Below are positions 1 to 64,000 of a stretch of 64,000 nt of DNA, piece by piece. The notes beneath the pieces are model-generated. The model made no database searches, was not told where the DNA came from, and saw nothing but the letters and a program-made list of their open reading frames with translations. This DNA comes from Aeromicrobium fastidiosum (GTDB lineage Bacteria; Actinomycetota; Actinomycetes; Propionibacteriales; Nocardioidaceae), in assembly GCF_017876595.1 (NCBI RefSeq), contig NZ_JAGIOG010000001.1:2046001-2110000 (forward strand), in the 5' to 3' direction. The translations under genes and the position numbers were made by a program. Positions within the stretch are counted from its first letter, which is position 1. Each line of letters starts with the position of its first letter.

Positions 1-177
1 CTGCGGCAGGGCGGCAAGAGCTACCGGGGGACGGTCAAGGGCGGCAAGGCACGCATCCGTCTCGGCAAGATCACGTCGTCCGGCAAGGCCAAGAAGGTCA
101 CGGCGACGTACTCCGGCAACGGCGTCGCCAACGGCTCGTCGACGAGCTTCACGGTCAAGGTGCTCAAGAAGAAGTAG
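1..177 (+). CDS. C-terminal end of an exported Ig-like-domain protein, probably a nuclease paralogue (partial)
   Basis: The window opens inside a reading frame in phase with base 1 that ends at TAG 175-177, leaving 58 residues. They form a Lys/Gly/Ser/Thr-rich beta-sandwich tail (GKARIRLG, TSSGKAKKV, SSTSFTVKV) that matches, nearly position by position, the last 58 residues of the complete extracellular nuclease starting 111 bases downstream (GKARVRLG, TFTSSGSAKKV, STSTFTVRV). I infer a tandem paralogue of that nuclease, or at least a protein sharing its C-terminal module. The catalytic part lies outside the window, so the enzymatic role is not shown. A GC-rich hairpin follows the stop. Confidence 0.75.
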   Translation: MRQGGKSYRGTVKGGKARIRLGKITSSGKAKKVTATYSGNGVANGSSTSFTVKVLKKK

Positions 178-186
178 CCCAGCGCT

Positions 187-215
187 GCCCGGGGCGGTCA
201 TCGGCCGCCCCGGGC
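187..215 (+). terminator. Rho-independent-like hairpin after the first gene
   Basis: A perfect 11-bp stem (gcccggggcgg / ccgccccgggc) with a 7-base loop starts 10 bases after the stop codon. There is no clear U-tract, as is common in high-GC actinobacteria. It separates the partial gene from the nuclease that follows. Confidence 0.6.
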
Positions 216-288
216 ACTGCGCCCGCACGTCCACGCGTGTGGACGCGTCACCGGATCCATCATCTGCAGGACCAGCATCGGGGAGCTC

Positions 289-3200
289 ATGAACACGTCG
301 ATCATCACGCGAGGTGCGGCCGCAGCGGCCGTGGCCATCGCCTCACTCATCGCCCTGCCCGCCACTCCGGCCTCGGCCGCGGGGGCCGGGGTCGTCATCA
401 ACGAGATCTACCCCAACGGCGGCAGCGGTGGGGGCACGTACCAGGGCCGCTTCTACGAGCTGTACAACTCGACCGATCAGGCGGTCAGCGTCGACGGATG
501 GTCGCTCCAGTACCGGTCGCCGCTCAACGTGACCTCCGACTTCGGCCAGGTCTCGGCGCTCGGCGACACGACGATTCCCGCGGGCGGATACCTGTTGATC
601 GCCGGCCCGGGCAACGGGGCCAACGCCAAGCCGTTGCCGAAGGCCGATGTGACCAGCTCCATCACCGCGGGTGCCGGTGGCGGCCAGATCGCGCTCAGCA
701 CGTCGATCGATCCTCTGCCCGGCGACGACGTGCTGGGTGCGGACGACCTGGTGGATCTGGTGGGCTACGGCACCGCGAAGGTCTTCGAGGGCACCGCGGT
801 GGCTCCTACGGGCAGCGCGACCAACGGCATCACGCGGGCGTCCACCCACGCCGACACCGACGACAACGCCGCCGACTTCTCGTCGGCGGAGGCCACCCCG
901 TGCAGTCTGGCCGGGTGCGCCACGGTCACCCCGCCCGACCCGCCGGTCGCCACGACCATCGCCGAGGTGCAGGGCACCGGCTTCACGAGCCCGCTGGTCG
1001 GCACCAACGTCACCGTGAAGGGCGTCGTCACGGCGACGTACACGTCCGGTGCCTTCGACGGCGCGTACATCCAGACCGAGGGCACCGGCGACGTCGACCT
1101 CGCCGACCACAAGGCGTCCGACGGGGTGTTCGTCTCGTCGCTCGCGTTCGCCAAGGACGTCGAGAAGGGTGACTTCGTCTCGGTCACCGGCATCGTGTCG
1201 GAGTCGTTCGGTCTGACGCAGATCGCCACGCCCGATGGCGGGTGGTCGGTCATCGACAGCGAGCAGCACGATCCGGTCGAGCCCGCCGCCGTCACGTTCC
1301 CGCTGACGTCGGCCCAGCGGGAGTCGCTCGAGGGCATGTTGCTCGACGTCGAGGGCACCTACACCGTCACCAACAACTACACGACCGACCGCTTCGGCGA
1401 CATCGGTCTGGTCGACGGCGACGAGCCGCTCGACCAGCCCACCAACGTCGTCGCACCCGGCGAGGCCGCCAAGGAGCTGCAGGCACGCAACGACGCTCGC
1501 CTCATCACGCTCGACGACGGGGCGGACATCGACCGCTTCACGACCGACAAGAACATCGCGTTGCCGTGGCTGACGAAGACCAACCAGCTGCGCGTGGGGG
1601 CCAAGGCCACGATCGACGAGCCCGTCATCCTCGACTACCGCCGCAGCCTGTGGCGGCTGCAGCCGACCGAGCGACTCGTGGCGGGCGAGGAGCCGGCGAC
1701 GTTCACCAGCACGCGCTCCGCGAAGCCCGCGGCCGTCGGCGGCGACGTCACGATCGGCACGTTCAACGTGCTCAACTACTTCACGACGACGGGCCAGGCC
1801 TACGAGAAGCAGTCGGGCGAGAAGTGCGAGTTCTTCGCCGACCGGGCGGGTACGCCCATCGCGGTCGACGACTGCGGCGACGGTCCTCGCGGTGCCGCGA
1901 CGTCGGAGAGCCTCGAGCGCCAGCAGGCCAAGATCGTGACCGCGATCAACACCCTGGGTGCCGATGTCGTGTCACTGGAGGAGATCGAGAACTCCGCGCG
2001 GCTCGGCCTGCCGCGCGACACCGCGCTGAGCGCGCTCGTGACGGCCCTCAACGCCAAGGCCGGAGACGGCACGTGGGCGTTCGTCCCGTCGCCGACCGCC
2101 GTGCCGACCGGTGAGGACGTCATCCGGACCGGGTTCATCTACAAGCCGGCAGCGGTCGAGACCGTCGGCGGCTCGACGATCCTCACGACCGCCTCCGCGT
2201 TCGACAACGCGAGGGAGCCCCTGGCGCAGACGTTCAAGGTCGCCGGTGGCACGGACGACTCGAGGTTCGCGGTCATCGTCAACCACTTCAAGTCCAAGGG
2301 ATCCGGATCGGGCACCGACGCCGACAGCGGCGACGGGCAGGGTGGTTCGAACGCGTCGCGCACGGCGCAGGCCACGGCGCTGGTCGGATTCGCCCAGGAC
2401 GTCGCGGACGATGCCGGCACCGATCGTGTCTTCCTGACCGGTGACTTCAACTCCTACAACAAGGAGGATCCGGTCGACATCATCGAGAAGGCGGGCTTCG
2501 TCAACGTCGCGGCCGAGCTGACCGACAAGGAGACGTACCAGTTCGAGGGACAGGTCGGATCGCTCGACCACGTCTTCGCCTCCGGCCCGGCCTTCGGTGA
2601 CGTGACCGGTGCCGACATCTGGAACATCAACTCGTACGAGTCACCCGGTCGGGAGTACAGCCGCTACAACTACAACCTCGTCGACCTGTTCGACGGCACC
2701 ACCCCGTTCCGCGCATCCGACCACGATCCCGAGCTGGTCGGCTTCGACGCCGAGAAGGTCGAGCGGGCGACCGTCGCGGTCGACGCGCCGGCGACGATCC
2801 GCGCGGGTCAGGCGTTGAGCCTCGGGGTGACGGTGTCGGGCGGCGACGCGACGCCCACCGGGACGGTCGCGGTCGTCGAGGGCGAGAAGGTCCTGGCGTC
2901 GGCATCGCTGAAGGGCGGTGCGGCCCAGCTCGCGGTGCCCGACCTGCCGATCGGCTCGCACGTGCTGTCAGTCCGCTACTCCGGCGACGAGGGGCATGCC
3001 GCGTCGAGTGCTTCGGTCTCCACGACGGTGCTCAAGACGGCCAGCACCCTCACCGCCTCGGCAGCATCCGGCACCTACGGAACGAGCGCCGTGCTGTCGG
3101 TCACGGGATCGCCGGGTGCCTCGGGTCTGGTCTACGTCGCGGCGGGTGACCAGCTCGTCGGCCTCGGCACGATGTCGGACGGTCGGGCCACGATCAACCT

Positions 3201-3600
3201 GTCGAGCACGTTGCCGGTCGGCACGACGCCCCTGACGGTCTTCTACGCCGGAGATGCGACGGTCGACCCGACGTCAACCACGACGACGGTGACCGTCGCC
3301 AAGGCCGCGACCCGGACGAGGGTGGGGTCGGTCAAGCCGACGCGCATCGTGCGCAACCGCACCAAGCCCTTCGTCGAGGTGCGCGTGACGGCCGACGGCT
3401 TCGTGGTCGATGGCGGCACCGTCACGCTTCGCTCGGGCGGCAAGATGTCAACCGCCACGGTCCGCAATGGCAAGGCGCGGGTGCGGCTCGGCACGTTCAC
3501 GTCGTCCGGATCCGCCAAGAAGGTGCGGGTGACCTACTCGGGCAGCTCGGTGGCCGAGGGGTCGACCTCGACGTTCACCGTCAGGGTGCGGCGGAGGTAG
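289..3600 (+). CDS. ExeM/NucH-type extracellular endonuclease with lamin-tail and Ig-like domains
   Basis: This is a 1103-residue secreted nuclease, predicted to degrade extracellular DNA or nucleic acids. A signal peptide covers residues 1-31 and ends in ASAAG. A lamin-tail-like domain follows (VINEIYPNGG, about 32-170), then an OB-fold-like segment (about 220-340). The endonuclease/exonuclease/phosphatase domain spans about 486-815: TFNVLNYF, the metal-binding Glu in SLEEIEN, VNHFKSKG, GDFNSYN and the terminal catalytic SDHDP are all present. The C-terminal 280 residues are bacterial Ig-like repeats ending in a basic RVRRR tail. The ATG at 289 is preceded by GGGGAG at a suitable distance. 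No transmembrane anchor or LPXTG is visible, so attachment, if any, would be through the Ig-like modules. Confidence 0.93.
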   Translation: MNTSIITRGAAAAAVAIASLIALPATPASAAGAGVVINEIYPNGGSGGGTYQGRFYELYNSTDQAVSVDGWSLQYRSPLNVTSDFGQVSALGDTTIPAGGYLLIAGPGNGANAKPLPKADVTSSITAGAGGGQIALSTSIDPLPGDDVLGADDLVDLVGYGTAKVFEGTAVAPTGSATNGITRASTHADTDDNAADFSSAEATPCSLAGCATVTPPDPPVATTIAEVQGTGFTSPLVGTNVTVKGVVTATYTSGAFDGAYIQTEGTGDVDLADHKASDGVFVSSLAFAKDVEKGDFVSVTGIVSESFGLTQIATPDGGWSVIDSEQHDPVEPAAVTFPLTSAQRESLEGMLLDVEGTYTVTNNYTTDRFGDIGLVDGDEPLDQPTNVVAPGEAAKELQARNDARLITLDDGADIDRFTTDKNIALPWLTKTNQLRVGAKATIDEPVILDYRRSLWRLQPTERLVAGEEPATFTSTRSAKPAAVGGDVTIGTFNVLNYFTTTGQAYEKQSGEKCEFFADRAGTPIAVDDCGDGPRGAATSESLERQQAKIVTAINTLGADVVSLEEIENSARLGLPRDTALSALVTALNAKAGDGTWAFVPSPTAVPTGEDVIRTGFIYKPAAVETVGGSTILTTASAFDNAREPLAQTFKVAGGTDDSRFAVIVNHFKSKGSGSGTDADSGDGQGGSNASRTAQATALVGFAQDVADDAGTDRVFLTGDFNSYNKEDPVDIIEKAGFVNVAAELTDKETYQFEGQVGSLDHVFASGPAFGDVTGADIWNINSYESPGREYSRYNYNLVDLFDGTTPFRASDHDPELVGFDAEKVERATVAVDAPATIRAGQALSLGVTVSGGDATPTGTVAVVEGEKVLASASLKGGAAQLAVPDLPIGSHVLSVRYSGDEGHAASSASVSTTVLKTASTLTASAASGTYGTSAVLSVTGSPGASGLVYVAAGDQLVGLGTMSDGRATINLSSTLPVGTTPLTVFYAGDATVDPTSTTTTVTVAKAATRTRVGSVKPTRIVRNRTKPFVEVRVTADGFVVDGGTVTLRSGGKMSTATVRNGKARVRLGTFTSSGSAKKVRVTYSGSSVAEGSTSTFTVRVRRR

Positions 3601-3607
3601 CCGGTGA

Positions 3608-3639
3608 CGCCCGAGCCGCCGTCCACCGCGGCTCGGGCG
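3608..3639 (+). terminator. Hairpin terminator after the nuclease
   Basis: A perfect 12-bp stem (cgcccgagccgc / gcggctcgggcg) with an 8-base loop begins 8 bases after the nuclease stop codon. Confidence 0.65.
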
Positions 3640-3670
3640 GACTACGACGGGGGCGTGATGTGATGACGCC

Positions 3671-4123
3671 ATGACCGAGGTGCTCCACGTCGTCGCCGTC
3701 GTCCTGACGGGGCTGTCCGCCGGGTTGTTCGCGACCTTCTCGTACGTCGTGATGCCCGGCCTGCGGCGCGCCGACGACGCGACGTTCGTGCAGACCATGC
3801 GCTCGATCAACGTCGCGATCCTCAACCCCGTGTTCGCCGTGGTGTTCGGCGGCGCTGCGGTGGCCCTCGTGGCTGCGCTCGTCGCGACTTGGAGCATGGA
3901 TGCCCGCCCGTGGCTGATCGTGGCGCTGCTGCTCTACGTTGCCGGTGCCTTCGTCGTGACGGGTGCCGTCAACATCCCGCTCAACGACGCGCTGGCATCC
4001 GGTGCCGGCGCGCCCGCGCCGCTGAGGCAGTCCTTCGAGGCGCGCTGGGTGCTCTTCAACCACGTGCGTGCGGTGCTGACGGTCGCGGCCTTCGCCTCCG
4101 CGACGATCGGCCTGGTTGTCTGA
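3671..4123 (+). CDS. DUF1772 (anthrone-oxygenase-like) membrane protein
   Basis: This 150-residue integral membrane protein has four hydrophobic helices, at about residues 5-27, 57-77, 84-105 and 130-149. The pattern of conserved FATFSYVVMPGL, NVAILNPVF and NIPLND segments is that of the DUF1772/anthrone oxygenase-like family. Family members are small four-helix proteins with mostly unknown function in bacteria, so no reaction is assigned. The NIPLN motif before the last helix is typical. The gene stands alone, downstream of a terminator and convergent with the next gene. Confidence 0.8.
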   Translation: MTEVLHVVAVVLTGLSAGLFATFSYVVMPGLRRADDATFVQTMRSINVAILNPVFAVVFGGAAVALVAALVATWSMDARPWLIVALLLYVAGAFVVTGAVNIPLNDALASGAGAPAPLRQSFEARWVLFNHVRAVLTVAAFASATIGLVV

Positions 4124-4156
4124 GCGGCGGCCGCGGTGGGAGCTGGTCGGAGCTTC

Positions 4157-4669
4157 TCAGGACCCGCTGCTCCTGCTGTTGATGCGCAGACGCCACTCCT
4201 CGCTCCGCTGTCGGGTCCACTCGGCGGAGGGGACGACCGCTGCGACGGGAATCGACGAGGTGAGATCACTCAGGAGGTCTGGGCTCAGCCGGACGCTCAA
4301 GCGGTCTCCTTCGTCGCTGAGGCTCGCAAGGAGCTTCATGTCCTCCGTCCAGGCGTCGGCGGCGAAGGCGTAGGGAGCGAAGGTCGTGAAGGCCGCCCAG
4401 GTCGCCTCATCGAAGTCTCGGACCCATCCGGTGAGCCTGTAGGTGTTCTTCGGCGACGCGTTCTCGGGGAGAGGAGCGAGGACGGCTGCCGCCTCGACGA
4501 CGTCGTCAGGCCAGCCGTGCCGGTTGTCCCACGGCACGTCGCACTGGAATCTGTCGACGAAGGGACGGACCAGCCGCAGGACGTGTCGGCAGGCATCGAC
4601 CTGTTGCTCGACCGTGAGCAGCGACGTGTCGATGCCGTACACGTCGTCGTGCCTCTTGCGGAACCACAT
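4157..4669 (-). CDS. Hypothetical protein, 170 aa
   Basis: I do not recognise this family. The ATG at 4669 is preceded by GAGGAT about 7 bases away; longer in-frame extensions upstream would run into the neighbouring genes. The protein is soluble and acidic, begins MWFRKRHDDVYGID and has no signal peptide or membrane segment. It has a WTEDMKLLA segment followed by LSVRLSPDLLSDL. The length and mixed alpha/beta composition suggest a cytosolic protein of the kind often found as single actinobacterial hypotheticals. It is convergent with the DUF1772 gene. Confidence 0.6.
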   Translation of the reverse strand: MWFRKRHDDVYGIDTSLLTVEQQVDACRHVLRLVRPFVDRFQCDVPWDNRHGWPDDVVEAAAVLAPLPENASPKNTYRLTGWVRDFDEATWAAFTTFAPYAFAADAWTEDMKLLASLSDEGDRLSVRLSPDLLSDLTSSIPVAAVVPSAEWTRQRSEEWRLRINSRSSGS

Positions 4670-4716
4670 CGGCCCATCCTCGCTGATTCTGCCCCGCCCA
4701 CGCGTCGAATACGTCC

Positions 4717-4926
4717 CTACCGATTCCGGCCGCGATTCAAGCGGTTCCTGGAGGAATCTTCCAAGAGACCGAGGCCCGCGGTCAGCAGGAAGACAGGAGT
4801 GAAGATCTCCATGATCTGGTCGCGGCTGCCGACCTCCAGCGCCCACATGGCCAAGAGACCTCCGCACGCGAGGAGAAGCACCTTGCGTGTACGGAGTAGC
4901 GCCGAGTGCCGCTGCCGCTGATCCAT
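4717..4926 (-). CDS. Small membrane protein, 69 aa
   Basis: The protein has two hydrophobic segments (VLLLACGGLLAMWAL, about residues 16-30, and IFTPVFLLTAGLGLL, about 41-55) flanked by basic ends (MDQRQRHSALLRTRK and NRLNRGRNR). It is a plausible two-helix membrane hairpin of unknown function. A CAGACT hexamer sits 6 bases before the ATG, which could be a weak leaderless -10. It reads toward the 170-aa gene, 47 bases upstream of that gene's start, so the two may be co-transcribed. Confidence 0.55.
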   Translation of the reverse strand: MDQRQRHSALLRTRKVLLLACGGLLAMWALEVGSRDQIMEIFTPVFLLTAGLGLLEDSSRNRLNRGRNR

Positions 4927-5012
4927 GCGATGAGTCTGGCAGATCGTGGTTACCGACTCGGTGAGTCCGCCCGGACCTCTCGGGGCAGGCCTGTGGGCCG
5001 CCTGGCTCGTGG

Positions 5013-6269
5013 TCAGGCGGCTGGGGTGTAGTGGGTTCGTCGTCGGCGTCGGATGGGTCGGCCGTGGCGGGTGGTGAATTCGAATCCGGTGACGGCGTTG
5101 CCGGTGATGTGCAGGTTGCCGCGGTGGAGGAGGTGGTGGCAGCGGGTGCAGAGGCCGACGAGGAGATCGAGGTCGGTGGGCCCACCCTGTGACCACCAGA
5201 CGGAGTGGTGGATCTCGAGGTGGGTGTGGTGGCAGCCGGGTGCGGCGCAGACCCCTTGTTGTCTGGCGATCACGGCACGGCGTTGCTTGAGGTTGGGTTG
5301 GTACTTCGCGGTGCCGATGTTGAGGACTTGGGCTTGCCTGCCGTGGCCGCCTTCGGACATGAGGAATGCGGTGGCCTCGGAGATGCACATGAAGTACATG
5401 AGCAGGTGTGGCCCGATCGGCCCGAACCCGGCCAGATGGGCGGGTTTCACGTCGGGCATCGGTGACGGGGTCCGCAACGGGTTTTCGTTGGTCTGGTGGA
5501 CGTGGTCGGCGGCTGCGGCGACGGTCTCGGCGTCGACGAACACTGACACGTGGGGTTTGACGCCCTTGTCCGACGGCAGGCCGTTTCCGAGGATGTCGGT
5601 GAGCAGGTCGTCGATGCCTTGGACGCGGCGTTCGGAGCCGGTGCGGGTGTCGTCCTTGTCGGTGGGTGCGGAGATGGCGTCGAGGACTTTTTTGAGCTTG
5701 GCGCCGGTGATGGCGTTGAGGAACCCGGTGACGTGCCAGCCGTCGGGGACGGCGTTGACCTGGAAGTCTTGTTTGTCCATGCCGCGTAGGTGGGCGTCGT
5801 CGAGGTCTTCGGGGTGCTTGATGTCTTTGAGCTCGCGCAGGATCTGGAACAACGCACTGGGTTCGGTGGTCTCGGCGACGACCAGCAGTGGTTCTTGGAG
5901 GTCGAGCATGATGTCGAGGCCGAGGTGTTTGAGCCCGAACGCCAATGCGCGCAGGTGGTGGGCGTTGACCCGTCCGGCGGTGGCGGCGTCGGCGAACAGG
6001 GGCAGGTCGCGCAGCACGGCGGTGTTGCGGACCAGCATCGATGCGACACCGGCGTCGACGTGCAGCTGGGTGCGGACCCACGCGTTCAACGTGGAGGTGC
6101 CGTCGATCTCGTAGTCCTTGGACGCGTCGAGGTCGGCCAGCAGCGTCGAGATCGTCGCGTCCAAGGCGTCGCGGGCAGCCTGGGCTGCGTGCAATCGGGC
6201 GCGGACGTCACCGGACTCCAGGGCGTGCGCGGCTTCGCGCATCGCCTCGATCGCCGGTGCTGAGTTCAT
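5013..6269 (-). CDS. DUF222 / HNH endonuclease (13E12-repeat type)
   Basis: This 418-residue protein has an N-terminal helical DUF222 region (about 20-300) and a C-terminal HNH nuclease motif. The motif starts at a CAAPGCH zinc knuckle (about 337), followed by LEIHH, WWSQGGPTDLDLLVGLC and TRCHHLLH. Such genes are abundant, often multi-copy and mobile-looking in actinobacteria (the 13E12 family of mycobacteria); their biological role is unclear. The HNH core appears intact. The ATG at 6269 has TAGGTT 6 bases upstream, which suggests a leaderless transcript. It has no adjacent inverted repeats or target duplications that I can see. Confidence 0.9.
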   Translation of the reverse strand: MNSAPAIEAMREAAHALESGDVRARLHAAQAARDALDATISTLLADLDASKDYEIDGTSTLNAWVRTQLHVDAGVASMLVRNTAVLRDLPLFADAATAGRVNAHHLRALAFGLKHLGLDIMLDLQEPLLVVAETTEPSALFQILRELKDIKHPEDLDDAHLRGMDKQDFQVNAVPDGWHVTGFLNAITGAKLKKVLDAISAPTDKDDTRTGSERRVQGIDDLLTDILGNGLPSDKGVKPHVSVFVDAETVAAAADHVHQTNENPLRTPSPMPDVKPAHLAGFGPIGPHLLMYFMCISEATAFLMSEGGHGRQAQVLNIGTAKYQPNLKQRRAVIARQQGVCAAPGCHHTHLEIHHSVWWSQGGPTDLDLLVGLCTRCHHLLHRGNLHITGNAVTGFEFTTRHGRPIRRRRRTHYTPAA

Positions 6270-6275
6270 ACCCCC

Positions 6276-6281
6276 AACCTA
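6276..6281 (-). promoter_or_regulatory. Leaderless-type -10 hexamer TAGGTT
   Basis: On the minus strand TAGGTT is followed by 6 bases and then the ATG of the HNH gene. This is the TANNNT-N6/7-start arrangement seen at leaderless actinobacterial genes. Confidence 0.5.
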
Positions 6282-6325
6282 GTCGAACAGGTGTTCGAGC
6301 GACAGGGTACAAAGTCCTGCAATAC

Positions 6326-6350
6326 CGGGACAATTCTCCTGTCGGTCCCG
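6326..6350 (-). terminator. Weak hairpin between the mutase operon and the HNH gene
   Basis: Six-base arms cgggac / gtcccg enclose a 13-base loop just downstream of the broken exported-protein gene. It is a weak terminator candidate only. Confidence 0.3.
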
Positions 6351-6380
6351 CCTGATTGGATGTCCTCGAGCAGGCCGAAA

Positions 6381-6893
6381 TCACCCAGCAGCAGGCTTGC
6401 GCCGCAGCGCAGTCGTCAACGCCAGAGCACCTGCCACGACCACCAGCAGCAGGCCGACGACGCCGATCGTGACCCCCAGCAGGACGTAGCGCGCCAGTCG
6501 CGGGTTGTCGGCCTGACCGATCGTCAGCGGCGTCCCCGTCGAGCACGAGAGCTGGTGCTTCGAGCCAGCAGCACCCTTCACGAGGCCGACGCGCTCCCAC
6601 GTCCGTCCGCCGTCCGTCACCGACATCGAGGTCGAGATGCTCGTCGAGAACGAGTCGCGCCCCGTCCCGACTTCCTCGGCCCCGCAGTAGGTCGTGGCCG
6701 TCGATGGGCTCACCCAGATCGCGAGCGCCCGATCGCCGACCGTCACGGTGGACGACCCGGGATCGTCGACAGGCGTGATCTCCTAGCCGGCCAGCGCCCG
6801 GGCGACGACGAGCCCGAAAACCGCCCCGAGCGCCACCGCCAGCACGACCATCCCGCCCGCGACGACGTAGCGACGGGTGGGGGAGGCCGCCAT
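6381..6893 (-). pseudogene. Exported two-helix membrane protein interrupted by an in-frame amber codon
   Basis: An ATG at 6893, 2 bases after the mutase stop, begins a 36-residue piece with a clear transmembrane helix (GGMVVLAVALGAVFGLVVA). It stops at TAG 6783-6785. In the same frame the reading continues for another 133 codons. This second part has a polar extracytoplasmic-looking domain (TVTVGDRALAIWVS, two Cys) and a second helix (YVLLGVTIGVVGLLLVVVA) before a basic tail. Read through, the two halves make one ordinary membrane-extracellular-membrane protein, so a CAG-to-TAG change is likely (inference). A GTG at 6746 could restart the second half without its first helix. No frameshift is needed. 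Confidence 0.6.
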
Positions 6894-6895
6894 GC

Positions 6896-8527
6896 TCAGA
6901 TGCCCAGTGCGTCAGCGAGGTCGGCCTTGATGCCCTCGATCTGCTCGTCGGCCGTGGCACGCGCCGACTCGATCGAGCCGCTGACCGGGATGACGACCTC
7001 GATGTAGCACTTGAGCTTGGGCTCGGTGCCCGACGGACGAGCGATGATGCGAGCGCCCCCGTCGAGGCCCAGCCGGATGCCGTCGGTGGGCGGCAGGCCG
7101 TGATATCCCTCGGCGAGGTCGTCGACCGAGGTCACGTCGAGCCCGCCCAGCACGGTCGGCGGCGAGGTGCGCAAGACGTCCATCGCGCGGCTGATGATCG
7201 TCAGGTCGTCGACGCGCACCGACAGCTGGCTCGTGCCGTGCAGGCCGTGCTCGCGGTAGATGTCGTCGAGCCGGTCGATCAGCGAGCGGCCGTCGGCCTT
7301 GAGCTCGGCGGCCATCTCGAGCACCGTGATGATCGCCGAGACGCCGTCCTTGTCGCGCGCGATGTCGGGCGCGACGCTGTAGCCCAGCGCCTCCTCGTAG
7401 CCGAAGACCAGCGTCGGGATCTTGCCGAGCCACTTGAATCCCGTCAGGGTCTGCTCCCACGGCTGGCCGAACGCGGCAGCCTGTCGTCCGAGCAGGTCGG
7501 ACGACACGATCGACGACCCGTATGTGCCCTCGACCCCGCGACGCAGCAGGAAGTCGGCCAGCAGGACGCCGACCTGGTCGCCGGTCAGCATCCGGTACGA
7601 CTCTCCCTCGCGGACGCCCACGGCGCAGCGGTCGGCGTCGGGGTCGTTGGCCACGATGACGTCGGCGCCGGCCTCGGAGGCGAGCTTGAGCGCGAGGTCC
7701 ATCGCGCCCGGCTCCTCGGGGTTGGGGAACACGACGGTCGGGAAGTCGGGGTCGGGATCGCCCTGCTCGCGGACGACGTGCAGCGGCGGGAAGCCGGCCC
7801 GCGCGACGGCGTCGACGAGGGTGTCGCGACCGACGCCGTGCATCGGCGTGTAGACGGCGACGACCTCACGGGGCCCGTCGCCCGGCAGCGCGACGACGGC
7901 GTCGACGTACGCCCGCGCGACATCGTCGCCGAGGGTCTCGTAGTCGTCGCTCCGGGGCATCTCGTCGACCCGGCCGACGGCGTCGATGGCGTCGGAGATC
8001 TCGGCGTCGGCAGGCGGCACGATCTGGCTCGAGTCCTCGAGGTAGACCTTGTAGCCGTTGTCCTGCGGTGGGTTGTGCGACGCCGTCACCATGACGCCGG
8101 CGCTGCAGCCGAGGTGCCGGATCGCGAACGCGAGCACGGGGGTCGGCAGGTGCGTCGGCAGCAGGAAGGCGTGCACGCCGGCACCCTCCATGATCTCGGC
8201 GGTGTCGCGCGCGAACACGTCGGAGTTGTGGCGGGCGTCGTAGCCGACCACGACGCTGGGACGCGCGTCCGGGCCGGACGCGTGCTCGAGCAGGTAGGCC
8301 GCGAGACCCGCGGCAGCCTGCGCGACGATGACCCGGTTCATCCGGTTGGGCCCGGCACCGAGGGCACCGCGCAGGCCTGCGGTGCCGAACTGCAGCCGCT
8401 CGGCGAAGCGGTCCTGCAGCGCGTCGACGTCGTTCGCGTCGATCAGGGTCTGCAGCTCGTCGCGGGTGACGGGGTCGGGGTCTTGGCTCAGCCAGTCGTG
8501 CGCTCGGGCGATGAGGTCGGTGGTCAC
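6896..8527 (-). CDS. Phosphosugar mutase (phosphoglucomutase/phosphomannomutase, PmmB-like)
   Basis: This 543-residue cytosolic enzyme of the alpha-D-phosphohexomutase family interconverts hexose 1- and 6-phosphates. The phosphoserine loop TASHNPPQDNGYK has its Ser at 150. The Mg-binding DPDADR is at 295-300, the sugar-binding loop is GYEEALGY (about 376-383), and the phosphate-binding RPSGTEPK is near the C-terminus. The GTG start at 8527 follows GAAGGGA. It is the third gene of an operon after a purine nucleoside phosphorylase, recalling the mycobacterial punA-pmmB pair. It may supply ribose/deoxyribose or hexose phosphate conversion; substrate preference cannot be read from the sequence. 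Confidence 0.93.
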   Translation of the reverse strand: MTTDLIARAHDWLSQDPDPVTRDELQTLIDANDVDALQDRFAERLQFGTAGLRGALGAGPNRMNRVIVAQAAAGLAAYLLEHASGPDARPSVVVGYDARHNSDVFARDTAEIMEGAGVHAFLLPTHLPTPVLAFAIRHLGCSAGVMVTASHNPPQDNGYKVYLEDSSQIVPPADAEISDAIDAVGRVDEMPRSDDYETLGDDVARAYVDAVVALPGDGPREVVAVYTPMHGVGRDTLVDAVARAGFPPLHVVREQGDPDPDFPTVVFPNPEEPGAMDLALKLASEAGADVIVANDPDADRCAVGVREGESYRMLTGDQVGVLLADFLLRRGVEGTYGSSIVSSDLLGRQAAAFGQPWEQTLTGFKWLGKIPTLVFGYEEALGYSVAPDIARDKDGVSAIITVLEMAAELKADGRSLIDRLDDIYREHGLHGTSQLSVRVDDLTIISRAMDVLRTSPPTVLGGLDVTSVDDLAEGYHGLPPTDGIRLGLDGGARIIARPSGTEPKLKCYIEVVIPVSGSIESARATADEQIEGIKADLADALGI

Positions 8528-8538
8528 GGTGTGTCCCT

Positions 8539-9324
8539 TCAGAAGGCAGGTCGGACGAAGGCGGACGTCACGTGCGGTCCGCCGACGAAGGCGTTCTCCA
8601 CGTCGTCCTCGGGGCGGAGGGGGATCGAGCCGGCGAAGCGCTCGGCATCGTCCTGCGGGTCGAAGCCGATCGCGCGGCCGGGCTCGAGATCCCACCAGCC
8701 CCGGGTGTTGGCGCTGACGCCGTGCACGACGGTGTACCCCGGAGCGGGCTGCCCGATCGCGGCGTCGACCATGCGCACGGCGTCGGCCGGCGACAACCAC
8801 GTCGAGAGCTGTCGGACGGTCTCGGGTGCGTCGGCGAACGTCCCGATGCGCATCGCGACGGCGCTGACCGCGAACCGGTCGACGTAGAGGCTGAGCAGCG
8901 CCTCGGCGGCCACCTTGGCGGTGCCGTAGAACGTGTCGGGTCGGGGACGCACCGACGTCGTCAGTGGCGCGCCGCTCGGCGTCCGCCCCACCGCGTGGTT
9001 GCTGCTCGCGTAGGCCATGCGGTCGACGCCGTGGCGGAGCATGGCCTCCAGCAGGCTGGCCGTCGTGTGCGCGTGCGACTCGAGGGCGGCGGGCAGGGAG
9101 TCCTCGTCGGGGTTGCCGGCGAGGTGGACGACGGCGTCGACGCCGTGAACGGCACGATCCGCCGTCTCCTGGTCGAGGCAGTCGCCGACCATCCAGTCGT
9201 GCTCGTATCCTGCCGCGGGCTGCTCGACCAGGTCGAGACCCCGCAGGTCGTGGCCGAGATCGGCGAGGCCCCGGCCGAGCGCTCGTCCGATCGACCCGGC
9301 CGCGCCCGTGACGAGGACCTTCAT
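8539..9324 (-). CDS. NAD-dependent epimerase/dehydratase, uronate-dehydrogenase-like SDR
   Basis: This 261-residue extended SDR has an N-terminal Rossmann motif (TGAAGSIG), YGTAK as the catalytic YxxxK, and the segments HLAGNPDED, RPRPDTFYG and STWLSPADAVRMV. These segments resemble uronate dehydrogenases, which oxidise glucuronate/galacturonate. The enzyme class is well supported; the substrate is inferred. The ATG at 9324 overlaps the stop of the upstream phosphorylase by one base, so translation is coupled. It is followed 11 bases later by the mutase. Confidence 0.85.
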   Translation of the reverse strand: MKVLVTGAAGSIGRALGRGLADLGHDLRGLDLVEQPAAGYEHDWMVGDCLDQETADRAVHGVDAVVHLAGNPDEDSLPAALESHAHTTASLLEAMLRHGVDRMAYASSNHAVGRTPSGAPLTTSVRPRPDTFYGTAKVAAEALLSLYVDRFAVSAVAMRIGTFADAPETVRQLSTWLSPADAVRMVDAAIGQPAPGYTVVHGVSANTRGWWDLEPGRAIGFDPQDDAERFAGSIPLRPEDDVENAFVGGPHVTSAFVRPAF

Positions 9325-10115
9325 CAGATGCGCGGCAGCACGTCGCCGAGCAGGGTGCCCATACGGGTCGCGGCGGCCTTGCCGGCGGCGAGCACCTCTT
9401 CGTGGTTGAGGGGCTCTCCCGTCATGCCTGCGGCGGCGTTGGTCACCAGCGAGATGCCGAGCACCTCGAGACCCGCGGCGCGGGCGGCGATCGCCTCGAG
9501 CGTCGTCGACATGCCGACCAGGTCGCCGCCGATCGCGCGGACCATGCCGATCTCGGCCGGTGTCTCGTAGTGCGGGCCGGGCAGCTGCACGTAGACGCCC
9601 TCGTCGAGGCTCGGATCGGCCTGCTTGCACAGGGCCCGCAGCCGGCTCGAGTAGAGATCGGTGAGATCGACGAAGTGGGCACCCTCGAGCGGCGAGGTCG
9701 CCGTCATGTTGATGTGGTCGCTGATCAGCACCGGCGTGCCGGGGGACCACGCGGGGTTGAGCCCGCCGCAGCCGTTGGTCAGCACCAGCGTCTTGACGCC
9801 CGCCGCCGCGGCGGTGCGGACGCCGTGCACGACGGCGGCGACGCCCTTGCCCTCGTAGAAGTGGGTGCGGCCGAGGAAGACCAGCAGGCGCTTGTCGCCC
9901 AGGCGCACCGATCGGACGGTGCCGCCGTGCCCCTCGACCGCCGGGGCGCTGAATCCGGGCAGCTCGGCGAGCGGCACCTCGTGCTCGGGTGTGCCGAGGG
10001 CGTCGGCGGCAGGCAGCCAGCCGGACCCCATGACGAGCGCGATGTCGTGGTCGCCTCCACCGGTGCGTTCGCGGAGCGCTTCGGCGGCCTGTCGGGCGAG
10101 TTCGGTGGAGGTCAC
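9324..10115 (-). CDS. punA: Purine nucleoside phosphorylase (PNP class II, trimeric type)
   Basis: This 263-residue enzyme cleaves purine (deoxy)nucleosides with phosphate to the base and (deoxy)ribose 1-phosphate. Motifs in order: MGSGW (phosphate loop), [46 protein letters not shown] and VTNAAAG, all characteristic of the trimeric PNP/MTAP family. The GTG start at 10115 has TAATGT 7 bases upstream and no Shine-Dalgarno, indicating a leaderless message. It heads the operon with the SDR and the phosphosugar mutase, giving a salvage module, and is divergent from a TetR regulator. Confidence 0.93.
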
Positions 10116-10121
10116 CTGCCG

Positions 10122-10128
10122 TACATTA
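10122..10128. promoter_or_regulatory. Overlapping divergent leaderless -10 elements
   Basis: Forward TACATT (10122-10127) lies 6 bases before the tetR ATG. Reverse TAATGT (10128-10123) lies 7 bases before the punA GTG. The two -10 hexamers share five base pairs, and the whole intergenic region is 18 bp. Confidence 0.6.
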
Positions 10129-10133
10129 CGACA

Positions 10134-10694
10134 ATGCCGAAGATCATTGGTGGTTCGCTCGAGCAGCACCGCGAGCAGACCCGTCGCCGGGTCTTCGACG
10201 CCCTGTCGACGCTGTTGGGCCAGCGTTCGTTCGACGCCCTCTCGATGGCAGACCTGGCGGCCGAGGCAGGCATCGGCCGCACCGCGATCTACAACCACTT
10301 CGCCGACAAGGACGCCGTCGTGGTGGCCTTCGCGAGTGCCGAGACCGACCGCTACCTCGCCCGGCTGGATTCCGCGCTCGAGCGCGCCGACGGCCCGGCC
10401 GACGCGATGCGCATCTACGTCACCGAGCACATGGACTCGTCCGAGGAGTTCCACTTCGGCTTCGGCCCCGAGCTGTACGGGATGCTGTCGCGCGAGTCGG
10501 TCGCCGAGATCCGCGAGCACGTCGTCGCGGTCGAGTCGGTGCTGCGCGGCATCATCGACGACGGGGTGGCCGCGGGCGTCTTCACCGTTGACGACGTCAC
10601 GTCGACGATGTCGCTGGTCCACTCGTGCCTGGCGACGCGCCGGGTCGCGCCGGGCGCCGTCGTGACGTTCGTGCTCCGCGCCCTCGGCACCTGA
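10134..10694 (+). CDS. TetR/AcrR-family transcriptional regulator
   Basis: This 186-residue DNA-binding repressor has the TetR helix-turn-helix at about 38-62 ([19 protein letters not shown], followed by ADKDAVV). The C-terminal helical domain is unassigned as to ligand ([30 protein letters not shown]). It is divergent from the phosphorylase operon and its -10 element overlaps that operon's -10, so it may repress the salvage operon and itself (inference). The ATG at 10134 is chosen because TACATT lies 6 bases upstream; longer forward frames read antisense through the phosphorylase. Confidence 0.9.
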
Positions 10695-10707
10695 CCCCCC
10701 GGGACCG

Positions 10708-10764
10708 CGAGTGGCGCAGTTCGGTGATTCTGGGACGGCGTGTCGCGCCGAACTGCGCCACTCG
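10708..10764. repeat. Long-arm inverted repeat between convergent genes
   Basis: Two perfect 17-base arms (cgagtggcgcagttcgg and its complement, 10708-10724 and 10748-10764) flank a 23-base centre. A partial third copy of the arm (tgcgccactcg) follows at about 10773. It lies between tetR and the convergent haem operon and may act as a bidirectional terminator or a cruciform. Confidence 0.6.
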
Positions 10765-10806
10765 AACCCCGGTTTGCGCCACTCGGCGGACGTCGTGCGG
10801 ACGCAG

Positions 10807-10841
10807 CTCGGCCCGGACACGATGATCGTGCCCGGGCCGAG
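10807..10841. terminator. Bidirectional hairpin terminator
   Basis: A 10-bp stem (ctcggcccgg / ccgggccgag) encloses a nested 6-bp stem (cacgat / atcgtg). It is located 20 bases past the stop of the last HtaA gene on the minus strand and after tetR on the plus strand. Confidence 0.6.
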
Positions 10842-10860
10842 ATGGTGCGGTGCTACGTGA

Positions 10861-11919
10861 CTACTTGGTGACCTTGAAGGTCCCGGCAGGCAGCGTCAGG
10901 GTGCGGGCGAAGCTCGCGTTGCCCAGGTACTTCACCGACACGGTCCACTTGCCCTTGGCGAGCTTGGGGATCGTGACGACGCGCGACCCGGTCGAGACGT
11001 AGGCCGTCTTGACCTTGGTCTTGTGGCCCTTCTGCTTGAAGGTGACCTTGACCTGGCCCGTGACAGCGGCACCGGTCGACGACGTGAGGGTGACCGTGGT
11101 CTTGCCGGTCTTCTTGGTCGTCGGCTTCGTGGTGCTGCCGCGCTTGATCGACGTGATCTTGGCAGGGGCGGCGGCGGGCTTCGGAGCAGTCTTGGCGATC
11201 GCCGTGGCGGTGAACGGTGACGGTGCCTTGTTGTCGTTGCTGTTCGACGTCTGGTAGAAGAACGCACCCACGCCGGCCGGCTTCAGGAAGGTGATGAAGG
11301 CCGGGTCCCAGCTCTTGCCCTCCGTCGGACGGTTGGCGGTCGTGCCGTAGCCGGCAGCGTCCGAAGCGGTGGTGTCGCTGAAGGGTGTCTGCACTCCGGC
11401 CCAGTTGGGCGTCCGCGTCAGCGAGCGCAGGTTGCCGCTGGTCGTCCAGTCGGCACCCGACGCTGCGGTGCTGAACGTCGTCAGGTTGACGCGCTGGGGT
11501 CCTCCCGCGGTGGGCGACGGAACGCTGAGGGTCCACGAGACGTCGGCGGAGATCGTTCCCTTGCCGGCCGCGTCGACCGACACCGTGGGCTTGGCGAGGG
11601 TGATCGTGTACTGGTCGTGGCCACCCATCGTGATGGATCCCTCGTACGTCACCGAGGCGATGCCGGTGGCCGGGTCGACCGAGCCGACGCCGTTCGGGAA
11701 CGTCACGGTGCGATCGGTCTCGACCGCGCCGCCGGCGACCGAGTGGTCGGCCAGCTGGCCGGACTGACCCGTCGCGGCAGCGTAGGTGGAGATCTTCCAG
11801 GTCAGCGACGGGGACGCGACCTCAGCTGCCTGTGCGGGGGCAGCCAGGGCGAGCCCGGAGGTGACGACGGCCGCGGAGACGAGGCCGGCGGCGGCTCGCC
11901 GCGCGATGGTGATGGACAT
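10861..11919 (-). CDS. HtaA-domain secreted haem-binding protein with Ig-like C-terminus
   Basis: This 352-residue exported protein has a signal peptide (1-32, ending APAQAAE), an HtaA-like domain from about 35 to 235 ([45 protein letters not shown]) and a linker. A Lys/Thr-rich Ig-like module covers about 255-352 ([30 protein letters not shown]). HtaA domains bind haem in corynebacterial uptake systems. It is the most divergent of the three HtaA paralogues here. There is no transmembrane anchor or sorting signal, so it may be released or held by the C-terminal module. It is the last gene of the haem operon; AAAGG precedes the ATG. Confidence 0.85.
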
Positions 11920-11979
11920 GTGGTGCCTTTCAGATGACCCGGCGGGGGACCGGGATGGGGGAAATCAGGAGGGCTCGAG

Positions 11980-13251
11980 CTACTTCGACTTGACCGTGTA
12001 CGCCTTGGACGTCGCCGGGCTCTGGGTCGCGCTGCCGGCGTAGGAGACCTTGAGCTTCCAGGTGCCCTTCTTGAGCTTCGGCAGCTTGACCGTGGCCTTG
12101 CCGTTCTTGACGGTGACCGTGACGGTCTTCTTGGTCTTGCCCTTCGTGAGCGTGACCTTGGCCTTGCCGGACGGCTTGGCTCCCGGAGCGGCGGACGTCA
12201 CGGTGATCGTCGCCTTGCCGGCCTTCTTGGTGGTCGGGCGCTTGGAGACCTTGACCGTCGGCTTCTTCGTGGACGCCTTCGCGGGGGCGGCCGGCGGCGC
12301 AGGCGCAGGCGCGGGCACCGGGACAGGAGCAGGCGTGACGACCGGGGCGGTGTCGACGGGCAGGACCTCGGGTGTACCGAACGTGAGCGCGACCGGACCG
12401 GCGGGCTTGGCCGCATCGCGCTGGCCGCCTGAGCTGTACCAGTAGGACGACTGGCCGGTCGCCTGCTGGAAGTCGACGAACTGCTGCGGGAACGAGCCCC
12501 AGCTGCTGCCGGTCTTGACCTGAGGCGTTGCGTAGCCGGTGTCGTCGATGTCGACGCCCGCGTACTGCGGTGCGGCCGTGAAACCGGTCGCCGTGATGTC
12601 CACCCCGGCGAAGCTGGCGATGACCTGGTCGTTCCTGGTCTGCAGCGGGGCCCACAACGAGGTGTCCGTCATCGACGCCCCATAGCCGCTGAGGTCGGCC
12701 GTGAGCGTCGCAACGCCGTCAGCAGCGACCGTCAGGGTGGGGTCGGTGGCGGTCCAGTAGGTCATGCCGCCGTAGAACGCCGACGTGAAGGAGCCGGTCC
12801 AGCTGATCGTGCCGGAGCCGTCGGCCGCGTACGAACCTTCGCCGGCGGAGAGACGAACCCGGTTCTCGGTCGTGGAGGCGGCGCTGGACGCCGTGACTGT
12901 CTTGCCGCTCCGGTCGATGCACCGGGTCTCCCAGATCGGGGTGACCCACGGGGTGGTGCGTCCGGGCTTCTCGATGCGGACGTTGCCCGCGATCGGCGTG
13001 TACTCGGTCTTGGTCCATGCGCGGCTGCTGCCTGTGTCGCCGGCCTTGCCCGCGGACAGGAAGTTGCACGAGCCGTTGAACGCTCCGCCGCCCTGCTCGT
13101 CGTTGAGGTTCCAGGTCAGGGATGCGTTCGTGACGGGCGTGACGTCCGGATCGGCTTGCGACGGCGAGGCGAGGCCCAGGAGACCGCCTGCGGCCAGCGC
13201 CGTCGCGAGGGTGCCGGCGAGCCCACGACGGGCTCGGGTGGTGAGAGACAT
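11980..13251 (-). CDS. HtaA-domain secreted haem-binding protein with Ig-like C-terminus
   Basis: This 423-residue exported protein has a signal peptide (1-33, ending SPSQAD). The HtaA domain spans about 38-285 (ASLTWNLNDE, IDRSGKTV, WTGSFTSAFYGG, WGSFPQQFVDF, SYWYSSGG). An Ala/Pro linker (about 299-322) leads to a Lys-rich Ig-like module (about 330-423: KKAGKATITVTS, KVTLTKGKTKK, KGTWKLKVSYAG). The WGSFP...SYWYSSGG segment is almost the same as in the next upstream gene, so the two are close paralogues. The gap to that gene is two bases, with its TAG stop lying inside the GAAAGG-containing ribosome-binding region. Confidence 0.87.
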   Translation of the reverse strand: MSLTTRARRGLAGTLATALAAGGLLGLASPSQADPDVTPVTNASLTWNLNDEQGGGAFNGSCNFLSAGKAGDTGSSRAWTKTEYTPIAGNVRIEKPGRTTPWVTPIWETRCIDRSGKTVTASSAASTTENRVRLSAGEGSYAADGSGTISWTGSFTSAFYGGMTYWTATDPTLTVAADGVATLTADLSGYGASMTDTSLWAPLQTRNDQVIASFAGVDITATGFTAAPQYAGVDIDDTGYATPQVKTGSSWGSFPQQFVDFQQATGQSSYWYSSGGQRDAAKPAGPVALTFGTPEVLPVDTAPVVTPAPVPVPAPAPAPPAAPAKASTKKPTVKVSKRPTTKKAGKATITVTSAAPGAKPSGKAKVTLTKGKTKKTVTVTVKNGKATVKLPKLKKGTWKLKVSYAGSATQSPATSKAYTVKSK

Positions 13252-13253
13252 GA

Positions 13254-14648
13254 CTACCTTTCGGTTCGTGTGGCGGAGTAGATGAGCGGGGTGAGGGTGA
13301 CGAGCGCGGCGGCTCCGAGCAGGACGCCGCCGAGGATCCAGACGCCCTCCGCGCCGGTCCGGCCGACGGGTGCTGCGGAAGCCCCGGTGACGGTCGAGAC
13401 GGGGCGCGTCTGTGCGTACGTCGTGCCCGCGACCTGGGCGTCGGCCGGTGCCGTCAGCGGTGCGGTGACCGCGGGGAGGCCGGCTGGGACCGATGCCGGA
13501 GGGGCGACGGCCTTGTTGCGCGGCGCGTCGTTCTTGGCTGACTTCTTCTTGGCCTTGGCGGGTGCCTTGACGGCGACGGGCGACCCGGCGGCGTAGGAGA
13601 TCGTCACGGGCTTGGCCACCTTGTGCGCGTCCGCGGCACCGCCGCTGGAGTACCAGTACGAGCCCGTGCCGGACGAGGTCTGGTAGTCGATGAACGACTG
13701 CGGGAACGAGCCCCAGCTGTCACCGGAGCGCACCTGCGCGTCACCCGGCACGGTGACGGCGACGCCCTTGTAGGCAGGTGTCGCCGTGAAGCCGAGGTCC
13801 TTCGCGAGGTCGACGGCACCGAGATCGGCCAGGACGACGTTCGGGACCGGCGCGACAGGCTTCCACTGCGTCAGGTCGTCCATCGACGAGCCGAAGCCGC
13901 TCAGGGTCGCGGTGAGCCGGCCGACACCACCGGTCACGGTGAGCTTCGGGTCGGTGACGTAGAAGAAGCTGTAGCCCGAGTAGTACAGCACCGTGAACGA
14001 GCCGTTCCACTGGATCGACGCCGTGCCGCTCGTCGGATCGACCGTGCCGGTGCCGCCGCCGATGACGACTTCGTGCCCGCTGAACGGCCCGTTGGTGCCG
14101 GGGATGCTCTTGCCGTCGGTGTCGGTGCGCAGCCCCTCCCAGGTCGCGGACGTCCAGGAGCCGTTGAGGTACTTCTGGATCGAGACCTGGCCGTCGGCCT
14201 GCTTCCAGCCCGCCTGCGTCAGCTGCGTGTTTCCCCTGCCGGGATCGGCGATCTTGCCGGCGGAGAAGAAGTTGAACGTGCCGGGGGCGAAGGCCCGGTT
14301 GTTCGACTCGTCGTTGATGCCCCAGCGCACCTGGGCGTCCGTCACGGTGAAGGCCCCGGTCGGGACTGGCGCGGCGGTCGGGCTGGGCGCGGGGGTCGGC
14401 GTCGGCGAGGGGTCGGTCGGCGTCGGTGTGGGAGAAGAATCGGTCGGCTCCGGCGTCGGCGACGACTCCGTCGGCCCGGGGGGCGGCGACGACTCGGTCG
14501 GCGAAGGCGAGGGCGAAGGCGTCGACGTCGCCGCTGCCGGCTCGGGCACGACATCGTCCCCCTCGGCGGCCAGCGCCATCGTGGCCGATCCGAGCAGGAC
14601 GGCCGTGGTCGCGAGCACTGCGAACGCGGTGCGGATCTCAGAGCGCAT
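13254..14648 (-). CDS. HtaA-domain protein with Pro-rich stalk and C-terminal membrane anchor
   Basis: This 464-residue surface protein has a signal peptide (about 1-28) and a Pro/Ser/Thr repeat stalk (about 40-95, built from PSPTP/TESSP units). The HtaA domain spans about 98-330 (TDAQVRWGINDE, IQWNGSFTVLYYSGYSFFYV, WGSFPQSFIDY, SYWYSSGG). A basic/Ala-Pro linker leads to a C-terminal transmembrane helix (about 430-455, ILGGVLLGAAALVTLTPLIY) with a short basic tail. It is probably a membrane-anchored haem receptor that hands haem to HmuT. It overlaps the upstream gene by 11 bases, so translation is coupled. Confidence 0.87.
   Translation of the reverse strand: MRSEIRTAFAVLATTAVLLGSATMALAAEGDDVVPEPAAATSTPSPSPSPTESSPPPGPTESSPTPEPTDSSPTPTPTDPSPTPTPAPSPTAAPVPTGAFTVTDAQVRWGINDESNNRAFAPGTFNFFSAGKIADPGRGNTQLTQAGWKQADGQVSIQKYLNGSWTSATWEGLRTDTDGKSIPGTNGPFSGHEVVIGGGTGTVDPTSGTASIQWNGSFTVLYYSGYSFFYVTDPKLTVTGGVGRLTATLSGFGSSMDDLTQWKPVAPVPNVVLADLGAVDLAKDLGFTATPAYKGVAVTVPGDAQVRSGDSWGSFPQSFIDYQTSSGTGSYWYSSGGAADAHKVAKPVTISYAAGSPVAVKAPAKAKKKSAKNDAPRNKAVAPPASVPAGLPAVTAPLTAPADAQVAGTTYAQTRPVSTVTGASAAPVGRTGAEGVWILGGVLLGAAALVTLTPLIYSATRTER
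14371..14530 (-). repeat. In-gene Pro/Ser/Thr coding repeat (stalk of HtaA protein)
   Basis: Degenerate units on the coding strand encode SPTPxPTxSS-like peptides (PTESSPPPGP, PTESSPTPEP, PTDSSPTPTP, PTDPSPTPTP). The repeat number may vary between strains. Boundaries are approximate. Confidence 0.6.
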
Positions 14649-15777
14649 GCGCGGCCTCCCCGGTGGCGGGTGCTGCGGCGGAGGCCTTGCGACGTCGGTG
14701 GATCGTGCGGAAGCGGACCGTCGCGAACGTCACGGCCCCGAGCAGGGCAACGAGGGTGAGGCCCAGGAACGCGTACGGCAGCCAGTCGGGTGCGCCAGTC
14801 GAGTCATCGGCGGCAGTAGGGACGCTCGACCGGTCGGCCGCCACCGGGAAGTTGACGGTGGGCGTGGCACCCGAGGCGGCCCCCATGAGCTTGAGCACGT
14901 GGGTGCCGGCGCTGGTGCCCTCGGGCAGCTGGAGCACACCGGCGATCTCACCGGACGGTCCGGCGCTGAGCGGGCCGACGGCGGCGCGCCCGTCGTCGAG
15001 CGTCGCCACGACCTGTTCGCCGGGGGTGAAGCCGCTGCCCGTGAACGACAGCACCCGGCCGACGACGGCGGTGCTGGGATCGACCACTGCGGCGGGCGGA
15101 GCGGCCGGAGCCGAAGGAGCGGCGGACGCGGTCGGTGACTCCGGCGCGACGGGCGCGGCACCCGAGCCGGCACCGGCGGCTGGGTCCGGCGAGGTCGCCG
15201 ACGCCGCAGGCGCCTTCGTCCCGGCTCCCGCCGCGAACGAGAGCGGCGTGAACGTCTCGTTGCTGCCGTTCTTGACGCCGTGCGCACCGATCGTGATGAC
15301 GCCGCAGGTCACGGCCGTGCAGTCGACCGTGACGGTCTTGCCGGCCCGGTCGACGGTCTTGAACGTCGCACCGGGGACCGTCAGCTGCGTCGACCAGGTG
15401 CCGTCGGCCTTGATCGTCCCGCCGTTGGCCGATGAAGCGGTGTCGCTGCCCGGGAAGGCCACGAACCGCTGGAAGCCCTGGTTGTTCTTGCTCTCGCTGT
15501 CGGGCACGTAGCGGTAGTTGGTGCCCACCTGGCCGCCCTTGCTGGGACGCCACGTGCCGCTGACCGTGCCGAAGAAGACGTAGATGCCGCCATGGCCGCC
15601 CTTGATCGACTGGAAGCCCGAACCGCTGACCTCGAGCGTCGTGGCGTAGGTCGGATCGGCCTTCGCGGCACCCTGGCCGTTGTCGATGCTGACCCGCGCG
15701 GCAGCCTGGGCCGGTGACGGGATCAGCAGCGCGCTCGCGCAGAGCGTCGTGATGGTCAGGAGAGCACGGACGCGCAT
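14638..15777 (-). CDS. Exported, membrane-anchored Ig-like (neocarzinostatin-fold-like) protein of the haem operon
   Basis: This 379-residue protein has a signal peptide (1-26, ending SPAQAAA). A beta-rich domain (about 27-195) contains LEVSGSGFQ, GGIYVFFG and a Cys pair in TVDCTAVTCGVITIGAHG followed by SNETFTPLSF. An Ala/Pro linker leads to a second Ig-like segment (about 238-330, VLSFTGSGFTPGEQVVATL). A transmembrane helix (about 338-358) and a basic tail end the protein. Position between hmuV and the HtaA genes, and overlap with both neighbours, argue for a role in haem capture similar to HtaB/HtaC-type accessory proteins (inference). The fold resemblance to neocarzinostatin-family domains is tentative. 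Confidence 0.7.
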   Translation of the reverse strand: MRVRALLTITTLCASALLIPSPAQAAARVSIDNGQGAAKADPTYATTLEVSGSGFQSIKGGHGGIYVFFGTVSGTWRPSKGGQVGTNYRYVPDSESKNNQGFQRFVAFPGSDTASSANGGTIKADGTWSTQLTVPGATFKTVDRAGKTVTVDCTAVTCGVITIGAHGVKNGSNETFTPLSFAAGAGTKAPAASATSPDPAAGAGSGAAPVAPESPTASAAPSAPAAPPAAVVDPSTAVVGRVLSFTGSGFTPGEQVVATLDDGRAAVGPLSAGPSGEIAGVLQLPEGTSAGTHVLKLMGAASGATPTVNFPVAADRSSVPTAADDSTGAPDWLPYAFLGLTLVALLGAVTFATVRFRTIHRRRKASAAAPATGEAAHAL

Positions 15778-16556
15778 GGGTCCTCCTCGGTGAGGGCGAT
15801 CAGGTGGGGGAGGACGACGAGGCGTCCGTGGTGGTCGACGACGTCGACGGGATGTCCGTAGACCTCGCCGAGCACGTCGGGCGTCATGACCTCGCGGGGT
15901 GGGCCGTCGGCGCGCAGGCGTCCGTCGGCGAGCATGCAGATGCGGTCGGCGTGCGCCGCGGCGACCGTGAGGTCGTGCAGCACCGCCACGACGGCGTGAC
16001 CGTCGGCCGCCAGCCGGCGCGCCTCCGAGAGCACCTGCTCCTGGTGGCGGATGTCGAGGGCCGCGGTCGGCTCGTCGAGCAGCACGACCGAGGTCTGCTG
16101 CGCGAGCACCCGGGCGAACGACGTGCGGGCCTTCTCGCCGCCCGACAGGGTCGGGAACGACCGGTCGGCCAGGCCCAGCACGTCGGTGCGCTGCATCGCC
16201 TCGGCGACCACGAGGTCGTCGAGGTCCTCCTCGGGCAGCCGTGCCCAGGGAGCGCGCCCCATGCGGACGACGTCGACCGCGCGGAACCCGAAGGCGAGCC
16301 GCTGCTCCTGGGGCAGCACCGCACGCTGGCGGGCCAGGGCGGCGACCTTCCAGCGGTGCAGCTCGACGCCGTCGAGGGTGGCCTGACCCGAGGTCGGCGT
16401 GATGTCGCCCGACATGACGCTGAGCAGCGTCGTCTTGCCGGCGCCGTTGGGGCCGACGAGGGCGACGAGCTCGCCGGGGACGACCTCGAGGCTGACGCCG
16501 TGCAGGATCGGGTGTCCACCCAGGTCGGCCGAGACGTCGGTCAACGCGAGAGTCAT
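15756..16556 (-). CDS. hmuV: Haem ABC transporter ATP-binding protein
   Basis: This 266-residue cytoplasmic ATPase powers haem import. It has Walker A GPNGAGKTT (about 34-42), a Q-loop in LPQEQRLAF, signature LSGGEKAR, Walker B VVLLDEPTAALD and the switch His in VLHDLT. Length and motif spacing are those of iron-siderophore/haem importer ATPases (HmuV/FecE type). The ATG at 16556 overlaps the end of the permease gene by 4 bases. Its 3' end overlaps the following exported-protein gene by 22 bases, so the whole operon is tightly coupled. Confidence 0.94.
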   Translation of the reverse strand: MTLALTDVSADLGGHPILHGVSLEVVPGELVALVGPNGAGKTTLLSVMSGDITPTSGQATLDGVELHRWKVAALARQRAVLPQEQRLAFGFRAVDVVRMGRAPWARLPEEDLDDLVVAEAMQRTDVLGLADRSFPTLSGGEKARTSFARVLAQQTSVVLLDEPTAALDIRHQEQVLSEARRLAADGHAVVAVLHDLTVAAAHADRICMLADGRLRADGPPREVMTPDVLGEVYGHPVDVVDHHGRLVVLPHLIALTEEDPCASVLS

Positions 16557-17653
16557 GCCCAGCCTCCCGCCGTCTTGCGGGTGCGCCGCAGCAGCCAGAA
16601 GAAGAACGGGCCGCCGACCAACGAAGTGAGCATGCCGATCGGCAGGTCGGCCCCGGTGACGGCCGTGCGGGCGATCAGGTCGGCGCCCAGCAGCAGGACC
16701 GAGCCCGCGAGGGCGCTGGCCGGCACGAGCACGCGGTGACCGGGTCCGACGAGCATCCGGATGAGGTGCGGCACGACGAGGCCGACGAAGGCGATGATGC
16801 CGGCGAACGACACCGCCGCCGCCGTGAGCAGGGCGACCAGGACGATCGCGACGAGGCGCAGCCGCTCGACGTCGATGCCGACGTGCCGTGCTGCCCGGTC
16901 GCCAAGCGCCAGCACGTCGAGCCGGCGGGCCATCAGCATCGATCCCACCAGGCCCACCGCGACGAGCGGGGCGACGACACCGACGTACTCCCACCTGCTG
17001 CCGTTGAGGCTGCCGAGCTGCCAGAACACGATCTGCTCGCGCTCCTGGGTGTCGCCGAGGAAGATCATCAGCGCCAGCCCCGACGCGCACACCGCATTGA
17101 CCGCGATGCCGGTCAGCACCAGCGTCACGACCTCGGTGCGTCCATCGGCCCGGGAGAGGGCGTAGACCAGCAGGGTCGTCACGAGGCCGCCGACGAAGGC
17201 GAACAGCGCCGTCGTCCACGACCCGATCAGCTGGATCTGGAAGACGATCACGATCGCGGCGGCGAAGGCGGCACCCGTCGACACGCCGACGACGCTGGGC
17301 TCGGCCAGCGGGTTGCCGAAGATGCCCTGCATCAGCGCGCCGGCCGTCGACAGGGCGGCACCGACGATGATCGCGAGCGCGATGCGCGGGAACCGCACCT
17401 GCCACAGCGTGTTGTCGCCCTGGGGGTGCGTCGGCATCGTCCCCCAGTCGAGCCCCACGCGGTGCATCAGGGAGCCCCAGACCTCGCTCGCCGGGATCGC
17501 CAGCTGACCGCGTCCGGCGGCGTAGACCGTGAGCACGGCGAGCGCGACGCCGAGCACGACGAACAGCGCCGTCGCGCGGGCACCGTGACGGCGGGGGAGC
17601 GGCGGAGTCGTGTCGGCGACCGGCGCGGCCCGTGGGGGCAGCGTGGCTGTCAC
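16553..17653 (-). CDS. hmuU: Haem ABC transporter permease (FecCD family)
   Basis: This 366-residue permease has about nine to ten hydrophobic helices and the FecCD/BtuC signatures GALMQGIFGNPLAEPSVVGV, GIAVNAVCASGL, FAGIIAFVGLVVPHLIRML and LPIGMLTSLVGGPFFFWLL. It moves haem across the cytoplasmic membrane together with HmuV and HmuT. A short Pro-rich N-terminal cytoplasmic tail precedes the first helix. The GTG start at 17653 overlaps the hmuT stop (GTGA). Confidence 0.94.
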   Translation of the reverse strand: MTATLPPRAAPVADTTPPLPRRHGARATALFVVLGVALAVLTVYAAGRGQLAIPASEVWGSLMHRVGLDWGTMPTHPQGDNTLWQVRFPRIALAIIVGAALSTAGALMQGIFGNPLAEPSVVGVSTGAAFAAAIVIVFQIQLIGSWTTALFAFVGGLVTTLLVYALSRADGRTEVVTLVLTGIAVNAVCASGLALMIFLGDTQEREQIVFWQLGSLNGSRWEYVGVVAPLVAVGLVGSMLMARRLDVLALGDRAARHVGIDVERLRLVAIVLVALLTAAAVSFAGIIAFVGLVVPHLIRMLVGPGHRVLVPASALAGSVLLLGADLIARTAVTGADLPIGMLTSLVGGPFFFWLLRRTRKTAGGWA

Positions 17654-18759
17654 TGGGCCGACTCCGGGGCGTAGATCGCGACGGCGAGCGAGTTGAGCAC
17701 CTCGGCCGTCCGCGGTCCGAAGCTCAGCACCTGGCTGTCCTGCATGTCGACGATGCGCCGGTTCTGACCGGCCGGGGTGTTGGCGATCGCGGGCAGGCGG
17801 TCGAGCAGCCCGTCGACGCCGCCGACCGACTCGAGCCCCTTGCTCATCATGATGATGAGATCGGGCTGCGCCGCGATGATGGCCTCGTCGTTGACGGGCT
17901 TCATGCCGTTCCAGCCGATCTCGCGGGTCACGTCGTAGCCGCCGACCGCATCGATCAGGCCGTCGGCCCCGGAGCCCTCGCCGAACATGTAGTAGACGCC
18001 GGCCTGGCCGCGCACGTACAGGAAGACCATCCGCAGCTTGTCCTGGACGGCCGTGGGTGCGACCTTCGCGATCGCGGCCTTTGTGGCGGCGACCTCCTTC
18101 TCGATCCGCTGGCCCAGCTGCTTGCCCTCGGCGGGGACGCCCAGGGCGTCTGCGACCTCCTGCGTCAGCGACGAGACGTTGTCGAGGCTGCGCTGGGAGT
18201 CGGTCACGACGACGGGGATGCCCGAGTCACGCATCTGCAGGATGACGTCCCACGGACCCAGCGACGTGTCGGTGAGGATCACGGTGGGGTCGAGCTCGAG
18301 GATCGACTCGGCGTTGAGGTCGTGGCCGTTGCTCGTCACGAGCGGGAGCTTCTTGGCCTCGTCGAACTGGGTCGAGACGTCACGGCCCACGACTTGGTCC
18401 CCGAGCCCGAGCTCGAACACGGTCTGCGAGAGCGTGCCGTAGATGTCGAGCGCGAGGATGCGGCTCGTGTCGGTGATCGTCACCTTGGTGCCCTGGGCGT
18501 CGGTCACCGTGACGGGGAGGGTCTGCTGCGGCGAGGTCGTGACGGGCGTGATGGAGCTGCCGGCCAGCGAGGCGTGTGTCTCGCCGGAGTACGACTTCGG
18601 GTCGTCGAGCACCGTTGCCGAGGCGAGGTCGACGGCGGCGCGGTCGGTGCCACCGTGCGCCGTGCCGCCACCCGAGCCGGCCCCGCAGGCGGCGACGACG
18701 GAGACCGACAGGAGGACGGCCGCGAGACGGCGGGCCGCGGAGAAGACAGGGCGGGGCAC
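17650..18759 (-). CDS. hmuT: Haem-binding lipoprotein of the ABC importer
   Basis: This 369-residue substrate-binding lipoprotein has a lipobox VAAC with Cys 25 after a 24-residue signal. The two lobes of the iron/haem-binding family II periplasmic fold follow (ILALDIYGTLSQTVFELGLGD, LNAESILELDPTVILTD, YVRGQAGVYYMFGEGSGADGLIDAVGG, NDEAIIAAQPDLIIMM). First gene of the haem operon. The GTG start at 18759 is preceded by GAAGGA. Its promoter region carries two DtxR/IdeR-like boxes, so expression is probably iron-repressed. Confidence 0.93.
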   Translation of the reverse strand: MPRPVFSAARRLAAVLLSVSVVAACGAGSGGGTAHGGTDRAAVDLASATVLDDPKSYSGETHASLAGSSITPVTTSPQQTLPVTVTDAQGTKVTITDTSRILALDIYGTLSQTVFELGLGDQVVGRDVSTQFDEAKKLPLVTSNGHDLNAESILELDPTVILTDTSLGPWDVILQMRDSGIPVVVTDSQRSLDNVSSLTQEVADALGVPAEGKQLGQRIEKEVAATKAAIAKVAPTAVQDKLRMVFLYVRGQAGVYYMFGEGSGADGLIDAVGGYDVTREIGWNGMKPVNDEAIIAAQPDLIIMMSKGLESVGGVDGLLDRLPAIANTPAGQNRRIVDMQDSQVLSFGPRTAEVLNSLAVAIYAPESAQ

Positions 18760-18773
18760 GGTAATCCTTCGGG

Positions 18774-18792
18774 TTAGGTGAGGGTAGGCTAA
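18774..18792. promoter_or_regulatory. DtxR/IdeR-like iron box 1
   Basis: The 19-mer starting TTAGGTGAGG and ending GGCTAA matches the DtxR/IdeR palindrome consensus (TTAGGTTAGSCTAACCTAA) at about 15 of 19 positions. It contains the candidate hmuT -10 (TAGCCT on the minus strand, 18791-18786). Confidence 0.6.
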
Positions 18793-18798
18793 CAGTTC

Positions 18799-18817
18799 TC
18801 AGGGTTGCCTATCCAAA
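18799..18817. promoter_or_regulatory. DtxR/IdeR-like iron box 2
   Basis: The second 19-mer (core AGGGTTGCCTATCCAAA) matches the same consensus at about 14 of 19 positions. It overlaps the candidate hmuT -35 (TTGGAT on the minus strand, 18816-18811). Two boxes 25 bp apart would cover the whole hmuT promoter and lie upstream of the haem oxygenase promoter. Confidence 0.45.
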
Positions 18818-18835
18818 GTGTGACATGGATCATGA

Positions 18836-18870
18836 CATCTTGTCAGAACAAGATGACCGTGTGTCATAAT
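18836..18870 (+). promoter_or_regulatory. Candidate haem oxygenase promoter with internal inverted repeat
   Basis: TTGTCA (18840-18845) and CATAAT (18865-18870) are spaced 19 bases apart, a plausible -35/-10 pair. An 8-bp inverted repeat (catcttgt / acaagatg, 4-base loop, 18836-18855) overlaps the -35 and could be an operator for a second regulator. Both are inferred from sequence only. Confidence 0.4.
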
Positions 18871-18906
18871 CTTTGGCACACCCGCCGCCCGTCCCAGGAG
18901 CACGCC

Positions 18907-19560
18907 ATGACCATCACCGCCGAGAGCCCCGCGCCCTCGCTGTCAGCCCTGCTCCGCACTGGATCGCAGGCGGAGCACACCGCCGCCGAGGGATCGAGTT
19001 TCATGTCCGAGCTGCTCGCCGGGCGCATCAACGAGGCCGGCTACGCGCACTTCCTCGGTCTGCTGCGCCGGGTGTACGAAGCCCTCGAGGGCACCGCCGC
19101 CGAGCTGGCGTCCGACCCCGTCGCCTCGGCCGTCATCGACCCGGCCATCGAGCGGCTCGCCGCGATCGACGCGGATCTCGACCACTGGGGACGCGTCGAC
19201 GTCGACAGCCCGGCCACCGACGCCTACGTCGCGCGCATCCGGGAGTCCGCGTCGTGGGGCGGCCTGTTCGTGGCGCACCACTACACGCGCTACCTCGGCG
19301 ACCTCTCGGGCGGACAGGCGATCGGCCGCATCATCAGCCGCGAGTTCGGGCTCGACGGCGTCGGCACGGCGTTCTACGCCTTCGACGAGGTGCCCAAGCC
19401 CAAGCTCTACAAGGACGCCTACCGGGCGCGCCTCGACGCCCTGCCCCTCGACGACGCCGACCGCCAGCGCGTCCTCGACGAGGTCAAGGCCGTCTTCAGC
19501 CTGAATGGCGGCATCTTCGCCGAGATGACGACCCACCTCGACAGGTACTCCCGCCCCTGA
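18907..19560 (+). CDS. hmuO: Haem oxygenase (biliverdin-producing)
   Basis: This 217-residue cytosolic enzyme opens haem to biliverdin, CO and free iron. The proximal His is His24 in QAEHTAAE, and the distal-helix signature YLGDLSGGQAIGRI is intact. FYAFDEV and KPKLYKDAYRARLDAL follow, as in HmuO/HO-1 proteins. The ATG at 18907 follows AGGAG at 7 bases; an in-frame upstream start would add a Cys/Trp-containing extension through the promoter and is rejected. It is divergent from hmuT, completing an import-and-degrade module. Confidence 0.94.
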   Translation: MTITAESPAPSLSALLRTGSQAEHTAAEGSSFMSELLAGRINEAGYAHFLGLLRRVYEALEGTAAELASDPVASAVIDPAIERLAAIDADLDHWGRVDVDSPATDAYVARIRESASWGGLFVAHHYTRYLGDLSGGQAIGRIISREFGLDGVGTAFYAFDEVPKPKLYKDAYRARLDALPLDDADRQRVLDEVKAVFSLNGGIFAEMTTHLDRYSRP

Positions 19561-19609
19561 CGCCTCAGCGGATTGGCTTCGGGCAGCGTGAGTGCGCGAC
19601 AATGTGGGC

Positions 19610-20980
19610 GTGGCTCATGTGACGATCGTCGGCGGCGGACCTGGTGGCTACGAGGCGGCGCTGGTCGCCTCCCGACTGGGGGCGCAGGTCACCCTGATCG
19701 AGCGTGACGGCATCGGCGGCTCGACGGTCCTGACCGACTGCGTGCCCAGCAAGACGCTGATCGCGACCTCCGACCTGCTCACCGACGTCAGCACGGCCGG
19801 CGAGCTGGGCGTCAAGGTGCCGGCCTCGATCCGCGCCGATCTCGCCGCCGTCGACTCCCGTGTGCTGGCCCTCGCGCAGGCGCAGTCCGACGACATCGCC
19901 CACCGCCTCGCCGCCAGCGACGTCGTCATGGTCGCCGGCACCGCGACGATCGAGACCGCGGGCTCGGTGCGGGTCGAGACCGCCGACGGCGAGCAGGTCA
20001 TCGAGACCGATGCGATCCTCGTGGCCACCGGCGCTCATCCTCGCGTCAGCCCCACGGCCCAGCCCGACGGCGAGCGCATCCTCACCTGGGAGCAGGTGTA
20101 CTCGCTGCAGGAGCTGCCCGAGCACATGATCGTTGTCGGCTCGGGTGTCACGGGTGCGGAGTTCGCGAGCGCCTACAACGGGCTCGGTGCGTCGGTGACG
20201 CTCGTGTCGAGCCGCGACCGGGTGCTGCCCGGCGAGGACGTCGACGCCGCCAACGTCATCGAGGACGTCTTCACGCGGCGCGGCATGACGGTCATGGGCA
20301 ACTCGCGCATGGCCTCGGTCGAGCGCACAGACGCCGGCGTGCTGGTGACGCTGACGGACGGGCGCACGGTCGAGGGCTCCCACTGCCTGCTGGCGCTCGG
20401 CTCGATCCCCAACACCGCCGGCCTGGGCCTCGAGGAGGTCGGGGTCGTGCTCGACGACGGCGGCTTCATCAAGGTCGACCGCGTCTCGCGCACCAGCGTG
20501 CGGGGCATCTACTCGGCCGGTGACTGCACCGGCGTGCTGATGCTGGCGTCGGTCGCCGCGCAGCAGGGACGCATCGCGATGTCGCACCTGCTGGGCGACG
20601 CGGTGCACCCGCTCGACCTCGGCAAGGTCTCGAGCAACGTGTTCACCTCGCCCGAGATCGCGACGGTCGGCATGTCGCAGAAGCAGGTCGAGGAGAGCGA
20701 TCTGCAGATCGACGTCGCGATGCTGCCGCTGGCGTCCAACGCCCGCGCCAAGATGCAGGGCGTCCACGACGGCTTCGTCAAGATCTTCTGCCGCCGGGGC
20801 ATGGGCGTCGTGGTGGGCGGCGTCGTCGTCGGTCCGCGAGCCAGCGAGCTCATCCACGCCCTGTCGCTGGCGGTCTCGGCCTCGCTGACGGTCGACCAGG
20901 TCGCGGACGCCTTCACGGTCTACCCGTCGATGTCCGGCTCGGTCGCCGAGGCGGCCCGCCGTCTGCACCACATCGGCTGA
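19610..20980 (+). CDS. lpdA: NAD(P)H-quinone dehydrogenase, flavoprotein disulfide reductase family (LpdA type)
   Basis: This 456-residue FAD enzyme has a dinucleotide motif VGGGPGGYEAA at residues 7-17. The active-site helix reads STVLTDCVPSKTL, keeping only the second Cys (Cys44), so the redox disulfide is lost. GSGVTGAEFA, YSAGDCTGVLMLASVA and the C-terminal dimer domain follow. This matches mycobacterial LpdA (Rv3303c), which reduces quinones rather than lipoamide. I chose GTG 19610 because the Rossmann strand begins immediately after it. GTG 19592 and 19604 are also possible, and no strong Shine-Dalgarno decides. Confidence 0.88.
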   Translation: MAHVTIVGGGPGGYEAALVASRLGAQVTLIERDGIGGSTVLTDCVPSKTLIATSDLLTDVSTAGELGVKVPASIRADLAAVDSRVLALAQAQSDDIAHRLAASDVVMVAGTATIETAGSVRVETADGEQVIETDAILVATGAHPRVSPTAQPDGERILTWEQVYSLQELPEHMIVVGSGVTGAEFASAYNGLGASVTLVSSRDRVLPGEDVDAANVIEDVFTRRGMTVMGNSRMASVERTDAGVLVTLTDGRTVEGSHCLLALGSIPNTAGLGLEEVGVVLDDGGFIKVDRVSRTSVRGIYSAGDCTGVLMLASVAAQQGRIAMSHLLGDAVHPLDLGKVSSNVFTSPEIATVGMSQKQVEESDLQIDVAMLPLASNARAKMQGVHDGFVKIFCRRGMGVVVGGVVVGPRASELIHALSLAVSASLTVDQVADAFTVYPSMSGSVAEAARRLHHIG

Positions 20981-21110
20981 CAGCTTGTCCCCGGCCTGAC
21001 GGCCCGCTCCCTGCAACCGCAGGAATGACACGCGTGTAGTTCGCGGGATTGTCATTTTTCGGTCGCATTTCGGGAAAAGTTATGGGCATAATCAGTCGGC
21101 GACCACTCTG

Positions 21111-21137
21111 GTCACACCAGTCACATCAGTCACAGGA
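21111..21137 (+). repeat. Three 9-bp direct repeats upstream of the amidase gene
   Basis: Three consecutive gtcacaNNN units (gtcacacca, gtcacatca, gtcacagga) end 13 bases before the amidase ATG. The third also supplies AGGA, a possible ribosome-binding site. Operator function is unknown. Confidence 0.4.
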
Positions 21138-21150
21138 ATGGACTTCCCCC

Positions 21151-24100
21151 ATGCTTTCCTGGCGCACGGCTCGACGCATGTCCGGCACTGGCCTCACGAT
21201 CGCCCTCGTGGTGGGTGCTGGCGTGCTCGCACCCGTCCCCGCGCAGGCCGCGGGCACGCAGGTCACGGGCGCTGCGCCCGGAGCCGTCGCGGCACCCGCG
21301 CCGGTCGAGGCGCCTCCGGTCGACGTCACGACGACCGCCGTCCCCTCTGTCCCCGTCGCGCCTGAGCGCCCGTCGAGCAGCGACCTCGTCGCCGAGCTGC
21401 CCAAGACCGCGACGTCCGACTTCAGGATGGTCGGCGTCACGTGGACCAGCGGCCCGTCGACGGGCGTCAAGGTCGAGGTGCGCACCCGCACGGCCGGCGC
21501 GTGGTCGGCATGGACGACGCTCGACGTCGAGGTGCAGGCCGGCGAGGGTGGAGAGCCCGGCACCGAGCCGCTGTGGGTCGGCGACGCCGACGGCGTGGCG
21601 GCGCGTGTCACCAGCGACGGCGACCCGCTCGAGGGCGTCCGCATCGCCACGATCGACCCGGGCCAGGACGACGCCGTCGCCGAGCCGGGCGCGACGGGTG
21701 CCGCCTTCAGGACCGCCGCCGCAGACGGCGCACCCGGCTACACGCCGCAGCCCGCGATCATCTCGCGCGCGGCCTGGGGTGCGTCCGCCGGGACGCCGTG
21801 CGACTCGCCCGCGGCCGGTGACCAGACCCGCGGCGTCGTCGTCCACCACACGGCCGGCACCAACTCGTACACGCAGGCCCAGTCGGCACAGATCGTGCGT
21901 GCCACCCAGGCGTTCCACATGAAGTCACGCAAGTGGTGCGACCTCGGCTACAACTTCCTGGTCGACAAGTACGGGCAGATCTTCGAGGGCCGCCGCGGTG
22001 GCATCGACCGTGCCGTCCGCGCCGCGCACTCGGGCAACGCCGCGGTCAACATGTACGCCATGGGCGTCTCGATGATGGGCAACTACGACGAGGTCAAGCC
22101 GAGCGCGGCGCTCAAGGACGCCATGGTGCGGCTGATCGGCTGGCGGCTCGGCACCAACTACCTCCCGGCCAAGGGCACGTACTCCCTGGGCGGCAAGACG
22201 CTCAACATGATCGCGGGCCACCGCGACGTCCTCAGCACTGCCTGCCCGGGTCGCTACGGCTACGCGTGGCTGTCGGAGGCCGGCGGCCTGCGCGACCGCG
22301 TCGAGGCGTACATCGCGGCCTACTCCAGCCCGGTCAAGTCGCTCTACCGCGCCCTCGGCGCAGCCGCGACCGGCCCGATCTTCATCGGCGAGGCGCAGGG
22401 TGCCGATGGCAGCCGCCTGCGGGCCAAGCTCGTCGACATCTACTCCAAGGGCACCGCAGGACCCGCGTTCACGGTCGGCGGCACCATCCGCGCCGAGTAC
22501 GACCGGGTCGGCTCGCGCGCCGGGGTGCTCGGCTACCCGAAGGCGAACGCCGCGGCGGCGGCCGGCGGCACGCGCCAGGAGTTCGACGGCGGCTACATCA
22601 CGACGACCGCTGCCGGCAGGGCCACGGCCTACACGAGCGCCGGTGCCGTCATCCCCGGAGGATCCGCGGCTCCGTCCGCTCCGGCTCCCGCGGTCAAGCC
22701 CGCAACCGTCAGCAAGGTCAGCGTCAAGGCCGGGGCGCGGTCCGCCCGCCTGACCTGGCCCGCGGTCGCCGGGGCGACGAGCTACGACGTCTGCCTCTAC
22801 GCCAACAAGAACGTCAAGAAGGTGTGCAACCGGTCGGCGTACGGCGTGTCCGGGACGACGGCCCTGGTCGCCAAGCTGAAGCCCACGAACGGCACCGACT
22901 GGTACGCCAAGGTGCGCGCCGTCAACGGCTCGCTGAAGGGTGGCTACTCGTCGCTCAAGGGGTTCAACCTCTCGTCGGTCGCCGCCAAGGCTGCTTCCGC
23001 GGCATCGGCTCCGGCGGCCGCCGCAGAGCCCGCCGCCGTGTCATCGGCCGCGACGGTGCCCCCGTCCGCCGAGGCACCCGGTGTCGACACCGTGACGGTG
23101 CCCGCGTCCGGCGCGATCGCGATCTCCGGTCACGGCTACGGCCACGGCATCGGGATGAGCCAGTACGGTGCCCAGGGTGCCGCGCTGGCCGGTGTCACGT
23201 ACGACCGCATCCTCGCCTCGTACTACCCGGGTACGTCGTTGGGCACCCAGGGCGGGTCGATCCGCGTGCTCATCTCGCAGGACACCAGCGACGCGGTCGA
23301 CGTGCGTGCCGCGTCCGGACTCGTGTTCCGCAAGGTCTCGGGATCGTTCAAGAAGTCCCTGCCCACGACGGTCGGCGGCCGCAAGGTCACGACCTGGCGC
23401 ATCGTGCGCGTCTCGTCGAAGAAGACGCAGTCGACCCTGCAGTACCGCACCAGCGGGCGCAGCTACCGCACGTACAAGGGCATCCGGTGGACCGGTGACG
23501 GGCAGTTCCAGGGCCCGAGCCGCATCGGGCTCGTGCTGCCGGGCGGCTCGACCGTCTCCTACCGCGGTGCCATCAGGTCGGCGGTCCCGTCGAAGGGCTC
23601 GACCGCCCGCGACACCGTCAACGTCCTGCCGCTCGAGCACTACGTGCGGGGTGTCATCGCGGCCGAGATGCCCGCCAAGTGGGCACCCGAGGCGCTGAAG
23701 GCACAGGCCGTCGCGGCCCGTACCTACGGCGTCCGCAGCATCAACGCCGCGCGCTACTACGACATCTGCAGCACCACGGCGTGCCAGGTGTACGGAGGTG
23801 CGTCGCGGGAGACCGCGACGACCGATGCCGCTGCTCGCGCCACGAGCGGCCAGTACGTGTCCTACAACGGTGTGCCGGCGTTGACGCAGTTCTCGTCATC
23901 CTCGGGCGGGCGCACCTCGGTCGGCTCGCAGCCCTATCTCGTGGCGGGGGACGACCCGTACGACGGATGGGCCGGCAATGCCAACCATGCCTGGACCACG
24001 ACGGTCCCGGCAGCACGCATCCAGAAGGCGTACCCCACCATCGGAACGCTGCGGTCGCTCGCGATCACGCGTCGCGCCGGCGGCGGGTCGTGGGGTGGCC

Positions 24101-24210
24101 GTGTCAGCAGCATCACGCTGGTGGGGACGAGCGCGAACGTCTCCATCTCGGGCAACGACGCCCGGTGGGCCTTCGGGCTCAAGTCCAACTGGTTCAGCTT
24201 CGGAAGTTAG
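21151..24210 (+). CDS. Secreted PGRP-type N-acetylmuramoyl-L-alanine amidase fused to a SpoIID domain
   Basis: This 1019-residue wall hydrolase has a signal peptide (1-32, ending PAQAAG). An N-terminal beta domain (about 70-180) carries LVAELPKT and EPLWVGDADGV. The PGRP/amidase_2 domain (about 205-390) has zinc ligands in VVHHTAGTN, AGHRD and the Cys of TACPGRYG. An LGFP-like stretch follows (about 395-495, GVLGYPKA), then an Fn3-like segment (about 515-610). The C-terminal SpoIID domain (about 640-1019: GHGYGHGIGMSQYGAQG, PLEHYVRGVIAAEMP, LKAQAVAARTYG) follows. It likely cleaves the stem peptide, with the SpoIID part acting on glycan strands. The ATG at 21151 gives a proper signal peptide; earlier in-frame ATGs do not. 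Confidence 0.92.
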   Translation: MLSWRTARRMSGTGLTIALVVGAGVLAPVPAQAAGTQVTGAAPGAVAAPAPVEAPPVDVTTTAVPSVPVAPERPSSSDLVAELPKTATSDFRMVGVTWTSGPSTGVKVEVRTRTAGAWSAWTTLDVEVQAGEGGEPGTEPLWVGDADGVAARVTSDGDPLEGVRIATIDPGQDDAVAEPGATGAAFRTAAADGAPGYTPQPAIISRAAWGASAGTPCDSPAAGDQTRGVVVHHTAGTNSYTQAQSAQIVRATQAFHMKSRKWCDLGYNFLVDKYGQIFEGRRGGIDRAVRAAHSGNAAVNMYAMGVSMMGNYDEVKPSAALKDAMVRLIGWRLGTNYLPAKGTYSLGGKTLNMIAGHRDVLSTACPGRYGYAWLSEAGGLRDRVEAYIAAYSSPVKSLYRALGAAATGPIFIGEAQGADGSRLRAKLVDIYSKGTAGPAFTVGGTIRAEYDRVGSRAGVLGYPKANAAAAAGGTRQEFDGGYITTTAAGRATAYTSAGAVIPGGSAAPSAPAPAVKPATVSKVSVKAGARSARLTWPAVAGATSYDVCLYANKNVKKVCNRSAYGVSGTTALVAKLKPTNGTDWYAKVRAVNGSLKGGYSSLKGFNLSSVAAKAASAASAPAAAAEPAAVSSAATVPPSAEAPGVDTVTVPASGAIAISGHGYGHGIGMSQYGAQGAALAGVTYDRILASYYPGTSLGTQGGSIRVLISQDTSDAVDVRAASGLVFRKVSGSFKKSLPTTVGGRKVTTWRIVRVSSKKTQSTLQYRTSGRSYRTYKGIRWTGDGQFQGPSRIGLVLPGGSTVSYRGAIRSAVPSKGSTARDTVNVLPLEHYVRGVIAAEMPAKWAPEALKAQAVAARTYGVRSINAARYYDICSTTACQVYGGASRETATTDAAARATSGQYVSYNGVPALTQFSSSSGGRTSVGSQPYLVAGDDPYDGWAGNANHAWTTTVPAARIQKAYPTIGTLRSLAITRRAGGGSWGGRVSSITLVGTSANVSISGNDARWAFGLKSNWFSFGS

Positions 24211-24213
24211 GGT
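24208..24213 (+). promoter_or_regulatory. Leaderless -10 TAGGGT built on the preceding stop codon
   Basis: TAGGGT lies 7 bases before the ATG at 24221. Its first three bases are the TAG stop of the upstream amidase. Confidence 0.5.
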
Positions 24214-24220
24214 CTTGTTC

Positions 24221-25909
24221 ATGCGTTTCATCTCGGGGGCGATCGTCGGAGCCGTGCTGGCCACGTCGATGACATTCGTCTCGTCCAGTGCCCATGCCGA
24301 CGACGTCGTGGCGCCTCCTGCCGACGCCGTCGCCGCGCCCACCGACCCGGTCGACGTGTCGACGACGACCGTCCCGGCGGTGTCGCAGGGCCTGTCGGCT
24401 GCCACGGCCGACGGCGGCGACCTCGTGGCCGAGCTGCCGGCCCGCAAGACCGACGACTTCGGCCTCGTCGGCGTCACGTGGGACCGCGGCTTCGACGCGA
24501 CGGGCCTGCTCGTCGAGGTGCGGCTGCGCACCGCGGGAGCCTGGGGCGAGTGGCAGGAGCTGCACGTCGAGGGCGATGACGGTTCCGAGGGCGGCCAGGA
24601 CGGCACCGAGCCCCTCTGGGTCGGCTCCGCCGATGGCATCTCGGTGCGGGTGACCAGCCCGACCGGTCAGCGTCCCGCAGGCCTCAAGGTCGCCACGATC
24701 GATCCCGGCACGACGCCGGCAGCCGGGCAGGCATCCGCCCCGGCCGCCGCGCCCGCGTCGTCGGTCAGCCCCGCGGTCTACCGCACGTCGTCGGCCTCGG
24801 CCGTCACGGTCGCGAGCGGCGCGACCGCCCCGATGCCCCCGATCATCCTGCGCTCGGCGTGGGGCGCGGCCCCCAACACCTCGTGCAGCAGTCCCAACGT
24901 CAGCCCCGGCGGCATCAAGGGCGCGGTCATCCACCACACCGCCGGCACCAACACGTACACCGCCGCCCAGTCGGCGCAGATCGTGCGCGCCACGCAGGCG
25001 TATCACATGAAGTCGCGCAAGTGGTGCGACATCGGCTACAACTTCTTGGTCGACAAGTACGGCCAGATCTTCGAGGGCCGCAACGGTGGTATCGACCGCG
25101 CCGTGCGCGCCGCGCACTCGGGCAACGCCGCGGTCAACGAGAACACGATGGGCGTCTCGATGATGGGCACGTTCTCGACCATGGCTCCGACGCAGGCCAC
25201 CAAGGACGCCGTCACCAAGCTCGTCGCGTGGCGCTTCAGCCTCGTGGGCCTGCCCGCCTCGGGCACCTACTCGCTGGGTGGCAAGACGCTCAACCGCATC
25301 GCGGGCCACCGCGACGTCGTCGGCACCGAGTGCCCCGGCGCGGCCGCTTACGCCTGGCTCAGCGCGCCCGGCGGACTGCGCGACAGCGTCGCGGGCTACA
25401 CCGCGAGCGTCGCCACGCCGATCGCGCAGCGGGTCGCCAAGCTCGGCGCAGGCGCGACGGGTGCCCTCGTGCAGGCCGAGTACCCGTTCTACACGGCCCC
25501 CGGCGGCACCAAGGCCCGCTACAAGAAGATCGACATCATCTCGTCGCCGCTCGGCACCTTCTCGCTCGGCGACGTCGTCCGCTCGCGGTACAACTCGCTG
25601 AAGGGGCAGTCGGGTGCGCTCGGCGTCCCGACGGGGATCATCGTCACGACCGCCCGGTCGCAGGTGCGCATGCAGCGCTTCCACCACGGGACGATCTACC
25701 GGGTCAAGCGCAAGAACAAGAAGGTCGCGGCCTACGCGCTCTACGGCAAGGTCGAGAACAAGTACCGATCCCTGCGCGAGGCCAGCGGCAAGCTCGGCGT
25801 GCCGACCAAGACGCAGACCAAGATCTCGGGCGGACGCGAGCGGGCCTACTTCTCGAAGGGAACCCTGACGCTCCAGTCGAACGGACGCGTCACGGTGTCG
25901 GTGAAGTGA
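24221..25909 (+). CDS. Secreted PGRP-type N-acetylmuramoyl-L-alanine amidase
   Basis: This 562-residue paralogue of the preceding amidase has a signal peptide (1-26, ending SSAHAD). The same N-terminal beta domain follows (LVAELPARKTDDFGLVGVTW, EPLWVGSADG), then the PGRP domain (about 205-390) with IHHTAGTN, AGHRD and ECPGAAAY zinc ligands. A C-terminal LGFP-like repeat region (about 400-562, GALGVPTG, GKLGVPTKT) probably binds the envelope. It lacks the SpoIID domain. Central PGRP stretches are almost identical to the first copy (SAQIVRATQA, HMKSRKWCD, GYNFLVDKYGQIFEG), pointing to tandem duplication. It is expected to be leaderless. Confidence 0.92.
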   Translation: MRFISGAIVGAVLATSMTFVSSSAHADDVVAPPADAVAAPTDPVDVSTTTVPAVSQGLSAATADGGDLVAELPARKTDDFGLVGVTWDRGFDATGLLVEVRLRTAGAWGEWQELHVEGDDGSEGGQDGTEPLWVGSADGISVRVTSPTGQRPAGLKVATIDPGTTPAAGQASAPAAAPASSVSPAVYRTSSASAVTVASGATAPMPPIILRSAWGAAPNTSCSSPNVSPGGIKGAVIHHTAGTNTYTAAQSAQIVRATQAYHMKSRKWCDIGYNFLVDKYGQIFEGRNGGIDRAVRAAHSGNAAVNENTMGVSMMGTFSTMAPTQATKDAVTKLVAWRFSLVGLPASGTYSLGGKTLNRIAGHRDVVGTECPGAAAYAWLSAPGGLRDSVAGYTASVATPIAQRVAKLGAGATGALVQAEYPFYTAPGGTKARYKKIDIISSPLGTFSLGDVVRSRYNSLKGQSGALGVPTGIIVTTARSQVRMQRFHHGTIYRVKRKNKKVAAYALYGKVENKYRSLREASGKLGVPTKTQTKISGGRERAYFSKGTLTLQSNGRVTVSVK

Positions 25910-26298
25910 CGATCGGTCCCGACCTGGCCAAGTCGGTCGCGATCTCGGCGGCTGCCAATGCGTTCTCGCTGGCCTTCGCGGCGTGGGTGTTCGACCGGTT
26001 CAACATCCGGTTCGGCTGGTTCGTCGTCGCGGTCGTGCTGTTCACGGTGCTGACGGTGGCCCTGCGGGGCATCGTCGTCGGCACCGTGAACCGCTTCGCC
26101 CGTGGCTACACGATCGCCGGAGGGCTCGTGCTGACGTTGCTGGTGCTGGTCCTCACGGAGGTGGTGGTGCCCGAGGACGGCTTCTCGATCGACGGCTGGG
26201 GCACCTGGGTCGGCGTGACGCTGATCGTCTGGGCCGCAGGCGTCGCCTTCGGCGAGGTCGACAAGGCCCCGCCGCCGAAGCGCCTGACCACTCGCTGA
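25906..26298 (+). CDS. Small four-helix membrane protein (phage-holin-superfamily-IV-like)
   Basis: This 130-residue protein has four hydrophobic segments, at about residues 10-30, 37-57, 67-87 and 102-118. It is of the kind annotated as mycobacterial four-TM proteins, with no known reaction. The GTG at 25906 overlaps the amidase stop (GTGA), so it is translationally coupled to the amidase and may assist wall hydrolase function (inference). The C-terminus (KAPPPKRLTTR) is basic and cytosolic. Confidence 0.72.
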   Translation: MTIGPDLAKSVAISAAANAFSLAFAAWVFDRFNIRFGWFVVAVVLFTVLTVALRGIVVGTVNRFARGYTIAGGLVLTLLVLVLTEVVVPEDGFSIDGWGTWVGVTLIVWAAGVAFGEVDKAPPPKRLTTR

Positions 26299-26314
26299 CG
26301 GCGCCGGTCTCGCC

Positions 26315-26350
26315 GTGTTGACCGGCCGTTCACGAACGGCCGGTCAACAC
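26315..26350. terminator. Strong bidirectional terminator
   Basis: A perfect 16-bp stem (gtgttgaccggccgtt and its complement) with a 4-base loop (cacg) lies between the amidase operon and the convergent biotin carboxylase gene. Confidence 0.85.
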
Positions 26351-26354
26351 ACCG

Positions 26355-28133
26355 CTACTCGGCCGGTGCCGCGTCTTTGATCTCCGCGACGACCTGACCG
26401 GACGTCACTCCGCCACCGACCTCGACGGCCAGACCCGTCACGATGCCGGCCTTGTGGGCGTTGATCGGCTGCTCCATCTTCATGGCCTCGACGACGACGA
26501 TCTGGTCGCCCGCGGCGACCTCCTGGCCCTCGGTGACCGTGACCTTGACGACGGTGCCCTGCATGGGCGCGACGAGCGAGTCGCCCGAGGCGGCCGCTCC
26601 CGCTGCCTTGCCGGCCTTGCGCTTGGCCTTCTTGGCACCGCCGGCCGCGGCAGCGGATGCTCCGAGGCCGCCGGGCAGGACGACCTCGACACGCTTGCCG
26701 CCGACCTCGACCGTGACGCGCTCGCGCGACTCGGGCTCGTCGGCGTCCGCGGAGGCACCCGAGTAGGGCTCGAGCTGGTTGTCGTAGTCGGTCTCGATCC
26801 AGGTCGTGTAGACGTCGAACGAGCCGTCTTCGGCGGTGAAGGCCGGGTCGTCGACGACCGAGCGGTGGAACGGGATGACCGTGGGCATGCCGTCGACGAC
26901 GAACTCGTCGAGCGCGCGGCGCGAACGGGCCAGCACCTGCTCGCGGCTGGTGCCGGTGATGACGAGCTTGGCGATGAGGGAGTCGAACGATCCGGGGATC
27001 GTCTCGCCCTCCTCGTAGCCGCCGTCGAGGCGGACGCCGGGTCCGGACGGGGGCGACCACTTGGTCAGGGTGCCGGGCGCGGGCAGGAAGCCGCGGCCGC
27101 CGTCTTCGGCGTTGATGCGGAACTCCATCGAGTGACCGCGGATCTCGGGGTCGCCGTAGCCGAGCTCCTCGCCCGCTGCGATGCGGAACATCTCGCGCAC
27201 CAGGTCGATGCCCGTGACCTCCTCGGAGACGCAGTGCTCGACCTGCAGGCGGGTGTTGACCTCGAGGAAGCTGATCGTGCCGTCGGCCGCGACGAGGAAC
27301 TCGCACGTGCCGGCACCGACGTAGCTGGCCTCCTTGAGGATGGCCTTGGAGGAGGTGTAGAGGCGCTCGATCTGGTCGTCGGTCAGGAACGGCGCGGGGG
27401 CCTCCTCGACGAGCTTCTGGTGGCGGCGCTGCAGCGAGCAGTCGCGGGTCGAGATGACCACGACGTTGCCGTGGCTGTCGGCGAGGCACTGGGTCTCGAC
27501 GTGGCGCGGCTTGTCGAGGAACTTCTCGACCAGGCACTCGCCGCGGCCGAAGGCGCTGACGGCCTCGCGGACGGCCGACTCGTAGAGCTCGGGGATCTCC
27601 TCGAGGGTGCGGGCGACCTTGAGTCCACGGCCGCCTCCGCCGAAGACGGCCTTGATCGCGACGGGCAGGCCGTTCTCCCGGGCGAACGCGACGACTTCGT
27701 CGGCGTCCTTGACGGCGTCCTTGGTGCCCGGAGCGAGGGGCGCGTTGGCCTTGAGCGCGATCTGCTTGGCCTTGGCCTTGTCGCCGAGGCTCTCGATGGC
27801 AGCTGGCGGGGGACCGATCCAGATCAGCCCGGCGTCGATGACGGCCTGGGCGAACTCGGCGTTCTCGGCCAGGAAGCCGTAGCCGGGGTGCACGCTGTCG
27901 GCGCCGGAGCGCTTCGCGACGGCGATGATCTTCTCGATCGACAGGTAGGAGTCGGCTGGCGTCGAACCGTCCAACGAGTACGCCTCGTCGGCGAGGCGTA
28001 CGAACACCGCGTCGCGGTCGGGCTCGGCGTAGACCGCGACGCTGCCGATGCCGGAGTCCTTGCAGGCTCGGATGACGCGGACGGCGATCTCACCGCGGTT
28101 GGCGATCAGGACCTTGGCCAGGGGCTTGCTCAC
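26355..28133 (-). CDS. accA: Acyl-CoA carboxylase alpha subunit: biotin carboxylase + biotin carboxyl carrier
   Basis: This 592-residue protein carboxylates its own biotin using ATP and bicarbonate. The N-terminal biotin carboxylase runs over about 1-450 ([60 protein letters not shown]). The C-terminal carrier has EAMKMEQP with the biotinyl Lys at 552. This is the actinobacterial AccA/AccA3 layout. The beta and epsilon partners and the biotin ligase lie at 50001-52454. The GTG at 28133 is preceded by AAGGAG, a canonical leadered start. It is divergent from an acyl-CoA dehydrogenase. Confidence 0.95.
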
Positions 28134-28237
28134 TGAGTCTTCTCCTTGTGCGACGGATGCCTGCCGCAGTCTAGGGCGTCGGATAGTTGGACGTCATATG
28201 AGGTACGTCTCGCCGGAGGGCGCGTTTGTCGGTCCAG

Positions 28238-28255
28238 GTTAATGGTTGTTAACAT
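28238..28255 (+). promoter_or_regulatory. Palindrome overlapping the acyl-CoA dehydrogenase -10
   Basis: The sequence gttaatggttgttaac (28238-28253) has gttaa/ttaac arms. Its right arm overlaps TAACAT (28250-28255), which is 7 bases before the ATG at 28263. A second imperfect palindrome (gacgtc...ggtacgtc, about 28190-28209) lies upstream. A repressor site is plausible but its regulator is not in the window. Confidence 0.45.
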
Positions 28256-28262
28256 GGCGGCC

Positions 28263-29429
28263 ATGACCTTCGCCCTGTCCCGTGAGCACGAGTCCTTCCG
28301 CCGCACCGTCCGCGAGTTCGCCGCGGCCGAGGTGGCACCGCACGTCGCGGAGTGGGACAAGGCGCACCACTTCCCGGTCGACCTCGTGCAGAAGATGGGC
28401 GACCTGGGGCTGTTCGGGCTGACCGCCCCGGAGGAGTTCGGCGGGGCCGACGGCGACTTCACCTCGCTGTGCGTCGCGATCGAGGAGCTCGGTCGGGTCG
28501 ACCAGTCGATCGGCATCACGCTGCAGGCCGGCGTCGGGCTCGGCATCACGCCGATCCTCGAGTACGGCACGCCCGAGCAGAAGGAGCGGTGGCTGCCCGA
28601 CCTCGTGGCGGGTCGCAGGCTCGCCGGCTTCGGCCTGACCGAGCCCGGTGCCGGATCGGACGCCTCGGCGACCAAGACCCGGGCCGTCCTCGACGGCGAC
28701 TCGTGGGTCGTCGACGGCTCGAAGCAGTTCATCACGAACTCCGGCAGCGACATCACCTCGCTCGTCACCGTGACGGCGCGCACCGGCACGCGCGTCGACG
28801 GTAGGCCCGAGATCTCGGCGATCATGCTGCCGGCGGACACGCCGGGCTTCGTGGCCGAGGCCCCGTACGACAAGCTCGGCTGGCACATCTCCGACACGCA
28901 TCCGCTGTCGTTCACGGCGGCACGGGTCCCCGCCGATCACCTGCTCGGCGAGCGCGGACGTGGCTACGCGCAGTTCCTCGCGACGCTCGACGACGGCCGT
29001 GTCGCCATCTCGGCCCTGGCGGTCGGCTGCATGCAGGCGTGCCTCGACCTGTGCGTGCAGTACGCGGGGGAGCGCACGACGTTCGGCGTGCCGATCGGCA
29101 CCAAGCAGGGCGTGGCCTTCCAGATCGCCGACATCGCGACGATGGTGCGGGCCGGTCGGGCGCTGACCTACCAGGCCGCGGCGCTGAAGGACGGCGGCGC
29201 GTCGGCGCAGGAGTTCAAGCAGGCCGCGTCGATCGCCAAGCTCTACACCTCGGAGTCGGCCGTCACCGCGACGCGCATCGCGACCCAGGTGTTCGGCGGC
29301 TACGGCTTCATGGAGGAGTACCCGGTCGCCCGCTTCTACCGCGACGCCAAGATCCTCGAGATCGGCGAGGGCACCTCCGAGGTGCAGCGCATGCTGATCG
29401 CCCGCGGCCTGGGCCTCCCAGTCGAGTAA
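28263..29429 (+). CDS. Acyl-CoA dehydrogenase
   Basis: This 388-residue FAD enzyme introduces the alpha,beta double bond in acyl-CoA. Motifs: GFGLTEPGAGSDA, SKQFITNSG, LGWHISDTH, DDGRVAISA, CVQYAGERTTFGVPIG, FGGYGFMEEYPVARFYRDAK. The expected catalytic Glu is in ILEIGEGTSEVQR. Length is standard. I chose ATG 28263 because TAACAT lies 7 bases upstream (leaderless pattern) and homologues begin at this point; ATG 28254 and 28242 are in frame. It faces the acyl-CoA carboxylase alpha gene, so both belong to short-chain acyl-CoA metabolism. Confidence 0.92.
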   Translation: MTFALSREHESFRRTVREFAAAEVAPHVAEWDKAHHFPVDLVQKMGDLGLFGLTAPEEFGGADGDFTSLCVAIEELGRVDQSIGITLQAGVGLGITPILEYGTPEQKERWLPDLVAGRRLAGFGLTEPGAGSDASATKTRAVLDGDSWVVDGSKQFITNSGSDITSLVTVTARTGTRVDGRPEISAIMLPADTPGFVAEAPYDKLGWHISDTHPLSFTAARVPADHLLGERGRGYAQFLATLDDGRVAISALAVGCMQACLDLCVQYAGERTTFGVPIGTKQGVAFQIADIATMVRAGRALTYQAAALKDGGASAQEFKQAASIAKLYTSESAVTATRIATQVFGGYGFMEEYPVARFYRDAKILEIGEGTSEVQRMLIARGLGLPVE

Positions 29430-29437
29430 GCGGGGCC

Positions 29438-29515
29438 GGTGCGCTGGCGTCCACCTCCTCGCGGCAGCGGTGCGCTGGCGTCCACCGAGTCCGTCGCGGT
29501 GGACGCTGGCGCACC
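29438..29515. repeat. Inverted/direct repeat cluster between convergent genes
   Basis: Three copies of an 18-base motif are present: direct copies ggtgcgctggcgtccacc at 29438-29455 and 29469-29486, and an inverted near-copy at 29498-29515 (2 mismatches). Together they can form alternative hairpins between the acyl-CoA dehydrogenase and the convergent PH-like gene. A terminator role is likely. Confidence 0.55.
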
Positions 29516-29570
29516 GCCCGGCCGTCGTGGCGGTGCCTGCGGCTCCTCGGCATCAATGGCTGCGAGGTCG

Positions 29571-30122
29571 CTACTGCGGACGGACGCCGAACGGGACGGA
29601 GCGGGCCGCGCATGCCTCGACCAGGGCGCTCTCGAGGCACCTGAGCTCCGAAGGTAGCGACGCAAGGACGGTGGGGAACATGCCGCGCACGTCCCAGACG
29701 TCGGTCGACGAGGCCAGGACGTAGGGGAAGTCGGCGTCGTCGGACAGGACGTCGAACGTGGTGCGAAGCAGACCGCTGCCGCGGACCAGCTCGATCGACG
29801 CGATGGCGTCCCACGGCATCTCGGTCAACGTTCTCGAGCGTGACCGCACGGCGAGGTGAGTGTCGGAGACGGCGATGACGCGGCGCGCCGTGAATCGCGT
29901 CCACGTGATGGTGCGCCCGATGATGATGCAGACCGCGATCACGGCCGCGACCGTCACGGCGGTCGAGAGTGGAAAGAAGATCGTTCCCAGCCATCCGGTG
30001 ATCGTCGCCGAGACGACGAAGCCGGGCAGGCTGAGTGCGACCGTCAGCGCGGCGCGCTCAGGTGCCCAGATCGTCCGGTAACCGACATCCGGTGGCTGCG
30101 CACCTGGTACGTCGCTGCTCAT
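29571..30122 (-). CDS. Membrane protein with a C-terminal PH-like domain, 183 aa
   Basis: Two adjacent hydrophobic segments (about 25-47 and 50-70: ALTVALSLPGFVVSATI, STAVTVAAVIAVCIII) are followed by a soluble PH-like beta domain (about 78-150: FTARRVIAVSDTHLAVRSRSRT, MPWDAIASIELVRGSG). Similar small actinobacterial membrane proteins are unassigned. TAGGCT lies 6 bases before the ATG at 30122, so it is probably leaderless. It forms the left edge of the region before the polysaccharide locus. Confidence 0.68.
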   Translation of the reverse strand: MSSDVPGAQPPDVGYRTIWAPERAALTVALSLPGFVVSATITGWLGTIFFPLSTAVTVAAVIAVCIIIGRTITWTRFTARRVIAVSDTHLAVRSRSRTLTEMPWDAIASIELVRGSGLLRTTFDVLSDDADFPYVLASSTDVWDVRGMFPTVLASLPSELRCLESALVEACAARSVPFGVRPQ

Positions 30123-30128
30123 CGCCTC

Positions 30129-30134
30129 AGCCTA
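30129..30134 (-). promoter_or_regulatory. Leaderless -10 TAGGCT
   Basis: Minus-strand TAGGCT lies 6 bases before the ATG at 30122 of the PH-like membrane protein. Confidence 0.5.
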
Positions 30135-30171
30135 GGTCGTGGCGGTGCCTGAGTCGCCCGTCCCAGGCGTC

Positions 30172-30264
30172 GATGGGCGACCCCGCCACCGGGCACGCGG
30201 GTGATGGGAGACCCGGTCACCGGTCGCGCGGGTGATGGGCGACCAGGTCACCGCCCCGCGTGGA
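30172..30264. repeat. Three imperfect 31-bp tandem repeats upstream of the polysaccharide operon
   Basis: Units begin at 30172, 30203 and 30234, each starting gatggg(c/a)gacc and sharing a central (g)tcaccg and a cgcg-rich end. The period is exactly 31 bp with no spacers. They occupy the 206-base intergenic region before the first polysaccharide gene. The remainder (30265-30328) shows short gtcac/gtgac inverted pieces only. Confidence 0.55.
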
Positions 30265-30328
30265 GCACGTCACACGGGTGTTCACTACGCCATCACGTCA
30301 TAGGTGACCGTCAGCCAACTCTGATGAG

Positions 30329-31633
30329 GTGAGCGGCAAGGGATCGCTCGTCCACGAGTGGTCGGAGGCTGTTGTGTCGTGTCGTCTGTGCGGGTCCTCC
30401 CGCCTCCGGAGCGTCCTCGACCTCGGTGCCACCCCGCCGTGCGAGCTGTTCCTCACCGAGGAGGGCCGCGACCTCCCCGAGCCGACCTACCCGCTCCACC
30501 TGCGCCTGTGCGAGGAGTGCCTGCTGCTGCAGATCCCGGCGCTGATCCTGCCCGAGGAGACGTTCGTCGACTACGCCTACTACTCCTCGTTCTCCGACTC
30601 GTGGGTCGAGCACGCCAAGACGTTCGTGCACGATGCGATCGAGCGCCTGGGCCTGACGTCCGAGAGCTCGGTCATCGAGGTCGCCAGCAACGACGGCTAC
30701 CTGCTGCAGCACGTCGTCGCGGCGGGCATCCCGTGCCTCGGCATCGAGCCCTCGGTCAACGTCGGCGAGGCCGCCCGCGAGCGGGGCGTTCCCACGCTGA
30801 CGACGTTCCTCGACGAGCAGGTCGCCGATGACGTCGTGGCCGAGCGCGGCTCCGCATCGCTCGTCGTGGCCAACAACGTCTACGCGCACATCCCCGACCT
30901 GCTCGGGTTCAGCCGGGCGCTGCGCACGCTGACCGCCGATGACGGCTGGGTCAGCATCGAGGTGCACCACGCGCTCAACCTCGTGGCCCTGGGCCAGTTC
31001 GACACCGTTTACCACGAGCACTTCCAGTACTACACGGTCCTGTCGATCAGCCGTGCCCTTGCGACGGCCGGCCTGACGGTCGTCGACGTCGACCTCGTGC
31101 CGACCCATGGCGGTTCCATCCGCGTGTGGGCGCAGCCGGTGGAGGTCGCCGGCGAGCCGAGCCAGGCCGTCGCCGACGCGCTCGCCGCGGAGGAGCGGGC
31201 CGGCCTGCACGCCGTCGAGGGCTACCTCGAGCTCGAGCCCCGCTCGCAGTCGGTGCGCCAGGAGCTCCTGCGCTTCCTGCTCGACGCCAAGGCCGACGGC
31301 AAGCGGGTCGTCGGCTACGGCGCCCCGGGCAAGGGCAACACGCTGCTCAACTACTGCGGCATCCGCTCCGACCTGCTGGAGTACACGGTCGACCGCAACC
31401 CCTACAAGCACGGCCGGTTCACCCCCGGCACGCGCATCCCGATCCACGCGCCCGAGCGCATCGCGGCCGACCGGCCCGACGTCGTCCTGGTGCTGCCGTG
31501 GAACCTCGAGACCGAGATCGCCGCACAGCTGTCGTACGTCCGCGAGTGGGGCGGCGAGATCGTCGTTCCCCTGCCGACCGTCCACACCGTCCCGGCCCCC
31601 GCGGCCGCCACTCCCACGGAGGTCCTGTCATGA
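30329..31633 (+). CDS. SAM-dependent sugar C-methyltransferase (TylCIII/NovU type)
   Basis: This 434-residue enzyme likely C-methylates a nucleotide-linked keto-sugar. The N-terminal zinc-ribbon has CRLCG and CEEC (about 18-70). The SAM-binding motif is VIEVASNDGYLLQH (about 112-125), and the catalytic-type segment YHEHFQYYT is intact. The C-terminal domain (about 310-420) has GYGAPGKGNTLLNYCG and DRNPYKHGRFTPG. This three-part layout is that of NDP-hexose 3-C-methyltransferases. GTG 30329 and the in-frame GTG 30374, just before CRLCG, are both possible. The stop overlaps the next ATG by 4 bases. Confidence 0.88.
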   Translation: MSGKGSLVHEWSEAVVSCRLCGSSRLRSVLDLGATPPCELFLTEEGRDLPEPTYPLHLRLCEECLLLQIPALILPEETFVDYAYYSSFSDSWVEHAKTFVHDAIERLGLTSESSVIEVASNDGYLLQHVVAAGIPCLGIEPSVNVGEAARERGVPTLTTFLDEQVADDVVAERGSASLVVANNVYAHIPDLLGFSRALRTLTADDGWVSIEVHHALNLVALGQFDTVYHEHFQYYTVLSISRALATAGLTVVDVDLVPTHGGSIRVWAQPVEVAGEPSQAVADALAAEERAGLHAVEGYLELEPRSQSVRQELLRFLLDAKADGKRVVGYGAPGKGNTLLNYCGIRSDLLEYTVDRNPYKHGRFTPGTRIPIHAPERIAADRPDVVLVLPWNLETEIAAQLSYVREWGGEIVVPLPTVHTVPAPAAATPTEVLS

Positions 31634-32418
31634 AGGTCGTGCTCTTCTGCGGCGGCTACGGCATGCGCATGCGCAACGGCGACGCCGACGTCATCCCCAA
31701 GCCGTTGCAGATGGTCGGTCCGCGGCCGCTCATCTGGCACGTCATGCGCTACTACGCGCACTTCGGCCACACCGAGTTCGTGCTGTGCCTCGGCTACGGG
31801 GCCAAGCAGATCAAGGAGTTCTTCACGACGTACTCCGAGACCGAGTCGAACGACTTCGTGCTGCGCGACGGCAAGGTCGAGCTGCTGTCGACCGACATCA
31901 GCGACTGGTCGATCACGTTCGTCGACACGGGGCTCGAGACGCCGATCGGCGAGCGTCTGCGCCGCGTGCGACCGCACCTCCAGGGCGACGAGTTCTTCCT
32001 GGCCAACTACGCCGACGTGCTGTGCGACGCACCGCTGGACGCCATGATCAAGGAGTTCCACGACTTCGGCGCTGCGGCCTCGATGATCGTCGTCCCGCCG
32101 CAGTCGTCGTTCCACATCGTCGACGTGGCGGACGGCGGCGGCGTCACGGGCATCAGCCCCGTCAGCGACCTGCCGCTCGGCGAGAACGGCGGCTATTTCG
32201 TCCTGTCGCAGGAGGTGTTCGACCACCTGCCCGAGAACGGCGATCTCGTGGCCGATGCGTGCACGGCGCTCGCGGCGCAGGGCAAGCTCTACGGCTACCG
32301 CTACGACGGCTTCTGGAAGCCCGCCGACACGTTCAAGGAGCGCGCCGAGCTCGACGCGGCCTACTCCGACGGCAGCCGCCCGTGGGCCGTGTGGGAGGAC
32401 CGCGGTGTGACCGCATGA
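31630..32418 (+). CDS. Sugar-1-phosphate nucleotidyltransferase (glucose-1-phosphate cytidylyltransferase-like)
   Basis: This 262-residue enzyme has an N-terminal nucleotide-binding loop CGGYGMRMR and the lysine motif KPLQMVG. The sugar-binding segment NYADVLCDAPLDAM and NGGYFVLSQEVF follow, as in RfbF-type transferases. It activates a sugar 1-phosphate to an NDP-sugar for the polysaccharide. The nucleotide (CTP versus others) is inferred. Both ends overlap neighbours by 4 bases (ATGA), so it is made together with the methyltransferase and the deacetylase. Confidence 0.87.
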   Translation: MKVVLFCGGYGMRMRNGDADVIPKPLQMVGPRPLIWHVMRYYAHFGHTEFVLCLGYGAKQIKEFFTTYSETESNDFVLRDGKVELLSTDISDWSITFVDTGLETPIGERLRRVRPHLQGDEFFLANYADVLCDAPLDAMIKEFHDFGAAASMIVVPPQSSFHIVDVADGGGVTGISPVSDLPLGENGGYFVLSQEVFDHLPENGDLVADACTALAAQGKLYGYRYDGFWKPADTFKERAELDAAYSDGSRPWAVWEDRGVTA

Positions 32419-33098
32419 TCCATCTCGCGCTCGAGGACGTCCGCGAGGTCGCCCTGCTGGCGGCGCACTGCGACGACCTCGCGATCGGCATGGGCGGCAC
32501 GCTCCTGACGCTCAAGCGGTCGTACCCCGACGTCCGGGTGCGGGCACTCGTGCTCGGCGGTGCCGGAACTCCCCGCGAGGCCGAGGAGCGCGAGGCGCTG
32601 GCCGCCCTGGCCGGCGAGGTCGACCTGACGATCCTCGACCTGCCCGACGGCCGTGCGCCCGCGCACTGGGACCGCATCAAGGACGCGATGGGCGAGTTCG
32701 CCCGCGGCGGCGACGCCGACCTCGTGTTCGCCCCGCAGCGGCACGACGCGCACCAGGACCACCGGCTCGTCGCCGAGCTGGCGCCGACGGAGTTTCGCGA
32801 CCACCTGATCCTCGGCTACGAGATCCTCAAGTGGGAGACCGACACCCCGCAGCCCGTGCTGATGCACCCGCTGACGCCCGACGTCGCGGCCGAGAAGCTG
32901 CGCGTCCTGATGTCGTCGTACCCCTCGCAGCAGTCGAAGGACTGGTACGACGAGTCCGCCTTCGCCGCACTCATGCGCCTGCGCGGCGTGCAGTGCCACC
33001 AGCAGCACGCCGAGGCCTTCGTCGTCGAGAAGGCAGTCCTGACCCTCGCCCCCCTCGCCCCCGAACACCATCGCACCCCAGCACAGGAGACCCGCTGA
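32415..33098 (+). CDS. PIG-L family N-deacetylase
   Basis: This 227-residue metal-dependent deacetylase of the LmbE/PIG-L family has the zinc motif AAHCDDLAIG (a variant of HPDDE, with Pro replaced by Cys and Glu by Leu) and the second metal His in RHDAHQDHR. It probably removes an N-acetyl group from a sugar or sugar nucleotide made by the neighbouring enzymes. The ATG at 32415 overlaps the nucleotidyltransferase stop by 4 bases. Confidence 0.85.
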   Translation: MIHLALEDVREVALLAAHCDDLAIGMGGTLLTLKRSYPDVRVRALVLGGAGTPREAEEREALAALAGEVDLTILDLPDGRAPAHWDRIKDAMGEFARGGDADLVFAPQRHDAHQDHRLVAELAPTEFRDHLILGYEILKWETDTPQPVLMHPLTPDVAAEKLRVLMSSYPSQQSKDWYDESAFAALMRLRGVQCHQQHAEAFVVEKAVLTLAPLAPEHHRTPAQETR

Positions 33099-33099
33099 C

Positions 33100-34125
33100 A
33101 TGAAGGTCCTTCTCACCGGACACCAGGGATATCTCGGCACCGTCATGGCACCGCTGCTGGCCGAGGCCGGCCACGACGTCACGGGCCTCGACACGGGCCT
33201 GTTCGCCGACAGCATCCTCGGCCCGGCCCCCCACGACCCGGAGACCCTCGCGGTCGACCTGCGGGACGTCACCGCCCGGCACCTCGCGGGGTTCGACGCG
33301 GTCATCCACCTCGCGGCACTGTCGAACGACCCGCTCGGCGCACTGGCGCCCGAGATCACCTACGACATCAACCACGCCGCGTCGGTGCGCCTCGCGCGTG
33401 CCGCGAAAGAGGCGGGCGTGTCCCGCTTCCTGTACGCGTCGACGTGCTCGGTCTACGGCTCCGCCGGCGAGGACCTCGTGACGGAGGACGCGCCGCTGCG
33501 CCCGCTGACCCCCTACGCCGAGAGCAAGGTGCGGGTCGAGGCCGACGTCAGCGCGATGGCAGACGACTCGTTCAGCCCGTCGTACCTGCGCAACGCCACG
33601 GCCTTCGGCTTCTCGCCCCGGCTGCGGGCCGACATCGTGCTCAACAACCTCGTGGGGCACGCCGTGCTGACCGGCGAGGTCAAGGTGCTGTCGGACGGCA
33701 CGCCGTGGCGTCCGCTGGTGCACGCGCGTGACATCGCGACGGCGTTCATCCGGACGCTCGAGGCACCGACGGCCGACATCCACGACCGCGCCTTCAACGT
33801 CGGCACCGAGGCCAACAACGTCACGGTCGCCGAGATCGCCCAGGCCGTCGCCGACACCGTCCCGGGCTCACGACTGTCGATCACCGGCGAGACCGGTGCA
33901 GACCCCCGGTCGTACCGCGTCGACTTCTCGCTGATCCGCAAGCTGCTGCCGGGTTACGACGCGACGTGGTCGATCGCCGACGGCGCCGTCGAGCTGCACG
34001 ACGCCTACACGCGTCACGGACTCACGCAGACCGCCTTCGACCAGAGCTTCACCCGCCTGGCGGTGCTCAAGCGCCGTCAGGTCGAGGGCACCCTCGACGC
34101 CTCCATGAGGCCGCAGGTCCCATGA
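33100..34125 (+). CDS. NAD-dependent epimerase/dehydratase (extended SDR)
   Basis: This 341-residue enzyme has a Rossmann motif GHQGYLG (7-13), the catalytic Ser in STCSVYGSAG, and YAESK as YxxxK. NATAFGFSPRLR, VHARDIA and NVGTEANNVTVAEIA follow, as in NDP-sugar epimerases/reductases. Product unknown. RBS AGGAG lies upstream of the ATG, 1 base after the PIG-L stop. It closes the plus-strand sugar operon before the divergent and convergent genes that follow. Confidence 0.88.
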   Translation: MKVLLTGHQGYLGTVMAPLLAEAGHDVTGLDTGLFADSILGPAPHDPETLAVDLRDVTARHLAGFDAVIHLAALSNDPLGALAPEITYDINHAASVRLARAAKEAGVSRFLYASTCSVYGSAGEDLVTEDAPLRPLTPYAESKVRVEADVSAMADDSFSPSYLRNATAFGFSPRLRADIVLNNLVGHAVLTGEVKVLSDGTPWRPLVHARDIATAFIRTLEAPTADIHDRAFNVGTEANNVTVAEIAQAVADTVPGSRLSITGETGADPRSYRVDFSLIRKLLPGYDATWSIADGAVELHDAYTRHGLTQTAFDQSFTRLAVLKRRQVEGTLDASMRPQVP

Positions 34126-34142
34126 CGACGGGCAGCGCGAGG

Positions 34143-34706
34143 TCAGACCAGCGTGGCCCGCAGGGTCGCCCACGAGCCGGCCGATCGGTCGCGGTCCGAC
34201 ACGACCGTCACGGGCTCCGGCCACGCGATTGCGAGGTCGGGGTCGTCGTACGCGACCCCGATGTCCTCGCCGGGCTCGTGCGGGCGGTCGATGCGGTAGC
34301 AGACGTCGGCCTGCTCGCTCGTCACCTGGAACCCGTGCAGGAAGCCGGGCGGGACGTACAGGTGCGCGTGGCGTTCGTCGTCGAGCTCAAACGACGCCTG
34401 CTGGCCGAATGTCGCGGAAGTGGGGCGGATGTCGACCAGCACGTCGAGCACCGATCCCCGCGCGCAGCGCACCAGCTTGGCCTCGCCGCGGCCGCCACGG
34501 CCGTGCATGCCCCTCACGACGCCGCGACGCGACCGCGACTGCGAGTCCTGGGTGAAGTCTCCCGACCTGACGTCGATGCCCAGGTCGGCGGCCGCGCGGT
34601 CGAAGATCGCGGTGTCGAACGTGCGGGTGAACCAGCCGCGGTCGTCGCGGAACGCCTCGGGCACCAGCAGCAGGACATCGGCCAGGGACGTGCTCTCGAC
34701 GCGCAT
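34143..34706 (-). CDS. RmlC-like dTDP-4-keto-sugar 3,5-epimerase
   Basis: This 187-residue cupin epimerase has FRDDRGWFTRTF, RGVVRGMHGRGG (the catalytic His is retained but the usual YQ after it is GR), KLVRCARGSVLDVLVDIR, YVPPGFLHGFQV and DVCYRID. It would epimerise a 4-keto-6-deoxy sugar for the polysaccharide. It is divergent from the next gene, with only 14 bases between start codons. Confidence 0.87.
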   Translation of the reverse strand: MRVESTSLADVLLLVPEAFRDDRGWFTRTFDTAIFDRAAADLGIDVRSGDFTQDSQSRSRRGVVRGMHGRGGRGEAKLVRCARGSVLDVLVDIRPTSATFGQQASFELDDERHAHLYVPPGFLHGFQVTSEQADVCYRIDRPHEPGEDIGVAYDDPDLAIAWPEPVTVVSDRDRSAGSWATLRATLV

Positions 34707-34720
34707 GGGCTCATGCTGCC

Positions 34721-35827
34721 ATGACGACGCCTCCTGAGTGCTGCGCCTGCGGCTCGCACGACACGACGACGGTCCTCGACCTCGGTGACGTCCCGATCGC
34801 CGATGCGTTCCCGCCTGTCACCAGCGCACCCGAGGGAGATCCGGCGGGCGACGTGCGACACCCGTTGGCGATGGCGCTGTGCCGGCAGTGCGGGCTGGCG
34901 CAGATCGCGCAGGACGACACCGAGCCCGAGCAGCCTCTGGGCGTCGAGCCGCGGGCCCTGGTCGAGCAGGCCGAGCGCGCCGTCGCGATCGCGGACGCTC
35001 GCGGCTGGCTGCCCGGCCGCACCGTGCGGGAGTTCCCCAGCCCGCACGGCGGCACGTGGCTGCCGCTCGTCGTGCGTCGAGGGCACGTCGTGACCGACGG
35101 CCCGGCGTCCGTCGTGCTCGACAGCTTCGGCGTGATGCACGAGGCCGACCAGCGTGGCGCGTGGCGGGCGCGCGCCGATGCCACGGCACCCGACGGCGTC
35201 CTGCTGGTGCAGTTCCACTCGCTGGCCGCGATCCTGCGCCACGGCCAGTGGTCGTCGCTGCGGCACGGCCATGCCGCGTACTACTCCTTCACGTCGCTGA
35301 GTGGCCTGCTCGCGGCCGTCGGCATGTCGGTCGTCGGGGTCGAGACGTTCGACCTGTACGGAGGGACCGTGCTGGTCGCGGCCCGTCACGGTCGGTACCG
35401 GCCCGATGCGGCCGCCCGGGCGATGCTCGCCGAGGAGGCCGATCTCGGGGTCACCGACCCCGTCCGGCTCGGCCGGCTGCAGGCCGCGGTCGACGCCGAC
35501 GTGGCGGGCCTGCGCGCCTGGCTCGATGCGCGCGCGGACGAGGACGTGCGCGTCATGGGCTACGGCGCGGCCTCCGTCGCCGTCGCGCGCCTGGGCCTGG
35601 CCGGCATCGACAGCCACGTGCTCGAGGCCGTCGCCGACGTGTCGCCGGCCAAGCAGGGACGACGGATGCCGGGCACCGACATCCCCATCATCTCGCCCGC
35701 CGCCCTGGTCGAGGCGTCACCCGACCGCGTGCTGCTGATGCTGCCCGACCTGCTGCCCGAGCTCGAGCAGGCGTACCCCGAGCTCGCGGGTCGCTGGATC
35801 GTCAGGACCGACCGTGACTCATCCTGA
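34721..35827 (+). CDS. Degenerate paralogue of sugar C-methyltransferases
   Basis: This 368-residue protein has the same N-terminal Cys pattern (CCACG, CRQC) and C-terminal domain (MGYGAASVAVARLGLAG) as the 30329 methyltransferase. The central SAM domain is altered: the acidic Gly-rich motif reads REFPSPHGGTWLPLV in place of IEVASNDGYLLQ, and YHEHFQYY is replaced by RHGHAAYYSF. SAM binding may be lost or changed. Its 3' end overlaps the convergent GH6 gene by 26 bases. It could be a regulatory partner or have a different acceptor. Confidence 0.72.
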   Translation: MTTPPECCACGSHDTTTVLDLGDVPIADAFPPVTSAPEGDPAGDVRHPLAMALCRQCGLAQIAQDDTEPEQPLGVEPRALVEQAERAVAIADARGWLPGRTVREFPSPHGGTWLPLVVRRGHVVTDGPASVVLDSFGVMHEADQRGAWRARADATAPDGVLLVQFHSLAAILRHGQWSSLRHGHAAYYSFTSLSGLLAAVGMSVVGVETFDLYGGTVLVAARHGRYRPDAAARAMLAEEADLGVTDPVRLGRLQAAVDADVAGLRAWLDARADEDVRVMGYGAASVAVARLGLAGIDSHVLEAVADVSPAKQGRRMPGTDIPIISPAALVEASPDRVLLMLPDLLPELEQAYPELAGRWIVRTDRDSS

Positions 35828-36779
35828 TCGCCTCGTCGGGCATGAACTCGCCGCCGTAGGTGCCGCGTCCGACACCGCAGTCGCCGTCGGACGTCGCGGG
35901 AGCCTTGATCCACAGGTTGAGGTCGAGGCCGGCGTCGTCCCCGACCGGACCGGGCTCGTGCCCCAGCTGGCGCCCCGACGGGTTGCACCACTCGAAGTCC
36001 CAGTCGGGGTTGCCGTTGCGACCCGTGTCGACGACGTAGCGCGGGTCGCGCAGGCCGTGGGCGGCGACGAGACGCGCGCGGATCTCCTGCGCGTAGGCGT
36101 TGATCTCGGCGTCGGGCGCGTACGAGCTGACGTTGACCGCGAAGCCGACATCGTCGGACACTCCCACCTCGGCCAGCAGGTCGGCCATGCGATCGGTCTC
36201 GACCGAGCCGGACGACGTGCCCGCCTCGACGTAGACGCGGGTGCGCGGATTGCGCTCGCCCAGCGTGCGGACGGCGTAGCGCAGCGACTCGATGCGCTCC
36301 GTGCGCGCGGCCCCGTCGGGGGTCTGGCGGTCGACGAACCACAGCGCGTCGGGCTCGACCACCACGACGGCCCGAGTGTCGCCGATCGCCGCCGAGACCT
36401 GGTCGACCCAGGCCGCGTAGGCCTCGAGGTCGGCGGCGCCCTGCGCGCCCGACAGCCCGTCGTCCCGTCGCGGGACGTCGTAGAGCACGAGCTGCACGGT
36501 GCGGTCCTGCTGACGTGCGAGATCGATCAGCTCGAGCGCGCCGGCATCGCCGTCCGACCCCACGAGCCAGAAGGCGTCGGGCTGCTCGGCGATGCGACGG
36601 ACGACGGCCGGGTCGGTGCCGCCGCCCTGCCGGTCGACCCACGCCTTGGCCTCGCTGGGCCCGCTCAGCAGGCCGTTGCCGAGAGCGACGTCACGCACCT
36701 GCGTCGTCTGCTGCCAGCCGTCGTGGGTCAGGCCGACGAGTCCCAGGACGACGACAGCCGTCGCGAGCGCGCGCCTCAT
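35802..36779 (-). CDS. Glycoside hydrolase family 6 (endoglucanase/cellobiohydrolase-like)
   Basis: This 325-residue exported hydrolase has an N-terminal signal or anchor (RRALATAVVVLGLVGLT, 2-18) and a GH6 barrel. VVVVEPDALWFVD holds the catalytic-acid Asp; FAVNVSSYAPDAEINAY, VVDTGRNGNPDWDFEWCNP and the late LNLWIKAPATSDGDCG motif follow. GH6 enzymes cleave beta-1,4-glucans, so the glycan of this locus may contain such linkages or the enzyme trims it during export (inference). The ATG at 36779 overlaps the upstream gene by 4 bases. Confidence 0.88.
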   Translation of the reverse strand: MRRALATAVVVLGLVGLTHDGWQQTTQVRDVALGNGLLSGPSEAKAWVDRQGGGTDPAVVRRIAEQPDAFWLVGSDGDAGALELIDLARQQDRTVQLVLYDVPRRDDGLSGAQGAADLEAYAAWVDQVSAAIGDTRAVVVVEPDALWFVDRQTPDGAARTERIESLRYAVRTLGERNPRTRVYVEAGTSSGSVETDRMADLLAEVGVSDDVGFAVNVSSYAPDAEINAYAQEIRARLVAAHGLRDPRYVVDTGRNGNPDWDFEWCNPSGRQLGHEPGPVGDDAGLDLNLWIKAPATSDGDCGVGRGTYGGEFMPDEAIRMSHGRS

Positions 36780-37189
36780 GCATCGTCCGTCAACAGGGCC
36801 CACTGGCGGTGCTGGCGCGTGTCTCCGACAGGCGGGGCGGCCCATCCCTCGCAGACGAATCCGGCCGCGGTCAGCGCGCTCTCGAGCGCGACGTCGTCGA
36901 CCGGAACGAACCAGGCGATGCGCCGCAGGTCGCGACCCACCGACGACACGACGTCGGCCACGAGCTGTGCCGCGCGCTCGTCGGGCACCGTGGACGAGCA
37001 CTCGGCGGTCGACGTCCCTGCGTCGATGCGGCACGTCAGCCCGGGTGCGGTGGGGGCCGCCGACGCGGCGACGGCAGGCTGCCCGGTCCTCGCGCGCCGC
37101 GCTCTCCGCACGCCGATGCGGGCCACGGCCGGCAGCATCTCGACGGTGCGCCCCACCCGTCGTACAGCTGCCCGATGCATGTCCTCCAT
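36776..37189 (-). CDS. Hypothetical 137-aa protein with a GNAT-like C-terminal segment
   Basis: The protein has a basic N-terminus (RRVGRTVEML, RRARRAR) followed by a domain (about 50-137) ending RRIAWFVPVDDVALESALTAAGF. That resembles the last strands and helix of GNAT acetyltransferases, but the acetyl-CoA loop is not obvious. It is coupled to the GH6 gene by a 4-base overlap. ATG 37180 is an alternative start. Function unknown. Confidence 0.55.
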   Translation of the reverse strand: MEDMHRAAVRRVGRTVEMLPAVARIGVRRARRARTGQPAVAASAAPTAPGLTCRIDAGTSTAECSSTVPDERAAQLVADVVSSVGRDLRRIAWFVPVDDVALESALTAAGFVCEGWAAPPVGDTRQHRQWALLTDDA

Positions 37190-37215
37190 GGTAGGTCGGC
37201 AGGCGGAGAGGTGCC

Positions 37216-38337
37216 GTGTCGATGAGTGACGCCCGACCCCTGAGGGTCCTGACGATCGGGCCGGCACCGCTGTCGGCCGACAGCCGTGGCGGCATGGCCA
37301 CGGTGCTGACCCTGATGGCGGCCCATCCCGATCCGCGGGTCAGCATCCGCGTGGTCCCGACCTACGCCGATCACGGCGTCGTGCGGCGCACGCTGCTGGG
37401 CGTGCGGGGCATGCTGCTGGCCTCGGCGCTGGTCATGGCCGGACGCGCCGACGTCCTGCACGTGCACCTCGCCCACGGCGGCAGCGTCGTCCGCAAGGCG
37501 CTGCCGCTGGCCGCGGCAAGGCTGCGCGGCGTCCCGACGGTCGTCCACGAGCACAGCTACGACTTCGCCGGCTGGTTCGACGGCCTGCCGCCGCGCGTGC
37601 AGACGCTGGTGCGCCGTGCCGTGGCCGCCGACGTGTGGCTCGTGCTCGCCGACCACCACGTCGCCGACTTCGGCGGACGCCTGGGCATGGACGAGCGTCG
37701 CGTCCACGTGCTCCACAACCCCGTCGAGCTCGCGCGAGGCGTCGAGGCACCGCGGGCACGTCCGCCCGGCCGGGTCGTGCAGGCCGTGTCGCTCGGCCGT
37801 CTGGGGCACCGCAAGGGCAGCTATGACGTCGTGGCGGCGGTCGCGTTGCTGCCGGCGGACATGCGCGCCCGGCTACGCGTGGTGCTGGCCGGTGACGGGG
37901 AGATCGACGAGGTGCGCCGCGCGGTCGACGACGCCGGCGTGGGCGACGTCGTGGAGGTGCGGGGCTGGCAGGATCCGGCCGAGCGCGACGCCCTGACCCG
38001 TGCGTCCCAGGTCTTCCTGCTGCCGTCGTACGAGGAGGGCTTGCCGATGGCGATGCTCGAGGCGATGGCACAGGGGCTGGCCCCCGTGGTCTCCCCGGTC
38101 GGCGGCATCCCCGACGTCGTCCGCGACGAGGTCGAGGGCCTGCTGGTCGAACCCGGCGACGTGACCGCGCTCAGCACCGCGATCCGCCGGCTCGTCGAGG
38201 ACGACGAGCTGCGCGTGCGCGTCGCGTCGGCGGCCCTGTCGCGGTCGAAGCACTTCGACGTCGACGGCTGGTACGACGACCTCACCGACCTGTGGATCCG
38301 CCTCGTCGACCGGCGGCGCGACCGACCGCGACGCTGA
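37216..38337 (+). CDS. GT4-family glycosyltransferase
   Basis: This 373-residue GT-B enzyme has an N-terminal acceptor domain (IGPAPLSADSRGGMATV, DVLHVHLAHGGS) and a C-terminal nucleotide-sugar domain. The latter carries SLGRLGHRKGSYDVV and the E(x7)E motif in PSYEEGLPMAMLEAMAQG, then PVVSPVGGIPDVV. It transfers a sugar to the growing polysaccharide on the cytoplasmic face. GTG 37216 follows GGAG; ATG 37222 is also possible. Its last 56 bases overlap the convergent glycosyltransferase gene. Confidence 0.9.
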   Translation: MSMSDARPLRVLTIGPAPLSADSRGGMATVLTLMAAHPDPRVSIRVVPTYADHGVVRRTLLGVRGMLLASALVMAGRADVLHVHLAHGGSVVRKALPLAAARLRGVPTVVHEHSYDFAGWFDGLPPRVQTLVRRAVAADVWLVLADHHVADFGGRLGMDERRVHVLHNPVELARGVEAPRARPPGRVVQAVSLGRLGHRKGSYDVVAAVALLPADMRARLRVVLAGDGEIDEVRRAVDDAGVGDVVEVRGWQDPAERDALTRASQVFLLPSYEEGLPMAMLEAMAQGLAPVVSPVGGIPDVVRDEVEGLLVEPGDVTALSTAIRRLVEDDELRVRVASAALSRSKHFDVDGWYDDLTDLWIRLVDRRRDRPRR

Positions 38338-39325
38338 GCGCCTCGGCGACCCGCGGCCGGCTGTGCCGCTCGACGTAGGCCTCGCGCGCCCGGCATCCCG
38401 CGCGGACGGCCTCGGCCGGGTCGGCCAGCACGTCGAGCGCGTCGGCCAGCCCGCGGACGTCGTCGACGCCCACGACGGGGCCGCCCGGCGGCTGCAGCTC
38501 GGGCAGGGCGCCCTCGGGCGACACGACCGGCATGACGCCGAGCTGCATCGCCAGCACCTGCACCCCGCTCTGCGTCGCGCGGCGGTAGTGCACCAACGAC
38601 GCCTTCGCCCGGGCGAGGGTGTCGAGCTGGTCGGCGTAGCGGAACGGTCCGCGCTGCCACCGCACCCCGTCGGGCAGCTCGCCGGGTGCCTCGCCGTCGC
38701 CGATCAGCACGAGCTGGTCGCCGCGGTAGCGCGGACCGGAGCGATGGAGGGTCCACGCCTCGAGCGCCACGGGGATGTTCTTGTAGCCGTTGAGCCGGCC
38801 GCTGAGCACGAAGTCGCGGCGGTCCTCGGCCTCGACGAACCGTGGCACGGCCGCGTCGGCGACGTCGCTGCTGAGCGGCACGAGCGCCTGCGGCGTCCGG
38901 TCGACCCGCCCGGCGACGAACTCGCTGAAGAACAGCGTGAGGTCTGCTCCTGCGCCCCAGCGGTCGAACAGCGACCGTTCCCACCGCGGGCGCTGCTCGC
39001 CGGAGTCGTGGGGGCGGTCGTCGTGCACGACGTCGATGCGGGGCACCCCGCCGCCGAGGGTGAGCCAGCGAGGGTCGCGCACGAGCTCGGTCACGACGAC
39101 GTCGGCGCCGAAGGCGAGCGCCTCGCGGCGCACGCGCAGGAACGGGCGGTACGTCGACGGCTGCTTGGGACGAGGGTCGAGCACCCACTCGTCGTCGCGC
39201 GCGGGGCCCGACTCGGGGTGCTGGTCGGACGTCACGAGCCGGACCTCGTGGCCCACCGAGCGCAGCGCGTCGGCGTGGATACGGGCGAGTGGTCGCATCC
39301 ACGGCGAGAGCCACAGGACCTTCAC
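38282..39325 (-). CDS. Glycosyltransferase, GT-B fold (GT1/GT4-like)
   Basis: This 347-residue enzyme has an N-terminal MKVLWLSPWMRPLARIHADALR and a central DFVLSGRLNGYKNIPVALEAW. The C-terminal VLAMQLGVMPVVSPEGALPELQPPG resembles the donor-binding half, though the canonical E(x7)E is not clear. It is coupled to the upstream GT2-GT4 gene by a 4-base overlap at GTG 39325. Sugar specificity unknown. Confidence 0.83.
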   Translation of the reverse strand: MKVLWLSPWMRPLARIHADALRSVGHEVRLVTSDQHPESGPARDDEWVLDPRPKQPSTYRPFLRVRREALAFGADVVVTELVRDPRWLTLGGGVPRIDVVHDDRPHDSGEQRPRWERSLFDRWGAGADLTLFFSEFVAGRVDRTPQALVPLSSDVADAAVPRFVEAEDRRDFVLSGRLNGYKNIPVALEAWTLHRSGPRYRGDQLVLIGDGEAPGELPDGVRWQRGPFRYADQLDTLARAKASLVHYRRATQSGVQVLAMQLGVMPVVSPEGALPELQPPGGPVVGVDDVRGLADALDVLADPAEAVRAGCRAREAYVERHSRPRVAEALSVAVGRAAGRRGGSTGR

Positions 39326-41229
39326 GACAGCACCTCCGCGATCGCGTGCTCGTAGGCATCGGCCAACGACTCGATCGTGTAGTGGTCACGCATGCGCTCC
39401 AGACCGCGGTCGGCGATCCCGGGCAGGGGGCTCCGGTCGTCCAGCACCCCGGCCAGCGCCGCGCGCCATCCTGCGACCGTCACGTCGTCGACGACGATGC
39501 CGGCCCGCCCGTGGTCGAGCATGTCGGGCACCGCGCACGTCGCCGATGCCATGACGGGCAACCGGCGAGCCATGGCCTCGAGGATCGTCAGCGGGAACGC
39601 CTCGGACCGGCTGGGCAGGCACACGACGTCGGCCTCGGCGAAGGCGTGGTCCGGCCCGGGCGACCAGCCTCGCCAGCGGACGCGGTCGCGCAGGTCGTCG
39701 GGCGTCAGCGCCTCGAGCCGCTCGCGGTCGGGACCGTCACCGAAGATGTCGAGCGTCCAGGCGCGGTCGCGCAGGCCGTCGAGCGCCTCGACCAGCAGGT
39801 GCGGGTTCTTGAGCTCGACGATGCGCGACATCATGACGAGCCGCAGCGGGCCGTCGTGGTCCTCACGGGGCGGCACCTCGGCCAGCCCGTCACGGTGGGC
39901 GACGCCGTTGGGTGCGATGAACCACCGGCGGGCGACGTCCTGGTGGGCCGAGACCTCATCGCGGTGGCGAGGCGACAGGGCGATGAACCCGTCGGCGCGG
40001 CGCATGGCCCGGCCGAGCCCCGTCGAGTAGGTCGCCGCGTCGGGATCGGGTGGCACGTGCGCTCCCACGAGCCACCGACGGTCGGCGCGGTGTCGTCGCC
40101 ACAGGGTGCCGAAGCCGGTCTCGGTGTTGGTGTCGCCGGTGACGACGACGGCCGGCCCGGGTGGGAGGTCGACGGCAGGCGCCCACCACGGCTGGCGGAC
40201 GACTCGCACGGTGTGGGGGATCTCGGCGACCAGCGGGCCGAAGCGCTGCATCGCGACGATCGTGACGTCGTAGCCGCGGCGCACCAGCTCGGTCGCCAGC
40301 ACGACGTGGTGCCGCTCGGCCCCGCCGTAGACCAGCTGGTTGATCGTGAGGACGACTGCCGGCCGGCCGCTGGCAGCGAGGCCGGCCCGCTGGCGCCGCT
40401 TCGAGCGCTGCACCCGGTCGAGCGCCGAGGTGCCCGCGAGGTAGAGGTCGCCGCGCAGCGACCCGCCGGTGCCGGCGTGCTCGATCTGCAGCGCGATGTT
40501 GGTGCGTAGCAGGTCGTGCGACCGCCGTGAAGCCACGGCGTCGGACGCCACGGTGCCGTTGGCCTCGTGCAGCACCCCGGTCTCGTCGGCGAGCACGAGC
40601 CGCCAGCCGGCCGAGCGGGCGCGCTGCTGCCACTGGGCCTCCTCGCCGTAGAGGAAGTACTCCTCGTCGAACGGGCCGATCTCGTCCCACGCCTGGCGCG
40701 AGACGGCCAGGCAGGCCCCGGTCAGGTAGCCGTCGACGTCATCCGGACGCTCGGCGTAGAGCTCGGACAGGGGCGTGCGCCGCAGCTGCTCGGCGTAGCC
40801 CGCGGCCGACACGAGGGCGCGGACGACGCCGCGGCGTCGGTGGGCGACGTCCCACGGTCGTCCGCCCGGACCCGTCGCGGGAGTGAGGGGTGCGGCAGCC
40901 GCCACCCCCGGAGTGCGGACGGCCGCGAGCGTCGCGGTGAGCGGTCCCTGCACCACGGCATCGGGGTTGACCAGCAGCAGGTCGTGACCCGGCACGGTCG
41001 CCGCGAGCGCGTTGACCGCCGCGGCGAAGCCGATGTTGGGGCCGCCACGGTGCCAGTGCACGTGCGGGTGGTCGGCGACGACCGTGTCGAGCTCGGCGGC
41101 ATGCTCCGCCGAGTTGTCGTGCACGTGGACGGGGACGCCGGGCAGGTGCTGCGCGAGCGCCGCGAGACAGGTGCGCAGCAGGTCGGGCGTGCGGTACGCG
41201 ACGCAGCAGATCGCGAGGGGACGGGTCAT
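39322..41229 (-). CDS. Bifunctional GT2-GT4 glycosyltransferase fusion
   Basis: This 635-residue protein joins two transferases. The N-terminal GT2 (rhamnosyltransferase-like) domain, about 1-270, has VHDNSA, GPNIGFAAAVN, the DxD-equivalent LLVNPDAVV, and FDEEYFLYGEEAQW. The C-terminal GT4 domain, about 290-635, has VYGGAERHHVVLATELVRRG, MMSRIVELKNPHLLVEAL and PSRSEAFPLTILEAMARR, with the E(x7)E motif present. Two successive sugar additions by one polypeptide are likely. It overlaps the flippase gene by 4 bases. Confidence 0.9.
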   Translation of the reverse strand: MTRPLAICCVAYRTPDLLRTCLAALAQHLPGVPVHVHDNSAEHAAELDTVVADHPHVHWHRGGPNIGFAAAVNALAATVPGHDLLLVNPDAVVQGPLTATLAAVRTPGVAAAAPLTPATGPGGRPWDVAHRRRGVVRALVSAAGYAEQLRRTPLSELYAERPDDVDGYLTGACLAVSRQAWDEIGPFDEEYFLYGEEAQWQQRARSAGWRLVLADETGVLHEANGTVASDAVASRRSHDLLRTNIALQIEHAGTGGSLRGDLYLAGTSALDRVQRSKRRQRAGLAASGRPAVVLTINQLVYGGAERHHVVLATELVRRGYDVTIVAMQRFGPLVAEIPHTVRVVRQPWWAPAVDLPPGPAVVVTGDTNTETGFGTLWRRHRADRRWLVGAHVPPDPDAATYSTGLGRAMRRADGFIALSPRHRDEVSAHQDVARRWFIAPNGVAHRDGLAEVPPREDHDGPLRLVMMSRIVELKNPHLLVEALDGLRDRAWTLDIFGDGPDRERLEALTPDDLRDRVRWRGWSPGPDHAFAEADVVCLPSRSEAFPLTILEAMARRLPVMASATCAVPDMLDHGRAGIVVDDVTVAGWRAALAGVLDDRSPLPGIADRGLERMRDHYTIESLADAYEHAIAEVLS

Positions 41230-42659
41230 GGCACGGACACCTCGCGGTCGTCGGCCGCCCCAGCGTCGAGCATCGTCCTGACCGTGGCGATCTTCACCGG
41301 CCCGACGACGAGGTTGGCCAGGAGATAGGCGACGCCGGCACCCGCCAGGGCGAGCAGCACGGGTGCCCCGTGCAGCAGCAGGGCGGTGGCGGCGGCCGCT
41401 GCCAGCGAGACCGTCAGGCGTATCGCGAAGGCCCACGGGGTGCGGTAGGCGCAGCGCCGCGACAGCCTCCAGGACGCGACGACCTGGCCGATGAGCTCGG
41501 TCACGAGCAGCGCCAGCGCGGCCCCTGCGGCGCCCCAGAGGGGGATCAGCACCAGGTTGAGCACGATGTTGATGCCCAGGTTGACGACGTTGAGCCGCAC
41601 CAGGAATGCCTGCTCGTGGGCGGCGAACAGGGCCTGGCTGACCGTGCCGTTGAGGAACGTGACGCCGACGGCCACGAACAGCAGCGCCAGCGTCGGCGTG
41701 CCGTCGCCCACGAACTCGTCCGAGCCGATGAGCCGCATGACCGGTCCGGCCAGCACGAGCCCCACGACGGCGATGGGGGCGCCGATGAACAACATGGTCT
41801 CGACGCTGCGGGACGTGAAGTGCGAGAACCGGTCGCGGTCGCTGCTCCACAGACCCGTCATCGACGACAGCGTCGACGTGGCGAAGAAGGTCGGGATGAC
41901 CGAGAGCGTGAACGCCAGGGTCGAGGCCAGGTAGTAGGTGCCGACCTGCAGCGGGGAGTCGAGCAGGCTCAGCAGGACGCCGTCGATGCGCCAGTAGAGG
42001 ACGCCGATGACCAGCACCGCTGTCTGGGGCAGGCTCTCGCGCAGGAGCTCCCAGCTCTCGCGGACGGCGAACACCGGCCGCCAGCTCAGGATGCGCGAGG
42101 CGGCCACGCCCTGCACGACCAGCACGACGAGCGGCGGGACGACCTGCACCACCGCGAACCACATCAGGCCGGCGTCGGTCTGCAGCAGCGCCAGCGTCAG
42201 GGCCAGCGACAGGGCGCGGCTCGCGAAGTCCGACCACGCGACGGCCGCGAACCGCACCGTCGCGAGGAACACGGGCTGGACGCACGTGCTGACGGTCGTC
42301 ATGGCCAGGCCCGCCGCGACGATCGGCAGGACGGCGGTGACCTCGTCCTGGCCCGAATAGACCACCAGGCCGCTGACCGTCGTGATGATCGTGAGCGGGA
42401 TGCCGTAGACCAGCGACAGGCCCGTGTTGACGCGCACGAGACGCTCGAGATCGCCCTGTCCTGACGTCACGCGGCGCACGACGACGGCGCCGATGCCGAG
42501 CTCGGTGAAGCTGGTCCACAGGCTCACGAAGACGATCGCCGTCGTGAGGTGGCCGTACGACTCGCCGCCCAGGTGTCGGACCGTCAGCGCCACCGTGACG
42601 ATCGACGCGATCATGCCGAAGACGCGGAACACCAGCTGGTAGCCGAAGGCCGCCGCCAT
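41226..42659 (-). CDS. Polysaccharide flippase (Wzx/MATE-like)
   Basis: This protein has about 12-14 hydrophobic helices (VFRVFGMIASIVTVALTVRHLGG, GAAGAALALLVTELIGQVVASW). It has the pattern of polysaccharide/oligosaccharide exporters that flip lipid-linked repeat units. Start choice: the frame stays open to an ATG at 42836, adding 59 Pro/Ser-rich residues, but that would overlap the divergent glycosyltransferase by 91 bases. I prefer ATG 42659 or GTG 42668, right before the first helix. The longer form cannot be excluded. Confidence 0.85.
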   Translation of the reverse strand: MAAAFGYQLVFRVFGMIASIVTVALTVRHLGGESYGHLTTAIVFVSLWTSFTELGIGAVVVRRVTSGQGDLERLVRVNTGLSLVYGIPLTIITTVSGLVVYSGQDEVTAVLPIVAAGLAMTTVSTCVQPVFLATVRFAAVAWSDFASRALSLALTLALLQTDAGLMWFAVVQVVPPLVVLVVQGVAASRILSWRPVFAVRESWELLRESLPQTAVLVIGVLYWRIDGVLLSLLDSPLQVGTYYLASTLAFTLSVIPTFFATSTLSSMTGLWSSDRDRFSHFTSRSVETMLFIGAPIAVVGLVLAGPVMRLIGSDEFVGDGTPTLALLFVAVGVTFLNGTVSQALFAAHEQAFLVRLNVVNLGINIVLNLVLIPLWGAAGAALALLVTELIGQVVASWRLSRRCAYRTPWAFAIRLTVSLAAAAATALLLHGAPVLLALAGAGVAYLLANLVVGPVKIATVRTMLDAGAADDREVSVP

Positions 42660-42745
42660 CCGCCGCACGGTGGGCGGAGACACCGACGGCGCGGCGCTGG
42701 AGCCGGTAGGGTCGGCTCCTGACGGCGACGAGGGGAGGTCTGGCG

Positions 42746-43813
42746 ATGCGGTGCTTCGTGCCCCTTCCGGACGGGACGGTCGCTGCCGACTGGGCTCGTC
42801 GCTCGGAGCGTGGGGAGGTTCCGGACTCGTCGCCATACGGGCTCCACCACCTCCAGGATCACGGTCTCGACGTCACCTTCGGTGATCGTGCGCTGACGGG
42901 CCCCTGGGCCCGGGTCGCGCGGTCGCTGCGCTATCGGACGTCGGGGCTCGAACCGGTCGAGGCGTTGCGGGACCTCCGCCGGATGTCACGAAGTGAGAGT
43001 GACGTCGTGCTGGCTTATGACGAGAGAACCGGGGTTCCTGCGGCGTTGGCTGCGCCACACTCGCGCTTCGCCCCCGTCGTGACCGGGATCGGCTGGCTGA
43101 CGACCCGCGACGAGACCGAGCCGCTGCAGCGTCGCCTCGCCTCGCGGGCCCTGCCGCGCGCCGCCGCCGTCTGGACCCAGTGCAGCGCGATGGTGCCGGT
43201 GCTGGCCCGGGAGTGGCGGCTCGACCCCCGCCGCGTCCACTACGTGCCGCTGGGCATCGACACCGACTTCTACGCCGAGCAGCCGTGGGAGCTCGCCACG
43301 CCGACCGTGTCGAGCGCGGGGGAGGACCGCTACCGCGACCACGACCTGCTGGTGCAGGCGGTTGCACGGGTGCGAGACGACCTCGGCTCGGTGCGACTCG
43401 AGCTCGCGACGGGCCTGCCGGTCGACCTGCCGGACGATCTCGGGACGCTCTACACGGGGCGCATGGGAGGTCGAATGCGCGATCTCTACGGACGCTCGAC
43501 CGTCGTGGCGATCGCCCTCAAGCCCACCAGCACCGGATCGGGGCTGACGGTCGTCCTGGAGGCGATGGCCAGCGGCAGGCCGCTCGTGGTGACCGACAAC
43601 CCCGGGGTCTCCGACTACGTCGAGCACGGCGTCACGGGCCTGCTCGTGCCGCCGGGCGACGTCGATGCCTTCGCGAGTGCGCTCCGTCAGGTGCTCGCCG
43701 ACCCCGAACGGGCCCGCGCAATGGGCCGTGCCGCGGCCGAGCGAGCCCGCAGCGACTTCACCTCGGCGGGCATGAGCGCGGTCCTCGCCCGCATCCTGCG
43801 CGCCGCGGCCTGA
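42746..43813 (+). CDS. GT4-family glycosyltransferase
   Basis: This 355-residue GT-B enzyme has VLAYDERTGVPAAL and VGIGWLTTRDE-like acceptor segments, VHYVPLGIDTDFY, and the donor motif KPTSTGSGLTVVLEAMASGR with E(x7)E-like spacing, then VVTDNPGVSDYVEHGVTGLLVP. GGGGAGG lies 7-8 bases before the ATG. It is divergent from the flippase and followed by a hairpin. Confidence 0.88.
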   Translation: MRCFVPLPDGTVAADWARRSERGEVPDSSPYGLHHLQDHGLDVTFGDRALTGPWARVARSLRYRTSGLEPVEALRDLRRMSRSESDVVLAYDERTGVPAALAAPHSRFAPVVTGIGWLTTRDETEPLQRRLASRALPRAAAVWTQCSAMVPVLAREWRLDPRRVHYVPLGIDTDFYAEQPWELATPTVSSAGEDRYRDHDLLVQAVARVRDDLGSVRLELATGLPVDLPDDLGTLYTGRMGGRMRDLYGRSTVVAIALKPTSTGSGLTVVLEAMASGRPLVVTDNPGVSDYVEHGVTGLLVPPGDVDAFASALRQVLADPERARAMGRAAAERARSDFTSAGMSAVLARILRAAA

Positions 43814-43821
43814 CCGGCGCT

Positions 43822-43846
43822 CCTTGAGCCCCTGGTGGGCTCGAGG
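43822..43846. terminator. Bidirectional hairpin
   Basis: A 10-bp stem with one G-U-type mismatch (ccttgagccc / gggctcgagg) and a 5-base loop lies between the glycosyltransferase and the convergent GNAT gene. Confidence 0.5.
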
Positions 43847-43856
43847 GGCGAGGCGG

Positions 43857-44495
43857 TCACCCCGCGGCGAGGACGCGCAACCGTTCCCGCACGGCGGGCG
43901 TGTTCTCGAGCCGCCAGATGTCGTGATCCGTGGGCACCCCGTCGTAGAGCCTGAGCTGTCGGGCCATGGCCGCCTGTTCGAAGCCGCTGGCGGTGAGCAT
44001 GCGCGCAGGGCCGGGATTGCTGACCGCGACGGGGGCGACGATCCATGGGATGGTCGGCCGACGCTCGAGCAACCACAGGGCTGCGCTGACGATGATCCAC
44101 GTGGTCTGCCCGGGTGTGGTCGCGCTGACCGTCCACATCGAGCACTCGGCCAGTCCCGACCGGCGGTCCAACGAGAACGTGCACTCGCCGAGCACGTGCC
44201 CCTCGTCGTCGACGGCCAGCAGCGGCTCGAGCATGCCCTGTCCGGTCGCCTCGCGATCCTCCAGGACGTGCTCGACCCAGGCCGTCAGCGTGACGTCGTC
44301 GCCGAAGGCAGGCCGCAGCCGGTCGGCATCGCGCAGCCGGGCGGCACGCCAGGCCGGGCCGTCGGAGATCCTGGCGCGCCGCAGCAGGATCGTGGTGCCG
44401 TCGACCCGCTGGGGGCCGACCGTGTCGAGCGCCACACGACGAACCAGACGACTGCGGACGTCCCGGCCGTCATGGTTGCGCCCGACGATGCTCAT
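43857..44495 (-). CDS. GNAT N-acetyltransferase (RimJ/RimL type)
   Basis: This 212-residue protein has ILLRRARISDGPAW, a core strand LLAVDDEGHVLGECTF, an acetyl-CoA segment around TTPGQTTWIIVSAALWLLE, and the late VAVSNPGPARMLTASGFEQ that is characteristic of RimJ/RimL-like GNATs. It may acetylate a sugar or protein N-terminus; the substrate is unknown. It is divergent from the Wzz-like gene. TACTCT lies 8 bases before the ATG, slightly longer than the usual leaderless spacing. Confidence 0.78.
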   Translation of the reverse strand: MSIVGRNHDGRDVRSRLVRRVALDTVGPQRVDGTTILLRRARISDGPAWRAARLRDADRLRPAFGDDVTLTAWVEHVLEDREATGQGMLEPLLAVDDEGHVLGECTFSLDRRSGLAECSMWTVSATTPGQTTWIIVSAALWLLERRPTIPWIVAPVAVSNPGPARMLTASGFEQAAMARQLRLYDGVPTDHDIWRLENTPAVRERLRVLAAG

Positions 44496-44564
44496 GCAAC
44501 TGGAGAGTAGTTGCCGGTGCCGAAACGTGCCGGACCAATCGGACGACGACGTGGAGGACGAGCT

Positions 44565-45395
44565 GTGAGGGTTGACGAGCTGGTGCGGTCGCTCACGAGG
44601 AGGCCCATCGCCCTGCTGCTCGTCGTGCTGATCGGCGCCCTCGGTGCCGCCTACGGATACAAGACCGCGTCGAGCACGTACGAGAGCCGGGCCGTCGTGC
44701 TGATCATCCCGCCCACGGCCACCGACGGCGGTCCGGGCACCAACCCCCTGGTCAACCTCGACTACAGCATCAGCCAGCTCGCGCTGACCGTCAGCACCCA
44801 GCTCGAGGGCGACGCGGTGCGCGACGCCGTCGTGGCGGCCGGCGGAGACGGCGTCTACTCCGCCGACACCCTGAGCAGCGACAACGCGGCCGTCGCGCAG
44901 CTGACGCCGCTGGTGTCGCTGACAGCCTCGGGTGGCAGCGCCGATGGTGCGCAGGCAGCCGCGACGGCCCTCGTCGAGCAGGCGTCGGTGCAGCTCGCCG
45001 CGATCCAGACCGCCGCGGGGGTGCCGGCCTCGTCACAGGCCAAGGCCGTCGTGTCGGCCGAGCCCACCACCGGCGTCACCGCCGGCAACGCCCAGCTGCG
45101 GGCCGCAGGCATGACCGGTCTGGCGGCCGGGTTCGCTGCGCTGGTGGCGCTCGTCGCCCTCACGCCGCTGCTCGGCGGACGTCAGGGGGGCGGCACCGGC
45201 TCGGGCGTCCCGCGGGCCGAGGTACGGGCACTGCTCCAGGACGAGTGGCAGCGCAGCGGGCGCAACGTCCCCTTGACCCGGGCGGAGGCCAAGCAGGCGT
45301 GGCGCAGCGCCGAGGGACGGCTCGCGGCGGCGCGGCGGTCGGGCACGGCGCAGATCGACGCGCCACGTCCGGTGGGCCGCGCGGGTCGTGGCTGA
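44565..45395 (+). CDS. Wzz-like polysaccharide chain-length/co-polymerase membrane protein
   Basis: This 276-residue protein has an N-terminal helix (PIALLLVVLIGALGAAYGY, about 13-31), a periplasmic coiled/alpha domain (about 35-175) and a second helix (AGMTGLAAGFAALVALVALTPLL, about 183-205). A basic Gln/Arg-rich cytosolic tail follows. The topology matches Wzz/capsule co-polymerases. It lacks the tyrosine-kinase Walker motifs found in fused homologues. GTG 44565 is chosen because GGAGG lies 8-9 bases upstream. It overlaps the following ligase gene by 8 bases. Confidence 0.78.
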   Translation: MRVDELVRSLTRRPIALLLVVLIGALGAAYGYKTASSTYESRAVVLIIPPTATDGGPGTNPLVNLDYSISQLALTVSTQLEGDAVRDAVVAAGGDGVYSADTLSSDNAAVAQLTPLVSLTASGGSADGAQAAATALVEQASVQLAAIQTAAGVPASSQAKAVVSAEPTTGVTAGNAQLRAAGMTGLAAGFAALVALVALTPLLGGRQGGGTGSGVPRAEVRALLQDEWQRSGRNVPLTRAEAKQAWRSAEGRLAAARRSGTAQIDAPRPVGRAGRG

Positions 45396-46758
45396 CCCAG
45401 GGGCCGTGCGCGCCCCCCACACGTTGACGTCCCCCGTGGTCGTCGACGACCGCGTCGGGGCGGGCGCGACCGTCGTGGCCGTCATCTGCGGCTGGCTCCT
45501 CGCGACGCGTCAGTCGATCGTCGTCCCGTTCACGCTGGGCCTGACACCGGTCTCGATCGCCTGGTACGCCGGAGGTGTCCTGCTGCTGCTGTGCTGGCTC
45601 GGACGGCAGCCGGTCCGGCAGCTCCACCGGCCCGCGGCCCTGATCGCGATGGCGATGCTGCTCGCGACCCTCGTGTCGAGCGCGTCGCTGATGCTGCGCG
45701 GCCCCGTCGGCGACCAGGCCTCCCAGTCGACGCTGCTGGTGACCCGCGAGGTCGGCATGGTCGCGGCCGTCCTGCTCGTCATGGTCGCGATCGGCAGCCT
45801 CGCCGACCTCGCACGCGTCGTGCAGGGCATCGTGGTGGGTGCCGCGATCAGCGCGGCCCTGGCGCTCGTCCAGGCGGGCACGGGCATCGACCTCGCGGGA
45901 TCGCTGGTCCTGCCGGGGCTGATCGACCAGGGCAGCACCGCGACGGTCGGCGAGCTGCTGCGGGCCGGGGCCGTGCGTCCCGCGGGCAGCGCAGGCCACC
46001 CGCTCGAGCTCAGCGCCGTCCTCACCGCGGTCTTCCCGCTCGCGCTCGGCCTCACGCTGTCGCGCCGTGCCCGCGACGACATCAGCTGGCCGTGGGCGGC
46101 GGCGTCGACCGTCATCGCGCTGGGTGCCGTGTCGACGATCTCGCGGTCCGCGTTCGTCGGCATCGCCGCGGCCCTGCTCGTGATGGCGTGGCGGTGGCCC
46201 GTCCGCCGGGTCGTCGTCGGCGGCTCCGCCCTCGCGCTCGCGGTGCTAGCAGCGGTCGTCGCCGGCGTGCCCCTCGTGTCACGGCTGGCCGACGTGCTCG
46301 TGAGCGGGACGTCCGACAACTCGGTCGGCTCGCGCTCGTCGGGCCTGTCGTACGCGCTGCAGCGATTGCCCCAGCACTGGCTCCTCGGGCAGGGGTCCGG
46401 CACGTACGACGTGTCCGAGCAGCCCGTCCTCGACAACTACTACCTGACCCGGCTCGTGGAGTCGGGCATCGTGGGCCTGCTCGCGCTGGTGCTGCTGCTC
46501 GGGGGTGCCCTCTGCATCGCCTTCCGGGCGTCGCGACGCGGTCTGGCGTCGCCCGATCCGGGCGCGTTCGAGCTGGTCAACGGCATCGTCGGCTCCATCA
46601 CGGCGGTCGCGGTCGTGGCGTTGATCCTCGACATCGGCGGCTTCGCGCAGATCTCGACGCTCGTGTACGTCCTCGTGGGGCTCGCCGGGGCAGCCGCGCT
46701 CGCCACCTCGCCCGTCAGCACCGACATCACCTCGACCGCCGGGAGCATCCATGACTGA
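45388..46758 (+). CDS. O-antigen ligase/polymerase family protein (Wzy_C)
   Basis: This 456-residue integral membrane protein has roughly 11 hydrophobic helices. The large extracytoplasmic loop near the C-terminus contains SGLSYALQRLPQHWLLGQGSGTYD, the Wzy_C-type motif, and NYYLTRLVESGIVGLLALVL follows. It would polymerise or ligate the flipped repeat units outside the cell. GTG 45388 overlaps the Wzz-like gene; a later start is possible since the first 20 residues are polar. The stop overlaps the aminotransferase start by 8 bases. Confidence 0.85.
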   Translation: MADPGAVRAPHTLTSPVVVDDRVGAGATVVAVICGWLLATRQSIVVPFTLGLTPVSIAWYAGGVLLLLCWLGRQPVRQLHRPAALIAMAMLLATLVSSASLMLRGPVGDQASQSTLLVTREVGMVAAVLLVMVAIGSLADLARVVQGIVVGAAISAALALVQAGTGIDLAGSLVLPGLIDQGSTATVGELLRAGAVRPAGSAGHPLELSAVLTAVFPLALGLTLSRRARDDISWPWAAASTVIALGAVSTISRSAFVGIAAALLVMAWRWPVRRVVVGGSALALAVLAAVVAGVPLVSRLADVLVSGTSDNSVGSRSSGLSYALQRLPQHWLLGQGSGTYDVSEQPVLDNYYLTRLVESGIVGLLALVLLLGGALCIAFRASRRGLASPDPGAFELVNGIVGSITAVAVVALILDIGGFAQISTLVYVLVGLAGAAALATSPVSTDITSTAGSIHD

Positions 46759-48079
46759 GCCCTTCCTGCCCGTCTCGACCGCCCGTCAGGCGCGGCTGCA
46801 CGAGCTCGTCCCCGGCGGGGCGCACACGTACGCGCGTGGGTCCGACCAGTACCCCGACGGCATGGCGCCCGTGCTGACCCACGGCGCTGGGGCGCGGGTG
46901 TGGGACGTCGACGGGCGCGAGTACGTCGAGTACGGCATGGGGCTGCGGTCGGTGACGCTCGGCCACGGCTACGCGCCGGTCGTCGACGCCGTCACCGCGG
47001 CGATCGCCCGCGGCACGAGCTTCAGCCGTCCCTCCGAGCTCGAGCTCGTGGCTGCCGAGCGGTTCCTGGAGCTCGTCCCCACCGCCGACATGGTCAAGTT
47101 CGCCAAGAACGGCTCCGACGCCACGACCGCAGCCGTGCGGCTCGCACGAGCTGCCACGGGGCGCTCCAAGGTCGCGATCAGCGACCAGCCCTTCTTCTCG
47201 GTCGACGACTGGTTCATCGGCACGACCGACATGTCGGCCGGCACCGACCGCCAGGCGCGTGCGCTCACGGTGCGCTTCGCGTACAACGACCTCGACTCCC
47301 TCGAGCACGCGCTCGCCGGCGACGACGTCGCGTGCGTGTTCCTGGAGGCGGCCACCGGATCGGCCGAGCCCGATCCGGGCTTCCTGGAGGGCGTGCGCGC
47401 CGCCTGCGACCGGCACGGCACCCTGATGGTGCTCGACGAGATGATCACGGGGTTCCGGTGGTCGGCGCACGGTGCGCAGCACGTCTACGGCGTCACGCCC
47501 GACCTGTCGTGCTGGGGCAAGGCGATGGGCAACGGGTTCGCCGTCGCGGCGCTCGCCGGCCGGCGCGAGGTCATGGAGCTCGGCGGTCTCAACACCGACG
47601 CCGACCGGGTCTTCCTGCTGTCGACGACCCATGGCCCCGAGACGACAGGTCTCGCGGCGTTCCTGGCGGTCGCGGACGCCTACACGTCCGGTGATCCGGT
47701 CGGGCTGATGGAGCAGGCCGGCCGTGATCTGGCCGCTGGTGTTCGTGCCGCGGCGGAGGCCGCCGGTGTGGCCGAGCACGTGACGGTCTCGGGTCGGCCG
47801 TCGTGCCTCGTGTTCGGCACGCGCGGCCCCGACGGCGTCCCCAGCCAGGCGTGGCGCACGCTGTTCCTGCAGGAGCTGCTGCGGCGGGGCGTGCTGGGCC
47901 AGTCGTTCGTGACCTCGGCGGCCCACAGCGCGGACGACGTCGCCCACACCGTGTCGGCCGTGGCCGCGGCGTGCGCGGTCTACCGGCAGGCGCTCGACAC
48001 GGGCTCGGTCGACGGATTCCTCGTCGGCCGACCCGTGGCCCCGGCCCTGCGTCGCTCCGCGGCTCCGCGGCGGCTCTGA
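46751..48079 (+). CDS. Class III PLP aminotransferase (glutamate-1-semialdehyde aminomutase-like)
   Basis: This 442-residue PLP enzyme has LVPGGAHTYARG, FAKNGSDATTAAVRLARA (phosphate-binding helix), MVLDEMITGFR and the Schiff-base Lys in DLSCWGKAMGNGFAVAAL. These place it with GSAM-like class III aminotransferases. Its place as the last gene of the polysaccharide operon, with an 8-base overlap, suggests amination of a sugar precursor or substituent rather than tetrapyrrole synthesis (inference). No other haem-synthesis gene is nearby. Confidence 0.88.
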   Translation: MTEPFLPVSTARQARLHELVPGGAHTYARGSDQYPDGMAPVLTHGAGARVWDVDGREYVEYGMGLRSVTLGHGYAPVVDAVTAAIARGTSFSRPSELELVAAERFLELVPTADMVKFAKNGSDATTAAVRLARAATGRSKVAISDQPFFSVDDWFIGTTDMSAGTDRQARALTVRFAYNDLDSLEHALAGDDVACVFLEAATGSAEPDPGFLEGVRAACDRHGTLMVLDEMITGFRWSAHGAQHVYGVTPDLSCWGKAMGNGFAVAALAGRREVMELGGLNTDADRVFLLSTTHGPETTGLAAFLAVADAYTSGDPVGLMEQAGRDLAAGVRAAAEAAGVAEHVTVSGRPSCLVFGTRGPDGVPSQAWRTLFLQELLRRGVLGQSFVTSAAHSADDVAHTVSAVAAACAVYRQALDTGSVDGFLVGRPVAPALRRSAAPRRL

Positions 48080-48106
48080 CGCCGGCGCGGGGCTACCCGG
48101 GCTGGC

Positions 48107-48328
48107 TCAGAGGGCGCTCATCTTGGAGCAGGGGAGCGGGATGTGCTTGGCACCCTCGCCGAAGTCGACCTGGGCCGACGTCGTGCCCTGCAGGCTGATG
48201 ATGCGGCCCATGCCGTAGGTGTCGTGCGAGACGCGTGCACCGACCTCGTAGACCTCGTGCACCACCTCCGGTCCGGCCTGGAAGGGACTGGATGCGTGGT
48301 AGCGGCGCTTGCGGGGTGTGGTTGCCAT
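48107..48328 (-). CDS. Small Tudor/CarD-like beta protein, 73 aa
   Basis: The short basic N-terminus (TTPRKRRYH) is followed by VYEVGARVSHDTYGMGRIISLQG and AQVDFGEGAKHIPL. This is the beta-barrel pattern of the UvrD/PcrA C-terminal Tudor and CarD-like domains. Comparable single-domain proteins occur widely in actinobacteria and may bind RNA polymerase or nucleic acid; the role here is unknown. The ATG at 48328 is used. Confidence 0.7.
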   Translation of the reverse strand: MATTPRKRRYHASSPFQAGPEVVHEVYEVGARVSHDTYGMGRIISLQGTTSAQVDFGEGAKHIPLPCSKMSAL

Positions 48329-48376
48329 CGTTCGTCCATCCTTGCACCTTCGGGCGGCACAGACCAAACAATCGGG

Positions 48377-48967
48377 TCAGTTGGTCTGCTCCCACAGGTC
48401 GGTCCAGGCGATGTCGAGGTCGGCGACGAGCACGCGCAGGAGCGGCAGCGACAGGCCGACGACATTGTGGTGGTCGCCCTCGATGCGCGTGACGAACGCC
48501 CCGCCCAGGCCGTCGATCGTGAACGCACCGGCGACGTGGAGCGGCTCGCCCGTCGCGACGTAGGCGTCGATCTCGGCATCGGTGAGCTCGGCGAAGTGCA
48601 CGACCGTCGCCGCGGTCTCGACGACCTCCTCGTCGCCGCGCCGCACGCAGTGACCCGTGTGGAGCACCCCCGTGCGTCCCCGCATGCGTCGCCAGCGGTT
48701 CCGCGCCTCGGCGGCGTCGTGGGGTTTGCCGAAGATCTCGCCGCCGAAGGCCAGCACGGAGTCGCAGCCGATCACCAGGGCGTCGTCGTCGACCCGGGCG
48801 GCGACGGCACGGCACTTGAGCTGTGCCAGCGCGGCGGCGAGGTTGCCGGCGTCGGTCGAGGTGATGACGGTCTCGTCGACCCCCGACACGATGACCTCCG
48901 GCTCGATGCCGGCCGAGCGCAGCGTCGCGAGCCGTGCGGGCGACTGGGACGCGAGAACGATTCTCAT
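48377..48967 (-). CDS. maf: Maf-family nucleotide pyrophosphatase
   Basis: This 196-residue house-cleaning enzyme hydrolyses non-canonical or canonical NTPs. The start IVLASQSPARLATLRSAGI, the catalytic Asp in VIGCDSVLAF and GKPHDAAEARNRW, then TVVHFAELTDAEIDAYVATG and GGAFVTRIEGDHHNVVGLSL are all present. The ATG is at 48967. A six-codon ORF (MRLVLP) overlaps it; see the finding. Its position beside accE/accD matches mycobacteria. Confidence 0.93.
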   Translation of the reverse strand: MRIVLASQSPARLATLRSAGIEPEVIVSGVDETVITSTDAGNLAAALAQLKCRAVAARVDDDALVIGCDSVLAFGGEIFGKPHDAAEARNRWRRMRGRTGVLHTGHCVRRGDEEVVETAATVVHFAELTDAEIDAYVATGEPLHVAGAFTIDGLGGAFVTRIEGDHHNVVGLSLPLLRVLVADLDIAWTDLWEQTN

Positions 48968-48980
48968 GGCAGCACCAGTC

Positions 48981-49646
48981 TCATCGCAGCGCCCCCTCGT
49001 CGTAGCGCTGGCGGACGACCTCGAGCCGGTCGTCGGCCAGCAACGTCGCGATCAGCGCGGCCGAGCCGCCGACACCCGTCCAGGTGCCCTCGACGCTGGT
49101 CGTCACGAACCACGCGTGATCGGCCGGCCACATCAGGTTGGGGCTGTTGATGTCGCGGGGCACGCCGCCGCCGTAGCCCGCGGCACCCCACTGGCCCGCC
49201 TCGGCCACGGGACCCTCGAACAGCAGGTGCTCCTCGCCGTTGACGGTCAGCAGGGGCCCGGCCATGACGTGCGGCGGGAACGCCGGAGGCGGGGGAGCGA
49301 CGGGCTTCTCGCGGGTGAAGATGCGACCGGGCCACTTCGGCGGCCCCGAGAACGCCGTCAGGAAGCCGGCGGCCTCGCCGCCGTGGATGTCGCCGTAGCC
49401 CTCCCAGAGCGCGAAGAAGCAGCGGCCCGGCGTCGTGGTGTGCGGGGCGAGGTCCGACACCAGCGCGGCGAGCAGGACGTCGTCGAGGTGGCCCTCGAAG
49501 CGCTCCCCGTCACCCGTCGTGGTGTGCAGCACGCGGACGTAGGCCTCGAACCCCGACGGCCCGACACGAGCCCGCAGGGACGTAGGAGCAGGGTCGTGCA
49601 CGAACCAGTCGGCGACCGACAGATCAGGACGAGGGCGCAGGGTCAC
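48981..49646 (-). CDS. Conserved hypothetical protein, 221 aa
   Basis: The protein is soluble, with GRCFFALWEGYGD, a Pro-rich segment PVAPPPPAFPPH and a closing GTWTGVGGSAALIATLLAD. It resembles unassigned actinobacterial proteins, and I cannot name a domain. GTG 49646 is the start. Its stop overlaps a six-codon ORF that joins it to maf, so the two are co-translated. Confidence 0.65.
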   Translation of the reverse strand: MTLRPRPDLSVADWFVHDPAPTSLRARVGPSGFEAYVRVLHTTTGDGERFEGHLDDVLLAALVSDLAPHTTTPGRCFFALWEGYGDIHGGEAAGFLTAFSGPPKWPGRIFTREKPVAPPPPAFPPHVMAGPLLTVNGEEHLLFEGPVAEAGQWGAAGYGGGVPRDINSPNLMWPADHAWFVTTSVEGTWTGVGGSAALIATLLADDRLEVVRQRYDEGALR

Positions 49647-49664
49647 GGGTGCCCCCCGCTCGCG

Positions 49665-49727
49665 CGAGATGTCGGCACTTCTGGACGTGTTGTCACGCCA
49701 GAAGGGTCGATAAGTGCCGACATCTCG
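49665..49727. repeat. Nested inverted repeat (cruciform-capable) after accDE
   Basis: Outer perfect 16-base arms (cgagatgtcggcactt and complement, 49665-49680 and 49712-49727) enclose an inner hairpin (cttctgg...ccagaag with an additional cgtg/cacg). It lies directly downstream of accE on the minus strand, so a terminator is the simplest role. Confidence 0.6.
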
Positions 49728-49731
49728 GGGG

Positions 49732-50000
49732 TCAGCGACCGAAGGACGAGCGACGCCACTGGTCGGGACCGAAGACGTGCGGGGGACGCACCTGGCGTGC
49801 GGGGTGGCCCCACTCCGAGCGGAGTGACGGCTTGGTGCCCGATGCGGCGTGCGCGGCGGCGGCGTTGCGGGCCGCGACGACCGCGACCAGCGCAGCGAGC
49901 TCCTCGGCCGTCAGGTCGCCCTTGACGACCCGCAGGACGGGCTTGTGGGACGCCTCGTCCGTCTCGCCCGTTGAGCCCGTCGAAACGTCCGATGACTCGC

Positions 50001-50004
<4 letters not shown>
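49732..50004 (-). CDS. accE: Acyl-CoA carboxylase epsilon subunit
   Basis: This 90-residue small subunit stabilises actinobacterial acyl-CoA carboxylase complexes. A disordered acidic N-terminus is followed by [24 protein letters not shown] and the conserved basic/aromatic tail [12 protein letters not shown], ending WRRSSFGR. It overlaps the accD stop by 4 bases (GTGA). Confidence 0.93.
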
Positions 50005-51593
<1,589 letters not shown>

Positions 51594-51600
51594 GGGGGTC

Positions 51601-51606
51601 AGCGTA
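51601..51606 (-). promoter_or_regulatory. Leaderless -10 TACGCT of accD
   Basis: Minus-strand TACGCT lies 7 bases before the GTG at 51593, in the 51-base accD-birA intergenic region. Confidence 0.5.
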
Positions 51607-51644
51607 ACGATCGTCACGCGGGATGGATATGTGAGTCTGTTCTC

Positions 51645-52454
51645 ATGTCCTTCCGCGACCTCGACCGTCCGCCTCTCGACGCGGGGGCGCTGCGTGCCGC
51701 CCTGACGGGTCCGGGCCGGTTCTGGACCGAGGTCGTCGTGACGGCCGAGACAGGCAGCACGAATGCAGACGTCGCAGCCGCGGCGCGCCGGGGAGCACCC
51801 GAGGGGACGGTCCACACGGCGGACGTGCAGACGGCCGGCCGCGGGCGGCTCGACCGATCGTGGAGCTCGCCGCCCGGTTCCGGGGTCATCGTGTCGGTGC
51901 TGCTGCGCCCCGACGCCGTACCGGCGGCCCGCTGGGTCTGGCTGCCCCTGCTCGTGGGCCTGGCCGTCGACGCCACGGTGCACGAGTGCGGGGTCGAGTC
52001 CGGCCTCAAGTGGCCCAATGACGTCCTGGTCGACGGACGCAAGATCGCCGGCATCCTGCTGGAGCGGGTCGAGACCGATCTCGGGCCCGCCGCCGTCATC
52101 GGCGTGGGGTTGAACGTGTCGCTGCGTCGCGACGAGCTGCCGGTCGAGACCGCGACGTCGCTCGTGCTCGAGGGGGCCACCGAGACCGACCGCACGATCG
52201 TCCTGCGAGCGTTCCTGCGCAACCTCGAGGCGCTCTACCGGGCGTGGTCGGCCTCGGGCGGCGACCCTGCCGCCGGCATCCGCGACTCCTACGTCCGCCG
52301 GTGCGTGACGATCGGCGCGACCGTGCGAGTCACGCTGTCCGCCGACGAGGTCGTCGAGGGTCTGGCCACCGGGCTCGACGAGCACGGGCGCATCCTGGTC
52401 GACGGGCGGGCCATCAGCGCGGGAGATATCACCCACCTGCGTCTCGCAAGGTGA
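51645..52454 (+). CDS. birA: Biotin-protein ligase (class I, no DNA-binding domain)
   Basis: This 269-residue enzyme makes biotinyl-AMP and attaches biotin to the carrier Lys (552 of the alpha subunit). [25 protein letters not shown] (biotin/AMP loop), [19 protein letters not shown] and GVGLNVSL are present, with a C-terminal SH3-like beta domain ([21 protein letters not shown]). It lacks the N-terminal helix-turn-helix of the E. coli repressor form. The ATG at 51645 is used; a longer in-frame extension runs back through accD. Confidence 0.94.
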
Positions 52455-52467
52455 CAGAATCATCAGC

Positions 52468-52512
52468 ATGGGTGCCGAGCGGTGCCCACTTTCAACGGAG
52501 AAGATGACGTGA
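52468..52512 (+). CDS. Putative 14-codon leader peptide upstream of the PH-domain gene
   Basis: ATG 52468 is preceded 7 bases upstream by CAGAAT, a near TANNNT element. The ORF reads [14 protein letters not shown] and stops at TGA 52510-52512, overlapping the GTG (52509) of the next gene. It could be a leaderless upstream peptide coupling translation to the PH-domain protein. Its single Cys codon would allow attenuation by Cys-tRNA supply, but nothing proves this. Confidence 0.4.
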
Positions 52513-53021
52513 GCCTGCCCCGCAAGCTGATGATCGACGGCGAGCAGACCGTCGAGACGACCCGCACCCACGTCAAGAGGCTGTTCCTGCCCTTCCTGGT
52601 CCTGCTGGTGGTCTGCGTGGCCGCCGGGTTCCTGATCGCCCAGATCGGCGACAAGAGCGACGACAAGGTCGGCTGGGTCATCGTCGGCATCGCGGTCGTG
52701 CTGGTCGTGTGGGGATCGCTCATCCCGTTCCTGAGCTGGTACCTCTGGACCTACACGCTGACCAACAAGCGCATCGTCGAGCAGAAGGGCATCCTGACCC
52801 GCACGGGCCGGGTCATCCCGCTCAGCCGCATCAACGACGTCGCGTACGAGAAGAACCTCAACGACCGCATCCTCGGCTGCGGCACGCTGATCATCCACGA
52901 CGCCAGCGAGCAGGCCGGGCTCGAGCTCGACGACATCCCGCGCGTCGAGGCGTTCCACCGCACCGTGACCAACCTGGTGTTCGAGCGACACGAGTCGCAG
53001 AAGAACGATGAGTCGGTCTGA
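52509..53021 (+). CDS. PH-domain (bPH2-type) membrane protein
   Basis: This 170-residue protein has two hydrophobic helices ([19 protein letters not shown], about 22-40, and [19 protein letters not shown], about 51-70) followed by a PH-like domain (about 80-165). The latter shows [29 protein letters not shown] and [15 protein letters not shown]. It is the counterpart of mycobacterial Rv3278c, also beside birA. GTG 52509 has GGAG 8 bases upstream. It overlaps the cyclase gene by 14 bases. Confidence 0.85.
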
Positions 53022-54012
53022 CGCCGACCGCGCCGACCTGCGCGACACCCTGGCGAGCCTGATCCTCGGGCACGAGCTCACGCTGACGAGCTCCGAGGTC
53101 ACCGAGAAGGGCGGCATGGACCACTCGCGCGGGCTGCGCCTGTGGCGTGCCCTGGGGTTCCCCGAGACGGGGGACGGTCTGGCGTACGGGGAGCCCGACG
53201 TCAAGGCGCTGGTCGCCGTCGCCACGGCGCTCGACGGCGAGATGCTCGACGAGGCGACGGTGCTGCGCATGACGCGCGGGCTGGGGGCCACGATGGCCCG
53301 GCTCGCCGACTGGCAGGTCTCGGCGTTGATCGACCAGATCGAGCACGACGTCGAGGACGGCAAGTCGGTCACGCGCCTGCACGCCGCGGCCGAGCTGGCC
53401 CGTTCGGCGGCACCGGGCTTCGAGTACCTCATGATCTATGCCTGGCGGCGTCACCTGGCGGCCGCGGTCGCCAGGGTCGAGGCGCTGGGTGCCGCCGACG
53501 CCGAGCTGCTGTCGACGACCATGACGGTCGGATTCGCCGACCTGTCGCGGTTCACGTCGCTGTCCAACGGGCTCGACGACAACAGCCTGGGCGACCTGGT
53601 TGAGAACTTCGAGACCCGCTGCGCCGACATCATCACGGCCCACGGTGGCCGGGTCATCAAGACCCTCGGAGACGCCGTGCTGTTCGTGACGGAAGATCCT
53701 CGGCAGGGCACGCGGACGGCGCTCGACCTGGTCCGGCAGATCGCGTCGCGCACCGAGCTGCCCAACGTCTGCGTCGGCCTGGCCACCGGATCGGTCATCA
53801 ACCGCCTCGGCGACGTCTACGGCCCGCCGGTCAACCTCGCGGCGCGGCTGTCGCACGTGGCCCGCAGCAACCGGGTGCTGGTCGACGCCGCGACGGCCGA
53901 GGCGCTCGGCGACGAGTTCGACACCCGCACCCTGCCGCCTCGACCGTTGCGTGGCTTCGGCAACCTGTCGCCGATCACGGTGAGCGAACGGCGCGGTTTC
54001 CGGTCCCGATAG
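53008..54012 (+). CDS. Class III adenylate/guanylate cyclase with N-terminal regulatory domain
   Basis: This 334-residue enzyme has an N-terminal helical region (about 1-160, [38 protein letters not shown]) resembling the adenylate-cyclase regulatory domain of mycobacterial Rv1264/Rv2212. The catalytic domain (about 170-325) has metal-binding Asp in [27 protein letters not shown] (second Asp and substrate-selecting Lys) and [12 protein letters not shown] with the transition-state Asn/Arg. All catalytic residues are present, so cAMP synthesis is likely. It is coupled to the PH protein and lies directly before purK. Confidence 0.9.
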
Positions 54013-54015
54013 GCT
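54010..54015 (+). promoter_or_regulatory. Leaderless -10 TAGGCT of purK built on a stop codon
   Basis: TAGGCT includes the TAG stop of the cyclase and lies 7 bases before GTG 54023 of purK. Confidence 0.5.
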
Positions 54016-54022
54016 GCGTGCC

Positions 54023-55138
54023 GTGACGACCCCAGATCTCGCCGTCATCGGCGGTGGACAGCTCGCCCGCATGATGCAGCCACCAGCCATCGCCCTGGGC
54101 CTGCGCATCCGGCTCCTGGCCGAGGGTCCCGACGTGTCGGCGGCGCAGGTGATCCCCGACCACGTCGTCGGCGACCACACCGTGCTGGCCGACCTGCGCG
54201 CGGTCGTCGCCGACGCGCCCGTCGTGACGTTCGACCACGAGCACGTGCCGCCCGAGCACCTCCGGACGCTCGACGCCGAGGGGCACGCCTGCCGCCCGGG
54301 GCCGCACGCCCTGCTCTACGCGCAGGACAAGGCGGCCATGCGGTCGCGCCTCACCGAGCTCGGCGTGCCGTGCCCCCGCCACGCGCCGATCGCCACGCCC
54401 GCCGACCTCGAGGAGTTCGGCTACCCGGCCGTGCTCAAGACGACCCGCGGCGGCTACGACGGCAAGGGCGTCTGGGTCGTGCGCTCGGCCTCGGACGCCG
54501 ACGAGGCGTTCGCCGCCGACCGGCCGCTGCTGGCCGAGGAGCTCGTCGACTTCCGCCGTGAGCTGTCGGCGCTCGTCGCCCGCAACCCGTCGGGCGAGGT
54601 GCGCTCGTACGCAGTCGTCGAGTCGCGGCAGGTCGACGGCGTGTGCGCCGAGGTCGTCGCCCCGGCCCCCGACCTCGATCCGTCTCTGGCGGCCGAGGCG
54701 CGCTCCCTCGCTGAGCGGATCGCGACCGAGCTCGACGTCACGGGCATCCTGGCCGTCGAGCTGTTCGAGACAGCCGACGGACGCCTACTCGTCAACGAGC
54801 TGGCGATGCGTCCGCACAACACGGGTCACTGGTCGATCGACGGGGCCGAGACCAGCCAGTTCGAGAACCACCTGCGCTCGGTCCTCGACCTGCCGCTCGG
54901 CTGCACCCACGCCCGCGCGCCCTGGACCGTCATGGTCAACGTGTTGGGCGGCAGGGTCACCGACCTCGAGGCGCAGCGGACGGTCGTGCTGGCTGCCGAG
55001 CCCGACGTCAAGGTGCACCTCTACGGCAAGTCGGTCAAGGCCGGTCGCAAGGTCGGGCACGTCACGGCCTTCGGCGACGACCTCGACGACGTCCTCGCAC
55101 GGGCCCGCCACGCGGCCGAGCTGTTCACCACCGGCTGA
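54023..55138 (+). CDS. purK: N5-carboxyaminoimidazole ribonucleotide synthase
   Basis: This 371-residue ATP-grasp enzyme carboxylates AIR to N5-CAIR in purine synthesis. GGGQLARMM (start of the preATP-grasp fold), TFDHEHVPPEHL, the central TTRGGYDGKGVWVV, ELFETADGRLLVNELAMRPHNTGHW and VNVLGG are standard. The GTG at 54023 gives the expected length and is predicted leaderless. Confidence 0.94.
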   Translation: MTTPDLAVIGGGQLARMMQPPAIALGLRIRLLAEGPDVSAAQVIPDHVVGDHTVLADLRAVVADAPVVTFDHEHVPPEHLRTLDAEGHACRPGPHALLYAQDKAAMRSRLTELGVPCPRHAPIATPADLEEFGYPAVLKTTRGGYDGKGVWVVRSASDADEAFAADRPLLAEELVDFRRELSALVARNPSGEVRSYAVVESRQVDGVCAEVVAPAPDLDPSLAAEARSLAERIATELDVTGILAVELFETADGRLLVNELAMRPHNTGHWSIDGAETSQFENHLRSVLDLPLGCTHARAPWTVMVNVLGGRVTDLEAQRTVVLAAEPDVKVHLYGKSVKAGRKVGHVTAFGDDLDDVLARARHAAELFTTG

Positions 55139-55187
55139 GGCGCGCTGCTCGTTCCTCGCAGCTCCGACGACTCGTTCCTCGCCGTCG

Positions 55188-55202
55188 CCAGGCTTCGCCT
55201 GG
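55188..55202. terminator. Short hairpin between purK and purE
   Basis: The sequence ccaggc-ttc-gcctgg is a 6-bp stem with a 3-base loop in the 139-base purK-purE gap. The same gap holds a duplicated ctcgttcctcgc string. It is weak evidence for attenuation between the two purine genes, since purE has its own -10. Confidence 0.35.
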
Positions 55203-55265
55203 GCGCCTGCCTTCTCTCGCTGCGCTCGCTCGGCCCGTGGTTGGGTTGGGGCCCTGGTCGCTCGG

Positions 55266-55271
55266 TAGGGT
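55266..55271 (+). promoter_or_regulatory. Leaderless -10 TAGGGT of purE
   Basis: TAGGGT lies 6 bases before the purE ATG at 55278. Confidence 0.5.
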
Positions 55272-55277
55272 TTGGGC

Positions 55278-55796
55278 ATGACTGATCAGCCGCGTGTCGG
55301 CATCGTGATGGGGTCCGACTCCGACTGGCCGACGATGGAGGCCGCCGCGACGGCCCTCGCGGAGTTCGGCATCGCGTACGAGGCCGATGTCGTCTCGGCC
55401 CACCGCATGCCCGACGAGATGCTGGCCTACGGTCGTGAGGCGCACGGCCGCGGCATCGAGGTCATCATCGCCGGCGCCGGGGGTGCAGCCCACCTGCCGG
55501 GCATGCTGGCCGCCGTGACGCCGCTGCCCGTCATCGGCGTCCCGGTGCCGCTGAAGTACCTCGACGGGATGGACTCGCTGCTGTCGATCGTCCAGATGCC
55601 GGCTGGGGTGCCCGTCGCGACGGTGTCGATCGGCAACGCGCGCAACGCCGGCCTGCTCGCGGTGCGCATCCTCGCGACCGGCGATGCCGAGCTCACCGAC
55701 AAGATCGTGGCGTTCCAGGCCGACCTCGCCGACGTCGCCCGGGCGAAGGGCGAGAAGGTCCGCAACCCTGCCACGGGCGGTGCCGGCTTCCGCTGA
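55278..55796 (+). CDS. purE: N5-carboxyaminoimidazole ribonucleotide mutase
   Basis: This 172-residue enzyme converts N5-CAIR to [27 protein letters not shown] (catalytic His), [18 protein letters not shown] and [26 protein letters not shown] are typical of class I PurE. It works directly after PurK. The start ATG 55278 is chosen from the -10 element and homologue ends. It is convergent with mqo. Confidence 0.95.
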
Positions 55797-55810
55797 CCCG
55801 CACGCAGATT

Positions 55811-55949
55811 CCCAGGTTCACCTGGGTTTCTGCACCGTCCCGGAGCAGGATTCGGGGTGACGCCGGAAACTGTCACCTCACCTCGGTCGCAACCGGGGTC
55901 AGGCGACAGAAAACCAGGTGCACCCCGACAACTTCCGGGGTGCACCTGG
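55811..55949. repeat. Cluster of hairpins between purE and mqo (bidirectional terminator region)
   Basis: A hairpin cccaggt-tc-acctggg lies at 55811-55826. A 13-bp perfect stem (ccaggtgcacccc / ggggtgcacctgg, 10-base loop) is at 55914-55949. The acctggg string recurs in both. It is the fourth intergenic long-stem element of the window. Confidence 0.6.
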
Positions 55950-55976
55950 GAAACCGCGGACGGGGGCGGGACGACG

Positions 55977-57509
55977 TCAGGCGTCGGTGTGGTCGTCGGG
56001 GACGAGGCGCAGCGTCTTGTCGGACCAGCGACGCAGATCGGCCAGCAGCGAGGTGTCCTGCATCAGGTCGGTGCCGTACGACGGCATCATGTCGACGAGG
56101 CGCGGTCGCCAGGCAGCCAGCCGGTCGGGGAAGCACGTCTCGAGCACGTCGACCATCGCGGCGACGGCGGTCGACGCGCCGGGCGATGCTCCCAGCAGCC
56201 CGGCGATCGTGCCGTCGCGGTGTCTGACCGCGCACGTCCCGAACTCGAGGGTGCCCGAGATGCCGTTGCGGCGGATCGTCTGCACGCGCTGGCCGGCGGT
56301 GATGAGCTCGAAGTCGTCGCCGTCGATGCTGGGGGCGAACTCGAGCAGGCCCTCGACCCGCTGGTCGCGCGACTTCAGCAGCTCCTTGACCAGGTAGACC
56401 GTCAGCGGCATCGAGTTGAGGCCGACGCCCAGCATCGAGAACAGGTTGTTGGGCTTGACCGATCGCACCAGGTCGGTGAGGTGGCCCTCTTTCAGGAACC
56501 GCGGCGAGAAGCCGGCGTAGGGGCCGAACATCAGGCTCGCCTGTCCGTCGACGACGCGGGTGTCGAGGTGGGGGACCGACATCGGCGGGGCCCCGACGGG
56601 CGGCTTGCCGTAGACCTTGGCGTGGTGGCCGGCAGCGAGGTCGGCGTTGGTCGTGCGGAGGAACTGTCCGCTGACCGGGAAGCCGCCGAAGCCGCGGATC
56701 TCGGGGATGCCCGACTTCTGCAGCAGGTGCAGGGCGCCGCCGCCGGCACCGACGAAGACGAAGCGCGCGTTGACGCGGGTCTTCTGACCGGTGCGGGTGT
56801 CCTTGACCGTGACGGTCCAGGTCGAGTCGGCGTTCTGCTTGAGGTTGCGCACCTCGTGCTCGTAGTTCAGCTCGGCACCGCCGTCGGCGAGGTGGCCGAG
56901 CAGCTGGCGGGTCAGCGAGCCGAAGTCGACGTCGGTGCCGCCGTCGCTCCAGTTGAGCGCGAGCGTCTCGTCGTCCGAGCGACCGGCCGACATCAGCGGC
57001 AGGCGGCGGGCGATCTCGTCGCGGTCGTCGAGGTACTCGATGCCCGCGAACAGTGGGTTGTCGACGAGCGCCTCGTGACGTGCCTTGAGGTACGCCGCAT
57101 CGGCGTCGCCGCGCACGAAGCTCACGTGGGGGACGGCGTTGATGAACGACGCTGGATCGCCGAGGAAGCCCTGCGTGACCCCGTGGGCCCAGAACTGCCG
57201 GGAGAGCTGGAACTGCTGGTTGACCGTGATCGCCTTGGAGACGTCGACCGAGCCGTCGGTACGCTGCGGCGTGTAGTTGAGCTCGCAGAGCGCCGAGTGC
57301 CCGGTGCCGGCGTTGTTCCACGGGTCGGAGCTCTCGCGCGCGGGTCCGCTGAGCCGCTCGAACAGGCTGATGCTCCAGTCGGGCTCGAGGCTCTTGACGA
57401 GTGCACCGAGCGTGGCGCTCATGATGCCCGCCCCGACGAGGAGCACGTCGGTGTGGACGACCGCCGGGGTGCGGCGGTCAGTGGGGACGAGGGGGGAGCG
57501 TTCGGTCAC
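55977..57509 (-). CDS. mqo: Malate:quinone oxidoreductase
   Basis: This 510-residue membrane-associated FAD enzyme oxidises malate to oxaloacetate and passes electrons to quinone. The N-terminal FAD motif is [22 protein letters not shown] (first part), followed by [28 protein letters not shown]-like PHVSFVRG and [17 protein letters not shown]. The C-terminal [20 protein letters not shown], then MMPSYG, follows the family. GTG 57509 gives the standard length; upstream in-frame ATGs would add a non-homologous 44 residues. Confidence 0.94.
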
Positions 57510-57652
57510 GCGACGATCACCGTGATTCAGGTCGTAGGTCTGGTGCGAGGGGCTCTTGTGAAGCCATGCACAAGCCTCGCGCGCGAACCGGGGCGATGCC
57601 GCATCCAACGGGTGTGATCTTGTCCGATGAGCGTGTGACAAGCGTCTCGCGG

Positions 57653-57668
57653 CCCGCGGTGGCGCGGG
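57653..57668 (-). terminator. Hairpin after the flotillin operon
   Basis: A 5-bp GC stem cccgc / gcggg with a 6-base loop lies directly past the 18-codon remnant. It is weak but well placed. Confidence 0.35.
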
Positions 57669-57669
57669 T

Positions 57670-57726
57670 TCAGGACCGTCCGAGCAGGTCGCGCAGCTGC
57701 TGCTCGGTCGTGATCTCCGACGTCAT
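57670..57726 (-). pseudogene. 18-codon remnant resembling the N-terminus of a PNPOx-family flavoprotein
   Basis: ATG 57726 overlaps the upstream gene's stop by 4 bases and encodes [18 protein letters not shown] before TGA. This resembles the first residues of pyridoxamine 5'-phosphate-oxidase-family proteins (T/S-E-QLRxLLGxPS). The rest of such a protein is absent downstream, so it may be the stub of a deleted gene. It is too short to be certain. Confidence 0.35.
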
Positions 57727-58334
57727 GCCGAGGAGGCTACGCCGTCGAGGACGTAGGACGTGAGAGCCGTGAGCGTGGGCTGAGCGGGTGACGAGGCGAA
57801 GCCGAAGCGGACGGCGGGGGTGACGGGTGCCAGGTCGCCCAGCTCGGTGCCCTCCCACGTGGCCCGCGCGCACGTCAGCCGGCGGACGTGCCGGGCGGCG
57901 TACCACTCCGTGCGGCCGCCGCCTGCCGTGCCGTAGGTCTGCACGCCGGGCATGATCCGCCGCGCGAAGGGATTGCAGAAGCGGGCCCATGCCGGGGTGC
58001 GGCGCAGTGCGGCCGGCACGAGACCCAGCACGGGGGAGACCCACAACGATCTGCCGGGGGTGAAGCGCACCTGCAGCGAGCGGGTGTGCACCGACCACTC
58101 GTCGCCCCGGGTCACCGACACGGGCTCGATGCGCACCTCGTCGAAGGAGTACGTCGACGCCACGAAGTCGGCGACGTCCTGCCGGGGCGCGATGAGCGTG
58201 CGGTGACCCGACGGCTGCTCGATCATCGTGTCGGCGAACGCGCCGAACGGGCTGACGTCCCACACGCCGACCACGATCCGGGTGCCGGACGTCGTGCCGA
58301 GGCCGGCGATGTGACCCTCGAACGAGCTCGTCAT
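57723..58334 (-). CDS. Hypothetical protein, 203 aa
   Basis: The protein is soluble, with GTRIVVGVWDVSPFGAF, TYSFDEVRIEPVSVTRG, RSLWVSPVLGLVPAALRR and WARFCNPFARRIMPGVQTYG. I do not recognise a family; a lipocalin/acetoacetate-decarboxylase-like beta barrel is only a guess. ATG 58334 is preceded by CAGACT at 7 bases; ATG 58361 is an in-frame alternative. It follows the flotillin gene with a 43-base gap. Confidence 0.65.
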   Translation of the reverse strand: MTSSFEGHIAGLGTTSGTRIVVGVWDVSPFGAFADTMIEQPSGHRTLIAPRQDVADFVASTYSFDEVRIEPVSVTRGDEWSVHTRSLQVRFTPGRSLWVSPVLGLVPAALRRTPAWARFCNPFARRIMPGVQTYGTAGGGRTEWYAARHVRRLTCARATWEGTELGDLAPVTPAVRFGFASSPAQPTLTALTSYVLDGVASSA

Positions 58335-58377
58335 GTCGGCCAGTCTGTCCGACCTCTCCAATCGGGCTGGCCGCTCG

Positions 58378-59802
58378 TCACGGTGCCGGTTCGGACCTCG
58401 ACGACGCGGACTCGGCCATCATGGCCGCGAGGTCGAAGCCGGTCGTGCTCCTCACGAGCTCGACGACCTGCGCCATGTTGGTGGCCAGCGCCTTGGGCAA
58501 CGCCGACGCGCCGTCGGTCGAGACGACCGTCAGCTGGTCGATGTTGCCCATGGGCGCCGCCAGCTCGCGGGCGACCTCGGGCAGGATCTTGACCAGCATC
58601 TCCAGGATGGCCGCCTCGCCGTACTCCTTGTACGCGTCGGAGCGAGCCTGCATCGCCTTGGCCTCGGCCTCGCCGACGGCCTGCTTGGCGGCAGCCTCGG
58701 CCTCGCCCTCGAGCCTGACGGCGTCGGCGATGAGCCCGCGGCGGGACTTCTCGGCCGATCCGAGTCGCTCGCCCTCGATCGCGGACGCCTCGGCGGCGGC
58801 GATGCGGGCGGCCTTCTCGGCCTCGGCGTTGGCGACCTTCGCGCTACGGGCACCCTCGGCCTGCGACACCGTGGCGTTGCGCTGGGCCTCGGCCTCCTGC
58901 TCGATGCGGTAGCGCTGGGCGTCGGCAGGCTTGCGGACATCGACCTCGAGCTGCTTCTCGGTGACGGCTGCGCGACGCTCGGCGACCTTGGCCTCCTCGG
59001 CCAGCACCTCCTGGTCGCGGGCCGCCTTGGCGAGCGGTCCGGCGGCGGTGGCCTGCGCGAGGGCGGTGTCGGTCTCGACCTTGATCTCGGCCCGCTTGAG
59101 GGCGAGGGTGCGCTCGGCGATCGCGACCTGCTCGTCGGCGGCCAGGCGGCTCTGCTCGCTGATCTTGTGCGACTCGGCCTCGGCGATGTCGGCGAGCTGC
59201 TTGATCTTGGCGGCCTCGGGACGGCCGAGGTCGCGCAGGTAGGTGCCCTCGGCGTCCGACACGTCCTTGATCGAGAACGAGTCGAGCGTCAGCCCCTGCA
59301 CCGACAGCGACGCCTCGGCGGCCTCGGCGACCTTGGACGCGAACGCCCCGCGGTCCTGGATGATCTGCTCGACGGTCAGGGTGCCGACGATGGCCCGCAG
59401 CTCGCCCTCCAGGACCTCGGTCGTGAACACGTGGATGGACTCGGTCTGGCCCAGGAAGCGCTGTGCGGCGGACCGGATGTGCTCCTCGTCGCCGCCGATC
59501 TTGACGACCGCGACGGCCTGGACGTTGAGGCTGATGCCCTGGCTCGAGGGTGCCTTGTGCACCTGGAGCGTGATCTGCAGCGACGACAGCGGGATGCGCG
59601 CCATCGACTGCACGAAGGGGATGACGAACGTGCCACCGCCGACCACGACCTTCTGGCCGGTCATGTCGACGGCCCGCTTGTCGCGGCGGCCGGTGATGAT
59701 GAACGCCTCGTTGGGGCCGGCCACCTTGTAGCGGGTGACGATCGTGCCGATGAGCAGGACGGCCAGGACGGCGAATCCGGAGATGGCGATGATGGTGGTC
59801 AT
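58378..59802 (-). CDS. Flotillin-family (SPFH/band 7) protein
   Basis: This 474-residue membrane scaffold has an N-terminal helix (IIAISGFAVLAVLLIGTIV), an SPFH domain (about 25-190, VGGGTFVIPFVQSMARIPLSSL, FLGQTESIHVFTTEVLEGELRAIVGTLTVEQI), and a long Glu/Ala-rich coiled coil (about 200-390). The C-terminal AAILEMLVKILPEVARELAAP follows. It organises lipid microdomains. AAGGGT precedes the ATG. It is paired with the NfeD-like gene just upstream, as in typical flotillin-NfeD operons. Confidence 0.92.
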   Translation of the reverse strand: MTTIIAISGFAVLAVLLIGTIVTRYKVAGPNEAFIITGRRDKRAVDMTGQKVVVGGGTFVIPFVQSMARIPLSSLQITLQVHKAPSSQGISLNVQAVAVVKIGGDEEHIRSAAQRFLGQTESIHVFTTEVLEGELRAIVGTLTVEQIIQDRGAFASKVAEAAEASLSVQGLTLDSFSIKDVSDAEGTYLRDLGRPEAAKIKQLADIAEAESHKISEQSRLAADEQVAIAERTLALKRAEIKVETDTALAQATAAGPLAKAARDQEVLAEEAKVAERRAAVTEKQLEVDVRKPADAQRYRIEQEAEAQRNATVSQAEGARSAKVANAEAEKAARIAAAEASAIEGERLGSAEKSRRGLIADAVRLEGEAEAAAKQAVGEAEAKAMQARSDAYKEYGEAAILEMLVKILPEVARELAAPMGNIDQLTVVSTDGASALPKALATNMAQVVELVRSTTGFDLAAMMAESASSRSEPAP

Positions 59803-59830
59803 CGAAGAACCCTTCTGGGTGGTGGTCGGT

Positions 59831-60310
59831 TCAGACGAGCGGGGCGACCTTGACGGCCGAGGGTGACAGCGACTGCACGACGGCGACCGACGAGCCGAGC
59901 GGCAGGTCGGTGTCGGCGAGCGCGTTGTACTTCATGCGGTGGCCGGCGACCGTCACGGCGACCTCGCCGTAGGCACCGACGCGGATGGGGCTGACGACGG
60001 TGCCGGTCGTCCCGACTACGTTCCACGCGGTCACGTTGGCGTCGGTCTGGGTGTTCTGCATCGCGCGCATGCCGAGACCGGCACCGCCGCCGACGACCAG
60101 CCCGGCCACCGCGGCCGCGGCCAGGACGCCGGGCGTGCCCCACTCGTCGGGGAGCAGCAGGCCCGTCAGGCCGAACGCCGACAGGAAGGCCGCGACGGCC
60201 GTGCCCGACAGGAACGGCGTGTCGAGGTCGAACACGTCGAGCAGACCGTCGAAGACGACCGACACCAGCAGCATGACCAGTCCGATGGCGGCCAGAACGA
60301 GAAACAGCAT
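59831..60310 (-). CDS. NfeD-like membrane protein
   Basis: This 159-residue protein has hydrophobic helices at about 2-20, 35-55 and 62-82. A C-terminal OB-like beta domain (about 95-159: VVGTTGTVVSPIRVGAYGEVAVTVAG, SVAVVQSLSPSAVKVAPL) is the soluble part of NfeD proteins. It partners with flotillin. The ATG at 60310 is preceded by AAGGA. 28 bases separate it from the flotillin gene. Confidence 0.83.
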   Translation of the reverse strand: MLFLVLAAIGLVMLLVSVVFDGLLDVFDLDTPFLSGTAVAAFLSAFGLTGLLLPDEWGTPGVLAAAAVAGLVVGGGAGLGMRAMQNTQTDANVTAWNVVGTTGTVVSPIRVGAYGEVAVTVAGHRMKYNALADTDLPLGSSVAVVQSLSPSAVKVAPLV

Positions 60311-60426
60311 GGGGGAGTCCTTGCGGTGGGCCGGCGGCGATGGGGACATCAGTGCGGTGTGGAAGATCAATGTAGTGCGACAGGGCGTCAGCTCGCAGCC
60401 GACGGGGCGGATGGCACGCTGGAGGC

Positions 60427-61326
60427 GTGGCCCTCCTGCCGTTCGACCTGCCCGCGGGCCTCCTCGCGCCGAATGGTCGCGGCGACGACTGGGTCGCGTG
60501 GGTCGAGCGTCTTCCCCGCATCGTCGGCGGGCTGCTCGACGAGTGGGCGCTCACGGTCGACGGGATTCCCCTGCACGGGCGGACGGCGCTCGTCGTGCCG
60601 GTAGTCGCCGACGGCGTCCCCGCGATGCTCAAGGTCACCTGGCCGCATGACGAGGACCGGCACGAGATCCTGGCGCTCCAGACCTGGCACGGACGCGGCG
60701 CCGTGCGCCTCCTGCGAGCCGATCCGCGCCGCGACGCGATGCTGCTGGAGCGACTGCACCCGCGCGACCTCACGACCCTGCCGGTGCTGAGCGCGTGCGA
60801 GGTCGTCGCCGGCACGTACGCGACGCTCCACGTGCCGGCCCCGCCGCAGCTGGTGCCGTTGTCCCGTCACGTTCAGGCCTGGGTCGACGAGCTGGGCCGT
60901 CTGCCGCGTCACGCCCCCGTGCCTCGCCGCCTGGTCGAGCAGGCCGTCCACCTGGGGCGCTCTTTCGTCGACGACCCGCAGACCGTCGGCCGGCTCGTGC
61001 ACACCGAGCTGCACTACGCCAACGTCCTGGCGGCCGACCGGGAGCCGTGGCTCGTGATCGGCCCGTCGCCGGTCTCGGGAGATCCGCACGCAGAGGTCGC
61101 TCCGCTGCTGTCCAACCGCTGGGACGAGGTCGTCGCGACCGGTGACGTGCGCACGGCCGTCCGCCGCAGGTTCCACACCGTCGTCGACACGGCCGAGCTC
61201 GACGAGCAGCGAGCGCGCGACTGGGTCGTGCTCCGCGAGGCGGTTCACGCGGCGTGGGCCGTCGACGAGCACGACCACGACCGGATCACAGCGGCGGTCG
61301 CGATCGCCAAGGCCGTGCAGGACTGA
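60427..61326 (+). CDS. Aminoglycoside/hydroxyurea phosphotransferase-fold protein with altered catalytic motifs
   Basis: This 299-residue protein of the APH(6)/hydroxyurea kinase family (ALVVPVVADGVPAMLKVTW, AMLLERLHPRDL) is in the expected size range. The catalytic loop reads HTELHYANVL, with Glu for the usual Asp of HxDLHxxN. The Mg-binding loop reads IGPSPVSGDPHAEVAPLL, where relatives have IDPK, so the metal-binding Asp is Gly. It may be inactive as a kinase or have another ligand. GTG 60427 is divergent from the NfeD-like gene. Confidence 0.8.
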   Translation: MALLPFDLPAGLLAPNGRGDDWVAWVERLPRIVGGLLDEWALTVDGIPLHGRTALVVPVVADGVPAMLKVTWPHDEDRHEILALQTWHGRGAVRLLRADPRRDAMLLERLHPRDLTTLPVLSACEVVAGTYATLHVPAPPQLVPLSRHVQAWVDELGRLPRHAPVPRRLVEQAVHLGRSFVDDPQTVGRLVHTELHYANVLAADREPWLVIGPSPVSGDPHAEVAPLLSNRWDEVVATGDVRTAVRRRFHTVVDTAELDEQRARDWVVLREAVHAAWAVDEHDHDRITAAVAIAKAVQD

Positions 61327-61382
61327 GCCGGCACCAAGCTCGACGGATGCGCCGGACGGATGCGCCTGTCGGTGAGCCCGGT

Positions 61383-61388
61383 TAGCGT
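61383..61388 (+). promoter_or_regulatory. Leaderless -10 TAGCGT
   Basis: TAGCGT lies 7 bases before ATG 61396 of the VOC protein gene. Confidence 0.5.
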
Positions 61389-61395
61389 GGCGGTC

Positions 61396-62067
61396 ATGGC
61401 TCTCGTGACCTTCAAGAACCTCTGCCTCGACGCCAACGACGTCTCCTCGATGTCGGGCTTCTGGTCCCGGGCACTGCGCCTGCCCGTCGAACCGTTGGAG
61501 GGCGGCGAGGCCGTCCTGCGTGGCGACGTCGAGGCGCGGTCGGTGTGGATCAACCTCGTGCCGGAGGCGCGCGAGGTCAAGAACCGCGTCCACCTCGACC
61601 TCGTGGCCGAGTCGCTCGACGAGTTCGCCGGGCTCGACCAGCTGACCGAGCCGGGAGAGTTCGCCTGGGAGACGTACACCGACCCCGAGGGCAACCTGTT
61701 CTGCGTCTTCACGGGCTCCGAACGGGACCCCGGGCTCAAGGACGTCGTGGTCGACTCGGTCGACCCGCGGTCGATCGCGTCGTGGTGGGCCGATGTGCTC
61801 GGCGGGTCGATCGGGCACCCCGAGGGCTACAGCCACGTCGACGACATCCCGGGCGCGCCGGTCGAGTCGTTCGACTTCGTGCCGGTGCTCGAGCCCAAGA
61901 CCGTCAAGAATCGCCTGCACTGGGACGTGACCCTCCTGCCGGGCGCGACCGTCGACGACCTGATCTCCCGCGGCGCGACGGTGCTCGCCCTGCCCGGCGA
62001 CGGACACGCGTGGACCGTCATGTCCGATCCCGAGGGCAACGAGTTCTGCGTCTTCGAGCCACGGTGA
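61396..62067 (+). CDS. VOC-family (glyoxalase-like) two-domain protein
   Basis: This 223-residue protein has two VOC repeats, each ending in DPEGNLFCVF (about residues 96-105) or DPEGNEFCVF (about 211-220). ALVTFKNLCLDANDV starts the first repeat, and VKNRVHLDL and VKNRLHWDV are the matching internal strands. The metal-binding-type residues of each repeat look partly kept. Such proteins bind small molecules or metals; the reaction is unknown. Confidence 0.85.
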   Translation: MALVTFKNLCLDANDVSSMSGFWSRALRLPVEPLEGGEAVLRGDVEARSVWINLVPEAREVKNRVHLDLVAESLDEFAGLDQLTEPGEFAWETYTDPEGNLFCVFTGSERDPGLKDVVVDSVDPRSIASWWADVLGGSIGHPEGYSHVDDIPGAPVESFDFVPVLEPKTVKNRLHWDVTLLPGATVDDLISRGATVLALPGDGHAWTVMSDPEGNEFCVFEPR

Positions 62068-62119
62068 TGCCAGCGGGTGGCATCCGCAGCACGTGGCACC
62101 CGCATGACAGAGTGAGCCC

Positions 62120-63181
62120 GTGGCCACCATCGACCTGACCTCTGACGTCGTGACGCTCACCGCGGCCCTCGTCGACATCGCCTCCGAGAGCCTGTCCGAG
62201 CAGGAGATCGCCGACGCCGTCGAGGAGGCACTGGGGCGTCTCCACCACCTCGAGCTGGTGCGCGACGGTCACACGATCGTCGCGCGCACGTCACTCGGTC
62301 GCGGTGAACGGGTCGTGATCGCCGGGCATCTTGACACCGTGCCGGCCAACGCCAACTTCCCGTCGCGGCTCGAGGACGGGGTGCTCCACGGGCTCGGCTC
62401 CTGCGACATGAAGGGCGGTGTCGCGGTCGCGCTGCTGCTCGCCGCGACCGTGGCCGATCCCGTCCGCGACGTCACCTACGTCTTCTACGAGGCCGAGGAG
62501 ATCGCCGCCGAGTTCAACGGCCTGGGCCGCCTGGCACGGGAGCGTCCCGAGCTGCTCGACGGCGACTTCGCGATCCTGATGGAGCCGTCTGACGCCGGTG
62601 TCGAGGCCGGCTGCCAGGGCACCATGCGCGTCGACGTCCGCACGACCGGCGAGCGCGCCCACGCCGCGCGCTCCTGGGCGGGGAGCAACGCGATCCACGC
62701 CCTGGCACCCGTGCTCGCCAGGCTCGACTCCTACGCGCCTCGCCAGGTCGAGATCGACGGCCTGACCTACCGCGAGGGGCTCAACGCCGTCGGCATCCGC
62801 GGCGGCGTCGCCGGCAACGTCGTGCCCGACGAGGCCGTCGTCACGGTCAACTACCGGTTCGCCCCCGACCGCTCCGAGGCAGAGGCGCACCAGCACCTGC
62901 AGGAGGTGTTCGAGGGCTTCGGCCTGACGATCACCGACTCGGCCCCCGGCGCGTTGCCGGGCCTGTCCCGACCGGCCGCCGCGGAGTTCGTGGCCGCCGT
63001 CGGCGCCGAGCCGCGACCCAAGTTCGGCTGGACGGACGTCGCCCAGTTCACCCAGCTCGGCATCCCGGCGGTCAACTACGGCCCCGGCGACCCCGTCTAC
63101 GCCCACAAGGCCGACGAGCAGGTTCCCGTCGAGCACCTGCACCGCGTGCTCTCCACCCTCCAGAAATGGCTCACCACATGA
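62120..63181 (+). CDS. dapE: Succinyl-diaminopimelate desuccinylase
   Basis: This 353-residue M20 metallohydrolase makes LL-diaminopimelate for lysine and peptidoglycan. Zinc ligands are in VIAGHLDTVPAN and GSCDMKGGVAVAL. The catalytic Glu pair is in FYEAEEIAAEFNGL, with a further ligand in MEPSDAGVEAGCQGTMRVDV; the dimerisation lid follows. GTG 62120 is used (CAGAGT lies 6 bases upstream). The stop overlaps the next ATG by 4 bases. Confidence 0.93.
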   Translation: MATIDLTSDVVTLTAALVDIASESLSEQEIADAVEEALGRLHHLELVRDGHTIVARTSLGRGERVVIAGHLDTVPANANFPSRLEDGVLHGLGSCDMKGGVAVALLLAATVADPVRDVTYVFYEAEEIAAEFNGLGRLARERPELLDGDFAILMEPSDAGVEAGCQGTMRVDVRTTGERAHAARSWAGSNAIHALAPVLARLDSYAPRQVEIDGLTYREGLNAVGIRGGVAGNVVPDEAVVTVNYRFAPDRSEAEAHQHLQEVFEGFGLTITDSAPGALPGLSRPAAAEFVAAVGAEPRPKFGWTDVAQFTQLGIPAVNYGPGDPVYAHKADEQVPVEHLHRVLSTLQKWLTT

Positions 63182-63909
63182 CCGGTCGTCCCACCCACCA
63201 GAAGGGTCCGGTGCGTCTCAAGGGCGGCCAGCTGCCCGACACCACCACCGACCAGCGGCTGCTCGACTCACGAGGCGACGCGGGCTGGGTGCACACCGAC
63301 CCGTGGCGGGTGCTGCGCATCCAGGCCGAGTTCGTCGAGGGCTTCGGGGCGCTCGCCGAGCTGGGGCCGGCCGTGAGCGTGTTCGGCTCGGCCCGCACCC
63401 AGCCCGACGACCCCATGTACGCCGCGGGTGAGCAGATCGCCGCGCGCCTGTGCGAGGCGGGCTACGCCGTCATCACCGGAGGCGGACCCGGCGCGATGGA
63501 GGCCGCCAACAAGGGCGCGCACGAGTGCGGCGGCGTGTCGGTCGGGCTCGGCATCGAGCTGCCCCACGAGCAGGGCATGAACGAGTGGGTCGACCTCGGT
63601 GTCAACTTCCGCTACTTCTTCGTCCGCAAGACGATGTTCGTCAAGTACGCACAGGGCTTCATCGTGCTGCCCGGCGGCTTCGGCACGATGGACGAGCTGT
63701 TCGAGGCGCTGACGCTCGCCCAGACCGGCAAGGTCACGTCGTTCCCGATCGTCCTGTTCGGCAGCGCCTACTGGGGCGGCCTGGTCGACTGGCTGCGCGA
63801 GACGATGCTTGCTGACGGCAAGGTCGGCGCGGCCGACATCGACATGCTGCACGTCACCGACGACGTCGACGAGGCGGTCTCCTACTTCGTGGCCCGGGAC
63901 GACACCTGA
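63178..63909 (+). CDS. LOG-family protein (TIGR00730, cytokinin-riboside-phosphate phosphoribohydrolase-like)
   Basis: This 243-residue Rossmann-fold enzyme has a polar N-terminal extension (1-55), ITGGGPGAMEAANKGAHECGG and the diagnostic PGGFGTMDELFE. These keep the LOG active-site motif. Family members remove ribose 5-phosphate from nucleotide monophosphates. The ATG at 63178 overlaps the dapE stop (ATGA), so the two are co-translated, as in several actinobacteria. Confidence 0.9.
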   Translation: MTGRPTHQKGPVRLKGGQLPDTTTDQRLLDSRGDAGWVHTDPWRVLRIQAEFVEGFGALAELGPAVSVFGSARTQPDDPMYAAGEQIAARLCEAGYAVITGGGPGAMEAANKGAHECGGVSVGLGIELPHEQGMNEWVDLGVNFRYFFVRKTMFVKYAQGFIVLPGGFGTMDELFEALTLAQTGKVTSFPIVLFGSAYWGGLVDWLRETMLADGKVGAADIDMLHVTDDVDEAVSYFVARDDT

Positions 63910-63914
63910 CCGCC

Positions 63915-64000
63915 GTGCCAGCCGTGGTCCGTTGCCCGTGGGGCGACGACCCGGCGATGACCGACTACCACGACCTCGAGTGGGGCCGCGTGCTGCGCGG
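63915..64000 (+). CDS. tag: DNA-3-methyladenine glycosylase I (N-terminal part, runs off the window)
   Basis: From GTG 63915 the frame reads VRCPWGDDPAMTDYHDLEWG before the window ends. This is the conserved start of Tag glycosylases, including the zinc-binding Cys and the His of YHDxEWG. Tag removes 3-methyladenine from alkylated DNA. It begins 5 bases after the LOG gene stop, in a probable operon. Only 28 codons are visible. Confidence 0.85.
   Translation, partial: MPAVVRCPWGDDPAMTDYHDLEWGRVLR

Follow-up and report, generated by a model that had tools for sequence, protein, structure and literature searches.

The 18 bp that separate the divergent genes punA and tetR probably constitute a bidirectional promoter of the housekeeping type, in the commonest configuration known, from which both genes would be expressed without a leader, with tetR belonging to an adjoining heme-acquisition island. 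Promoters of this kind are already known, and the double leaderless arrangement is a neat extreme of the type and the one special point of the locus. The locus was analyzed within a 64-kb stretch of a 3.93-Mb genome, hereafter called the window. In the proposed arrangement, a pseudo-symmetric TANNNTA core would present a TANNNT hexamer on either strand and direct transcription from opposite start sites (TSSs) about 18 bp apart. The promoter would fill the whole intergenic space because both genes are predicted to be leaderless, with start codons on or within one base of their TSSs. RNA polymerase, as we infer its behavior, would bind in one orientation at a time and yield both messages, and its ordinary occupancy would be low enough for the two directions hardly to disturb each other. 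The punA gene would have a leaderless promoter of its own with or without tetR, while tetR would be part of the heme-acquisition island with its promoter placed on the same core, and its product would most likely act at the heme-oxygenase/hmuT promoter through TGAC-N5-GTCA arrays.

The observed sequence and spacing agreed to the base with the original prediction, which had placed a minus-strand GTG (read as CAC at 10113-10115) and a plus-strand ATG (10134-10136) 18 bp apart and had described two overlapping hexamers between them (Table 1). TACATT and TAATGT do have 5 bp in common and lie at 6 nt from the tetR ATG and 7 nt from the punA GTG, respectively. Opposed -10 elements with base pairs in common, as in a bidirectional promoter, are thus present. 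TSSs predicted from the sequence at 10134 and at 10115 or 10116 fit the short opposite spacing (about 18 bp) of such promoters and, as computed for TSSs at 10134 and 10116, positions -7 and -11 of both promoters are reciprocally identical base pairs. A gap of 17 bp would put both start codons exactly on such predicted TSSs; in the 18-bp form, the punA side must have either a spacing of 7 nt or a leader of 1 nt.

Table 1. Features of the punA/tetR gap and of the adjoining heme island, in window coordinates except for the first line.
Feature	Position	Strand	Remarks
Window	G000:C1:2046001-2110000		64 kb, within a 3.93-Mb genome
punA, purine-nucleoside phosphorylase	9324..10115	-	GTG start at 10115; above TIGR01698 and PRK08202 cut-offs (profile search); N-terminus fits solved PNP
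tetR-family regulator gene	10134..10694	+	ATG start at 10134; above PF00440 cut-off (profile search); first four residues invariant in 18 orthologs
18-bp intergenic region CTGCCGTACATTACGACA	10116..10133	unstranded	Entire space separating both start codons
-10 hexamer TACATT for tetR	10122..10127	+	6 nt before ATG; TANNNT here in 23/23 same-genus loci
-10 hexamer TAATGT for punA	10123..10128	-	7 nt before GTG; TANNNT 6 or 7 nt before start in 45/47 same-genus loci as called
Shared 5-bp core	10123..10127	unstranded	10123/10127 are reciprocal -11/-7 if the punA TSS is 10116
Imperfect 17-bp dyad TGCCG-TACATTA-CGACA over the core	10117..10133	unstranded	Candidate operator, unproven
HtaA-domain protein, heme island adjoining tetR	10861..11919	-	PF04213 above cut-off
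HmuV-like ABC ATPase, heme island	15756..16556	-	PF00005; named by context
HmuU-like permease	16553..17653	-	ORF; named by context and sequence character; matches near tetR in relatives
HmuT-like binding lipoprotein	17650..18759	-	ORF; named by context; matches near tetR in relatives
Double TGAC-N5-GTCA array	18833..18866	unstranded	Candidate TetR operator in the hmuT/heme-oxygenase divergent promoter; associated with presence of tetR
Heme oxygenase gene	18907..19560	+	64% identical to the G008 protein, which matches PF01126 at E 2.4e-55

The punA start at GTG 10115 is plausible, since residue 4 of its product aligns with residue 9 of an M. tuberculosis-type PNP chain that shares a row with 1g2o. 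A 498-aa punA frame from GTG 10820 was rejected, as it runs antisense through tetR and the homologs fit the start at 10115. Comparison of TetR with solved structures by sequence returned general TetR proteins only and gave no closer hint.

Leaderless signals were sought in 49 genomes of the same genus, 47 of which carry punA (E <= 1e-60). With a Shine-Dalgarno core defined as at least 4 nt of AGGAGG at positions -18 to -4 and starts taken as called, none was found before tetR in 23 same-genus loci or before punA in 47, and the heme-oxygenase gene of the window, used as a positive control, has AGGAG. GGAGGT (10107-10112) was not accepted as the Shine-Dalgarno sequence of tetR because it lies 21 nt before the ATG, outside the scanned range. 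A TANNNT hexamer stands exactly 6 nt before the tetR start in all 23 head-to-head loci, and 6 nt (21 loci) or 7 nt (24 loci) before the punA start, including copies of punA with no adjacent tetR. By our reading, the two punA exceptions (G024 and G058) fit as well if a visible in-frame GTG or ATG is the start. G016 is counted with the 45 conforming loci, although homology places its PunA start at a codon that is no start codon and the closest ATG in frame falls within the 17-bp gap. Hence a -10 element that puts the TSS on the start codon, combined with no Shine-Dalgarno core, was found for tetR in every head-to-head locus and for punA in 45 of 47 as called, and the start codons of both genes most likely lie on, or within one base of, the predicted TSSs. 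Across 80 named tetR loci, mostly from other genera, TANNNT occurred 6 nt before the start in only 35.

The tetR gene lies head-to-head with punA in 23 of the 47 punA-bearing genomes. Thirteen of these pairs are compact, with a gap of 18 bp in eight and 17 bp in five (G016 included), and all 13 contain TANNNTA, in which the inner triplet is CAT, CCC or AAA and TA..TA is constant. The other ten pairs are split: their promoters are 61-132 bp apart, and both genes retain a separate TANNNT at 6-7 nt from the start codon. The overlap of the -10 elements, being lost in 10 of 23 pairs, is dispensable. On the TetR tree, the compact and split labels need three changes each, and no ancestral state was assigned since the root is unsure. 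The adjacency of regulator and divergent gene is likewise not conserved, as it was seen in the 23 genomes above and at 8 of the 80 named tetR loci. The 47 related genomes, in which the arrangement is conserved, split, or lost, form a natural series for asking whether -10 sharing is regulatory or merely economical packing.

A natural fusion bears on the tetR side of the element. In G029 (locus L155, G029:C1:2884600-2888400), ten tetR-like codons follow an identical CTGCCGTACATTACGACA-ATG and lead in frame into heme oxygenase, for a total of 228 aa, and the fusion protein is 82% identical to the heme oxygenase of the window over 215 aa. No tetR ortholog was found in this genome (best E 4.2e-9), and no match to HmuT, although an empty search alone proves little. 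Compared with relatives, the old heme-oxygenase ATG appears by our reading to be ACG; an internal GTG could still be a start. Because the frame is intact behind an identical element, it suggests, without proving, that the tetR side is a working promoter with a leaderless start.

Downstream of tetR, the window encodes an HtaA-domain protein, further surface proteins, an HmuTUV-type ABC transporter, and heme oxygenase. In all 15 other tetR-bearing genomes examined, which do not include G016 and G001 (too little sequence to judge), hmuTUV and/or heme oxygenase was found within about 8 kb downstream of tetR. This included three genomes (G008, G018, and G031) where tetR is away from punA yet near heme genes; in two of these, G008 and G031, the next match after tetR is heme oxygenase, on the same strand. 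Among five genomes with no tetR, three (G020, G035, and G012) lack the island and carry lpd on the other side of punA, G005 has neither lpd nor the island, and G036 contains hmuTUV and heme oxygenase; lpd was also matched in 8 of 10 further-compared tetR-less loci, three genomes of which overlap with the first five. Within flanks of up to 3 kb at the 80 named tetR loci, a heme-island protein was matched in 27 and PunA in only the eight mentioned. Given this and the linkage in all 15 genomes above, the ties of tetR within the genus are to heme genes, and in general it is no companion of punA. Two observations count against the bidirectional-promoter reading at this point: heme genes were matched in only those 27 loci, and G036 has heme genes without tetR. 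Overall, the locus suggests that heme acquisition in Aeromicrobium-type bacteria and their relatives is under a TetR regulator, for which there is a clear candidate operator. Beside the start of hmuT, the sequence TTAGGTGAGGGTAGGCTAACAG (18770-18800) is an iron-box look-alike, which we take to resemble the DtxR/IdeR box of actinobacteria. Additionally, repeats of the GCGCCACTCG/CGAGTGGCGC type occur downstream of tetR (10700-10800), possibly a terminator or a small repeat family, and similar strings were seen in the flanks of some relatives.

The upstream regions of heme oxygenase in 13 tetR-bearing genomes contain 40 copies of TGACA/TGTCA, compared to a mean of 7.6 (maximum 16) in 500 shuffles, and their commonest half-site arrangement is TGAC-N5-GTCA, with 20 occurrences. 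None of these half-sites was found in the heme-oxygenase upstream region of G036, the one tetR-less genome compared. Double TGAC-N5-GTCA arrays (at most one mismatch) occurred in 17 of 26 genomes with tetR and in 2 of 23 without it (Fisher 4.4e-5), where two of the latter (G063 and G064) were checked for tetR beside punA only and the array position was checked at some sites. The same half-site also precedes tetR in 56 of the 70 named orthologs that belong to neither the Aeromicrobium-type nor the Mumia loci; together these 70 regions hold 100 half-sites, compared to a mean of 12.6 and a maximum of 22 in shuffles, and 52 of the regions have GTCA at -6. The TGACA/TGTCA half-site is therefore probably what TetR reads, and the arrays at the heme-oxygenase/hmuT promoters are most likely its site of action, as predicted from these counts. 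The arrays often repeat at 21 bp, for example in the heme-oxygenase upstream regions of L161, L164, L172, and L173, among others. A dyad of the punA/tetR type was considered for the hmuT/heme-oxygenase region and rejected, as one site with one mismatch was found, the two sites seen were reached by 4 of 100 shuffles, and the repeat there is TGAC-N5-GTCA.

A promoter alone does not explain why the arms of the punA/tetR core are symmetric. In a rival reading, the gap would be a promoter-operator, where a TetR dimer on a 17-bp dyad (TGYCR-TANNNTA-YGRCA) over the core silences tetR and punA together, a proposal that we hold tentatively and consider somewhat unlikely. The arms match the dyad at 5, 5, 4, 4, 4, and 3 of five positions in the six distinct compact punA/tetR sequences, compared to a mean of 1.91 and a maximum of 3 at 43 other 17-bp common-core sites of the genus, which are hand-picked unique sequences and include many orthologs. 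A symmetric double change was observed between G016 (TGTCA..TGACA) and G013 (TGTCG..CGACA), and the half-site is the one that recurs upstream of heme oxygenase and of tetR as described above. The exact dyad was found in 16 of 49 genomes, once each and always at punA, while the reversed control was found in none of the 49. However, it was equally frequent with tetR (9 of 26 genomes) and without it (7 of 23; Fisher p = 1), so that its presence does not track the regulator and the dyad was not adopted as a proven TetR operator. It was also missing from all ten split pairs, four of the 13 compact pairs have it in inexact form only, and the half-sites of the TGAC-N5-GTCA arrays face the opposite way to those of the dyad, with a different spacing. 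The dyad may still be a TetR operator.

Both ideas could be combined in a minimal element bounded by two start codons, where one 17/18-bp stretch would serve as both leaderless promoters and as the operator of its own product; TetR would silence both genes, and the orientation of polymerase would partition the remainder. This combination is unlikely in our judgment. If it were true, promoters of this form would make up a recurrent class in the genus, with two further pairs in the window's genome, and they could capture new genes by deletion, as the heme oxygenase of G029 took the start of tetR.

The original prediction had read the shared core as a switch built into the promoters of the regulator and of the salvage operon, in which occupancy in one direction excludes the other and sets tetR and punA in opposition even without the repressor. 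The common core and the leaderless-type starts on both sides were borne out, and the switch was not. Its premise that both promoters cannot open at once is sound, as they have base pairs in common and steric exclusion of two RNA polymerases at bidirectional promoters is described in passages of published work (PMC12825309, PMC10268837). Competition has also been documented in E. coli, at PacrA/acrR, the promoter of a TetR-family gene (PMC12825309). According to the same source, however, competition arises only when one direction is strongly activated, and all five E. coli bidirectional promoters examined had a basal activity too low for it (PMC12825309). Moreover, prpD of M. tuberculosis and the divergently transcribed regulator gene beside it are both leaderless and are described as rising together in starvation (PMC3898074). 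Because of this low basal competition and the joint rise at prpD, and because 10 of 23 pairs have lost the overlap and tetR is linked to heme genes, a punA/tetR switch appears very unlikely.

The combined pattern CAY-N6-TANNNTA-N5-RTG had one site in the 64 kb, compared to none in 100 dinucleotide shuffles. In the 49 same-genus genomes, the 17-bp pattern had 92 sites (23 for the reversed control) and the 18-bp pattern 120 (57 for the control), while a spacing of 23 bp, with three extra bases on each side, had one (21 for the control); these counts are inflated by shared ancestry, as many sites are orthologs and not independent. No excess of the 17-bp pattern was found class-wide, with 177 sites in 197 genomes against 199 for the reversed control. 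Eight pattern sites occur in the window's genome, three with long ORFs on both sides and five with a long ORF on one side only. Besides punA/tetR, the two-sided sites are a TrmB-like methyltransferase/DinB_2 pair and a SpoU methylase/PBP pair (L141 and L144, around 206,398 and 2,858,770), each with an 18-bp gap and a TANNNTA core; similar sites recur in other genomes of the genus. In two other members of the class, what is seemingly one gene pair (L181:2001-2023 and L182:2001-2023; YkgJ-like and dienelactone-hydrolase-like, named by eye) has a 17-bp core forming a perfect palindrome that includes both GTG codons, with arms that differ symmetrically between the two. Coincidence, in which genuine promoter activity exists in a single direction and transcription of the other gene begins further upstream, would agree with the five one-sided sites and the lack of a class-wide excess, but it is extremely improbable, as both hexamers hold their distance to both starts in relatives and the split genes keep theirs.

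In heme-acquisition loci of Actinobacteria (HtaA/HmuTUV/heme oxygenase), uptake and degradation genes occur with a regulator close by. The window follows this plan, except that the regulator is a TetR protein with a candidate TGAC-N5-GTCA array. A resemblance was also found to the TetR autorepressors of the AcrR type (PMC12825309), as tetR is head-to-head with its neighbor over one promoter, and regulators are sometimes found on one side of a bidirectional promoter, as in acrR/acrA (PMC12825309). Unlike that system, punA is not the conserved partner of tetR, and heme genes are its commoner neighbors.

In M. tuberculosis, leaderless promoters have a TANNNT whose centre lies 7-12 bp before a TSS on the start codon, with no -35 motif found, and closely placed divergent promoters are called common there (PMC3898074). 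The punA/tetR promoters share the TANNNT, the predicted TSS on the start codon, and a divergent regulator as at prpD; in the M. tuberculosis passages, no statement of a common -10 was found (PMC3898074). The commonest bacterial bidirectional promoter has a common -10, opposite TSSs 18 bp apart, and reciprocal base pairs at -7 and -11 (PMC10268837, PMC12825309). The word leaderless does not appear in the main text of either paper, and a literature search, with most subscription papers outside its scope, returned no title or abstract opening on a leaderless pair that shares a -10, which does not prove absence. The bidirectional promoter proposed for punA/tetR is like those of Warman and Grainger in its common -10, predicted TSSs about 18 bp apart, and reciprocal -7/-11 positions. 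It is unlike them in that both genes appear leaderless, with start codons on the predicted TSSs and a gap of only 17-18 bp, and would thus be a very compact, protein-coding version of the symmetric -10 promoter already known.
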